This document shows, one piece after another, positions 1 to 64,000 of a stretch of 64,000 bases of DNA. This stretch comes from Paramacrobiotus metropolitanus. Lineage: Eukaryota; Tardigrada; Eutardigrada; Parachela; Macrobiotidae. Made by a program: the position numbers and the translations under genes. The notes below the pieces were generated by a model. It was not told the origin of the DNA. It was given only the letters and a program-made list of their open reading frames with translations, and did no database searches. How positions within the stretch are numbered: position 1 is the first letter of the stretch; each line of letters opens with the position of its first letter. Location: contig NW_026570228.1 in assembly GCF_019649055.1 (NCBI RefSeq), positions 1,488,001-1,552,000 on the forward strand. The letters run 5' to 3'.

Positions 1-2
1 CA

Positions 3-656
3 AAATCGGCGGGGTCATCATCAGGATCATTGGCAAAGCTGAGGATCGACGAGACAGCGACAGCTGACCCAACGGACTCGACATCCTCCCAGAAAAGTAG
101 CGGTACACCGGCAAAGGAGGCTACAGATTACATGTTAGGGCCGGCATTGGACGTGAATAATCGTACATGGAACGAAGTCCAGAACGCGCTCCAGATCATC
201 CGAGAAAAAGAGATGCTTGGTACAGACCTGAAGAGACAAGTGGCAATAAATTCGAACGGAAGGTCGTCACTTAACATGACTGAACGAGCTCTGAAACGAG
301 CATATAAGGAAGGAAAGCTGGGATGTAAATACAATAAGGACAACAAAGTCGTTTACTACCTTCCGAAGCAGGGTCAGGAACGAACGCCCAGATTGAAAAT
401 GGAATTGGAGGCCTGGAAGATAGCCATCACAGACGTGGCTTTGGACGCCATCGGCGGTACAAATGGAGCGTCATGGAACGACCTTTCGAACTTCATGGCC
501 GTCAATTATGAATTGGGAGAGTTGAATATTGAAAGCGATAAGGAGTGGATTAAGAATGCCGTTGAAGCCTTGATCTCGGACGAAGTGCTTCATATTCAGC
601 CAGATGGCCGAATCGATTTTAAGCCGTATAAACCATCGACGAAAGAATCCGAGTGA
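3..656 (+). CDS. ORF1 of unknown element, 5' partial; tandem winged-helix-like protein
   Basis: The frame is open to the left edge of the window, so the true start lies outside; the visible part is 218 codons. After a Ser/Gly/Thr-rich start there are two segments of similar shape, roughly codons 54-115 and 145-210. Each has a helix-rich stretch with a conserved Trp followed by a short beta-hairpin-like end (residues VVYYLP in the first, HIQPDGRIDFKPY in the second). This resembles winged-helix or linker-histone-like folds, so a nucleic-acid-binding role is possible. No family was recognised. It has no introns and is the first of three plus-strand ORFs; a 12-bp hairpin lies 11 bases after its stop. 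The function is unknown and the fold assignment is inference from pattern only. Confidence 0.6.
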   Translation, partial: KSAGSSSGSLAKLRIDETATADPTDSTSSQKSSGTPAKEATDYMLGPALDVNNRTWNEVQNALQIIREKEMLGTDLKRQVAINSNGRSSLNMTERALKRAYKEGKLGCKYNKDNKVVYYLPKQGQERTPRLKMELEAWKIAITDVALDAIGGTNGASWNDLSNFMAVNYELGELNIESDKEWIKNAVEALISDEVLHIQPDGRIDFKPYKPSTKESE

Positions 657-987
657 ACTAATATGAGTGTAATATGCAGCGAGTAATGAACCCTGCATAT
701 TACAGAAAAAGCATAAAACAGTTTAAAACGAAAGCGAAAAGTGTTACGAAAGGTCAACTGAAAGCAGTACTAGGACTAATAGAAAAGGTCACAGTAGTCA
801 GAAAGTGCTGATAACGTGAGAAAGGTCACCACGTTACAGTGATAGAAAAGGCAGCAGGAGCTAGGAAAGTCTCAGCTCAGTAACGGAATAGGCGTAAAAA
901 TGATAGAAAGCCTTATATTATGGAAAGGATTAACGTCGAAAAGGTTACTATGATGGATTGTTTTATAATTGCAGATTGAAGAGAAAG
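657..987 (+). other. Spacer between ORF1 and ORF2 packed with stem-loops
   Basis: This 331-base spacer holds several perfect stem-loops: 668-704 (12-bp stem, 13-nt loop, just after the ORF1 stop), 774-799 (5 bp), 812-836 (7 bp, 11-nt loop) and 858-878 (5 bp, 11-nt loop). The loops of the second and third carry AAAGGTCA (784-791 and 821-828); the fourth carries the related AGGAAAGTCTC. A further octamer copy is at 749-756. The arrangement suggests structured RNA or protein-binding DNA between the ORFs. There is no ORF of note in it. Confidence 0.6.
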
Positions 988-1494
988 ATGGCACAAAAAG
1001 GTCAAGCCCCTTCTAAACGTTCGGGAATGGCGGCAGACATCGATCAGTTTACGGGCTATAATCCAAAGTGTCCGGACTGCTTAAGGAACAACAAAAAGGT
1101 TGACAAGAAATTCCCTTGCTACACTTGTATTCACAAGCTGGAAGACCCACATACCGTCACGCTTGTTGGGATCATGGAAGCCAAACGTGGGAACTTGGAC
1201 GTTTTTCGAAATCTCATAAGCGCAAGAAATTACGGCAGCATCCCAGTAGAAGAGCGAATGCTATTCGAAGATCGTTATCGAGAAGCGATCCGGAACAACG
1301 AACCTGGTTGGGATGACACCTTGGAGCCGTTGAAGTGTCCACAGACAGACGCGTATCGGAAGAAATTCGAAGAGGACCAGGAGAAGATGCGAGTTCAGCA
1401 AATGGAAGACGAACTCCGCGCGAAAATTAATGCGGAAAATAAGAGGCAAGTGAACAGGCTGCACGAGAGGCGTTGCCCAGTACGTCGGGTTTAG
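988..1494 (+). CDS. ORF2 of unknown element; small CxxC-CxxC protein
   Basis: The frame is open from 958, but the first ATG is at 988 and has a good context (AAGATGG), giving 168 aa. A likely zinc-binding site lies near residues 26-44: CPDC, twelve residues, then CYTC. The remainder is highly charged, with a long Glu/Lys/Arg-rich helical and possibly coiled-coil segment near the C-terminus and a basic tail. No family was recognised. The stop at 1492-1494 lies only 14 nt before the first ATG of ORF3. Such spacing is unusual for separate nuclear genes and fits a polycistronic or virus-like arrangement with reinitiation. The ORF3 frame is also open upstream into ORF2 from at least 1473, so frameshifting cannot be excluded. 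Confidence 0.6.
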   Translation: MAQKGQAPSKRSGMAADIDQFTGYNPKCPDCLRNNKKVDKKFPCYTCIHKLEDPHTVTLVGIMEAKRGNLDVFRNLISARNYGSIPVEERMLFEDRYREAIRNNEPGWDDTLEPLKCPQTDAYRKKFEEDQEKMRVQQMEDELRAKINAENKRQVNRLHERRCPVRRV

Positions 1495-1508
1495 CTGCAC
1501 CCACGGGC

Positions 1509-3677
1509 ATGGCCAGCCTTAATGAAGACGAAATGCAACTCGTACGACAGTCGCTTATCATTCAAATTGAAACGTTAACGAAAGATCCAGCTGCTATGTC
1601 AGACGAGATATTCAAAATGCTGTTGCGGGAGAAGAAACGATTGCAAGACGGGTTCGCGCCGGCACCATACATAAAGAAGGAAGTCGAAAGACGTATGGAT
1701 GACCTACGTAAATCTCGCCGAACCGAAAGCGATGTGCTGCAAGCACTCAGAAATTTAAACGGGACGAAGGTTTGTTCGACCTCAGTCGCCCCGCATAGAG
1801 AAAGGTCACGCGGACATTCACGTGAACATGAACGGATTTCGGAACGACGGAGCGAAAGGTCACGTGAACATTCTCGTGAAAGGACACGCGATTACCACAG
1901 TGAAAGGTCACGCGAACGCTCCCGCGACCGAGATTACCGTGGCGGAAGAGGATGGGTGCGCCATGGAGACGAAGTTACGGAAATGAGTATTCAAAAACGG
2001 CGTGCGGAGACGTTCCGTGCAGAGCCTGAAAAACAAGGGCATCAGGTGCCGATGGGAGTTGCATTCCGGAATCGCAATGTCAGAATGTCAACACCTGAAA
2101 GGTCATGGGACAAAAGACGCGAACATACGCGAAATCGAACGCCTGACCCACAGGATAAAAGATGGCAACAGAGAGCTGCATTTTATGCGACCTTTGACTC
2201 GGGCGCAAGTAAAAGGTCATCAAGCACTGAACGAGAAGATTCACCCCCAAAGTATCAGCGGGTGGAGTCAGTGGTTCACGTTGTGGAACCAATTGTGAGC
2301 GTCGTACAAGAAGACGATGCGATGGAAGGGACCAGCTCAGTTGTCGAAACCACGTCTCAAGAGAATGTGACTCACCGACGAAATGTGATCTTGGATAGTG
2401 ACCTTCAACCGGCTTCATCGACGAGTAATGAACCGTCGCAGCCAGTATCAGCAGACCGACGTGAACTGGAAGGTCAAGGCGAACCAGATAATCGTCGCCA
2501 AGGTGACCAGCGATTAAACTCCAGATTTAATAACCGACAACCAGAAAGTATCGACATGGAATACAAGACGACTGATATTGATGAACAAACGGTCGAAATT
2601 TGTCGATACTTTGGACTTGAGCCGGATTCGGTTGAAGCCAACAAAATTGGCACAATTCTGAGACAGTTGAGCCAATTCCTACTTGACTCGGGTTATGCGA
2701 GAGAGATTAAACAAGGAGTGGAACAAGGACTTTTCCGTCGGTTATTCATCCACCGCGATTCAGTACGGGACTGTTATCTCCCTATCAGACGGAATGGGCT
2801 ACACAGTTTGGTGGATTTAAGTTTATTGGATGTACCGCTGGACACAACTGACCCAATCGGGATGACACAGTTCTACTACAGAGACTATCCCGAACGCCAA
2901 GAATACGTGGCTCAGTTTGTTCTACGACATGTGAATCCAGCTTTCAAGTTGCTTGCAGCAAGGGCGTCGATAGGACTACAGGTGGATCCTAAGGACTATG
3001 CCGCAAAAAGGATGGGGCAAAAGGTCTTCGCTGCGAGACTGGCACATTACAAGACACAGAACCAATTGGTGTCTAATACCATGAAGGACGACATTCCACC
3101 GTTCTTCCGAGCTCATGTCGCTAAATTGGGACAACCGATGGAACATATCAGCATAGCGCATACGGCTCGCAAGGCGCTGAAAAAGTGTAAGACACGAATG
3201 GAAAAGGGCAACTTGACACAGCGCCACGCATCCCAAGTTGAAGAAAGGATTAATAAGATCAAAGATTCTCTGGGAAGTGACTACGTTGAACCGGTGGACG
3301 GAATCGAAACTTACATTGATGAATTCTTAGTGAAGAAAAGTGACCGTCGCCCAGACCGTGCGCCTAACCAGATGGGACGACGCGGCATACGAAACCAACA
3401 GCTGCGGGACAATCTCGCCGACGTGCAGCGTCGATTGGCGGAAGACCCTGATAATCGAAGACTGCGACTCGAAGAAAATGACGCACGCCATCGACTTGAG
3501 GCGGTTAAGCGAAGTCGCCAAGGTAAAGGTCGTGGCCAGCGCGAAGTTGACCCGACAAAGGTCATGGAAGTTGACTCAACGGAACCAGTTGACCGAACTT
3601 CCGATCGAAACCAACCGGAAAGCGCTAAGAAACGCCCGCCGAGAGATGGCGAGGGCGATTCAAATGAAATGGAATAG
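1509..3677 (+). CDS. ORF3 of unknown element; large protein with an Arg/Ser/Glu-rich repeat region
   Basis: The frame is open from 1473; the first ATG, at 1509, gives 722 aa without introns. Residues about 1-90 are charged and helix-rich. Residues about 95-150 are an RS/RE-rich tract (repeated ERSR, HSRE and ERTRD) like the RS domains of SR splicing factors. Residues about 150-360 look disordered and acidic/Gln-rich. Residues about 365-600 look globular, with the only Cys and many aromatic residues, for example in the segment GMTQFYYRDYPERQEY. The C-terminal 110 residues are again Arg/Asp/Glu-rich and coiled-coil-like. No known domain was recognised. Several ERS codons coincide with copies of the octamer AAAGGTCA found outside the coding region too. 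The stop codon lies inside an 8-bp hairpin stem (3673-3702). Confidence 0.65.
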   Translation: MASLNEDEMQLVRQSLIIQIETLTKDPAAMSDEIFKMLLREKKRLQDGFAPAPYIKKEVERRMDDLRKSRRTESDVLQALRNLNGTKVCSTSVAPHRERSRGHSREHERISERRSERSREHSRERTRDYHSERSRERSRDRDYRGGRGWVRHGDEVTEMSIQKRRAETFRAEPEKQGHQVPMGVAFRNRNVRMSTPERSWDKRREHTRNRTPDPQDKRWQQRAAFYATFDSGASKRSSSTEREDSPPKYQRVESVVHVVEPIVSVVQEDDAMEGTSSVVETTSQENVTHRRNVILDSDLQPASSTSNEPSQPVSADRRELEGQGEPDNRRQGDQRLNSRFNNRQPESIDMEYKTTDIDEQTVEICRYFGLEPDSVEANKIGTILRQLSQFLLDSGYAREIKQGVEQGLFRRLFIHRDSVRDCYLPIRRNGLHSLVDLSLLDVPLDTTDPIGMTQFYYRDYPERQEYVAQFVLRHVNPAFKLLAARASIGLQVDPKDYAAKRMGQKVFAARLAHYKTQNQLVSNTMKDDIPPFFRAHVAKLGQPMEHISIAHTARKALKKCKTRMEKGNLTQRHASQVEERINKIKDSLGSDYVEPVDGIETYIDEFLVKKSDRRPDRAPNQMGRRGIRNQQLRDNLADVQRRLAEDPDNRRLRLEENDARHRLEAVKRSRQGKGRGQREVDPTKVMEVDSTEPVDRTSDRNQPESAKKRPPRDGEGDSNEME

Positions 3678-3702
3678 TGTTGACCTTTAGGATCACACTA
3701 TT
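3673..3702 (+). promoter_or_regulatory. Stem-loop over the ORF3 stop codon
   Basis: A perfect 8-bp stem (AATAGTGT with ACACTATT) encloses a 14-nt loop that begins with TGACCTTT. The ORF3 stop TAG (3675-3677) lies in the 5' arm. This is the first reverse-oriented copy of the octamer. A role in termination, 3'-end formation or RNA recognition is inference. Confidence 0.55.
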
Positions 3703-3863
3703 GAAAGGACGTCTACGGCATTTGTCGGTACGTCACAAAGATGAAAATGGTGTTGTATAAAGGGCGTGACACGTGACATGTTAACATTAACTGTATTTGT
3801 GTATTTGTTGTTTGCAGCGTTTATAGCACAGAATTGCCTAAAAGAAATCATGTGGAATATCTA

Positions 3864-4313
3864 TTGGGGTTGAAATTGATTCGGTCTATAAAGCCGGCCC
3901 CAAGGGAGTTAGGTTACGGCAGTTAGCCGGCTCTCCTCTCTAAGCGACTCAGTGTTATAAATGCACAAGAGAAACTACGGTAATCAAGCCGGATCTCTTG
4001 AATACGAAACGGGGCCACAAGCGGCGAGAAGAGAAAGACAACAGGTGGAACATTGATGAGGTTAACTTAATGCGGCAATTAGCCGGCCTCATTAGAGTTG
4101 TTACGGTAAACTATGCCGGCACTCTTTTAAGCGATTCAGTGTTAAAATTAAAACGAGAAAACTACGGTAATCAAGCCGGATTTCTCGTACTAACGTAAGC
4201 CACAAGCGGCGAACAAGAGTCAAAGATTTAAGGTGGAAATTTCATGGGGTAAACTTAATGCGGTAACTAGCCGGCCCCATCAGAGATGCTACGGTAAACT
4301 TGCCGGCACTCTG
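3864..4313 (+). repeat. Array of eight related hairpins in 190-bp tandem repeats
   Basis: Eight hairpins follow each other: 3864-3903, 3904-3937, 3966-4000, 4054-4094, 4094-4125, 4153-4188, 4244-4280 and 4281-4313. Each has a variable outer stem, a conserved inner CGG...CCG pair with a 7-9 nt loop, and short conserved linkers. They form a three-hairpin module repeated about 2.7 times with a period of about 190 bp. Outer stems differ but stay complementary: ATGAGG/CCTCAT against ATGGGG/CCCCAT, CAAGAGA/TCTCTTG against ACGAGAAA/TTTCTCGT, and AGAGT/ACTCT against CAGAG/CTCTG. The second hairpin is the weakest (4 bp plus a G-T pair). The pattern indicates selection on structure, most simply in an RNA. 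No known RNA family was recognised. Confidence 0.75.
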
Positions 4314-4860
4314 GCCGCTCGAGGCATACTGAAGTTGGATGTGCGACGGAAAGGTCAAACTGCAAGTTTTACCAGGGAGGCAAGCAAAGAAGTGCTTGAA
4401 AGCCGCAGAAAATTGGCTAAGTTCCTCCATGACCTTTAACGGAAGTTTTGACGAGTGGGATGACCTTTGGGATCATCAATTGCCCAACAGAGTCACCGTA
4501 TCGGAATTCAAGTCGCATGACCTTTGGGACCATTAACCCAAAATGAGTCGCACATCTCAACGGATCATCTCAACAAAGGATGACCTTTACCAGGGAGGAA
4601 GCGAACTACGCTTGTCTTCATGACGTCCCTCCATGACCTTTATGGATCTCATTTTGAAGTCGTACAATTGATACGCACCATATTCCAAAGATGAAGCAGT
4701 ATTCCTAAGTCGTACTTGATACGCACCTGATTCTCAAAGCGGATTGTGATGAAAGTCGCATTACGGACGCGCGAACTTGCTCAACGGAGCAGAATGGGCC
4801 AAAGTGCGGAAAACGGTGGACAGGACCTGTGACCTTTACGAGTCAGAAATGGAGGATCCT
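4314..4860 (+). other. 3' non-coding part of the unknown element
   Basis: No convincing ORF. It carries one AAAGGTCA and six TGACCTTT copies, some within small hairpins: 4459-4477 (GATGA/TCATC), 4575-4588 (AAAGG/CCTTT) and 4630-4646 (TCCAT/ATGGA around GACCTTT). The phrase ACCAGGGAGG recurs at about 4370 and 4590. The element-like composition ends near 4860, where AT-rich DNA begins. Confidence 0.5.
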
Positions 4861-5534
4861 AGTCTACATTTTGATTAATACTTTTGTTGATCTGTTTAAC
4901 TGTTGATCTGTTTTCTGATAGTATTTTATAATTGGATCTCTTTATTCACATCGTATTAAATGGAATTGTGCCTTATGGAATTGATGTGATATGATAAAAT
5001 GGATTAAGAGAATTTGATGTTTTGAGCACGCACAGACACCGGCGACCGTCGTCTTCTCGTGGATTCGAGTGTGTCCAGCCTCACAGGAGCTCGGCATCCC
5101 CCCAGAGGCATGTGAGACCGGGATCACTAGCGTTCACGTCAGTGGCGCTACGCCTGTGGCGCTACGCCTTAGGATTACGTGTCTGTGTTGTGTCTCTTCT
5201 GATTGGCTTGCGTTCTGATAGTGGGCGCGGCATAGCACGTGCTGCACAGCGTTGCACGCTGTTGAATTGGCTCTACGTTTTACGATCGAGCTGCGCCGAT
5301 CAGTGTTGATTTTCTGTTCTCAGACTTTCAATATTAAAAGTCAGCGATTTACGGTGCGACGTTTGTGTTTCCGCATAGTTCGCGATCCATATCGTATCGC
5401 TCACTCCACGGGATCTATTCCGTTTAGGTCTCCGTATCTGGATCACTGCTGGATCTAGCATTAGAGTCCAATCAAACAATGCGAAATGCCCAGTAATACC
5501 AGAAAACAGAATGAGTAAGAACTACTAAGAAGTA
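4861..5534. other. Intergenic, no gene recognised
   Basis: No supported gene. The only structure noted is a perfect 14-bp tandem duplication (GTGGCGCTACGCCT at 5142-5155 and 5156-5169) in a locally GC-rich stretch. Short open frames here show no family resemblance. Confidence 0.5.
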
Positions 5535-6077
5535 CTGTAGCCGCCCGCACAAGTTAGACCACAGAGTCGGTATACCGGAAAAAAGCGCACCAAATATACC
5601 TACTCTAACCAGGCAGAATGCACGGTTTTGTAAATTCGTTCTCAGACGGTCTATTAATTTTTAAATTCATAATTTTGCTGAAGATATTGTTTTTATGAGC
5701 ATCTAAAGTTAAAAGAAGCAAAAAAACTTAGGGCTCGGATCGATGCTGATGGATAAACCTGGTTTGTTGTGGTTTTTGGGGTGCCCCTGGCGGGTGGGGG
5801 GGGGGGTAGCGATTCAGCCTTTGCACTTTGCAGTATTCTGTACGGTGATGATTCTTGCGAGATGAACGTGAGAACGGAATAGTTCCGGGAACTCATAAAA
5901 CGAAGAAGATGTGACTTTTGATTTAATCATTCAGTTGCTGAAGGAAAAGTAATATTATTGACAATCAATATTGCTTCGTACGACAGCCGTGTAATTTGCC
6001 CGGTTAGAGTAGGTATATTTGGTGCGCTTTTTTCCGGTATACCGACTCTGTGGTCTAACTTGTGCGGGCGGCTACAG
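5535..6077. mobile_element. MITE with perfect 76-bp terminal inverted repeats and TA target duplication
   Basis: Positions 5535-5610 and 6002-6077 are exact reverse complements (76 bp, starting CTGTAGCCGCCCGCACAAG). TA flanks both sides (5533-5534 and 6078-6079), as in Tc1/mariner-type insertions. The 391-bp interior has no coding capacity and includes a G-run near 5800. The identity of the TIRs suggests recent activity or gene conversion. It sits just downstream of the TNK2 stop. Confidence 0.85.
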
Positions 6078-6242
6078 TAATCAAAAAACCCCATCAATTT
6101 AATTATAAAAAGAAGCGTAAAATTCTGTTCTAATAATAATTACTAATTCATCGAGATTTATTACCGAAGGAATAATAACCAACAACTTGTGCAAGAAAAA
6201 AATCAAAAAAAATAATCACCTTTTCTTATAAAAATCCACCGT

Positions 6243-9200
6243 TCATGTTCCGGACAGCAGCGCCTCACCGGCCCGTTCCACATCCCACTGACAGTTCTCC
6301 AGCACCTTCCGGCACACCGTCTCCGGCGCGATATCCAACCGCAGCAGCCGTTCCACTTTCAACGCCGCCACGGCCTTCTCCACATCGAAATGATGCTTGT
6401 GCAGCACCGCCTGACAGTTCTTGGCCGCTTCCCCGGGGACGGCGTACTGCACCTTCCGCACCAGATCCTCCAGCACCGATCCCGTGTTCCCGGCCGCCGC
6501 GGGACTCTTCCCGGGGGTAACCTGCAGCGGCGTCACGCGGGCCACCGTAGGCTTATTCACCGTGGCGTAGATTGGCGCCACTGTCTCCTTGGTCAAGACG
6601 CCGCGTTCCAGGTGGCTAGTGTCGAAGGGATCGTCCAGATCGGTGATGGGGACGGTTTTGATGATGTGCTCGGATTTAAAGTGATTTTTGGGTGGGTTGG
6701 CGGGTTTGGTAGGTGGCAGGAGCAGCGCGGCGATGTGCGGCGGGATAACACCCGGGGAGCGGGAGACCGGTTGGGATGGAGCGGCGAAAACTGGAGGCGG
6801 AGGTGCCGGACGCAGAATTTGGGTTGCAGTATTATAGTAGTCGGGAGAATATAACGCAGTAACTAAAGGAACGCAAAAAATCGATCAAAAGCATGCTTCG
6901 CTTCCACTACGGCGTTGATTAACCCGGTAAATGATGTAATAGCACCAAAATTTAAAAAAATGTTAAATTAAGAATCCGTCACGGAAAATTACAACATATG
7001 GCTTTCATTTGTTTTAGCTATTCAATATTTGAGTTTTAAGTGTAAAACGGCATTTTGCTTGTACAATGTTGAAATCAATAAAGTTTTTACATATGGTTAT
7101 AACATTATAGGGACATACCAACAGGAACAAGCCAATGCACTACAAACAACGCCTCAACATAAAGTATCACCTAACTACTCAAACATGATCGCAAATTCGC
7201 AATACAAACTCAATGTGAGCCAGATATATGAAAATAACAAGACTGCATGCATCTTTTCATCTTTCTGCATTTTTTACTATTGATTTCAATGTTTTCAAGA
7301 TGTAGGATTTTATTCAATTTTCAAAAACACCGAACTTACCGGTGGGCATGACCGTTGACTGACCGCTCAACATTCCCGAATTACCCGGCGGCAGGACATT
7401 TCCGTACGTCTGCGGTCGCTGCGGCAACCCAGGCGTGGAACCACTGGAAAGAGTACTGGTTTTGCTTCCTCGCAGATCACTGAATGAGTAGTAGGGCGGC
7501 GCAGTGGGATAGATACTCGGGGATGCGCCCCATTCGTTCGCTGGCGGCAGATTGAAATAACTTGGAAGCGGCGAAATGTGGGCCAAATCGTTGGAGTATA
7601 ACGGCGAGGACTGCAAAAGCCATGATTATATCACAGAAAAAATAATTTTATTAAATGGGAAGATGCGAATCTACTCTATGGATCAACGTTATCTAGTACA
7701 CTTATACCTGACCGAAAAACAACCTTTATGTACACTACAGTTTGCAAAAACAAATTCTTTATAACACAGAATTCGAAGAACTTTAAATTTTGCTGACAGT
7801 GAATATAACACGTGGAAAGTGCTTTGGTATTCATAAAAAAACTCACAATCAGATGTTTTACACTGACTGCTCAATGCGGTATATTGTTACCGCAGATTCG
7901 TAGTACAACGGCCTGATGGATAACCAGTCTGTCCGCTTCGGTGAACGAGTTCCCGAATTCGCCGTACCGTACCCTTCAACTAGTAATCATCAAACAAAAC
8001 TTTTTCGCTTCACTTTCAGCTATTTTTAACCACTCCCAGAAAGCAATTGTAAAATTACGGTTGATTCTCAACACATATCGTTTATGCAGCTAAGAGATGT
8101 TTTCCTTCACTGACAAATACAGTACGAACGAATTTCGTAAAATGAGACTGAAAAACAAACACAAAACATAAAAACTGCTTAGCAAAATTAGCCGTCCTAC
8201 TATTCCTACACTTGATGATTAATTCCCGGCTCAATCTACAGCTACAGTTTTATATCTATGTGTTTACATATATTTATATATATTTTCTAAAGGACTTAAA
8301 ATGTCAGCCTAACCAATGATCATGGTCCAGCATCTAACTGCCGAAAATACCTGAGATCCATAATCCGAGCTGACCAGATTGCTCTCCGACTGGGAATTCA
8401 ACCGGGTTAGTCCCGGATGCAACACATGAGCATCATCCGACAGATCAATCAGGGCATCGCGCGGCGGGGATGAGGACGGGACACTGGAGGCGCCCCGTGC
8501 ATTCCGTCGGCTGTCGGGCGGTTTCGGCAATGTCACAGCCTGGAGATCGAGGGGAGTGGGCGCGGCGGAGGCGGCGGGCGATCCCAGTTCGCCCAGCAGA
8601 TCCGCTGCGGGAACGGGATTGCGCAGGAAGATCTCGTCAATGACCGCCGGACTGCCGAAGGTCTTACTCGGATCCGTGTCACCGTGGCCCGTGTGGACGA
8701 AGGAATGCCGCAGCTACGAGATAAAATAAGGATGCATACAGATCGCAAAATTGGGAAATTAACTGAAGAACTATGTGTCTACTGATTTTTTCAAACAGCG
8801 CTTCAGAGCTGTTGTCAAATGAAACACCTCAGGTGTGCCTTGTGCCCCAGGAGAAGCAAAAGAGGTTGGTTGTTTTTTTATCAAGTAACTCGGCGGTTGC
8901 ATTTTTTGCAACCCGGGTGGCTATTTTTTGATAATCAGAGGATGGAATTATACGAAAACAGCATTTTTCACAACGTAACGTTTCACTTCGCGCGTCGGAC
9001 ATTATTAACAAATCCTCCACCATAAAAATTCTCCCGTAGTGAGATTTATTGTAGAGCAATGGCTATCAACGTAAAGGAGCTTAAAATAATAAAATTGTTA
9101 CCATTTTAATATACATTTTTTTACTATTAAATAGCAAACTGACAACTACCATCTTTTTCGTCATCCAGACTCTGATAATTATTTTTTAAGCAGCATTTCT

Positions 9201-12200
9201 AAGATCTGATGATAATCTCATGGCCTTCATAATAAATTAATACAGGGAAACTTCGAATCATAGAAATAAAATGTCACATACCGGATTGCTAATGTCGGAA
9301 TGCCTTCGCGTTCTTCCGGATGCAGCGGCAACCCGAGGGAACTGTCCAACATCATAAGTGCGCTGATTCTGCCCCGTCCACCAGTAGCATTCCAATCTGT
9401 GTGTATAAGCAAAAACATTACATACAATAACTTCCAAACGGCAAATCGTGTTCTAATTGATACGACAAATCGTATTTTTGTACCGTCCATCAATCACGAT
9501 AATCTCATCGCCTGGCTGCAGTTTTAATTTCCCCTCTTCCTCAAATGTTTTGGTCGCCCTGAGAGTATCGAGGCTTTTCTGAAAAAAAAGGAAAATAGGA
9601 TACACTGGAAAAAAAGTGCCAACCGCACTGCCAGCAGAAACTTTGACAATTCGTGCAGCCAACAATAGTAAAATGTATCAAACAAGAAATACGAAACAAA
9701 ATCATTCGGAAGCATACAGAGAAAATTTTGATTTTCTCAGAAAATCATTGTATCACTAGAAATACCAGAAACTGAAAAATTCTACAGAAAAGGTGTACGC
9801 ACATCGCGAAGATACGCAGCAAGTGACGCGAAATTCGGCCGGTCTTGTGGACGATGGAGCCAGCAAGAATACATCATCTGGTAGATCTCGGTTGGGCAGG
9901 CGTCCGGTTTACTGAGGCGTTTCCTTCTTGATCGATCAGTTCCAAAATCTGCGCAATCAACGCTTTGTTACTGCTTGCGCGCGGAACATAAACAATGATC
10001 CACAAAATAAAACCGAACCTTTGCGCCCGAACAACCGGTCCAAGGATGTTGACCAAAAGTGAATAACTCCCTGTACGTAATTACCAAAAATAAATTATTA
10101 ATTAAATAATAACCAGCTAACAGTAAATAACTACCAAAAAGGTTTACTGGAAGTAATTATCAGAATTAAATTATTAATTAAAATTGTAACCAACTAACAG
10201 TAAATACGAATAAATACCAAAAAGGGTTTACCATAGCGTCACTCCATATGCCCAACAATCACTGGCATGGGAGAACTTCTTCCACTTCAAACACTCTGGC
10301 GCACACCTTCAATGAAACCAAAATCTACGAGTATATGAGAAAGTGGAAACAAAAACTAAGAAACAACTAATAATCTGATACGGGGCTTCATAATTACGAG
10401 TACAACCAAATAGCTTATTTTTTTGTACCCCTGCACTACGATAATATACAGTAATCAGCTATGAAAATGCAAAACAAACAGATAATCTTTGAGACGCACT
10501 ATGCGGCAACTTACCAGGGGAATGGGATTTTCTTGTGCTCCGTCATAGTGTAGCAGTCTTCATCCGGATGGATTGACTTGGTCAGACCGAAATCTCCAAT
10601 TTTTATCTGCATATCACGAAAAAAATGTAGTTAAAAATCTGCTTCACACATAATGTTGTACAAAACAAGATTAAGTATTATCCCGAAAAAGTTCTTGTCT
10701 TAGATTCAAAATACTGCGTTAGGCATACTGGCATAGCAAACCATCAATTCTTCTTTACGTCAATAAATAAGACGTTAACAAAATGCAGACTTTCAGAATA
10801 AGAAACCGAAAATGCCCGCGTTACGCATAATCGTAATAAGTAAATCCCATGTGAATCGAATATGCAACGTATAACTAGCCAAAAAATTAGATCCTTCATA
10901 TTACTATTAATATATGTTAATTGAATATTAATGACTTAAATATTATTAATCATTATTTTATTATAAAATAAAAAATTATAAAATTGAATTAGTAATCATT
11001 AGCCACTTAATTTTAGGAAAAAATGTAACAAAAATTTAAAGTATAGAAAAATTCCGCAATATCCAGCGAATATAATATAATAATGAATTCTGTGTTCAGC
11101 TCTGCTAAAATCATAGTTTCTTGATAATAACGATGGACGCACATGATCGATAGAAGCCAGCAAAATGTTCCTCGCCGCCAAATCCCGATGCACCTTTCTG
11201 CAAAGGTCCCAAAATAAATTCCAAATAAATCAGAAAAGGTAACCACGTAACCACGTCAACGTTCGTCAACCATACCGTTTACTCTCCAGAAACTCCATTC
11301 CCCGGCAGATCTGTTTGGCCCAGTTGAAGATGCGCGCCACCGACGTCCGCCCGCACTCTTTGCGCAGCCGATCCAGCACGGATCCCAACGGCGCCAACTC
11401 CTGGACGATCATGTAGGGAGAGGATAAACTAGGACGAAAAAAGCAAACACATTCAGACAAGCAGTCGAACTTGACCGATCAATGGCCAGCGCGCTGGAAA
11501 GAAAATTGCCGTGACAAGACAAAACGCTGTTAGAGTTTTGTGAGTGGTCGTCCGAACGCAACGAACGTTCGCATGCAAATACGCCATATCCAGTCAGGTG
11601 GATAATGAGGTGCAGCGGAAGCACTTAGCATTTGTTTGAATATACAGTATTCACAATCTGTGGATTTTCTCATACATTTTTCGTTCATGAATTTTTTAGC
11701 ACTTCTATATTGCTGCGCAACATCATTACAAAGGTCTTTTATACCTTTTTTACTTTTTACGCAGATAATATCCATTTCCTATAGTAAAACATCGCACAAA
11801 CTTCAAAATTTGGAAAATTTCAATGACGTTGTCGTACAGGACCAGTACAAACAGCAATATTAACTAAAAAATGTTTTTCTTACTAATTCCATCGCCAGGA
11901 ATCTAAAAAAAAACATTTATTACCTTAAAAGTATTTTTTATTTACTTATTTTATTTATCTGCCTTTTTATTTGTAAATTTTTAAATATTCATTTAGATTT
12001 CTAAATATTGGTTATATAAGTTTTGGTTGGCAGATTTTTTACAGTTTTAATCCGAACTCTGAGCGCGCATTCACCACAAATCGCACCCGGAACATATTTT
12101 CGATAAAACCCACCTAATCCCGTATAAACTGATGAGATGCGGATGGTGCAGTCCGATCATGGCGTCGACTTCCTTTACGAAATCGGAGAATGCGCCGGGC

Positions 12201-14366
12201 AGCGCCGCTTCACTGCGTAACATTTTCACGGCTGTTTCCACCTATAAAACCATAAAAATGTAATCGTTTAATTACGTACAATAAATAATAATTATCGTGC
12301 TTATGCTAATTCACAATCAACTTCTGATACGCTTTTGTGCAAACGGTCAACAGACAGAAATTTACTCCACTTCAGACCAGCACGAAAAGCAAGGTCGTGC
12401 GTAATTCACGATGCCGATTTGAATGTGAAACATTTCGTTTGCAAGCGCGGCTAGATTAGATTTGTTAGGGTTATTCCACTTCAGTTTTACGAATTATAAG
12501 TATAAAAAATGCAAACACCAAACTATAAAAATCGCGGTAAATTTTTGTTGCGCCAAATTAAAAAATTTCTGCAAATGTTTATACAGTAACAGAAACAAGA
12601 ATCTGTTGCATCAGCAGTAGCTTGTCAGGAAGCGCCATATCGTATTCCACAACATTTAATATAGGACAATGCGCTCCACGTAAACAAACATTGCGGCATC
12701 TACTTTTGCATGGTAAGCGAATTCTTCAAACCGCGGATAATGGCCGGAACAGCAGCAGCACACGTTCCGTATATATGTACTGCGTATAAGTTGTATAACA
12801 ACAGTGACGACCCTTTTTGAATACCATATTCAACCGCATTAAACGTTTTTTATAAATTTTTTTAATATCAGAAAAGCATTCCTTAACAACACCACTGGAA
12901 ATAATAAAAAAGGTGACAGGGATTTTTACTTACATTTAAAAACTTGCATTTAAATGATTACAGATTATTTGCACTACTTAATTTCCCAGATAAAAAAAAG
13001 TAAAATTATATGCTACCGTTTCATTCACGTTGAAATCCATAATTTCTAACACCGCATATCGTTGGTCATATTCTAATAACCACTGCACTACGACAATCAC
13101 TTCATATTCCAGTGTGCGGTAAAGAATAACGACATTAGCGTGTATTAAAACGCTTGTACTGGTATAAATACACGGAAGCAGGAAGTTTCCCACAGAAACA
13201 AAAAGAAGCAAAAAATTCGTCAGTACCTTACGTCATCTCATAACTAAATACCGTACAATAAATTATCATAAACAATGATTCACCACTTGTCCATCCGGTC
13301 GCGTCCATTCGGCGCGCATCACCTCGCCAAACGTTCCCTGGCCCAGTTTCTCCTTGATAACCACGTCCTTGGTATTAATCAAACATCCCACTTTACTGGC
13401 ATCCAGCTGGGAGGTGTGCAGATGAAACTGGGCTGCATTTGCGGAAGTTCCCGGCTTCGCAAGGTGGTTGGTCTTGTTTTTAGGCAAAACCTGGCACATG
13501 TTAATAATCAGAATAAATACTTACCATGAAATGCATCATTTGGTGAAAACGCAATAAATTTACATGTCATTTAAAATCGCTCTTAAAACTAAGTAAATTT
13601 TGAACACCAACTACATATCTACTTTTTAAAAAGTGAATATACAAAATTACAAAAACTCGCCAATAATTAATACATAAACGAAACCGTTTATCATTAGAAA
13701 TCATTTATCAAATTCAGCACGTTTTAAACGGACTAACTTTTACAGAAGTACACAAACACAAAACTATAAGAAATCGCTCGTAATAATTATTACTTTATCA
13801 GTGAGTAAAGTAGGCATAAAAATGAATAAATCCCATTTAAAATGATTTTAAAAATTTTAAAAATTTCTGAAAATGATTATTACTTTATCAGTGAGTAAAG
13901 TAGGCATAAAAATGAATAAATCCCATTTAAAATGATTTTAAAAATTTTAAAAATTTCGGAAAATGATTTTAAAAATTTCTGAAAATTCAACATATATTTC
14001 CAACCCCGGAAGTCTAGATGCACAGAAATTTTTTAAATTACGATGTTCTTACGGACGAATATACTGCGTAACAGTGATAAAAAAAATATTAAATAACTTA
14101 TTATCACCAAGCAGATACCGCACGACAGAAATTCGAACGGATCGCCACACCTTTTCGATAATTCCTGACATAATTCCCGGCGGCTTCATCGCGTCCTGAT
14201 GGGCCTTCACCGCGGCCAACAGACGGCGCCGCGCTGGTCCGCCCATCTGGATGGCGGCCAGATCACTGGCCTTCACATGGTCAAAATGTGCCAGACGAGT
14301 CACGTTCAGTTCGTCACGAATTCGCGGAAAAAACGCTTCTAGATCGACGCTCTGCAAATCACTCAT
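6243..14366 (-). CDS. TNK2: ACK/TNK2-type non-receptor tyrosine kinase (14 exons, one apparent frameshift)
   Basis: Cdc42-associated tyrosine kinase of membrane and endocytic signalling. Exons: 14366-14151, 13490-13287, 12241-12114, 11428-11276, 11197-11143, 10606-10515, 10306-10232, 10070-10019, 9948-9803, 9578-9484, 9396-9282, 8713-8351, 7610-7340, 6790-6243; about 837 aa. Order: SAM-like N-terminus (exon 1); kinase domain with GQGTFGEV loop, AVKML lysine, HRDLAARN, DFG, CAPE and WELF-type segment (exons 2-9); SH3 (exons 10-11, QPGDEIIVIDG then YWWTGQN); CRIB-like HTGHGD (exon 12); Pro/Ser-rich region; C-terminal tandem UBA-like repeats. This is the ACK1 order. Exon 9 (146 nt) needs one more base to keep frame: conserved residues before and after the A-run at about 9917-9923 lie in different frames. 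This is either a sequence error or a real break of the kinase C-lobe. Confidence 0.9.
10092..10230. repeat. Imperfect tandem duplication in a TNK2 intron
   Basis: Two diverged copies of an AT-rich unit of about 55-65 bp (10092-10145 and 10165-10230), both ending CCAAAAAGG(G)TTTA. They lie within the intron between the seventh and eighth exons. Confidence 0.6.
13786..13965. repeat. 90-bp tandem duplication in TNK2 intron 1
   Basis: Two almost identical 90-bp copies (13786-13875 and 13876-13965) containing TTACTTTATCAGTGAGTAAA, followed by a short third partial copy of the 3' part. Very few differences suggest a recent duplication. Confidence 0.8.
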
Positions 14367-14901
14367 CTTATTTTAAATTCCGATCAGACAAATATCTGTG
14401 CTATAACTTTCCCACCTTCAATATCTGAAGCACTAGTTCCGGAGAATCCTCCACAGGTATCTTAGGATTCATTCTGGAAAGATTTCTCCTGGTAAGACCG
14501 TAAGAGTGAGCAGACGAGAACTTCGCGATCTACTGATTCTACTCCAGTAACTTCATCCTAAACAGTTTTCCCTTGTTTTGCCAAACAAGTTCCATACAAT
14601 CAATCAGATACTGAGTTGTAACGCTACATGGAATTCACTCTATCAAATTATAACTGTAAGGGATTCTCCATTCTGATCAGATGGAAAAAGGAAGGATGGC
14701 AATCAGAACAATGAGCATCACAGATAAAATCGGAAACAAATCGGCTGTCACTTGACTTGTTCGATCAAACAGGTTTACAACACACAAATAACTCAAAAAG
14801 TGACAGTGTGAGAGGTGTGGCTCTTTAATACAGTCGCACGCTGAAGCTTAAAATACTTAATCGCCCACGAAGGGCGGCAGCTGCTTCCTACGCATTTCCT
14901 A

Positions 14902-17151
14902 CACACAAAAATTTTGGGCACCCAGTGCACCGTAGACTATGGTATAAGGAAAACCGCCCTATAAAGCGGTTACCCAATCCGGCTCACTACCACCCAACCA
15001 ATCCGAATTGCGTACAGCAGGTCAGTACTCCCAAATTACTGATTGCTAGGAGTACCTTTGCTAGAGTAGTGTTTATTAGTGACATTCTAAAACGAAATCG
15101 AAATATTTCTTATTTTTCTGGATCAAAACCTAATATTTCATTAGCCGAAATGAAATATGAGCCACAACTGCTTTCACATTTCCCATTAATTAGTATGGCG
15201 ACGAGAAGCAAAATGCATTTTATTTGAAAAAGGTTATGAATTTTTTTGTAGAGTGACATACATATGTACATAGGTAATGATATACATATAAATAGATGGA
15301 TAATGATAAGTTGAGGAACATCAGAATTAATTATTTGCTGAGAAACGAATGAGAAATCCGTTCAGTATGTCCTAATAGATTGCAAGGAAATAATGGGTGC
15401 ATTTTATACGACTACGAAAGCAACATACGTATTCCCGTCACAAAAAAACCAAGTTTTTACTACAGGCCGTACACAGAGGTGTACAGCAGGCTGTACATGA
15501 AGTAATACTGCAGGCTGAACATTAGGCTGTGCTACAAGCATTTCCACTAACTAAGCCTAGTTTACTACAGCTTAGACTACAGGCCATACATTAGGTTGTA
15601 CTACAGGCTGCACTACAAGTTGTACTACAGGCAGTACATCGTATGCTTTTTGTTTATTTAATGAGACTGATTTGTTGATTTGTTTAATGAAATGCATCAA
15701 AATTTTTGATATACTTATAAACGCAAAATACGAATCACTCTATTATCGTTTTTTGTAAAACCTCAGAACAAACCGTCTTATAAATAAAGTAAACACTACA
15801 AGGTTGTACGCTACAGGTTTGTACACTACAGGTTTTATGAATTTGCTGTAGTATTTACCTTCGCTTGTTTGGCACATGTTTGGTACACAACATTTAAGAT
15901 TTAAAAACATTTCAGCAGTACATTGTGATAACTGTAGTTTATTTAATGAGACTGGCTAGTTATTTTGTTTAGTACAATGCATCTCAATTTTTAATATACA
16001 TCTGTGCGCAAAGTACAACTCACCCGATTAATTTTTTTGTAAAAAACTCAAAAAAAAACGGTTTTTTGAAACTAAACACTACAATTTTTTTGCGTTTTTG
16101 CATTTATAAATGTTTTTTATAGCACTTAATTTTGTTAATAGTACGGCGCGATGTTCTGTTTAAAATTATAATTTAGTAAAATTGTTTTACGTTCATAAAG
16201 TCTTTTACATTAAATTCAATAAAATTTTTAAAACCGTACCAGATATCTTTCCGTGTTTCCGGTTTGCAGATTTTTATTTTAACGTTTAAACTCATTTTAA
16301 TATGATCAAATATAACTAAAAATAATATCCAGGAATCAGAATGCTTAGCTGATATCTTATGCATTATGATTATGCATTATGATCATAGACCGGCGTGCTT
16401 GCTCGTTTGCTTAATGTACTGCCTGTAGTACAACCTGTAGTACAGCCCGTAGTATAACCTAGTGTATGGCCTATAGTTTAACCTGTAGTGCGCTAAGTTG
16501 AGTTGATAGTAATCTTATAGTACAGTCTAGTGTTCAGCTTGCAGTATTATGTGGCGTATTTCCTGCAGGACACCACAGTGTACGGCCTGTAGTAAAAACT
16601 TTGTTTTTTATGACTAAAATACATATCCTGCTTTCGTCGTCGTATAGAATGCTGTCAGTATTTTTTTGCACAGTATAATAAAATTTTTCAGGATATACTG
16701 AACTGAGTTTTTGTTAGTTTCTCAGCATGTTATAAAAAAATCGGATATTCTTTAACTTACTGTTACTTATGTGTATGTATATCATTACTAATGTATATCA
16801 CTCTAAAAAACTATTCATAATTTTTTCAATTAACACACGTGTTGTTCAGCATTTCAGTTAATGGGAAATGGAAACAGTTGTGGTTGCTATTTTATCTCTG
16901 CTAATAAAATGTCAGGCCCTTATCCAGAAAAATTGTATTATTTCGATTTCGTTTCAGTTAAATGTCGCAAGTGATAAACGCTAGAATTAAACCTACTCTA
17001 GCAATTAATAATTTGGATTCTGGAATACTGACCAGCTGTGCGCAATTCGGATTGGTTGGATAGTAGTGATCAGGATTGGGTAGTCGCTTTAGAGGACGGT
17101 TTTCCTTATACCATAGAGTCTACGGTGCACTGGGTGCCCAAAATTTTTGTG
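14902..17151. mobile_element. Non-autonomous DNA transposon with long inverted arms
   Basis: The ends (CACACAAAAATTTTGGGCAC at the left; its near-complement at the right) are flanked by TA at 14900-14901 and 17152-17153. Inverted similarity continues inward for about 750 bp on each side, including arrays of CTACAGGC/TGTAC-type motifs at about 15460-15640 and 16400-16600. The centre has a direct duplication of about 140 bp (about 15648-15790 and 15940-16070). No transposase frame was found. The left TIR has two extra bases relative to the right. Probably Tc1/mariner-related by its TA target site; the class is inference. Confidence 0.75.
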
Positions 17152-17699
17152 TATTTCACACAGAAATCTACAAATGCTGTACGTGAGTATTGTACAATAG
17201 CAGTGCGCGTATCGTAGCGTCGGGGCTGCAAAATAGCTCGTTTGATGCCTGTTCTTGTTGGATAGCAGCGTACTGTACTTTAAATATCAAAATACAAGCG
17301 ATCGTAAATTAAATGAAGCATGTATATTATACGAGTATGTAACGAATTTACTAAAATTTTGATAAAATTTCTTTTAACTGGTTAATGAAAGTTACCAATT
17401 TAACGACCCGTCGATATTGAGCTACAGTGGTCTTTTATTTGAGAAGCTGTTGTCCAATTAAATGCATACTATATTGTCAAAAAACGAGTAAACCCTCGTG
17501 CAAGAAGAAATGTACTGTGTGTGGATATTATTTATTCAGTAAAAAATGTAACCACCAACGAATCAAACACAATCATATAAGAAGAACGAATTAACAATAT
17601 CTTCAGTTAAGTTCACTCTGCACTCGTATAATCTTTTCTGATTTAACAACTACAATGGCACTTAACAATTGTGGAATAATTAAATAAATAATCTCCTTT

Positions 17700-18983
17700 T
17701 TATTGACCACCGTAGACATGTTCGGCCTTTTTCGCAATGAGGGCATACCATACGCCGATGAAGCTGGTGAGGAACCACTGCATCCGCCATTTCAGACGGG
17801 CGGTCATCCCCAGCGGAATAAACCCGGCCACGTTGATCGTCTCGAATCCGCAGCGCCGTACCACATCAGCAATCTCATCGGGTTTGATGAAGCGGTGGAA
17901 ACGATGGGTGAAGGCCGGCATCGTCCCGGCCACGTGCTCCATCCAGCCGATGATGAAGAGGAGAGCCGGCAGGGAGCGGTTGTTGGTGGTGAAGAAGACG
18001 CAGCCGCCGTCGCGGACCAGTTTGCAGATGTACGGGACGTACTCCAGTCCGTTGATGTGCTGGTACTGCAGCTGCTCCGAACAGATGACCATGTCGAATT
18101 CACCGGGATGGGCCTGGCTGAATTCCTTGACGCTGGCGTTGTGGTACGAGGGACCTATTCTATCGCGGCCCTGAAAATATACACATTAATTTAAATTTCA
18201 CTACAAGGAATTTATATTTGGCGTAGTACGGCACCTGCATTATGTCCTTAATTAATCATGACTGTTATCACTTTCAGTTTTAGCAAAAAGCGATTCCAGA
18301 GAATTGGTGCATATTACGGTAAACTTCTATAGCACGATTGAAGAAGTTTCGAATTCGTTGGTTGCCCCTTAACTACGAAATCATACAGTTAACCGAGACG
18401 TACTCACCAACACGCAGCATCAACTGTTTCCACTACCATGTTATTGCCTTTTTTGGGAGAATTCTTCCATTACAGTATTGCTAGAGACTTCTAACAGGTA
18501 CATATGTCAGAGGCAAAGCTTTTCAAAAATAATTTTGAAAAAGCAAAAGAATATTCTTTAACAAAATTTGTTAATTACGTAATATTACTCGTATTAATGT
18601 TGTAAAATTGATGCTCCACTTGCCTGCGTTTCCCGCCAATGCGCTTTGGCCGTCAAGACATCGTACTCATCACAGTCAATGGCTACCACATCCGCGCCCA
18701 GCTGTACGAGCGCCTCCGCCAGTAGACCGCCTCCACAGCCCACCTCACAGATGCGTGCACCCAATAGCGGCGTCGCTGTATCCGACGTATCCACACTGTG
18801 CAGTTGATCCCGCCCCAATACATGCCGGTAGTACGTATCGCAGACCAACTGCAGCCGGACTTTGTTCATACTGCGCAGTCCCTGCACTTTCCGCCGGATC
18901 CGTGACGGCGCGTCGCGATTGGTGCCCCACCAGAATTCATGACGTTCCTCCAGTTTGCTCCGTTTCTCCGCCGACAGATCCAT
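17700..18983 (-). CDS. COQ3: COQ3-like ubiquinone biosynthesis O-methyltransferase (5' end unresolved)
   Basis: SAM-dependent O-methyltransferase of ubiquinone synthesis (UbiG/Coq3 family), normally on the mitochondrial inner membrane. Coding exons 18983-18624 and 18170-17700 give 276 aa from the first in-frame ATG. Family signs: a GLRSMN segment (Coq3/UbiG has a similar HSMN), SAM-binding motif EVGCGGGLL with the acidic residue in VVAIDCDE, then CSEQ, FFTTNNR and HRFIKPDEI. The C-terminus has a hydrophobic stretch that may sit in the membrane. The intron appears to be GC-AG (CAG|GCAAGT donor), since the nearby GT would break the frame. The frame is open upstream to about 19079, directly preceded by TAG, so another 5' exon, perhaps with the mitochondrial presequence, may join there; no such exon could be fixed. 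Confidence 0.8.
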
Positions 18984-19080
18984 GTCGTCGAGGTGGCCGT
19001 TTTTGTTAGCGCTGTAGGGAGTTGGCGGTACCGGGTCGGGTTCTTCTTCCGGATGGTAAACGTACGTGTGGAACGAGCTC

Positions 19081-21747
19081 TAAGGCGAGCCGCAACGGCA
19101 ACGTCACCAGTAACCACACTCGCAGCAGAAAACCCTGGATGTTGCAACAAAGCTCAAAAACCAAGTGTTTTACGTAATATGCTAAAGCTGCTTTTAAATC
19201 TGAAACTGATGTACGGCGGTACACAGTCGTGTTAATTACAGTAATTATAAATTTTAATAATCTATGTGTACATTAGTATAAAATAAATATAATGATAAAT
19301 GAAAATTATATCGCAGTATAAAACAAGTGCAAGTATACAACATAAATAACACTGTATAAAACTATAAAATAAAAAAATAAATTTTGTAATATCTATACAG
19401 TAAGTATAAGAATTATGTAATAGTAGATATAGTAATCGTACCGCTGTCGTACCGCGACTCGTACAGAGTACGTATTTGCTTCGGAAATAGTGCTTGTACA
19501 AAATAATCATAAATATTTTTCTTTTGTAAAAGTTATTGATCGTTAACGTTATTTGAAACTGTTATTAAGAACGAACGCTGTTTCTGCAAATTCTTCGGTA
19601 CACCATTCTAGGTTATGCAATAAAGTGTAATAAAAGCATGAAATTTTTGACTAATCGGTGTTATCAAAAGCAAAAAATAAATTAAAGTATTTTCTTAACT
19701 TGACATACCATTGTTGCCTTTTATCTAGCTGGGCTCCGGTTTCTCACGCCAAAAAAAAACAGGAAGCGAAGGCAAAACTGGATGCGAAAACAGTCGCCGG
19801 CTAAAATTGTCAGTTAACAATTTCCGGTAATGCCGCGTAAACAAGTACCGTGCCAAATTAAAACTGTCAGTAAACCAATTTTTGCTCCCTCCGCTGTTGG
19901 AAACGACGCTAATATTGTAAGTACTCGTACTTTACTCTTTTTACACTGGATCACAATCGGAGCTTCTAACGTCGTATATAGTCATAATCGGTGAATTGCA
20001 TCTGTGACTTGTAAACCTTGACCGGTGGAAAAACCAGCCTCAACCAGATAGCCAAGGCATTTTGCTACACATACAAGTAAGTACATCCATTTCCATACCG
20101 AACTGTGACCTTTGTCTCTGCGGTCAATTTGGCAGTGTTTTACCGGAAAATTTGGAACGCATTCGACAAATTTTTACGAATTATTGATGAGTAATTCTTA
20201 TACCCTGGATTTTGACCGCAGACAAAATGCAGAATTATTTCCAAATTCCAGCCCATAAATTCTGAAAATACAGCTTCACAGGAAATTTATTTTACATTTT
20301 AGTAGCGGTAGCCATTTCGTAATGAAATCAATTCACCAATTAAATGTGCTTTTGTTCCTTTTTTTAGGCAGGCATTAAACGATGAATAATTCATTTTATT
20401 TTAAATTTTAGCGAGTGTCTTACTAATAATTAATGATTTACTAATAAATAAAATGTGAGTTACTCGTAGATAAAAATTTTCATCGATAAATTTGTGCGAA
20501 TTCACGGAATAAACAGGTCTTTATTTATTAAAGTAAGATCGCCAAATCGAAAAAAATTTTGTTATACACAACATCAGTTTGCAAACTATACAACAGCGTT
20601 AAAATCAGTGTAGTGAGAAACTAAAATCAAATTAAAAACATCAATGAAAAAAATTAGAAAAGACAAAACCGACGATCAATACTAAATCACCGCGCGCGCA
20701 ATAATCAGAAACAGGGGTTCGAAAACATGCAACAGGGAATGTGTGGAAGCGACAGCCGTCAACGCAAAAAGTTGTCAAGAAAACCAGTACGGACAATTAA
20801 ACAAATCACTGTAGTTAAACATTAATTGTCAACAACACCAACAAGGCCATAATTACATAATAAATTATAATCCCACTGACGTCCATCCTGTGTTTCACCA
20901 GTGCCGAGTAACGCTCGCTGAAACCGGCTGCGGGTTATTGTCCTATCAAAGCAACCTTGATTTGAAATACTTATGTAAAACTGATGTATCAGTATAACCG
21001 TGCAACGGTATCTGTATTACACACCAATATTTGTACATAAACATTTCTTATAACTATTAATTCTAGCTTTTAAAACCCCAGAGTATGATTATTCACCAAA
21101 ACTAGATGAATTTCTCTAAATAGCTGTTAAGAAAATTTACTAGAGATGCTTAATGTAATCGGGGGAAAATTTTATGTATTATGCAATATTGGTACTGCAC
21201 CAATGCACCATTCCCAAGATTTCCGCGACTTTGTTGACGCATGCTATGTTCTCTATCACTCTGCATGATATTTTCTAAAATCTTAAAGAAACTTTAACTG
21301 AACTAAAATACATTAATGTCACAATTATTTTTCGTGTGGTTACTGATGCCTGAAGAAGCATACACTGTTAATTTTTTATTTTAACGGTTGTATTATGTGC
21401 ACATATAGATATAAGCAACAAAGATTTTCTTAATCGCTCTGTGAACTACCAATTCACAAATATTGTTAAATATTTTCTTTATCACTTTGTGTACAGTTTT
21501 CTGAAATCCCACCTAATTACCAAAACCACCAAGATTAAAATCACCGACCATCGAAACTGGCATTAATATGTCCATTAGTTCAATTTTTGTTGGCTACTGA
21601 CGTTTGAATTAATCACTGTTAACTCCCTTCATTTGTTATAAAGATTACAGCAGATTTTTAAAATGCGTTCTCAAAAGTATTCCTTATACAATCCGGCACC
21701 AACCTTTTCTCACACCGACCATATTGCAGAAGGGGAACAAATGCACG
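19081..21747. other. Intergenic, no gene recognised
   Basis: AT-rich DNA between COQ3 and the 3' end of AP2M1. No conserved coding segment, tRNA or clear transposon end was seen. The COQ3 promoter and any upstream exon should lie in the first part of it. Confidence 0.5.
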
Positions 21748-25664
<3,917 letters not shown>

Positions 25665-26609
25665 TTATTATAAAAATGAAGGATTGTTCGGTGGTAACAA
25701 AACAAGAATAAATAGAATCGCGGAGAACTACTGCAGTGCTCCCGTTTTTTTGCTCTGGGATTTATTGCTGATAAAATTATTTTCATGTTTATCGTGGCTG
25801 TGAAGGGCGTCGCGTACGTCGTACTCGATTTTCTCGTACACGATCTATGTACCGCAAATACTGTATCGACCACGTGCTAATTTCTTACGTTAAAACTGCC
25901 TCACATATCACGTGGTTGGGTTTCTTAATGAAATGCTATATTGAAACCGGTCCGAACCGTTGTGAAGCCGACCGTCAGGTCGATATTGGTAGAATCGGTA
26001 TACAGTATACGCAGTTGCAATTGGCACATACTCGTAGTGCAGTGGCTACGTTTGCCCAAAAGTAGATTTAATTGGGTCAACGCTTTGAAAATAGCATAAT
26101 TATACTGCTACCGGTAGATTGCCATTGGTCAAAATTTTTTATTGAAGTTTATTAGTTATCTTTCATTCTGTTGTACAGTATAAGCAGACCGGACAGTGCA
26201 TGCTGTAGCTGTTTAAGTGTGAAAACGAAGCGACTATTATCTAAGACGCACCATCAGTTACATAATGAACCTATTAAAATGCGATCTTGCTTTGATGCGG
26301 ATGAAAATTCTTGGGTAAACTCTATAATGCTACTACTCTGCATTTATTGGCGATTGTAAGCTATTAGCGTTATATAATTAAGTAAGCGGGCATCTTGACA
26401 AACAAAGTACGTCGTACCAAGAAAACCGAACGTTCGGTAGACCGGAAGTGGAGACATGTGGGAGGAATGCCGGTTCTCTCACATACAAACCGATTGCAGC
26501 GCTATAACAAAACCTGCACTTATGTTTAAGTTTTGCGCGTTCACTTTTACGGCTGTTATCGGGCCTTTTTATGGGGAATAATGCTAACTCATCCCGTTCT
26601 TCATAGTAA

Positions 26610-27762
26610 ATGTTTGCAGTAAAGATGATTTGTAAACCGGCAATAATTTGGCGTCTTCTGGGAGTTATCTTTTTCTCCGTCTTTATTTCGATAGAAGGTG
26701 GGTCATAGTAAATGGTGTACGTGGGTACATAAATTATCAAAATTAATAGCAATTTATGCGTAACCTTACGTAAAGAATGTCGCACATGCAGATAAGTATA
26801 AATATATATATTTATCTATATAATTATATCTATATAAGGATATACATACTGATACAACGCAATTGTACATGTGAATTGGAAATACTTACAACTATATACC
26901 GCCGCGCGGTACCGTACTATTTTGTAAAACCTTTTATTTCAGTCTGTTCTAGAATTAATCTTATTAAAAATATAAATAACTTACTTTTAACAGGGTTATT
27001 AGTAGTAATTATTGTACAGTGACCATGTAATGTAAATTTCAATGTGTTTCTAATAAAATGAACTGAAAATGACGGGTCAGCACTAAGTTATCCAATTTCT
27101 ATACACACTGGTAGATAAATTAAAAAAACGTTTCCAAATCAGAGTATTTGGTAATGCTAACTGCAGTTAAATGTAGAGTGAAATATGTTTCAGGAAACGG
27201 TCTGTATGACCCATGCACGAGCACATTGTCATGTGGCGATCCGGGCTTGACCTGCCATGATGGCCGCTGTGTGTGCATCTTCGATAAAGGTCCGGAAGCT
27301 GTCCAGTTTTGGGTAAGCCTTGACAATAGAATTTTAAATTAAACAGTGCATCTTCTTCAAAATTGATTTGTCTCGATTAAATACGATACAATTCAAGTTA
27401 AAGATTTATTAACTGAAACTATGTGCATCACGAATATGAGTACTGTCCGTGCTTTTCCTACGTATCCGGCTAAATGAGGTACAGTTTTACAAATAAACAG
27501 TATTAATTTTTGGCATGTGGCTCAATTACTTGTATACATATACATACTTGTTAATTTTCCTCAGGGCTGCAACAACGTGCTAGACTGCGAGAGACCCATC
27601 CGGCTGGCGGCCGACCAGCTGTCCTATGCCGGACACCGGTTGGCATCGGAGATGCTCAACGTCGAAGAGCCGCAGTGTATCGCTTCCGAAGTATGCCCGA
27701 ATCCGCGCGACCGACTCGGCTATTGCCGCGTCTTTTGGCCGGATGGCGACGCGGTCATATGA
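26610..27762 (+). CDS. Small secreted cysteine-rich protein (3 exons)
   Basis: Exons 26610-26697, 27194-27312 and 27565-27762 join in consistent phase (1, then 0) to give 134 aa. Residues 1-29 form a signal peptide with a hydrophobic core (IIWRLLGVIFFSVFISIEG). The mature part has ten cysteines, five in exon 2 (pattern C-x6-C-x6-C-x4-C-x-C, EB-module-like, ending GRCVC) and five in exon 3, so five disulfides are possible. It lies between the divergent AP2M1 and MOV10-like genes on the opposite strand. No specific family was recognised; an extracellular or defence-type peptide is one possibility. A second in-frame ATG at 26625 could be the actual start. Confidence 0.7.
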
Positions 27763-28820
27763 ACGGCAGTGTGCGACAAATGTTTAACGCTCCATAATCT
27801 TATGTATAATCAGTCAAAATTGTAAACATTTTGATTAAACACGAATCGTACGATATAATCCAACAGAACATTACTAAATTTTAAAAATATCACACGGTCA
27901 AGGTAACACAAAAAAAGTCTTGCAGTCACAGTTTAAACACGTTTGTTCAATAATAATGAAGAAATTTTCCGCAGAGTCAAATAAAAACTATGCGCCTACA
28001 ATAAAGTAAACAAACAGCATCGGGAATGAAAATCACCGGAAACACTATTCCGTTAAATAAAGATGCACACATGAACAGACACTTCAATCCATGAGCCGGG
28101 AATTCTTGAGTATATCAATGAATTGTTTCCAAAATATATCCTCCTACGACAACAATTATTATAGTTGTGCAGCAATTTCATATATCTGACGGTATACAGA
28201 CTAATTATTGACTGACTGTTTAAAAATTATTCTGAAATTTCTCTCGTACATCTGCATTGCTGAGTATGCTATATTTTCACGATATTAAAGACTCTTGCAG
28301 TACTCGTATGGGGATTACCAATCAACTGCCTGCCATTACAATGCAGTCCGTTTCCTTCCTGAAATTGCGTTTGTAACAATCGAATCACCTTGTCTCAAGT
28401 TTTCGAGAGCCCGTGCCTTGGTATTTAGAAATTTTTATGTTGGTCTATATTTTATGAATGCATTGTCCCCATGAAAACTGATTTTACAAAATATGATGCC
28501 GAAAAATCTGTCTGGATTTCCGGATCAGTTGCTGCTGTTAGTTACGAGCATTGTACAAGTACATAGAATAAATATAATACAGATTATAAACCACTGGCTT
28601 AGAAATAATTCATTTTGATTCAACGCTTGTATTTTATTAACTTATTTTTTTATCGATTTTAGTCGAGCTAAAGATGACGAAAGGGAGAAGTAAAATGGAC
28701 AATACCGACTGCACAGTTCTGTCTGTCAGTGCGAAATATACAACGACTATGGCGATAAAGTTCTGTCATTTTGTAAAGTACAGATAAATAATACATGTCT
28801 ATTTATATTAGTACTCTTAC
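27763..28820. other. Intergenic; may hold the last exon of the helicase gene
   Basis: No gene could be fixed. The 3'-most recognised helicase exon ends at 28821 with a good donor (AGG|GTAAGA), so at least one more minus-strand coding exon should lie here. Weak candidates with acceptors lie near 28735-28690 but show no family similarity. Confidence 0.4.
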
Positions 28821-31800
28821 CCTGCACATCAGATATTCCGAATTCCCGACGATGCATACATGTTTCCTGGCTCGCGACAATGCCATGTAGCTCATTTCCG
28901 GTGCGTTAAGGAATCCCTGACCAGCGACGGACAGATACGGATACGACTGGACACAACTAATCAGAATCACATCCTTCTCATCGTTGACGAAAGCGGATGG
29001 TAAGCCGACCTTCGGCAGCGGAACGCCGGGCATTTTCGCTTTCAAAAGATTTTCAATGCGTCGCATCTATTATAAAAAAACTTGCACAAGATAAAAAAGC
29101 ATAACAGACAATATTTATTATCAAAAGGCAAACGAAAAATAAATCAACCGGTAAATTTAATTATAAAAGCGTGTCGAAGAAATGCGTTTCGGAGAAGCCA
29201 ATAAAAAAGTATTATAAGACACAGAAAAATAGTCCTTCTGTGAGAATAGACGCCAGAATTTAAACTGCTATTCACCCGACCAGAAACGTACGATTTCCTC
29301 ACCTGTCCCACAAAAGGCGTAATAATTCCCACTTCTTCAGTTTTAGTGCCGTCCGCGTTAATTTCCATCCAGTAATCAACAAGTTTCTCCGCTTCCTGTC
29401 GATTATATGGCGATAAAAGTGCGGCATCGGTGTACTGCAGACCATCACATTCACAGAAGTAGATCGCCGGTTGTCGGCTGTTTGGATTCCTAAAACATAA
29501 AGGTCAACTGCAATTTCGTGCAGCCAACAACCACAAAATACCACATTTCAACTAGATCTCTGCGAAAAATGTATCACCGCGTTTTGGTCCCCTGTATTAG
29601 TAGATTTAACATTTTCAGTTTAAATTCGTTTACACTTTTATATGACACATGAAATACATGTGCGGAATACCTGTCAGTAATTTCCGGATCATAACCAACA
29701 TCCTCCCAAAACAGCGACGAGGGTAGCAATAAAGGGGGTGATTGGATGCGGTAATTCTTGGGTAGCGTGGTGACAAATTTCTGCGTTAAGCCGGTTTTAC
29801 AGTAGTGATCCAGTAAACGAAACAACAGAGAATTCTGGAACGAAAATGTAGTAAAAATCATCCAGAAACATTTGCAAAAAATGTGGTTGATCAGAGAACT
29901 CCCATGCAGTAAAGTGTTCCAATACAGAACATATAACATCAGATAAATAACAGCACAATAGAAATATAACACTAAAAAATACTATAATAATGCAAATTTT
30001 TGCGTTAAATCGGTTCTGTAACAGTGGTTACCTTAACAAAACAGAGAATTCTATAGCGAAATATCGCGGTCGCAATTATTGCACCAATCACTCAGAAATA
30101 TTTTGCAAGAAATTCTGCAGCTAAATTCGCCAATATTCACCTGCAATCCACATGCGCGCGCCACGTCCGCGCCCACTTCCGGCAGCAGCTGATGTACATC
30201 TCCGACTAATACCACTTTCCCGCTCTTGGCCCCGCCCAACAGGGCCACACTGGCCAGTGTTTCCGGCTCCGTCAGCATCCCGGCGTCGTCCACGATGATG
30301 TGCGTGAACAGATCGTGCTGCGGCTTGAACTGATCCGTCAGACGCATCACGGCGCCCACCGCGGCGAAGATCAGTCGGCTGCGAATGGCATGATCAACGG
30401 TGTCGGCGGTGTAAGCGTGGGAACGGATAGCCGGAGGAAGACGATCGGTGCCGGCATCGTTCGTCACGAAAACATACGACGGACTGTTCGCGGTGCACAG
30501 GAAAGACTCGATTAAGCGAACAACCGAGGCGTCGCTGTGTCCACAGACGAGGACGCGGAAGGCAGTGGAGTTGACCGTCAGCTGGTGCAGGATTTCCAAA
30601 ACCACACTCGTCTTCCCCGTGCCTAAATTCCGGTGAAGAGTAAACAAAAACTGAATCAAAATATATAATAAAATATTGATACAACAAAATGTATCAATAA
30701 AACAAATAAAACAACAGGGAACTTTTGAGAGAATACGGTAACTACCAAATATAATACTGAATAGACACCCGTCACAGAACCCAACGTAATGAGATGGCAT
30801 AATGCTGAAGAAGTTCGACCGATTTCAGTTGCAAACTTGCACTGTAAGACTTTTACTAGAAGTACTGTAGAATAATTAAATGTCGATAAAGGTAACCAGA
30901 AGAAAATTTTTTGATCAGAGGAACAGTAACTGGCGGTACTGACCTACTGTCAGACTAAATAAAAATCCGCAAAAAATCCTTATGTAAATTAAACGAAACC
31001 GGTTCACTTCGTAAAATAGCACATATTAGGCTAAACATTTTCCACTTAAAATCCCCAATTCAAAACTGCACACGTTAGTACCTGCTGCACCGGTGATGAT
31101 GTACGGCGCAAAATCCACCGGTTCGTGCAAAGCCGAGCTGGAATCCCCGCTGCACACCCAGTCAACCGCCTTCCGCTGCACGGCATCCAGAATCGTGCTG
31201 CAGTACGTCCAAGCGCCGTTTTCGGCGAACGTCTCATCCAGCGCATCATTGTTTTCTATAGCCACCGGAAATAAAAATCGCGGTCCCATGGCACGGAACA
31301 CCGATTCCACGGCATTGTGCAGCTGACGAAAGGCCACACGGGAACCAGCGCGGCAGATGTCCATCGTGGAATTGCTGGGCGGAGGGTCGGTGAAGGCGTG
31401 GTCCAAGCGGATGTGGATGGTCGGTGGTCGCGACGCGGTCTGGATCTGCCGACACAGAACAACAAAATGTAAAGAAAAATAAACTGTTGTAAATGAACAT
31501 GTAATGTACGATGAATTACAATTTGAAGCCAGCTTTTGCAACAGTGGCAGATGCGCCAATGGAAGGAAAAACAGTGCATAACTATTGTAATTAAAAGACT
31601 ATAAATAAATAAACAAATAATCAAAAGATAAATCAATAAATAGGCACGCAAGTGAACAACTCTACAAAAAAGCCTAGACCGGCATCTGACAGTTGTACAG
31701 GGAAACAGAAATACCTCTGTTAATTTTAATTTCTCAATTCCGTCTATCGTAGCATTTATTTATGCTGCAGTGTTGTTATATGTATTATATTTTAAATTAA

Positions 31801-32623
31801 AAACTGCATCATTTGCATGTAAGTAAATCAAAAAGGAATATACTGATTACAAAGTACGTACAGAAAGTTTCTATCAGTCACGAAATATGCAGATAAGGTA
31901 AAAGAGGAAAATATTTTAACTGTATAAAAAAAAATAAAGATAGGAAAGCAAAATAAATATCCAAATATATGTAATAAACTTTAAACGCAAGAGAAAACTA
32001 CTACGCTCTACACCTCTTCAATTCGTCCACTGTGCGCTTGGAAATCACTCCCGAGATACGTTCCGCTTCGGACCAACAAAACACGATCCATTTCCCGTAA
32101 TCCAGCCGCTCTCCCGTTGCGAGCCTGCACAGTTATTGTCGCGCAGTGCAAATTATCAGTGAACTGAACAATTTTAGCCTACGAACGGCAAAATGAAAAA
32201 ATCTGTCAAAATTGTTTACATTATTTCCTTCCGGCAATCGTTAGCACGAAGTGCGACCAACAAATTAATAAACAAACAGAAAAAAAATAACAGTGATTAC
32301 ACAAATCACAAACAGTTTCGCGAACACATGATACATTGTAACGCCGAATTCAAACTCACTCTGGGAATGCGCAAATTCTCCGGCTGCGCGATACCATAGA
32401 ATTCCTCACAGTACAGAAGCAGATGCATCACGGCCAGATAGTTGTCGGATCGCAGCGGCGCACTGAGAACAGGGAAAGCTTCCTGGACATTGTCCAGACA
32501 GTGGGCACTGCACAGGACAGCTAGAATGTGATCAGGAATGTGGAAGTGATGCTGATCGGTCGGCAACAATCGGGCCTGTGTGTTTCGAGCCGATGGGATG
32601 CGAATCTGCTGAACATGCGACAT
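28821..32623 (-). CDS. MOV10-like SF1B RNA helicase with divergent motifs (both ends unresolved)
   Basis: Seven phase-consistent exons: 32623-32360, 32178-32014, 31445-31082, 30622-30141, 29834-29671, 29489-29303, 29066-28821 (624 codons). MOV10/SDE3 relatives are 5'-3' RNA helicases acting in RNA silencing and mRNP remodelling. The segment before the helicase core (DNYLAVMHLLLYCEEFYGI) matches the MOV10 N-terminal side. Walker A is GAAGTGKT, split by an intron. Walker B reads VDDAG where relatives have DEAG, motif III is LVGDVHQLLPE, and the usual EFQGQE motif before VILIS is replaced by residues SAFVNDE. Motif VI is ALSRARKHVCIVGN. The changed residues suggest weak or altered ATPase activity. 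An upstream exon is possible; the ATG at 32623 is the first in frame. Confidence 0.8.
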
Positions 32624-33079
32624 CTCACTAAAGCTCTGATAAGAAACTCAAGAAGATATTAGAAAAACTTAGCACCAAACTCCATCGTCATAACACCACA
32701 GCTGCAATGTGGTCTGGTAACTGCTGATTCCAATACAAATTTTGAAAGTTCTGGTATGTGTCTGAAAGTTTAAAGTGTTCTTGGATGCATAAAAAATAGC
32801 TGTTCTTCTCTGCACTTTTATGCTAGCGGAATCCCATAGAAAAGAACTGGGCAATAACTCATACAAAAGAGGTGGAGTTTGGTTCCGTATTTCGTACTGC
32901 AGTCAAGTTGTCCTCCAATACCGTCTCTTCTTTTTTCTTCAACGTGTTTTCGTATAGATTGTGAGTAAAGTACACTCACTACAATGTACAGTGGGCAGCG
33001 GCGTGAGTGAGTGTTAGTACACTTTTTTCTGCTCCTCCTCGTAGGAATTTCCTCACAACTTGCTTGTTAACAGTTTAAA

Positions 33080-33181
33080 ATGTATCGTAGTCTTGTGACT
33101 CTTGTCGAACGTTTTAGCGCCCTTCGCTCAAGTGTCACTGCTGCGTTGTTATCGGCAGCCAAAACATTTTTCTTTGTTCCA
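33080..33181 (+). CDS. Candidate first coding exon of an unidentified plus-strand gene
   Basis: An ATG opens 34 codons ending at a good donor (CCA|GTAAGAAC). The peptide is basic and amphipathic (MYRSLVTLVERFSALRSSV), like a mitochondrial presequence. No following exon was identified, and chance is a real possibility. Confidence 0.2.
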
Positions 33182-33376
33182 GTAAGAACCCAACTATCGA
33201 CGTTAAAAATGCCCGGCGAAATTGGCGACTTTACAAGGCGTGCATGTTCCGGGCTGCGAATGCTTCAACTAACGTTCTGTCAATGTACAGTGTCAATGTA
33301 CAATGTAAATGTTCAGTAAACAATAAGAAAACAGAAAAACAAATACCATCATTCTAGTAAGTAACCATGGTTCTAA

Positions 33377-36300
33377 TTACTGAGCAGGCTGTGATACGGT
33401 GGTCAACTCCAAGTGAGTGGCCAGCAGCCTTTTGGCAGCAGCCACATCGACATGGCTGACGTAGTCCTTCTCGGCTTTTCTGGCAAACAGCAGCTGACAC
33501 GCAGCAGCGGCCGGGTTCGGCACGGGATGACATCTCGGATGGTCCTCATGGTACTGCAGATCTGCAGAGAAGCAATACGTGTCTCACAAGTGAAAGAACA
33601 CATCCATACTAGAACAAGGGACCAGGAAGGACTATGGATTATCCCGCATAAACGAGAATCAAATAAATACATCTGAGTAAGCTGACTTTTATGAGACGAG
33701 TAACAATAACGGCAATAACTTTACAAATAATTACAAAATTGTCCTTAACTACCGAATAATCGGATTACGGACTGCACTAGCAGAAAATAATCATAAAACA
33801 AAGGATAACCCGATAGATAATTTAGCGCCGGATTGATGATTCAACCAAACATACAATTAACTGCGCTACTTTGTCAAACCAATAAATCAATGTCAACTGG
33901 AAGGGATTCTTCATATAAGCCGTGTTATTTTAAGACGGCGCGATGTTACATCATTACTAATGAAAAGGTATAAATCACTACAACTTGTAGTGATGTGATT
34001 GTAGTCTACAAGTAAAAATACTTGTAGTGAAAGATGTTTCACGCACCGTATAAATGCTCATCATTTTCCACCATCTCCGCTTTTTCTGGCAGTTTACTGA
34101 GCTTCACGCATGTTTCCAGAATGCTCGACCTACACAACCGGCCGTATTAGCGCATAATTAGTACAATGTTCTGCAGGTAATTACGTGTCAACAGAATGAG
34201 GCAAGAGAACGTGCAATCGGCGTGGTGGTTTCTTCACTCGTATTTCGACAAATATATCGTTTCCCCTTTTTAATTTATTCAAGTGTAGTTAATTTTTGTT
34301 CATTATATTCTGCTATTTTTACGTTCTCAAACTGCTCCCCTCTCGCCGTGCTTGCATCATTTCGCTAATATTTTTACTGGTTCCTGCTTTCAACGCGAGT
34401 CTGTACGAAAAATAAACGACAAAGTCAGTTTATTTCCTAATTTAAATTTGAAGCAGTACTCGTATCGTAGTGTCTGGCTATTGCTGCGATAATTATGAGT
34501 GTATTATACAGTTCACAACAAAATTATAAAGTCATAAACATATGACGTATATATTACAGCAAATCTTTTAAAAAACTAAGTAAACTAGCGTATAATAAGC
34601 CGAAAAAGAAATATATATACCATACCAACTGGCATTGTAGGGGCCGCCCAGCACGTCGCTCAGCAGCGCCACACAACCGACCATGCACAGCTTGCGCTTC
34701 AACGTCCCTCGCACGGTGAGCACATCCGGCAGCATGATGTGCTCCAACAGCATCGCAAACAGACTGTAATCGGGCTGTATCTGCAGTATAACAACACTGT
34801 CAACAACAAATATTCTTCGCTTGTAAGGAAATCTTCACTGCACACCGGAAAGAAAAGCAGGATGCACGCGGACACAACCTAGCAAGATTTTTTGCAATAA
34901 AAACCCGAATTTGCGCGGCAGCGGTATAATTATATGGTATTTCTGTTGAAAGACCGTATTGGATGAGTAGACCGCAATTCAGGCACAATCCGCAGAAAAT
35001 AATTGACTGCATTTTTATTACAATAGCTTTCACAACTAATGGCAAAAAATGCTGATTAAAACGGATTCACTGGAGGAATTAATTCCGGGTGCAGTGAGTG
35101 CGTACCGCATCGAGAGTGCCAATGAAGGTGGCCGCTCCCAGCCGCACCACCATGAGATACAGGCTGGGCACCAGACCTGCAACACCACAATTACAGATGG
35201 CAGACATCAACCGAGAAAAATCAGTCTAGCCCGGCACGGCAGCAACCAACACTGGCGTACGTACTTTCCACCAGCAGATCTGTTTCATTATCCGTCAAGC
35301 GTTGGAAGATGGGGCGACAGATGCCATTTTCCAGATGCGCCTGCAGACTATCCCTGGTAACAAACAGAGAGATTAAGGACGCTCCGTATTCAGCCAGCAA
35401 AAACGAAAAGGCGGAGAGAAAGCGGCCTTACCGCGGCATGCTATCGATGATCGACCGCAAGAGGTTGAATCCTTCGTGGTCGTACTCCTCGTTCGACACC
35501 AGTATCGCGAACAGACCAAACGCCGCTTCCTGGAACAACATTACAAAAATACAACAACAGACCCGCCATTAAAAATTCATTATTTATTGATAACTATAAA
35601 AATAATAACAAGTCAAGCATCAATAATAATGATTAATTTAAACTCAATAAGTATTCAATAAATAACTGTAAATTAATGTAAATTATAATTTTTACCACAC
35701 GTTGAAATTACTCGTGTGTTTTGACCATTGGGTGGTACTGGCGGTGTGCGACAGCCTTACCAGTCGTCCGACAACCTGCGCCGGACCGGCCTCGAAGTAG
35801 GCGCCCACCAGTCGGACCAGCGACGCCGTCAGCGTCTCGTTGCCGCGCAGCAGTTGCGGATCCAGCAGCCGATCCAGCAGCGGCAGGTAGGCGTCAGGAA
35901 TGTCCCCACGACCGGCTCGGGTCTCCAGGAGCCGCGCCAGCAGTTGCAGTAGGTACGGAAGGAATGCTAGACAATTAACGCGGCTAGACACTCCCCAATC
36001 CCATCACACATACACAGTCCACCCAGCGTGCTAGTCTGACCTGCCACGGAATTCTCCACAGCATGGTTGGCAGTGGGTAGTAATTCCGCTTCCAGCATCT
36101 CCACAACACGCGCCTCGTCGGCCCGAGCCGCCACGCCGATGCACAGCGCCAGCGATTCGAACAGGTAATGATCGTAGCGCGCATATCCCGGGTTCTACGA
36201 TAAATAAGATGCCATTCTACTATATTATTCCTGCATAAGAAAGCCTGCACAATTTAATGCGCGAGGCGGCGCGGTATAAAACAGTACAACCGCAAAACGG

Positions 36301-39300
36301 TTTCCTTCACTATCCCGATCAATCACAGCCGATAAGGGCCAAAATTAATAACAAGCGAACAAATATAAAAGATGCCATTAAACCCAGTGAAAAAAATAAA
36401 AAAAAATGTAGTTAAGCTCGTGAAGGACAATAATAAAACGAAGCCCGCAGCAGGATAAATGAGGAGGAAGAAAATCATTCATAAATCGCACAGAAGTACG
36501 ATACAGTGCAGCAGCCATCAACACCCAGCTACTCACCTGGACGGCATACTCATAGTCAATCCGCTGCAGCAACTGCGGTATAATGTACTGCAAATGCGGC
36601 ACTAATTCGCCGCTCAGCTGGAAGAAGGCTAATGCTCGCATAATACCTATGACACAGACGCATGAACATGCGAAATGACCACGGTTTATCCCGGTAAAGC
36701 CAAAAAATGATTAACGATATTCAACGTGTACATTTCATGGTGTATTCATTCTCATCCAGTCGTCCACCAGGATGCTCGGTGTCGAGCGGACGGTAGGCCA
36801 GCAGACGGGAGAAAAGCGTATTGGGTGCCGCGGAATTAAAGGGAGTGCCATCCATGGAGTCCAAAAACGGGCGGACTTGTGCCGGTGAAAGGCGTGACCG
36901 GCCGGTGGTGGGGTCGGTCAGGGAAAAGAGGCGCTGCAGGCAGTGGGCGGCGTACGTGTGCACCACCGAATACGCCGAATCCAAGTGGCCAACCACGGCG
37001 GGCAGAGCGGCCATCAGCAGTTCCACTGGAAGCTGCCAAATACAGTATCAATCACCAATCACACTACAACACGCGACACCATTACCCAGAGCGCGCACCC
37101 ACCTGTGCTGCGAATGCCGCCACAAATTTCAGACAAGCGGCCAACAGGACGACGTGGTCTCCTAAAAAAATGCAATTAACTGTAATTCAACTGACAATTA
37201 AATTGTAACCAGATGACAGTCACAGAACTATCAGGTTAGAATGCAATCCATTACATTCCCAAGAAAAAGCCGAAGAAAATCCCCACAGCGCGCAATTATT
37301 ACTCACCAGGACCGTCGAGGATGTGCGGTAGGACGTACTGCTGGCCGAACTTTACCACGTCTACGTGAGGATTAATCATCGCTGCTCCCCACTGCAATCG
37401 CCCAAATCTACACATCAGCGGCCGACGAGTACCGGCATTTACAAGAACCGCTCCTGGCGTACCCATTCTTCGCTGCTGTCCTTGGCCGCCAACGTCGCCA
37501 CCAGAAAAATGGCACTCTCGTTATGCTTCCAATTACGCTGGGAATCCTTCTGAAATTCCTAAGTAAATACCGACAAGGAAATTATATTACAGCGTGAACT
37601 TCTGAACTACTCTAATACGCTGCAGAGACTCACAGTTAACAGATTCTCCACGTGGCTCAGCACGCACTGCGTGGTGCGCTGCTGGTGCTGTGTGCGAGCA
37701 GCCCGCAGCAGGTCAGCAGCTGTGCGCCGACGCGTATGGATATCTGCAACACAAGTTTAGCATGGGATCGATTACTGTAACAATTCATCGTCATCTTTCT
37801 TATCTGATTCATACTCTATACTCCAAAATCAAAAGCACAAGTACAAACAGACAATAAAAATAACTATGAAAGAAATCTGTGTAATTTTGCAGAGAAGCTA
37901 ACTGAATTATTGTTCACGTTATGCAGACAGCTGTATGTCAACAATTGAGAAATTCCTCCAGAAACTCGATATACATCAATTCTGCAAAATAAACGACGGA
38001 AAAGACAATTCTTTTTCTCCCTGTTCATTCACTCACCGAAACCTTCAATATCACGACGGATAAATTCTTCCGGGTTAACAGCCAAGTCATTCACATCCGA
38101 GTCTACAAAGGTAATCAATCCCAGTTATCCAACCAACTGTTCAGAATCAATCTATCATTTCCAGCAAATATTTCCCATTTACCTCGCATCTGAATATTGG
38201 GCACGACAATCCTCTCGCAGACGTCCTCCAGCAAGCCCTGTTCACCAAATACATCCAGGTATTTATACGTATTCTGTGCCAACGCTCGGCTCAGGAATTC
38301 CATGCCACGGCATACCAGCTGAAATTCCAATTAAATGCCAGAATTCAATTTATTATCTCAACAGCGCATCAGTGTTGCACAGAACACCCCGGCTAGCGTT
38401 AATTAATCAAGAAGGCAATCGAGCAAACATTCTACGCTAACCATCAGTTAACACTACCCCATACCCGATCGTCCCGCATCAGCGGTGTGCAACTCTTCAG
38501 CAACGTAACAACCGTCTGCACGAACGACGCCGCATAAGGAGCCACTTCATGGACAATCTCGGCAAGCAACATGCTGAGAATTTCACAGATTTCCGCCTTG
38601 ATACACTGGAGAACACCCGGCTGATCCTCATTCTACCGGCAAACCACCAACACTTCCGTACAACCAAAACATACACCAGCGATAAAAAAATTTATTTGAT
38701 AAAAAATAAAACTTGTCTTAATATTAAACTGTAATCGAATCGTGTTTAGCGTAATAACTCAAGACAACTGCAAATATTTGTAATGCTGTTCATATTAAGA
38801 TTTAATTGAATTTAATTTTTTATCGAAGCATTTAGCCACAGATATATCAGCTTACTCCGCTGCGCAGTTCGTAATTGACATAATGCAGTAGCTGGTCAAA
38901 TGCCGGCAGCCAACCGCCCAACTGCGCCACCAGCCTACCCGGCACTTCCTGGAAGATCAAGCTGTGATAGATTTGACAGCCCAGCAGAAGGATCTGGAAG
39001 ACCTTCTTCACAGAGCCCGTGGGTAATTTCTCCAGACGCCGGATGTGTTGTACAATATACTGAAAAATAGAAAGAGATGCATCTGTTTATAGCCTTATAC
39101 AGCTTAAAAAGCTTTACAGCTAAAACTTAACGGTCATTTGAATTATTTCGAATTAATTCGCACATTGAGAGACCATAAATTTCCACCTACCTCGAATAAC
39201 CATGTTAACGGGGAACTCAATTCACGCTGAACATGGAGAATCTCCTCCCACAGGGCTGTTGATTTGGCAGCTGTACGATAGCTGCCATCAAAGACATGCG

Positions 39301-41062
39301 CATTATTCAACTAAATGGCTACGCGCTCTGAGTTTTACTTGGCGCGAAATTGAACATTTGTCGCCATTCCAAACTGTATACGGTAAAACGTCCTTTCGTG
39401 TATAAAAGTGATTATCCTATCTATTTGTGAGTCATCAATAACATATACGCTGCACTTTTCAGTTCTGCAATACAATTTTGTGGCACCGAAAATCTTTCGC
39501 GCCAGCGTGTGTTCGTCCGCGTTGACATGACGATTATTCAATTAAATTAGCAAATGGAAACGACAGTAGGCGTCAGCGTAACGTTAAACTGCATTAAAAA
39601 GGTTTGTAATATTTAACTCGTTTCCTTCGAGTGTACTAAAAATAGTAAATTAACTAAAAACCATCAATTAAGCAACCACCATATTGTAAAAGTAATTAAA
39701 GATTATCAATAAATTAAAAATTATGAGTCAAATTAACCAGATATTATAAAGTAAATTAAAAAAGTTAAGTTAATTATAATATTAAATACTACAATATGAT
39801 GATTCTTATGATGTCGGCGATACAATGCTCTATTGTTCAGTGAACTGCTCTGCATATCGTACTGCTTGAACAAGCCGTGAGCGGTGCGCAGCGAAGCCAG
39901 AATGGGATCAATTTCTCCTGTGTCGAAAACGGCTGTGAGATCAGGCAGCAAACTCCGCCATTTTTCTGGGAAGTCAATCCTGGCAATAACGCCGATAGTT
40001 TCGCTAATCTGACAACAAAATTCATGTTAAAAATTCAACAGAAAATTTACAAACAGCTACCACTATGTCGTCCATTAGAACAACATTCTACAAGAAAACG
40101 AAACAATCTGTCAAGAAATGCACCAAAAAGTCACTGGCAGCACAGAAGAATGCACAAAGAAGAGTATGGAAATTACAGTACATCCAAGACATTTAACTGA
40201 TGTTAGCGCTTGTATTGAAATTACCTGTAATTCTATTTTCCATTTCTTGAAAACATTTATTCTTATTTCTCTAAAAATTAACTGAAAGGTATTAACAATT
40301 ATCTAGTGCCAGTAAAAAAATGTTTTCTAATTTGATTTCCATGTATGAAAAGTTTGTATAAATCAATAAATAAATATGTATACGATGTAATAAAATATTA
40401 ATTCGTTTTTTATTACAGAAACGAGAAATTTTATAATATTGATAATATTTGGGCCATAATCCGGCGAATCGATCAGCGCCTTTTTACTAGAGTAGTGCAA
40501 CTGTTTTGCGTGATACTGTAAATTTTCCGATCATTAGCGTTTAATGAGCAGTAAGGAGATAAAATCTCACATTGTACCGCACGATCTGCGGGACGCCGTT
40601 CATGAGAGGGACCAAGTGCTGCTTCAGGAATTCGCAGCTGGCAGCGGACATTTGCAGGTCCGTGGCTGTCTTGTCGGGCGCCTGCATATCACACATAAGC
40701 CATATAAGTAGAACGCTTCTTCACTTCTTCGTAACACTGTTGCTGCGGTGAAACATCCAGATTCCATTTCTTACCGGCCAGTGCTTCTGGACGTAGTGGT
40801 GCAGTGCCAGCGCGGCGGACAAGCGAAACGCCACATCGCAGGATTCGTCATCGATAATCGACACCAGACGCTGTCCAACATCGTCTTCACTCTGTTGCAG
40901 CTGCTGCAGAGATGGCTGGCCTACGACAGAGACAGGTTGTTACATACACCGAATACCTTTCTCTTCGCTTCTAACGGTCAGCTCACCATCCTGACGTCGG
41001 GACACATCAGGCAGCAACGTCAACTGCAGGCACTGGGGCGTCAAATCCCCGTTATTCGCCAT
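33377..41062 (-). CDS. CSE1L: Exportin-2 (CSE1L/CAS), importin-alpha re-export receptor
   Basis: HEAT-repeat karyopherin that returns importin-alpha to the cytoplasm with RanGTP. Exons: 41062-40987, 40920-40775, 40681-40571, 40008-39863, 39281-39191, 39059-38856, 38632-38465, 38318-38183, 38102-38037, 37743-37634, 37558-37463, 37391-37307, 37161-37103, 37032-36732, 36646-36537, 36194-36041, 35966-35761, 35529-35432, 35353-35265, 35176-35106, 34780-34626, 34129-34047, 33561-33377. The total is 2946 nt, 981 aa (human 971). Matching landmarks: DFPEKW, LRTAHGLFK, EEFIRRDIEG then TRRR, NWKHNESAIFLV, VVHTYAAHCLQRLF, ENEYTMK, HYLFESLALC and DIPDAYLPL. All introns are GT-AG and in phase. The N-terminus is slightly divergent. 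No defect was seen. Confidence 0.95.
33974..34027. repeat. Two adjacent palindromes in the CSE1L penultimate intron
   Basis: ATCACTACAA and its exact complement are separated by one base (33974-33994). CTACAAGT and its complement enclose AAAAAT (34006-34027). Both share CTACAAG/CTTGTAG. It is likely a small foldback insertion just after the donor site of the 34129-34047 exon. Confidence 0.6.
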
Positions 41063-41309
41063 GCTTCCAGGCTCCAGCACGCTTTACGCAGCACTTGAAA
41101 GCAAAGCGAGCAACTCCCCGCGCCACCGAGTGCCGTCGCAGCCGTCAGACACGGATGCCACTCTTACACGATGAATACTCACAATCGGTTAGTTATACTG
41201 ATTCAGTCTGATTGCTATCGATAACGAGTGGGAAAAACAGAAGAAAAATCAAATACTTCCAGTCGTTGAGCATCCAGAGTGGAAAAACGACAACAATCTG
41301 CACATCGAA

Positions 41310-43551
41310 ACAGATGCGGGTAAGGACATGCGACTGCACTGCCAATGCGTTGAGCGCGCTGGTGTTCGTTGCGACGTCGGCCAAGTGCAATGCGGGTGAC
41401 GTCGACAAGGCATACCACCTCCGGATGTCGCAAAACTCGCAACACTGCAATAGCTTTACTGTGTTTAACTTTGCAGTCTCATAACTTATTTCTGATTTTT
41501 TAATCGAAAATAGTTAATTTTTGATACCATTGTCATTTGATCTAACAATAAGTCGATAATTCCAACTAGTGCTAAATTCAGTAAATTAATGCTGTTCAGT
41601 AAATTGCTAATGCTGTTCTCTGCGCACTTGTACGTCAAAGTTTAATGTTATAATTCTACGCTGTTGTCGATTTCAATAGTTCACTTTGAAAATTTGTCGA
41701 TTAAATTTTGTATTCACAAATTTTATAAAATCTCAAAAATATTAAAATAATTAGTGCACATTCAGAGCCGGTACTGTACTTTCGATCATACTGTGCTAAA
41801 TTATTTGAACAAACTTTTGCTGTTGTTTTGAGTGCTTATGAACAACCAACATTTATTGAGTTCCGTATGCTGTTATGCGGCAAAAAACCCTTTAAGCTTT
41901 AAGAATAAATACTCACGCATGCAGTTAAGTTAATAGTGAATTTCTCGTTAAATAATTACAGTTTACGTATGTTACAGATTGAGAATTAAAAAAAATTGCA
42001 TTTTACAGGTACTGGAGCTGATTGCACTGTAATTAGACACTTAAAAATTATACATTAATGATAAATAAGTATAACTGTATAGTCACTTGTGCGCTACGTT
42101 AACCTTTCTTTATCTCGTATATACACCAAAACATTTGGAGAGACGCCAAACAGACCGTTCGTTTCCGGCATGAATTTAAGGCAGACCAAAGTAAAATGTA
42201 AAATTAAAAATACTCGTGTAAAGAATACACGACGGCGACGGAGTCATTAGTTCGTATTTATCTTAGTCGTCCAGCATTGTTGTGCACCACGGTGTCTACA
42301 AATGCCGATTACTGTGCACCACAAAAGGATTCATAACTTTTCTGAAAATAATCATTTAGCGCATAGTGCTTGTGTGCTTGTGACTTCTATAGACCGGCAT
42401 CATAATTGTATCCTGCGGCTGTTTATAACTTTTTTATTTAAAAGAAATGTGTTGTTGTTGCAATATTAATTTTCAACTCACCTGCGTTATATTACGCAGA
42501 TATAGTAATACTACATCTGGTATTATATGTATAACATTATATGAGGAATTATGTAAAATAACTTTATAGATGCGCACTAAGTACAGCACTTGCACGAGTG
42601 CTACAGAGTAGTCGGCTTTCGGCCAGCATCTGATCAATGGTAATTGGCAAATAAAAAATAATCTAAATTACGTTAGCCGCCTGATGTTGCGCGCCCATTT
42701 CTTTAAAAATTATATTCTTGGTAAGTATGTACGTGTAACTTACGAAGTATTATTTTTTGGTACTATTGATATTATTGGAAAATATTAGACTGTGTGATTT
42801 TATTATTGCTAGTGAAAAAACATTTTAGCTACAGTACTCTGGAAGCCGGCATCTGCCTACTTCGAAGTGCTTATTTTCGACCTACAAATTACAATTCAGT
42901 GCAGTTATTGCAAAAGAATTTTAAAAAAGATGCGGCAAAATCTTTAGCGTAGTTAAAATTTCACCCGATGAATGCAAGAAAACGGATATTTTAAATTTTC
43001 TCGACGGACTTTTTGAAAAAATGGGGAGTCCGAAGGTGCATTTTTATGCTGGCGCCTCGGTAAAATTTTATAAGTAATTCACCGTTGCATTCCACAAAAT
43101 TCGCCACAAAATTTTATGATTCACCGGTACATTCCACAAAAATCCAAAGGCGTCGCGAAATTGCTTAAATGCACTATCAGCCAAAATATAAGAGCTTATT
43201 CCTTAAAATCGTAAACCGGAATTTCGTGGAATATTCCGGTGAATTATAAATTAACTTTGACGTACCTAGTGAACAGCATTAGCAATTTATTGAATTTGGC
43301 ACTTAATGACTTATCGACTTATTGTTACATCAAATGACAAAGATATTAAAAATTAATTATTTTCGATTAAAAAATCAGAAATAAGTTATGGGACTGCAAA
43401 GTTAAACACAGTAAAGCTATTGCACGTGTTGCGACATCCGGAGGTAGTATGCCTTGTCGACGTCACCCGCATTGCACTTGGCCGACGCCGCAACGAACAC
43501 CAGCGCGCTCAACGCATTGGCAGTGCAGTCGCATGTCCTTACCCGCATCTT
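41310..43551. mobile_element. Inverted-repeat pair enclosing 1.6 kb
   Basis: Two arms of about 315-350 bp (about 41310-41660 and 43236-43551) are inverted copies. The outer 180 bp are about 95% alike by eye, including GCGCTCAACGCATTGGCAGT. The inner parts are more diverged with small indels. The spacer has no convincing ORF; near 43070-43250 it has short repeats built on ATTCACCGGTACATTCCAC. No clear target duplication was found. It could be a foldback element or an inverted segmental duplication upstream of CSE1L. Confidence 0.6.
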
Positions 43552-44588
43552 CGAAACACACGACTGCCAGTGGAATGCCAACCGCCCCGAACCACATGCT
43601 TATACAATATACATCTAGGAACATTTTTATCTACACTGTAGTACGACTCACACTCAGCCTGTACGAGTATATAATTTGAATCTAACTAATTAATTTTGAA
43701 TTTGTACGAGTATATAACTGTATTACATCAAGTACAAATTTGAATAATTTCTACCATTTTATTTAGTGTGCACTGTACCAGCGTTGGCTTTTTATTCTCA
43801 TTAGTGGGCCTAATGGCCATTGCCAAATAAAATACGAGTATGTAAGTAATACTTATTAATCTTTCTTTCCTGCATAATTATTTTTCTTTCATTGAATTCG
43901 TTTCTAATTTTTACCGTTTCTTTTCATTCAGCAACAATTGTGGATTTCTACAAAAATTATTTTCTATTTTTTTAAATTTGTCTTATTTAGCAATATCTGT
44001 AATTTTTAATTTTTACAGTTTGTTTTTCTCCTGGATTACAGACACTCAGACGGTTTTTCTTTGAATTTATTGATCGTCAGATTTTTACTTACTTAACTGA
44101 ACTTGATAATTGACATTTGACAATAAAAATTATTTTTGCATTTTTTACGAACGCTGCCGATGCTAATCCACGCTGCACTGTGGGTGCCGACAGGATAATA
44201 ATAATAACAAAATCAAATAAAACACAAAATAAATTAACACGCAAGAGAAGTTTCTTTCCCTAGGGTGCCATGTGTTCCAAGTTACGACGTTCAATCGGTA
44301 TCCGCCCAGTTTGGCAAAAGAAACTTCCATTTTTTCAGATCAAGCAAAGCCTCATGGATGCAGAAATGAATGGAACGGGCAACATAACATGCATGGAAAC
44401 CGTGTAAAATTAAATAAAATTCTCGTAATCGACGCGCGGAGAAGTAAACGTAAGGCGGACCGATAACCTACAGCAGGACAATAAATTAATAAAAAATTCT
44501 CCATTAAATAAAAAATGCCAAAAATAACTTAAGCAATTTTTTCCTCGGCACACAACACAAGTATTATTCTGCACTTTATAGGAAGTCA
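43552..44588. other. Intergenic, no gene recognised
   Basis: AT-rich sequence between the inverted-repeat element and the 3' end of the Agenet/F-box gene. Short open frames have no recognisable similarity. Confidence 0.5.
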
Positions 44589-46670
44589 CTAAGAAGCGGG
44601 CCAGGTCACTTCGAAGGTTGGTTTAATCCGCAATTTGGCGCAATACAGGAGGAACTGCACCATGCGAGTGCACTTTGCCGGCTCATATCGAAGCGGCTGT
44701 CCTACTGTGGGATCGGGGAAAGGTTTCAGATAGGAAGTTGACGAGCGGGGATCGCCACTCTGACGGTGCTGGATTATCTGTAAAACGTTGTGCGTATCAA
44801 TTCAGCTGTACGTTAGTACTGTACGTACGTCAGCTAAAAACCATCAACGCTATATCCGTAATTAACGTATCGCGCGCCGCGCGCTGCTGCCAAAAACGGC
44901 GTGGCAGTATTTGTTTACGCTTTTTCTATTAATTATGGCCAGTATTATTAGCCTGTCTAGCTTTACCTTCTCAGAACGGTCACTTAGCCCACAACTGATC
45001 ACATTGTCAATCACGTGCCACTGGTGAAGGGGCACTGGGATTCCCTGCTCAATCATGTCCCACCAGTCCTCAATATGGAGACGCCGGCCGTGGCTCATCC
45101 GTCCCAAAGCGATGTGGATGGTGATCGGCACATAGCCATCCAACCAAGAGTCTACCTCACACGTAAAGTTCTTCACGGTCAGCGTATGACAAATCGCCGC
45201 CAATGAGTTGAATACATCGCGCAGACTGTTAATGTAGTCCTCCTCCTGAACACGTTGCGGCGTATGTTGGACATGAATATCTTGCAACAACAGATGCTGT
45301 GGGAAGTTTTCGGATCGTCCTTGCATGACCGCGGTCAGGATGTGCGCATCAATCAGCGATAAGTTGCGCAGTTTCACTGCTTCGTGGTGTGCGGGCAGCG
45401 GCAGGCCAACCATTGCCACCGTCCGATTGCTCCAACAGCGCTGTGCGCAGGCTACAGCCATGTAAATGCCTCCCGGCGTAGGTGCCCGATCGGTGGGAAA
45501 ATTAATGTGCAGTAGTTGGGTGACCTCGGCTGAGGTGAGGATGTAGTTCCAGCCGGCGCGTACCGCCCGCAGACGGCACTGATCAACGGTGGGCAGATTC
45601 TGCATGATTTCCGCAACTACGTTGCATGGCAACAGTCCGACATCGCCGTCCACTTCACTGGGTGGCAAAGGCTGGATCTCGCTCGCCAACGGTCGATATA
45701 CAGTAGGTCGCTGCAATTAATCATCAATTCGATTTACCCACCAATCACAGCACAGAATATTGTCGTACAATTTTATTATTTTATACACCTTGCACATGAT
45801 GTTATGAGTTTTTGTTCACGTTCATAGTTTTTGTTTTTTTTTCGTACTGATACACTGGTATTATTCTATAAGTGTGCCGAATGAAATTTTTCTTTGCACA
45901 GCATACTCTTACGTAATACTCGTTGATTGTCTCTCCACACTGCTCGCTAACCATGTTCAGGAATTCATGCGGGAACAGTGCAGCTGCCTCCGTACTCGTA
46001 GATGGGCGTCGGATTCGATCCTGTCGGACCACTGTTTTTACCGCCGTCCAATTCCCATTCGAATCCCGCGTGCGAACGGTCACTATGGCGAACTGGCGGT
46101 GCGCCCAATCGTACACGACGACTTCAGCCGGCTGCCACATCCACGGCTCCAACAGACTGCTGCAGTCCTGCATCAGCACCTCCACTGGCTCGCTCAACCC
46201 TGTCACCAAATATACACGTCAGTGTAACATGCAATTAATTACATTTCAATCCACATAATCACATTTACGCACCCACATTTACGATGCACCCACATAATCA
46301 CATTTACGCTTCACATTCGCAAAAAACCGTGCAGTACAGTTTATGTTCCTCATCGTTATTCATACATTATACTAATATTTATTCTAGTTTCTTTCTTCCA
46401 TCTACCTTGTTCGTAGGGAGCTCCGTCAGTTCGCGTACGCGGCACGAAGTACTCTTGCGTGCGGGCTACGCGTACTATGGCCAGGGCAACCGGCTCAGTC
46501 GGGCGGTAGATGCATCGAAAATCCACAGCCAGTCCTCCGTCGATAGCTGCGAGCGCTTGGCCACATTGAAGCACTTCATCTTCTCCTCGCACTTCCACGA
46601 TAAGCGGGTAATTGGCCGTGGCGCGCATCCACTTGCGGCGGCCACTCCTCCACTTGACACCGTAATCCAT
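44589..46670 (-). CDS. FMRP-like tandem Agenet protein fused to an F-box
   Basis: Exons 46670-46406, 46199-45913, 45710-44967 and 44777-44589 join in phase to 494 aa. Residues about 20-88 and 89-153 resemble the two N-terminal Agenet (Tudor) domains of FMRP/FXR proteins: the first begins LIVEVRGEDEV (FMRP has VEVRG at the same place), the second has PVEV, EP..W and a closing RQDRIRRP where FMRP has an ERLR segment. Residues about 205-245 look like an F-box (LLPCNVVAEIMQNLPTVDQC, then LRAVRAGWNYI). The C-terminal 250 residues have no recognised domain but are similar in layout to the F-box copies at 52254 and 63661. KH and RGG regions of FMRP are absent. Possible role: a substrate adaptor of an SCF ubiquitin ligase reading methylated ligands; that is inference. 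Confidence 0.75.
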
Positions 46671-46984
46671 TGCTAAAAAATCAAGAGAATAATTGTGGGT
46701 ATAAATGGGTAGACTGGGATGTGCGTTTGTCTTGAAGGACTAGGTAATCAAATGTAGACATCCAGAGACAACTGCACAACTTTACCCAGCACGCAGTGCT
46801 GCATGATAGCGCTTTTCGGTGATAGCCACCGCACTACGATCTATTTTTTGCATAATTTTCTGCCGTGTATTAATTTCGTTCTGCGGCTACTCAACACGAC
46901 GAGCACAAGTACGGTGTCTGTGCGTGTCCAGAGCGCATAGGCCATAGAAGAGTGAAAGGTCACCGTTACAGGTGGTAGGGAACG

Positions 46985-47036
46985 ATGTCGAAGCTAGATT
47001 CGCGCACCCATTTCGTCCGGCGGCTAGCGCCAACAA
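46985..47036 (+). CDS. Candidate 5' exon on the plus strand
   Basis: An ATG opens 17 codons ending at a strong donor (ACAA|GTAAGTAG). It is divergent from the Agenet/F-box gene start at 46670. The stretch at about 47190-47225 (TTCTAAATCGGGGAAGGT) resembles the DNA just upstream of the F-box exon at 63661 (about 63570-63595), so this may be the stranded 5' part of an F-box paralogue whose rest is the pseudogene at 52254. Confidence 0.3.
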
Positions 47037-47578
47037 GTAAGTAGTGTATTATTGTTATTTTATCTTAGTACGCGCTTACATTTATCGTTATTTTGATACC
47101 ATACCGCAGTACATAAGGTAATACGCTCAAGGTTGGACTTGCATTTCGGGTAGGACTAAAAGTTCGAAGCAGTAGCAGGGGGTCTTTGTTTCGGGGTGGA
47201 TTTCTAAATCGGGGAAGGTGACCAGTAATTTGGTAAAACTAAAATACCCTAAGAAATAAGGATGCTATGTTAGATATACAGATACGGTACATCCTTTATA
47301 CTAAAAGAATAAGAAGTGCTCAAAATTCAACTGCGGGGAGTCAGTCCCAGCCACACACAGGACCAAACTTCGATGTCTTGGTATCATTCGATAGCTCTTA
47401 TCGTGTAGTAGAGCCATCAAAAGTCAGATCTGAGAAAAACAGTTCCAGTTTCATAAAACATTGAAAAAACTTAACATGCCGAGTCTACGGGAGAAGTGAA
47501 GAATCCACCACTGCAGAACCGACCACCTCACCATTGTCTCAAATAAACAGCCAAAAACCACCTTGCTGCCAAGCAGCA

Positions 47579-47615
47579 GTTCCAGTGAAACGCCTCCAGA
47601 GCGTTTCACTGGAAC
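47579..47615. repeat. 15-bp perfect hairpin with CTCCAGAG apex
   Basis: GTTCCAGTGAAACGC and its exact complement enclose CTCCAGA. The apex CTCCAGAG recurs in the hairpin at 57700 and near 55505. Confidence 0.8.
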
Positions 47616-48835
47616 GAAACTTGAATGTTTATAAATTATAGGGGAGCCTCGCGTTTTTATTTTTTCTCATCGGAACTCAGACTCCGAAAGAAAGGAGAGT
47701 CTGATGAAAAAAGCAACGAAGATCTGGAGTCGAAGCGTATCGAACAGTTTCCACCATGATCATTAAGACAACTGCCCTCCGCAGGAGTCTGACCAGTTTT
47801 AAATTAAAGTAAGTAGCATACCAGCAACGCGTCCACGGGCAGCAGCTGGTGAGCAATGGAAGTAGGCACTTTTGGCACAGTGAGCGGGCTCGAGAGCAGT
47901 AAAAAAAGGTTTTCTAAAATTTCTGTTTTGTAAAATGTGTGGCAACCAGCAGAAGGCAAAGCAGCAAGGGAGAAAAATTTTTAAAAAAATCGTTGTAAGT
48001 CAACAGCCATGGCGCCACCCCTATTCTGCTCGGTGGAGTTAAATAAATACCGTACCGTATTGCGTATTGCAGATCGCTCATACTACAAAATACCATATAA
48101 TAGTGGTAGCTGTTGGACTGAATTATCCTCAGAAGTCAGAACGGTATGTAGCCGATCTAAACCGCGCAATTTGCGCGGGGTCTATCATTCGATGGATTTT
48201 ACTCCAAGTCAGTTACTCTGCAGAACCAGGAAAAATTAGATCTGAGAAGAGGTGGCTCCAGATGTCACGGAACATTATAAGTCTTTCCTTTGCGTCGTAA
48301 ATTTTTGAAAATCTGATTTTTTCCTTTATGAGGAATAAGAACCGAAGGCGGAGCCGCAGGCGACGCCCGATGCCAAGCTGCGGCGCGAGCGGAACATCAA
48401 GTGAGACATTAATCGTGGCAATATTTTTTGCCCGAGACTGCATTCCGCTTTCCCACCACTTCCTATACTTCGTACTGATACTTTCGGATTAAAGGGCAGG
48501 GGTCGAAAAATTATTTTTACGGAGGGGGTAGACAGAAACCAGAAACACGAGCAATGTCTGCTCCTTAGTTCTGATGGTGAGTCATAGACTCATAGTGCTG
48601 TTTCCGGTATTAGACTTGGGGATTTACAATTGCTTCAACTTTGTGACGTTGCCACGAAAACATTATTCGCACAAACAATACAGTGCATGATAGTGCTGAT
48701 GACACAAAAAAACCGTGATCTTCGTCACCAAAAGTTAAATAATGATGATATCCTTCTGATTTTAAATCGTTCCTATTACGTAGCCGATATATTGCGCGCA
48801 GTTTGCGCGGGGTCTACTAGTATATATATAATATA

Positions 48836-48871
48836 CAAGAAACAGCCTCGGCTTCGCCTCCGCGTTTCTTG
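48836..48871. repeat. CAAGAAAC...GTTTCTTG hairpin repeat, copy 1
   Basis: An 8-bp stem with a GC-rich 20-nt loop (GGCTTCGCC core). Just before it (48795-48809) is CGCGCA/TGCGCG, which with its flank GTAGCCGAT and GGGGTCTA is also present at about 48145-48185. These are copies of one dispersed repeat. Confidence 0.6.
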
Positions 48872-49094
48872 GGTTCTAAACTCCTTGGCCGGTTTACGGA
48901 TTGTTAACTTAGAACGGATAAATCTGAAGAGCCCAATAACAAAAATTTTATAAAAAAATGGATGTTTTGGTTTCGTGCAGTCGAACGCAATTACTTTGAC
49001 TTTACAGATCATTTTTTGTTAAATTTTCTTAGCGAAAAACCATCCGAATCTAATCACCCACGAGAGTATCACATTACAAACTAAAAGGACGCTA

Positions 49095-49925
49095 AGACTG
49101 GACAGTGGTGCTAGATAGGTCACCCATTTAGAACTTAGCAGGCGCTGCTCTATTTTGTTCAGTAATATTGCAGTTTGGTCATGCGTTCACCTAACGGGCT
49201 CTGTGTATGGATAGCTTTGGTAGCTCGGTCACCCACCATACCTAACGGGATCTATGCAAAGGACAGTACTGGTAACTCGGTCACTAGATCACTTAACGGA
49301 GTTTATGCGCTGGACAGTAGTGCTAGCTCGCTCATTAGATCACTTAACGGAGTTTTTCGTGCACTGGACAGTATTGGTAGCTTGATCACCCATCTACCTA
49401 ACGGGATCTATGCACTGGACAGTATTGGTAGCTCGGTCACCCATCTACCTAACGGGATCTATGCACTGGACAGTATTGGTAGCTCGGTCACCCATCTACC
49501 TAACGGGATCTATGCAAAGGACAGTACTGGTAACTCGGTCACTAGATCACTTAACGGAGTTTATGCGCTGGACAGTAGTTCTAGCTCGCTCATTAGATCA
49601 CTTAACGGAGTTTTTCGTGCACTGGACAGTAGTGGTAGCTCGGTCACGCGTTCACCTAACGGGCTCTGTGCACTGGACAGTATTGGTAGCTTGATCACCC
49701 ATCTACCTAACGGGATCTATGCACTGGACAGTATTGGTAGCTCGGTCACCCATCTACCTAACGGGATCTATGCACTGGACAGTAGTGGTAGCTCGGTCAC
49801 TAGATCACTTAACGGAGTTCGTGCACTGGACAGTAGTGGTATCTCATTACTCTTTCACCTAACGGGTTCTGGGCACTGGACAGTGGTGGTAGCTCGGTCA
49901 CGTACTCACCTAGCGATTTTTTGAC
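49095..49925. repeat. 51-bp minisatellite, block 1, with an open 17-aa repeat frame
   Basis: About 15 units of 51 bp (a few 54 bp) containing GGTAGCTCGGTCAC and CACTGGACAGTATT. Because the period is a multiple of three, one frame stays open from ATG 49181 to 49924 (247 codons) and would encode a 17-residue repeat ending NGIYALDS. No upstream exon, signal or known domain supports translation. Near-identical adjacent units suggest recent turnover. Confidence 0.85.
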
Positions 49926-50260
49926 GCACTCAATCACTAGGTGAGCGACTGACCGAGCTCAACCTATCCAGTAAGAAATATCGCTAGGTAAGGAGAAAAA
50001 TCGCTAGGTGAGGATGTGACCCTGCTACAACTACTGTCCAGTGCACAGAGCCCGTTAGGTGAGCAAGAGCAAAGCCCGCTCGATGACTCACTCACCTAGA
50101 AATTTCGCTCAGTGGGCAGTAATGGTGTTTCGGTCACTCACTTGTCTAGTGATTTTTCTTACTGGTCAGTGGTGGTAGCTCGGTCACCCACTCATCTAGA
50201 GATTCCGCTCAGTGGTTGGTGATAGTGTTTCGGTCACTCACTCGTCCAGTGATTTTTCGT
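49926..50260. repeat. 51-bp minisatellite, inverted then diverged part
   Basis: About 49930-50070 carries the unit on the opposite strand (GACCGAGCT, then ACTGTCCAGTGCACAGAGCC). About 50080-50260 returns to the original strand with diverged units (TTTCGGTCACTCACT). It marks an inversion within the array. Confidence 0.7.
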
Positions 50261-50449
50261 ACTGATTTTATATTTGATATTTTTACATTTTTATATCGGT
50301 TGATTTTAAACGTGTTTCGAGCTCGGCAACACCGGCTGGAATGTTTGAATAACGCGAGTGTTTGAATAAGTACAATAATTTATTTATTTTTCGGTTTAAT
50401 TAGTGTGATAATTATGTCAATTGGTATTTTGTATTGTATCTAGGCAAAT

Positions 50450-50720
50450 ATTTCTAAGTTTCAAGGTGACCTTTAAGATGGGTTGGATCAATCTGGTCTT
50501 GATACCGGCTTGATACCGGCTCGATATTTTCATAAAAAAAATACATGCCGGCCACTTCTGAACTATCCCGGATCTAATGGCGTTGTCCGTTTTTCCAGAA
50601 GTTTTATGGTTATAGAGATCTCAAAACTATGGGGCACCGCGCGTAGTATAGATCTTGTACTTAATATATACAAGAAACCGCTGCGGCTTCGCCTTCGCGT
50701 TTCTTGTGAGCCACGGCCGC
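50450..50720. repeat. Dispersed repeat, copy A
   Basis: It contains AAGGTGACCTTTAAG, TACATGCCGGCC, CTAATGGCGTTG and ends with the CAAGAAAC/GTTTCTTG hairpin (50671-50706). Diverged copies lie at about 51480-51640 and 51850-52040, sharing the order CAAGGTCACC, GTGACACAGTTTCT, GAATCTAATGGCGTTTACAG. Confidence 0.55.
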
Positions 50721-50821
50721 TTTGAACAAATCATAGCATTTACAGTATTTCGGTAAATTGACTAAATTCACTAACTAGTTATTCCTTAATTAGTTAATTC
50801 CTTAGCAGTTATTGTAAAACA

Positions 50822-51260
50822 CTTTTTAGGTAAAGAGTCTAGCTCGGTCACTCACTCATCTAGGAATTTTATTCCCTGCACAGCGGTGGTAGCTCGGTCA
50901 CTCACTCACCTAAGCGATTTTGTTCACTGGACAGCGGTGGTAGCCCGCTCACTCACTCACCTAAGCGATTTTGTTCACTGGACAGCGGGTGGTAGCTCGG
51001 TCACTCACTCACCTAAGCGATTTTGTTCACTGGACAGCGGTGGTAGCTCAGTCACTCATCTACCTAGCGATTTTGTTCACTGGACAGTGGTGGTAGCTCG
51101 GTCACTCCACTCACCTAGCAATTTTATTCCCTGCACAGCGGTGGTAGCTCGGTCGCTCGCTCACCTAGCAATTCTGCTCACCTAGCGATTTATTGCTCGG
51201 TCATCACTCACCATGCGATTTCCTTTTGTTTACTGAAAAGTGGTAGTAGCTGGGACACTC
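50822..51260. repeat. 51-bp minisatellite, block 2
   Basis: About eight diverged units of the same 51-bp family, consensus containing CGGTCACTCACTCACCTAAG and TTCACTGGACAGCGG. A single-base insertion near 50985 breaks any long frame. A lone relic unit is near 58690-58740. Confidence 0.75.
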
Positions 51261-51479
51261 ACTGCCCTAGCAGGTTTGTTCACTGAGTTTTGTTTCCTTC
51301 GAAACCTGGGCTAATTCAAACATGGTTCGGCAGTCGGATTTTTTTAGGCATTTGAACATTGAACATTTGAACCTTTGAACATTTGAATAGCAATCAGGCG
51401 GTTAAAATTTAGCATGCCTGCAAATAACTACAAATTTATTATAGTACATATATTTGATTCTTTAATAAACGTTCTAAGC

Positions 51480-52040
51480 AACTGGCACTGTAGTAATCTC
51501 AAGGTCACCTTGAAAGCTTTACCGAAACCAGTTTCGTCTGAACCGGCATCGTTGGGACGGGTTTAAATAATTTTTTTAAGAAATAAAATGCATGTGACAC
51601 AGTTTCTGAACATGTTGAATCTAATGGCGTTTACAGTTTTTTTTTATTAGGTTCTGTAGGTTTTATAATAGGCTTTTTTTATTACAGTAGGTTCTGCAGG
51701 TTTTTTATTAGGTTTTTTTTATTAGGTTCGATCTCGATGTGTCAGGTAGTTATATTATAGATCTTGTTCCTTGATAGTATTTATATTGGTTTTGATATTG
51801 GTTTTAATCGAGTTAATAATTATAAGAGTACTAATGCCCTTTTAAATTTTATTTTAATAGATCTAAGCAACTGCAATGGCTATTGTTTCAAGATGACCTC
51901 TAAACTTGTACCGGAGCCAGTTTCACCGGTACCGGCATTAGTGTTACGGCTAAAATTATTTTTTTTGAAAATTTAAAATCATATGACACAGTTTCTAAAC
52001 ATGCTGAATCTGATAGCGTTTACAGTTTTTTCCGATATGC
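51480..52040. repeat. Dispersed repeat, copies B and C in tandem
   Basis: Two diverged copies (about 51480-51640 and 51850-52040) of the repeat at 50450-50720, both with an ACCGGCAT segment and TGACACAGTTTCT. T-rich duplications (TTATTAGGTT) separate them. Confidence 0.5.
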
Positions 52041-52107
52041 TATAGTTTTCCCGATCTCGTTGCCTCAGATTTTTATGTAGTTGTATTATAGATCTAGTTC
52101 CTTGATA

Positions 52108-53328
<1,221 letters not shown>

Positions 53329-53853
53329 AGTTCGCATATATAGATGCACGATGAAGTGTTGGATAGGCAAACGCCACGAAGCGCATCAGTGCCGGAAACG
53401 GTTTGATTTCTGGTGCGATTCTTAATCTGCTGATTGTTTTTGTTTAATATAATGTACTGACATTCTTTGGAGGATCCTGTGTTTTTATGTTTTGATTTGG
53501 TAGTTACATTAGAACGAATTATAATTTTCAATAATAATAAATGGTTGTATTTTTTAGGCTTTCAGTAAACTCTGTGAACCGTCGTTTTTATTAGGATTTC
53601 CTCTGTTTAGCTAACAAAAAGTGCATTGTGCGAATTTATTGAGTATTCTTTTGTTTACTAATTGTAACTGCAGACGAATGAATAAGTTATAATCGTGCAA
53701 ACGCAAGTTACGCAAACGTTCTGCGAAAAGTTTACGGATCCGGCAGCGGCATCCCATCAATGTAAGTACACGAATTTAGTGCTAATATGTACCGGGCCAA
53801 ATCCCTTAAGCTTCCAAAGTTGCCACCGGCAGGACGGTTTACGTATCATAAAC

Positions 53854-53901
53854 CTTTCTGCCGGATTTCGGCGGAAGGTTCCACCGAAATCCGGCAGAAA
53901 G
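53854..53901. repeat. 18-bp perfect hairpin
   Basis: CTTTCTGCCGGATTTCGG and its exact complement enclose 12 nt. Short related pieces (AAACCTTTCTGCCGG and AAACCTCTCTGCCGG) fl ank it on the right at about 53930-53960. It is the longest of the isolated hairpins in this region. Confidence 0.8.
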
Positions 53902-54429
53902 CTAGGTTGGTCGGCGCCTTTGATCGTAAACCTTTAACCCGTAAACCTCTCTGCCGGTGACACGCGATTAATTAGAGTTTCAGGGTTCGCTTTGATATTA
54001 GCAAATTTGCATATAAAATGTATAATACTCAAGGCCTTTGACTGTACTCATTTCTGATAATGTTCAAAAGGTCAGCAACCATTTTTGAAAATAAATCCAC
54101 ATTTTAAAAGTAAACCTTTGAATAAGTATGAGTAAGTAAGTCAACCTTTTGCCTGTATAGTACACAACAAGCCCAGCACGGATGAATATTGGCCGATGAC
54201 TATTAAAAAATAAGTAATTCCAAGGATGTGTTGATTTGCGGTCGCTTACAGACTGTCATAATATTAATAAACCCGTACGTATGTTTAGTAATATTATGAC
54301 TGACTGTTTACTTGTACATACAGTACATAACTTGCAATGATGACTGACGTGTTAAGTTACATGAATTTTTTACTTTGTACTGTACTCGTACTTATTGTTA
54401 AGTAGCAGCTCAGATATTTCTACTGTTCT

Positions 54430-54665
54430 GGGTCAAGTTGTGTTAGAACAGTGTGCATTTCTTATCGCGTCCATGGTAACAAGCTTATGATTGACCACTG
54501 GACCTAGACAAATGATTTTGGCAAAAAGTCAACAATCTTGGATCCACCGCTACACCTAGAGAATTTGGATGCACTTTAAAGCAACAAAATTGGTGAAGTA
54601 GAAGCCGAGATCCTTTGCCTCAAAGGACAGGGGCCGAAGGCCAGGGGCAATACATAGATTCATAT
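54430..54665 (+). repeat. Dispersed repeat of about 235 bp, copy 1
   Basis: It shares long near-identical stretches with about 59740-59975 in the same orientation, for example GCCGAGATCCTTTGCCTCAA and TCCATGGTAACAAGCTTA. Identity is about 85% by eye. There is no coding capacity. The second copy sits beside the degenerate 9-mer array. Confidence 0.75.
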
Positions 54666-55472
54666 ATCCTTACGTCCTTATTTTTTGGAAATTATCTCCT
54701 AAACGAACATTGATTTTTTTAAGAAGTTATTAATTTCATAAAATACAGGATCACACAAACGTTCCTACCATTATCTTTAAAAAAATCACAAGTTTTGGAG
54801 AAAGTCTAAATAAAATTTTTGAAAGTTGTAGTACTTAAGGGTTTTTAGTACTTAAAAGTTGTTAGTTTTGGAAATTATCTCCTAAATCACCATTGACCTT
54901 TTCAAAAAGTTATTATTTTTATAAAATTGAGCATCACACAAACGTTCCTACCTTTATCTTTAAAAAAATTATCAGTTTTAAAGCAGTTCTTAAAAAAGTT
55001 TGAAATGTTGCAGTACAGTACTTAAAATGTTGTTAGTACTTAAAGGTACTGTACTACTAATTAAATTACTTATTTTGGCAATGCGTGAGTACTTTACAGT
55101 ACTCAGTACGTAAGTTGTAGCAATTAAATGTAGTACTACTATCACTTAATCGCCAGCGTATTAATACAATAATATTAAAAGCTGTATTACAGTACTGTAT
55201 ACTGTACAGTATTACAGTTGTAGTACTGTACTATACCGTTGTAGTACGTACTGTTGTAGTCTGTTTCGCAGCTTAGCAACCTAAACTACAGATCTGTGTA
55301 TGTTATTTAAATTGTCAATTCCATCAAAATTATAACTTTTTAAAATTTTTGAAACCTCTAAGATGTTTTTAAAACATGTTCGAATACCTCAAAATAACTA
55401 TTAATTTTTCCAAAGTCGGCTCTAAAGCTTTTACATTTCCAGAATTTCTAAACATTTCTAAATATTTCGACT

Positions 55473-55493
55473 CGGCCCCGCGCAGCGGGGCCG
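55473..55493. repeat. 9-bp GC-only hairpin
   Basis: CGGCCCCGC and its complement enclose GCA, in otherwise AT-rich DNA. It is one of the isolated hairpins listed between 47 and 60 kb. Confidence 0.7.
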
Positions 55494-55625
55494 TTACCTC
55501 TAATTTTCTGAGCCTCCAGAGCTTCGAATTTTAAAAATGTCTAGAAATGTCTGAGTACCTCAATATCTCGCGGTCTTAAGGGGTTTGGCCCGGTACTTAG
55601 CACCAAATTTGAATGTATCCACGGC

Positions 55626-56265
55626 CAGTGACTAAACGAGACCCCCATCGACCTCGGGACTTTTTTTAGAGCAAATCTGACCTCGGGATAATTTTCAGCG
55701 CATTTTTCTGATATTGAAACCATTTTTCAAATTTTTTTTTGAAAGAAAAATTTCTGACTGCCGGGCCCCCATACGCCCCCCAATAATTTTGGGCGGCTGC
55801 AATGACGCCACTAACAAAACTCTTATTTTTGCATTTTGAACACTTTTTCTAGGTGAATCGATGTCGCTGATTCCAAATATGCTGTCAGAAAAATTGTATG
55901 AGTTATCTGAAGAAAGAATTTTTCTTTTTAAAAGTTTCAGGAAAATTTTGCAAAATTTTGTTTGTATAAAAATTTTTCTTTCCTTTGGCTCAAACAATTT
56001 TTCTAACAACATATTCAGAATCAGCGACATCGATTCTCCTAGAAAAAGTGTTCAAAATGCAAAAATAAGAGTTTTGTTAGTGGCGTCATTGCAGCCGCCC
56101 AAGGTTATTGGGGGCGTATGGGGGCCCGGCAGTCAGAAATTTTTTCTTTCAAAAAAAAATTTGAAAAATGGTTTCAGTATCAGAAAAATGCGCTGAAAAT
56201 TATCCCGAGGTCAGATTTGCTCTAAAAAAAGTCCCGAGGTCGATGGGGGTCTCGTTTAGCCACTG
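55626..56265. mobile_element. hAT-like MITE, 640 bp, with 8-bp target duplication
   Basis: It is flanked on both sides by TCCACGGC (55618-55625 and 56266-56273). The ends start CAGTG and match inward as inverted repeats for about 280 bp with few differences, around a loop of about 100 bp. An 8-bp duplication with CAGTG-type ends is typical of hAT transposons. The arms contain open frames in both directions, which are mirror shadows. It lies inside the older element. Confidence 0.85.
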
Positions 56266-57140
56266 TCCACGGCAACTTCCGCTGTCGCGCGCTCCCAAAC
56301 CCTAATTCTCATAACGGTCCTCATACTCATAACCCTATTCCTAATTCAGAATTCATACTCAAAACGGCTTTCACAATCATAATCATACTTTGATCCTACC
56401 GGTTATCATATTTTTGTTCATAATCATAACTCAAACCTTTACCGCTACTCATACCAGTGCGGTACTGCGCTTATTGTTATTAGCAAAAGCATTATATTGT
56501 TTATTAATCGTAAAACCGTATTATTGACACTAAGTAGTAATTGCTGTTGCGCAAATTGTGCACCGTTCTTGAATTTTTTAAAAATTTTTTTTAATATCTG
56601 CTTTTGTCCTGGCTAGCAACGATTAAACTGCGTTATTACTCTTCCTGTGCTCTATTGCTGTACAGTGTACACGATGCTTTTGTCGAAATTTAGTTTTGTG
56701 GAAATAAAAAGTTAACAGCCCGTTCACTTTTTGTTTGGTGGAAGCTACGTAGTAAGCCCATTAACATTTCAGGTTTTTTCATCATTAGCACTACTTCAAG
56801 TAGTTTAAAAAATGGACGAAAGTGGACAATGGTAGATTTTTTTGCTCAGGTTTTATATGCAGATTAAACTACTTAGCTTTCGTTACCCAGTTCAAGTTTG
56901 CTGAAGTCATTTTGTAATGAAGCCATTTTCGAATAAATATTTTTTCGCTACTAATTATGATGAAATAATTTTTACGAGTGGACGAAAGCGGGCGGTTGAG
57001 TAGACTTACATGAACACATAGTTGTAATTGAATATTACATTTTTGACACACCAGCATGAGTAATGGTTAAGATATGAGCTATAATTATGAATAAATTAAT
57101 ATGATGACCGGTAGGACCAAAGTATGATTATGATTATGAG

Positions 57141-57253
57141 GGCCGTTATGAGTATGGATTCGAAATTAGGAGTAGGGTTATGAGTATGAGTATGAGGGCC
57201 GTTATGAGTATGGATTCGGAATTAGGAGTAGGGTTATGAGTATGAGTATGAGA
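57141..57253. repeat. 56-bp tandem repeat, about 2.3 copies
   Basis: Units starting GGCCGTTATGAGTATGGATT at 57141 and 57197, with a partial third. It forms the right arm of the older element; the left arm near 56300-56400 has the same sequence inverted but less regular. Confidence 0.8.
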
Positions 57254-57396
57254 GCCGTTATGAATATTAGGTACATACCTAGCCATACAAAAAAGTGTCT
57301 AGATTGCGCGACAGCGAAAGTTCCCGTGTATGTACCCGAATTTGGTGCTATGTGCCGGGGCAAATCCCTTGATTGTCTAATTTATATGTAATTTCT

Positions 57397-58515
57397 AAAT
57401 ATTAGGCCTCGTCCCCAATCTGTAGCGAATCTAGCTACGGTACAGGACACCACCGTCCCATAATAGGAGTTACGCGATACGGTATGTCGGTTCTCGCTTC
57501 GCATATCTGGTTATCAGTGCAAAGATTCGGGACGGGGTGCTGCGTATCCGAATGCGTCCCGTTTCCACAACTCTCAGATACGGTATCCTGCGAACCGCAT
57601 CTCAGAACCCGTACCAAACCCGCGTCTCACATCAACCAAAAATTTTACGAGCGCTTTTTATGCATACCCTGAAATACAAAGAAAAATGATACGGTACGCA
57701 AAGCCACCTCCAGAGGTGGCTTTCCCTGGTATTTTTTTGTTGATGAGCGAGCATTTTTTAGTATTGCCATTGTGTGACGATTTCTTTTCGTGGGTTATTT
57801 ACGTTTTGTGAAATTCCTAATCATTTTAAAACCCAACTGAATGCACAAAAAACTGAAACAGGAAATGTGACCAGCTCAAAACAATAAAAATTCTACCAGA
57901 TAACAACAATTAAGTACTACAACATCATGCGGCTACAGAGAAGCGGAATGGTTTCGAAAAACAATGGTTTCAAAAAACAATTATTCAGACCGAGTGTGTT
58001 TTGGAATACGAAATTGGTTTGTATTCTTTACCATATAAAATACTGAATAGGAGCGCTCGGACAATGAAGATCTAAATTTTCAAATTTTGATCCGTATGTA
58101 CTACTTATGTAGCTGCTCTAACGCTATTACTATACTGCAGCATGCTGGCCAAAATAAATAATTGCGCGGGTGGTGCGACTGATCTGACTCATCACCAGCT
58201 AAAAAGTAAGGACAATGATGCCAAAAACTTTCAATCCAGGGAACAACATCTAGCAATTCAGACTAGGAACTAACTAGAATGAGGGCATAAAAACAGCACA
58301 AGAATACGCAAATACGCAAATACAGCGATACGGAACCAAAGCTGAAAGTTCGACACAGAAAACGGAGAGCGAGCCCAGTTTCGATATGCGTAGCCTGTGC
58401 TGCATCTTGGTGATGCGCACCAAATAGTGTCCCATTTTTGTACTGTAGCGAAACTAGATACGGTGCTGTATCGCAACGAGATACGCTTTAGAAAGGGGAC
58501 GAAGCCTTTAAATAT
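57397..58515. mobile_element. Degenerate inverted-repeat element
   Basis: The ends TTAGGCCTCGTCCCC (about 57403) and its near-complement (about 58493-58512) face each other. Inverted similarity continues inward (TGTAGCGAATCTAGCTACGG against its diverged complement near 58440-58470). No transposase frame. Confidence 0.5.
57700..57723. repeat. 11-bp hairpin with CTCCAGAG apex
   Basis: AAAGCCACCTC and its complement enclose CA. It resembles a bacterial terminator in shape, but the context is eukaryotic repeat DNA. It shares its apex with the hairpin at 47579. Confidence 0.75.
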
Positions 58516-59267
58516 CTAAAAGCCGCGCCGACGCGGACGAAGCGCTTTAAATATCTACAAGTCACTTGGGGCAGTAACCGAACCGGTTTAAGTGACTCGT
58601 GCTTGGAACCGTTAGAAAGGAAGTGACTTCGATGTCAAGTCGAACCACATACGGAACCGAACCGGTCGAACCGTTGATATCTCTACTCACATGGCGGCTC
58701 GGTGATACTGGTGGTAGCTTGGGCATTCACTAACCTCGAAATCTAATAAACATGTATTAATTTTATTTTAATAAATACTGAAGAGCTTGACTGATGGCTG
58801 AAAAAATCTTACAATTAGTATCTAAAGATGCAGCCTGCAAAGACACCTTGGGCGACCGTTAACTGTTCCCCGCAAGTTTCCATTAATTCTGCGCTAAAAA
58901 ATGGTATTTTATGGGCATCGTGTGCAGATATATGACCCCACTCAATCCATTTTATCACCGTAAAAATATTTTCTGTGGTACCAAAAAAATCAAGTCTTCA
59001 GTTCGTTAGATCGGTAATATAAAGTTACATTAAAAACGCGATAAAGAACCATGAAAAAAGAAAAACTTACGGGGGCTTTCACAGTTTTCAGAAAATGGTC
59101 GAATTTAACCGGAAAGCTTGAAAAAATTCCGCATTTCCAAATGTTCAAAATATTTTCGTAGCTGGCCTCGCTGGGTTTCATATTTGAAATATTTCTCAAA
59201 ATCTTTTTTAATGCTTTACGAAGTATATTTTGTATTTCTTTAATTCTTCCATACCTCAAACACAACT

Positions 59268-59287
59268 GGTCGCGCGCTAGCGCGACC
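59268..59287. repeat. 8-bp GC-rich palindrome
   Basis: GGTCGCGC and its exact complement enclose GCTA, surrounded by AT-rich sequence. Confidence 0.7.
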
Positions 59288-59739
59288 GATACTTGTAAAT
59301 CTGTATACTTACTTGGAAGCACATATTTACATATATAGATACTATATACTGTACATAGTACATACATTAGGTACTCAAGTATAAAATTACAAGCTGAGCA
59401 CGGATGAATATTGGCTTGTACGACTATTATTAACTGCAATGCTTTAATTTCTACAGTTTTATGTATTATGCCGGTAAAACTAAAGAAACAATCAGAATGA
59501 GCGATATTATAGTTTTCAGTGACCTGCCTACATACTTTACGTAAGTACTATCAGTATTACACACAAAGATGCTTTGCTTTTCGTTTTCTTACATACTCGT
59601 AATGAACATACTTATGTTTATCGCAACACGGACTGGCTAAATAGTGTACAGAAGTTATTTACACATAGTTTACGCTGATACTTTGTACTGTACTAAAATA
59701 CGAGCAAAGATACTGCTAGAATGCTAGTGTTCCGCTGGG

Positions 59740-59975
59740 TCAGGTCGGGTTAGATGTGTATGCATTTCTTATCGTGTCCATGGTAACAAGCTTACGACTG
59801 ACCACTGGACGTAGCCAAATGATTTTAGCAAAAAATCAATAATCTATGATCCACCGCCACATTGAGAGAATTCTGATGCACTTTAAAGTAGCAAAATTGG
59901 TGAAGTAGAAGCCGAGATCCTTTGCCTCAAAGGAGAGGGGCCGAAGTTCTGGCACAGATGATTAGTATTCATATA
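59740..59975 (+). repeat. Dispersed repeat of about 235 bp, copy 2
   Basis: Direct-orientation partner of 54430-54665. Differences are mostly single substitutions and small indels. Confidence 0.75.
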
Positions 59976-60074
59976 ACCAGTTTACGGGATCTACATCCGT
60001 ACACAAACTTTTGCGGCGCAAGTTTGCTACGCAATGCACACTTCGCAACGGTTGATTGCATTGGTCCCAGCCGC

Positions 60075-60335
60075 TAAGAAAACTACGAAAACTAAGAAAG
60101 AGAAAATCTAAGAAAACTTGAGAAACCCTAAGAAAGCCTAAGAAACCTAAGAAAACAAAGAAACCCAAGAAATCTAATAAACCTAAGAAACTTAAGACCT
60201 GAAAACCCTAAAAATACCTAAGAATACCTAAGAAACCTGAGAATACCTAAGAAAACCTAAGAAACCAAAGAAACCTAAGAAACCGAAGAAAACCTAAGAA
60301 ACCTAAGAAACCTAAAATATCTAAGAAATATCGTA
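60075..60335. repeat. Degenerate 9-mer array (CCTAAGAAA)n
   Basis: Over about 260 bp the motif CCTAAGAAA or close variants recur nearly end to end. It resembles telomere-like CCTAA simple DNA but no known telomere unit. It is probably a simple satellite. Confidence 0.75.
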
Positions 60336-60419
60336 TATGAAAGAATACGAGATATACCGATCACGCTGGTGGGATTGACTACGATTAATTTTTGCACATG
60401 TTTCTTAAATTTTCAATAC

Positions 60420-60720
60420 TTTGTAACGTGCCGATGCCGAAGGCCGCGGTCTGTCTCGGTTTTTCCGAACGGTCCGCGAACAGACAATGCATTTACCATG
60501 TATGTCTATGGGGGCCCATGGCAACAATTTGTTTTTTGGGGCTACTCCTTCCCTTTTGGGGCGTATCGATGGCGCAATAGCGTAAGAACATTCGCGCCGT
60601 TGAGACGAATTTAACGCACTTGGCCGCGTCGAAATCGGTTCAGCCGTTCGCCCAAACATTGGCTACATTATCAATCGTGTATACGTGGTTACGGATGTAG
60701 ATAAATAAATATAAGTAAGT
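60420..60720 (+). mobile_element. Possible 3' end of a non-LTR retroelement
   Basis: A GC-richer segment ending with AAATCGGTTCAGCCGTTCGC, a phrase common near 3' ends of invertebrate LINE-type elements, followed by a short (ATAA)-like tail near 60700. No reverse transcriptase frame is present. The assignment rests on recall of the phrase and is weak. Confidence 0.25.
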
Positions 60721-60829
60721 ATCTAAGTGCTATATAATTAAGTATTTTCAATTAAGAATTAAGTCAAAATATAGCTGTCTTCTGCTACACAAAACTTTTC
60801 AGTTTAACAATCACTGGATGCGGTAATCA

Positions 60830-61330
60830 CTGGATGTGGATGACTGGATGCGGTGATTTTTGGATGATGTCGTAACAAACTTCTGCACTAAACCGAAATT
60901 TTAGTATGTAATGATCTAGTACAGGAAACAGTAGAGAATTCTGGAAAACAAATTACCGTGCAAAGCACCGAAATACGGGTATGTTGCACAAAGCACAATT
61001 ACTAACCAGTTCAAACATCTTCACCTGCAGTCAACGAACATGGGCGACGTCCGCACCCACTTTCGGCAGCAGTTGATGCACTTCTCCGACTCGCACCATT
61101 TTCCCGTTCCTGACCCCGCCCAATATAGGACCCCACTGGCCGCAGTGTTTCCGGCTCCGTCAGCATCCGGGCATCGTCTACGATGATGTGCTTGAAAGAG
61201 ATCGTGCTGCGGCTTGAACTATGCGTCAGACGCATCAGGGCGCCCACCGAGGCGAAGATTAACGTATGGCATGATCAACGCCATTCAACGGTGTCGGCGC
61301 CTCGCCGGTGTAGGTATCCGTTGAGTAAAG
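60830..61330 (-). pseudogene. Truncated copy of the MOV10-like helicase
   Basis: It matches two exons of the helicase at 28821-32623 (parts of 30622-30141 and 29834-29671) and the DNA between them, so it arose by DNA-level duplication, not retrotransposition. Frameshifts and deletions disrupt it (for example around 61110-61150 and 61260). The Walker B region still reads IIVDDA, so the Asp replacing Glu predates the duplication. No function is expected. Confidence 0.8.
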
Positions 61331-63660
61331 GTTAATCGTGCAGAAGTCGATCACCGATGCGTTGGCTGATGGTACAATAACAAACCATAATAAATTTTTA
61401 AAAAAATCGTTTTTTGCTAATTATTAAAAACTAATTTCCTTCATAAATGCGCTTGCAAATTAGCCAACAACAAATTGCTCAAATTAAGTAAGTACAGACT
61501 GTACAGTTTAGTGGCGATGGCATCGGCCACCGCATACGTGCGCCAGTTACGTCGGTGCTCGAAGATTGCAGTGTGCACACTGTGCAGGACAACGGCTACT
61601 GCAGTAGCCACAAAATCAAAATATACGTGAGCAAAATTACCGTATTACGAAAAATCCTACGGCGCAGTAGTTTACTGCGCCGTAGTTCCTGCAGTATGGA
61701 GTACTATGTATTCGTCTAATTTTTGTTTTGTTGTTTTTCACGATTTCAGATGAAAATATTTTCTGAATTTGTAGCCGGGGACGGCTCCCTGTTGAGTGAT
61801 TGGGTAATCTGGGTAGATTAGTCTAATAATATATACTCGTAACTCGTTCTGGTACGAGTACATTACGTGGTTCGCGAATTTCTTTCTGATAGGAAAACTT
61901 CACTGTTTTCTTTCAGTCTGTCCTTTATCGTAGTCCTGTCGCGGCCGTTTATTATTCTCCACTGACTGACACCGTCGTGTTGTGATCCATAGCCTAAAAT
62001 AGTGTGTATTATTACACAGTTTGTGTACGAGTAGTTTTAAATGTGCTTTGTGCATTTTTAACTTTCTAAATGTGCAAGATTAAAAAACGAGGAATCCAAC
62101 GAGAAAAGTTTAGAGGGGTCTGAAAGATTAAAATTTAACTTATAATTTGCATTTTTAATGGAATTTCTTGACATTTCAAGAGAAAATCGTTCGTCAGCTT
62201 CGCGCTTCGCGCGAAAAGGATATTATTTCCATCTAAAAGTTCAACAGCGAGGTCACCGCACGTTAATGACGCCAAGAATAAGCTCACTTCCTCTGTTCAA
62301 AATACATGGCTGGCATTCTTAAATTTGAATTTAGAGTAATTGTGAGTAGCTTAGAGCAGTTGTCCATACTTTGGTAATGATTTTTTTTCGCATTAAAACT
62401 GTGAAAACAAAAGGAATGGCCTTGAAAAATGAGTTATCTAGCGTTTTCCTAACAAAATGGCTCGTCAGCTTCACGCTTCGCTCGAAAATTTTTTTAACCA
62501 TCAATAGTCAAATGCTTTTTTAACATACAAAGCATTTCAGTAAAAAAAATGTCTGTGCCCCTAACCAAGCCCCCTTGGGGGCGCCTGGGGGAGTGTGTAG
62601 TTTTAAAACTCCACTATTTTAGGCTCTGTTGTGATCAGCCGCCAATAAAAAAATATAAAAAAAATAGCAGATGTTTCTTCGCCTGGACCTTTTCAAATTC
62701 AGCGAATAAAACGGTATTTTACCAGTTAGTAACCCAGGGTCATTATGTTGTCGTAAGGTTTTTATTTTGGGAGAGTTTATTATGCCTGGGTCAGTTGATC
62801 CATGTTCGGGTAGAATCGTCTTTGAAATAGGTTCGGTTCTATAGGGCTAACAGCGAGCGTTTCGCAAGCTTTATTCGAATTTTATTTTTCCAAGGCAAAG
62901 AGAAAACTAGTAATAATAACCGAGTATTATTGGTAATTATAAAAGAACGCGTACGAACGTTACATGCGTGATGCGCAATTGCACATTGTCTACAAAATTG
63001 GTTAAATATCTGTAGCACGATTCACAACATTTTTTAACTGAAATTGGTGAGAGAATGAATTCATATTTTTCACGTATTTAGTCCTGTGCTTGGCACTGCT
63101 TGCATTTGGGTGGGTCAGTTTAAGGTCGTTTAGCAGTACCCTGCTTGCTTTAAATTTCGGCGTACGTGGGTTCTTATTCTTTACATTATGCATTTATTGT
63201 CCCTTCTCGTGCTAACTGGGACAAATTCTTTATTTGCACGTATTTCGTGAGTGATGCTCGCCTTTAAAATTATTGCAAATAAAGTGTACCAATATTGCAT
63301 TTGCATTATATTATGTCTTTTTGCATAATATTCGTGCTCTCCTTAAAGTACGGTAACAACTAACAACAGTGTACCGTTTGTGTACGGTATCTAGTGTACT
63401 GGTTTTAAGAAAAACTAGCGTCGTTGCAATTCATCGCATTACAATACTTTCTGAAGTTTCGTAATATAAATTTAATATTGCAACATCACAAGTTACTCGT
63501 ACAATATCCTCGTATCATTTTTTGCTTTTGCCTTTAGCCCAAGGTTTGGGCAGCTTATTTGGGGACCCATTTTCTAAATCGATCCGGGAAGGTCACTAAT
63601 AAAAATACGGTCGTTTGCTTGCGGTTACTTATACGTGGCGTCACTGGTTGTGTTCTGCAG
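61331..63660. other. Intergenic, repeat-rich, no gene recognised
   Basis: No conserved coding segment. A short phrase (CGTCAGCTTC, then GCTTCGC and GCGAAAA) occurs at about 62190-62220 and again at about 62462-62492. The 3' part (about 63540-63600) resembles 47165-47225 upstream of the F-box pseudogene. Earlier exons of the F-box gene at 63661 may lie here but could not be placed. Confidence 0.5.
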
Positions 63661-64000
63661 ACCGTCATAGCTAGCCTCCAGTTCCACCTGCTGTGCGGTC
63701 AGCCATTGCCGGATAAACGAGCTGACTACAGTCGGCTTCCGGTAGAATTATGGATGGAAGTGATTTCCCATTTGGACACACTGCAGCAGACGGCGCTGCG
63801 CGCCGTCTCGGCAGCATGGAACGACATCATCGTCTCGCAGAAATATTCGCTAACGGCCACGCTTAGCATAACCAGTCGGAAGGGTGGCACTCGTCGCCCG
63901 CGCTTCCTTCTCTCGGCGGTCATCTACAAATGTCTGCGCCCCCACACCCGAAACCTTCTCGTGGTTGACCGCCATAATTATTTTGATATGGAGGATATTC
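63661..64000 (+). CDS. F-box protein exon, 3' partial (runs off the window)
   Basis: An exon opens after a good acceptor (TTCTGCAG|ACC) and stays in frame for all 113 visible codons. It contains an F-box: YSRLPVELWMEVISHLDTLQ, then LRAVSAAWNDIIVSQKY. It is the intact relative of the pseudogene at 52254 and more distantly of the Agenet/F-box gene at 44589. F-box proteins link substrates to SCF ubiquitin ligases through Skp1. Whether Agenet domains precede it cannot be seen. Confidence 0.75.

Follow-up and report, generated by a model that had tools for sequence, protein, structure and literature searches.

A tandem array of bulged hairpins between the last reading frame and the 3' LTR of a giant, apparently Ty3-like retrotransposon in a tardigrade

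Why should a short run of tandem repeats keep its letters paired while the letters themselves change? The question is raised by positions 3864-4313 of the window, by which we mean the whole stretch of 64,000 nucleotides that was analysed (G000:C8:1488001-1552000 of the 169.8-Mb assembly). The first-pass annotation had described eight hairpins here with a CGG-loop-CCG core, and had suggested that their structure is selected. All eight were found on the plus strand, with their CGG at 3882, 3917, 3978, 4073, 4104, 4165, 4261 and 4292, and they are called class A below. The inventory was incomplete. Two small hairpins of the form GCC-ACAAGC-GGC (B1 at 4014-4025 and B2 at 4199-4210, both on the plus strand) lie in the same stretch, and a ninth class A hairpin, H0, stands directly after ORF3 at 3708-3734 (plus strand), with the stem GACGT..ACGTC.

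As seen in the alignments, a class A hairpin has an outer stem of about 4-8 bp, then 0-2 unpaired 5' letters and mostly a short GC-rich step. Its bulge is on the 5' side and is UA in most hairpins and AA, UG, GA or AG in some. In the core, CGG pairs with CCG or UCG, and the loop is short. Three of the plus-strand hairpins make up a subtype, A2, with a long 5' side loop: H1 (3864-3903, stem TTGGGG/CCCCAA), H5 (4056-4092, stem ATGAGG/CCTCAT) and H9 (4244-4280, stem ATGGGG/CCCCAT). The others, also on the plus strand, are H2 (3904-3937), where the 5' side loop of this copy carries a 2-nt insert absent from the other 51 aligned arrays; H3 (3966-4000, stem CAAGAGA/TCTCTTG); H6 (4094-4125, stem AGAG/CTCT with a UA bulge); H7 (4153-4188, stem ACGAGAAA/TTTCTCGT); and H10 (4281-4313, stem CAGAG/CTCTG with a UGC/GCA step and a UA bulge).

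The units of the array are not independent, because part of it is a 188-bp duplication (Tandem Repeats Finder: 188-bp unit at 3941-4312, 2.0 copies, 81% matches). The paired change from ATGAGG/CCTCAT to ATGGGG/CCCCAT, which had been put forward as compensatory, is present in H5 and H9 as described, but it may partly be the product of unit exchange. Five sister copies (L056, L065, L067, L068 and L070) carry a 3864-type core in the unit at 4056, and L066 and L069 show a G-U intermediate. The array seems unlikely to derive from protein-coding sequence: the open frames across it are 84 and 81 aa long, and its copies differ by indels.

The array had been placed downstream of ORF3, and ORF3 (1473-3677, plus strand; 734 aa from a TTG, without a Pfam match) proved to be the final ORF in a very large LTR retrotransposon. 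This element is about 24.5 kb long, with an internal region of about 23.8 kb, and the array sits between ORF3 and the 3' LTR. The 3' LTR match spans window 5109-5465 (plus strand; TG start at 5111), and its 5' partner lies outside the window at G000:C8:1468957-1469319 (L024:957-1319). The two are 96.4% identical over 363 columns, and the positions of this match give the length of this copy. The LTR begins with TG, its end is not CA, and the element copies that were compared all stop near window 5465. At the position of the primer binding site, TGGTAGCAGAG adjoins the 5' LTR; it presumably fits initiator tRNA-Met. The flanks of the element, GTACA and GTCCA, were checked for a target duplication and agree in 4 of 5 letters.

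Pfam was used to identify the coding domains. It gave a protease (PF13975, 6.3e-8, in L023), RVT_1 (1.4e-25) and RT_RNaseH (3.3e-34) in L009, upstream of the window, and Integrase_H2C2 (1.1e-20) and rve (1.3e-12), also in L009. The order protease, RT, RNase H, integrase is the one required for Ty3/Gypsy (Metaviridae). A gag-like ORF with a CCHC knuckle lies upstream, and the element as a whole reads LTR, gag-like ORF, protease, RT, RNase H, integrase, further ORFs, array, LTR. Judged by domain order and Pfam matches, it looks like a Ty3-like LTR retrotransposon. Among the ORFs after the integrase that were scanned, none rose above the Pfam cut-off; an accessory ORF at L009:7058-8653, the end of which is window 30-656, has a weak linker-histone match just below the curated cut-off (E 0.00026). 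A comparison of ORF3 with solved structures returned just four matches (E 0.26-0.67), which were taken as chance. The C-terminal part of ORF3 has 114 matches in the genome, 28 of these at 50-56% identity.

The element is multicopy, with 116 array candidates in the first genome search, 40 of which were scored, at 93-100% identity. There were also 113 scored RT matches on many contigs; many of them belong to long reading frames uninterrupted by stops, of up to 3124 aa, and on this account the clade looks young.

Copies of the element's own family were used to ask how well the pairing is kept. Alignment A1 holds 52 distinct full arrays with ten hairpins and 89 pairs; it leaves out L001, L002, L003 and L006 (places also in other loci), L084 (2 bases) and six partial matches (L057, L058, L063, L064, L071 and L072), and L055 has no array. 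In A1, 98.5% of 4616 stem cells pair, compared with 31.0-48.7% for partners displaced by 1-3 columns. The observed number of paired cells was reached by 0 of 500 shuffles, and so was the observed number of double-changed cells (0 of 500). One pair of H5 is A-U in 45 of the 52 arrays, G-C in 5 and G-U in 2, and one pair of H7 is A-U in 43, G-C in 8 and uncompensated in 1. Double changes fall in merely 2 of the 89 pairs, which 224 of 500 shuffles match, and further pair types are matched by 458 of 500; covariation within the family is not strong, because the copies are too alike. Stem changes without compensation, which the first-pass annotation had named among the observations that would speak against selection, do occur as a minority: pairing is lost in 1.5% of the 4616 cells, and columns 48-70, drawn as a pair in the structure, fail to pair in 25 of 51.

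The variation is distributed unevenly over the array. In the 178 paired columns the minor-allele fraction is 0.021; it rises to 0.054 in the 127 columns of hairpins that do not pair and to 0.076 in the 145 columns of linkers, so that linkers are 3.7 times more variable than stems. The strands differ as well. The plus-strand RNA folds with z = -2.51, and 0 of 100 shuffles are as stable, whereas the minus strand gives z = -0.93, with 15 of 100 shuffles as stable. A structure on the opposite strand was set aside on this near-shuffle fold, together with the lack of minus-strand matches to the covariance model R1 described below.

More distant relatives carry the comparison further. A total of 19 3' regions were fetched, 11 of them from the group with 50-56% ORF3 identity, and all 11 of these keep class A hairpins, with two in 6 and three in 5 instead of nine. 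The sister families hold the bulge and the CGG/CCG core, and their outer stems differ yet mostly pair; between families, the number of class A hairpins ranges from 2 to 9. A pattern search of the genome gave 301 matches, compared with 0 for the reversed pattern, and revealed a sixth family with an RT 87-88% identical. The 3' region of this family (L085) has six class A hairpins with the outer stems GUGCU/AGCAC, GGGG/CCUC, GGAAG/CUUCC, GAGUGU/ACACUC, UGAG/CUCA and GAGG/CCUC. By eye, these stems are nearly all different and every one is paired.

The pairing across units and families was scored in several sets. The hand-picked sets are biased to good stems and include none of the long-loop H1, H5, H9 type: A3 (15 hairpins) has 94.4% of cells paired against 36-48% when slid, with double changes in 5 of its 12 pairs (reached by 0 of 500 shuffles), and A6 (25 hairpins) has 94.4% against 29-49%, with 6 of 10 pairs double-changed (3 of 500 shuffles). 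Their automatic counterpart is a core-anchored set of 80 distinct hairpins, the pattern of which also leaves out the long-loop H1, H5, H9 type. Here all 4 outer pairs form in 47 of 61 distinct flank pairs, while 2000 permutations averaged 28.1 full outer stems and never exceeded 37. A looser set, which includes some false, overlapping cores, has stems of at least 5 bp in 67 of 92, compared with 42% for swapped flanks and 23% for shuffled flanks.

The first-pass annotation had proposed searching with a covariance model, and one, R1, was built from A3 without the sixth family. Over 14 sources and 104 kb it gave 43 matches up to E 5, all on the plus strand. Those under E 0.2 all lie in arrays or the leader; the weaker ones include one in coding DNA (E 0.54) and three in or near an LTR (E 0.64). 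In the 64-kb window R1 gave 5 matches, all inside the array, and did not report H0, H1, H5 or H9, so class A is not one tight model. On the sixth family (6 kb), its six hairpins rank 1-4, 6 and 7, and three of the six have E <0.05. Taken together, copies, units, families and strand support the suspected selection on pairing, and place it on the plus strand. On the pairing kept in A1, A3, A6 and the core-anchored set, a neutral tandem repeat was rejected.

Further structure surrounds the array. Downstream, Domain II (4338-4556, plus strand) is formed by the stem GATGTGCGAC (4338-4347) with GTCGCACATC (4547-4556), which encloses a GGGAGG..CCTCC hairpin. It is present in the RNAalifold consensus of nine sequences, and its support is conservation, since its pairs are mostly invariant and the covariation term of the whole fold is unfavourable (+4.36). 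A hairpin lies across the ORF3 stop codon (3674-3701, plus strand), where the sixth family has, by eye, another complementary stem. Between ORF3 and the array, a splice-acceptor-like stretch ending in ..TTTGCAG (3797-3817, plus strand) has its CAG in 9 of 9 aligned sequences. A strict acceptor scan flagged no site, 3817 included, and just two donor-like sites. Other acceptor-like stretches stand before later ORFs, at L009:3770-3815 and window 955-990, and one is followed, by eye, by a donor-like AAGGTAAGC. Together, these stretches hint by eye at spliced subgenomic RNAs.

What might the array do? We infer that it belongs to a structured 3' UTR in the sense RNA of a giant Ty3-like clade. We give an even chance to the reading that it tags the long RNA of the element for leaving the nucleus unspliced, or for packaging. 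Each class A hairpin would be a putative protein-binding site, made of a free outer stem, a 5' bulge and a CGG/CCG stem. A protein of the element or of the host would read the bulge and core, because the letters are fixed there and the outer stems are free, and the sites may act together, because the number of hairpins varies. The acceptor-like stretches hint at spliced RNAs and thus at a need to export the unspliced one: an RNA of 24 kb that holds several ORFs and acceptor-like sites would have to leave the nucleus unspliced and enter particles, and the array would work like a retroviral RRE or CTE. ORF3 as the binding partner is a guess. As an SR-type protein it is weakened by its RS/SR dipeptides, which are near shuffled counts (17 compared with 15.0 shuffled, and 9 compared with 11.8 in the sixth family), and by its ERS words, which come largely from the repeated motif AAAGGTCA discussed below.

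An unlikely alternative is that the hairpins are Gag packaging or dimerisation sites, with the CCHC-knuckle Gag binding hairpins of the leader and 3' UTR and so selecting genomic RNA for particles. The knuckle in the gag-like ORF is consistent with this, and so is the 5' leader of this copy. R1 detects one class A hairpin there (L024:1718-1751, E 6.1e-7); a second is found by pattern alone, and both GCC-ACAAGC-GGC and the variant ACC-ACAAGC-GGT are present. Six further leaders of this family were compared, of which 5 have the first class A hairpin and 4 the second. By pattern, however, class A hairpins occur in 0 of 8 leaders of the 50-56% group, while 11 of 11 of its 3' regions keep two or three. 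The place kept across families is for this reason the 3' end, and the leader as a conserved place is weakened. Spliced RNAs would also carry the sites of the 3' UTR, which argues against their use in selecting genomic RNA.

That host proteins bind the array and govern translation, stability or polyadenylation of the element's mRNAs is rather improbable. The last ORF is indeed followed by a stretch of 1.4 kb that contains the array and, downstream of it, more conserved structure, but nothing points to any named host factor. It is very improbable that the array has no function and is a recent palindrome duplication, its pairing kept through short divergence, unit exchange and shared descent: the 188-bp duplication, the exchanged units, the 93-100% identity of the 40 scored copies and the few double changes within the family fit such a history, but in the sixth family almost all outer stems are different and each is paired (by eye, and scored in the core-anchored set and A6), slid controls drop to 29-49%, hairpins persist at 50-56% ORF3 identity, and linkers vary far more than stems.

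The preferred reading, export or packaging of the long RNA, has partial parallels in known systems. The CTE of Mason-Pfizer monkey virus is located between the last gene and the 3' LTR, and the array has the same position. Rev multimerises on its RNA, the RRE, and the several sites here might allow the same. CTE and RRE, which get unspliced RNA exported through NXF1 or through an adaptor and CRM1, are structured RNA on the element's own transcript, as the array would be; the likeness is one of position alone. CTE and RRE are each one extended stem or branched domain, whereas the array consists of separate small bulged CGG/CCG hairpins in variable number, is without an Rfam match and has a putative partner protein. 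The mechanism of CTE and HIV-1 RRE export is treated in the part of PMC10309623 that was consulted. According to the same part, Cer1, an LTR retrotransposon of C. elegans, needs its CERV protein for export of its gRNA, so an animal LTR element can solve export with a protein of its own (PMC10309623). Cer1 resembles the present element as an animal LTR retrotransposon with an accessory protein, and its gRNA export is a controlled step; the difference is that those sections describe no cis hairpin array for Cer1 (PMC10309623).

Other large or Ty3-type elements were compared in the same way. The Burro elements of planarians are giant and Gypsy-like, with an internal region of up to 25 kb (PMC6431247, in part), and share with this element the very long internal region, the Gypsy-like pol and the extra coding capacity. 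Burro has one huge polyprotein with apoptosis-related domains, whereas here several ORFs follow the integrase, and the portion of PMC6431247 at hand mentions no hairpin array. The yeast Ty3 genomic RNA is also that of a Ty3-type element with a cis-acting RNA structure, but in the available text of PMC11381356 a palindrome close to the 5' end is the candidate site of its dimerisation, and no tandem 3' hairpins are described. Transposons of two other tardigrades are treated in PMC11071193, of which an excerpt was used.

The first-pass annotation had known of no RNA family of this form, and a search of window 1-7000 on both strands with 4227 Rfam covariance models agrees, with 0 matches at E up to 5; a known Rfam family was discarded on this basis. 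Judged by titles and the starts of abstracts, a literature search found no paper on such an array, and a search for Paramacrobiotus with retrotransposon found none either. Cis-acting RNA hairpins of retroelements are known in kind; what is new, as far as these searches reach, is this motif, with its tandem expansion and its location. The array offers an RNA element whose pairing is backed by comparison, for which a model can be used in searches and nature supplies dozens of variants, and it resides in an LTR retrotransposon of one of the longest kinds. It is a concrete candidate for how elements without a known Rev/CTE system export and pack very long RNAs, and because families differ in how many hairpins they carry, they amount to a natural experiment on multivalent RNA recognition.

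A second repeated signal runs through the element. The 8-mer AAAGGTCA/TGACCTTT has 95 copies in it, where about 1.2 are expected (counted over window 1-5465, L009:1-8000, L023 and L024:957-5000): AAAGGTCA occurs 67 times and TGACCTTT 28 times, with shuffle means of 0.96 and 0.26. The other 58.5 kb of the window have 3 of each. In the ORFs listed, AAAGGTCA is present in all three frames (10, 18 and 24 of 52), and for this reason it looks like a signal at the nucleotide level; we take it to be the NBRE site of nuclear receptors. The sixth family (L085) has AAAGGTCA 9 times and TGACCTTT 6 times, and neither was found in L073, L078 or L081. A bolder idea, which we hold tentatively as one possibility, is a modular RNA code, in which a bulged hairpin repeated 2-9 times after the last ORF would be read by an element protein that moves or sorts RNAs of >20 kb. 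Site number would evolve like a dosage dial, and the 8-mer, in two orientations and 95 times, would be a second code.

Several other features were seen along the way. Outside the element, the reading frames at window 6.2-7.6 kb are presumably ACK/TNK2-like, and Pfam gives a UBA-like domain alone for them; they suggest an animal host. The SL1 RNA family gave no hint of the host, its control being positive in 0 of 14 genomes. Separate tandem arrays lie at window 49187-51181; their units measure about 50 bp, and longer periods reach 258 bp. The 5' leader (L024:1320-1860; L088-L093) has repeated TTCAGCGAA hairpins with stems altered on both sides (GTCTTC/GAAGAC, GGCTTC/GAAGCC and GGATTC/GAATCC), a set that seems to covary.
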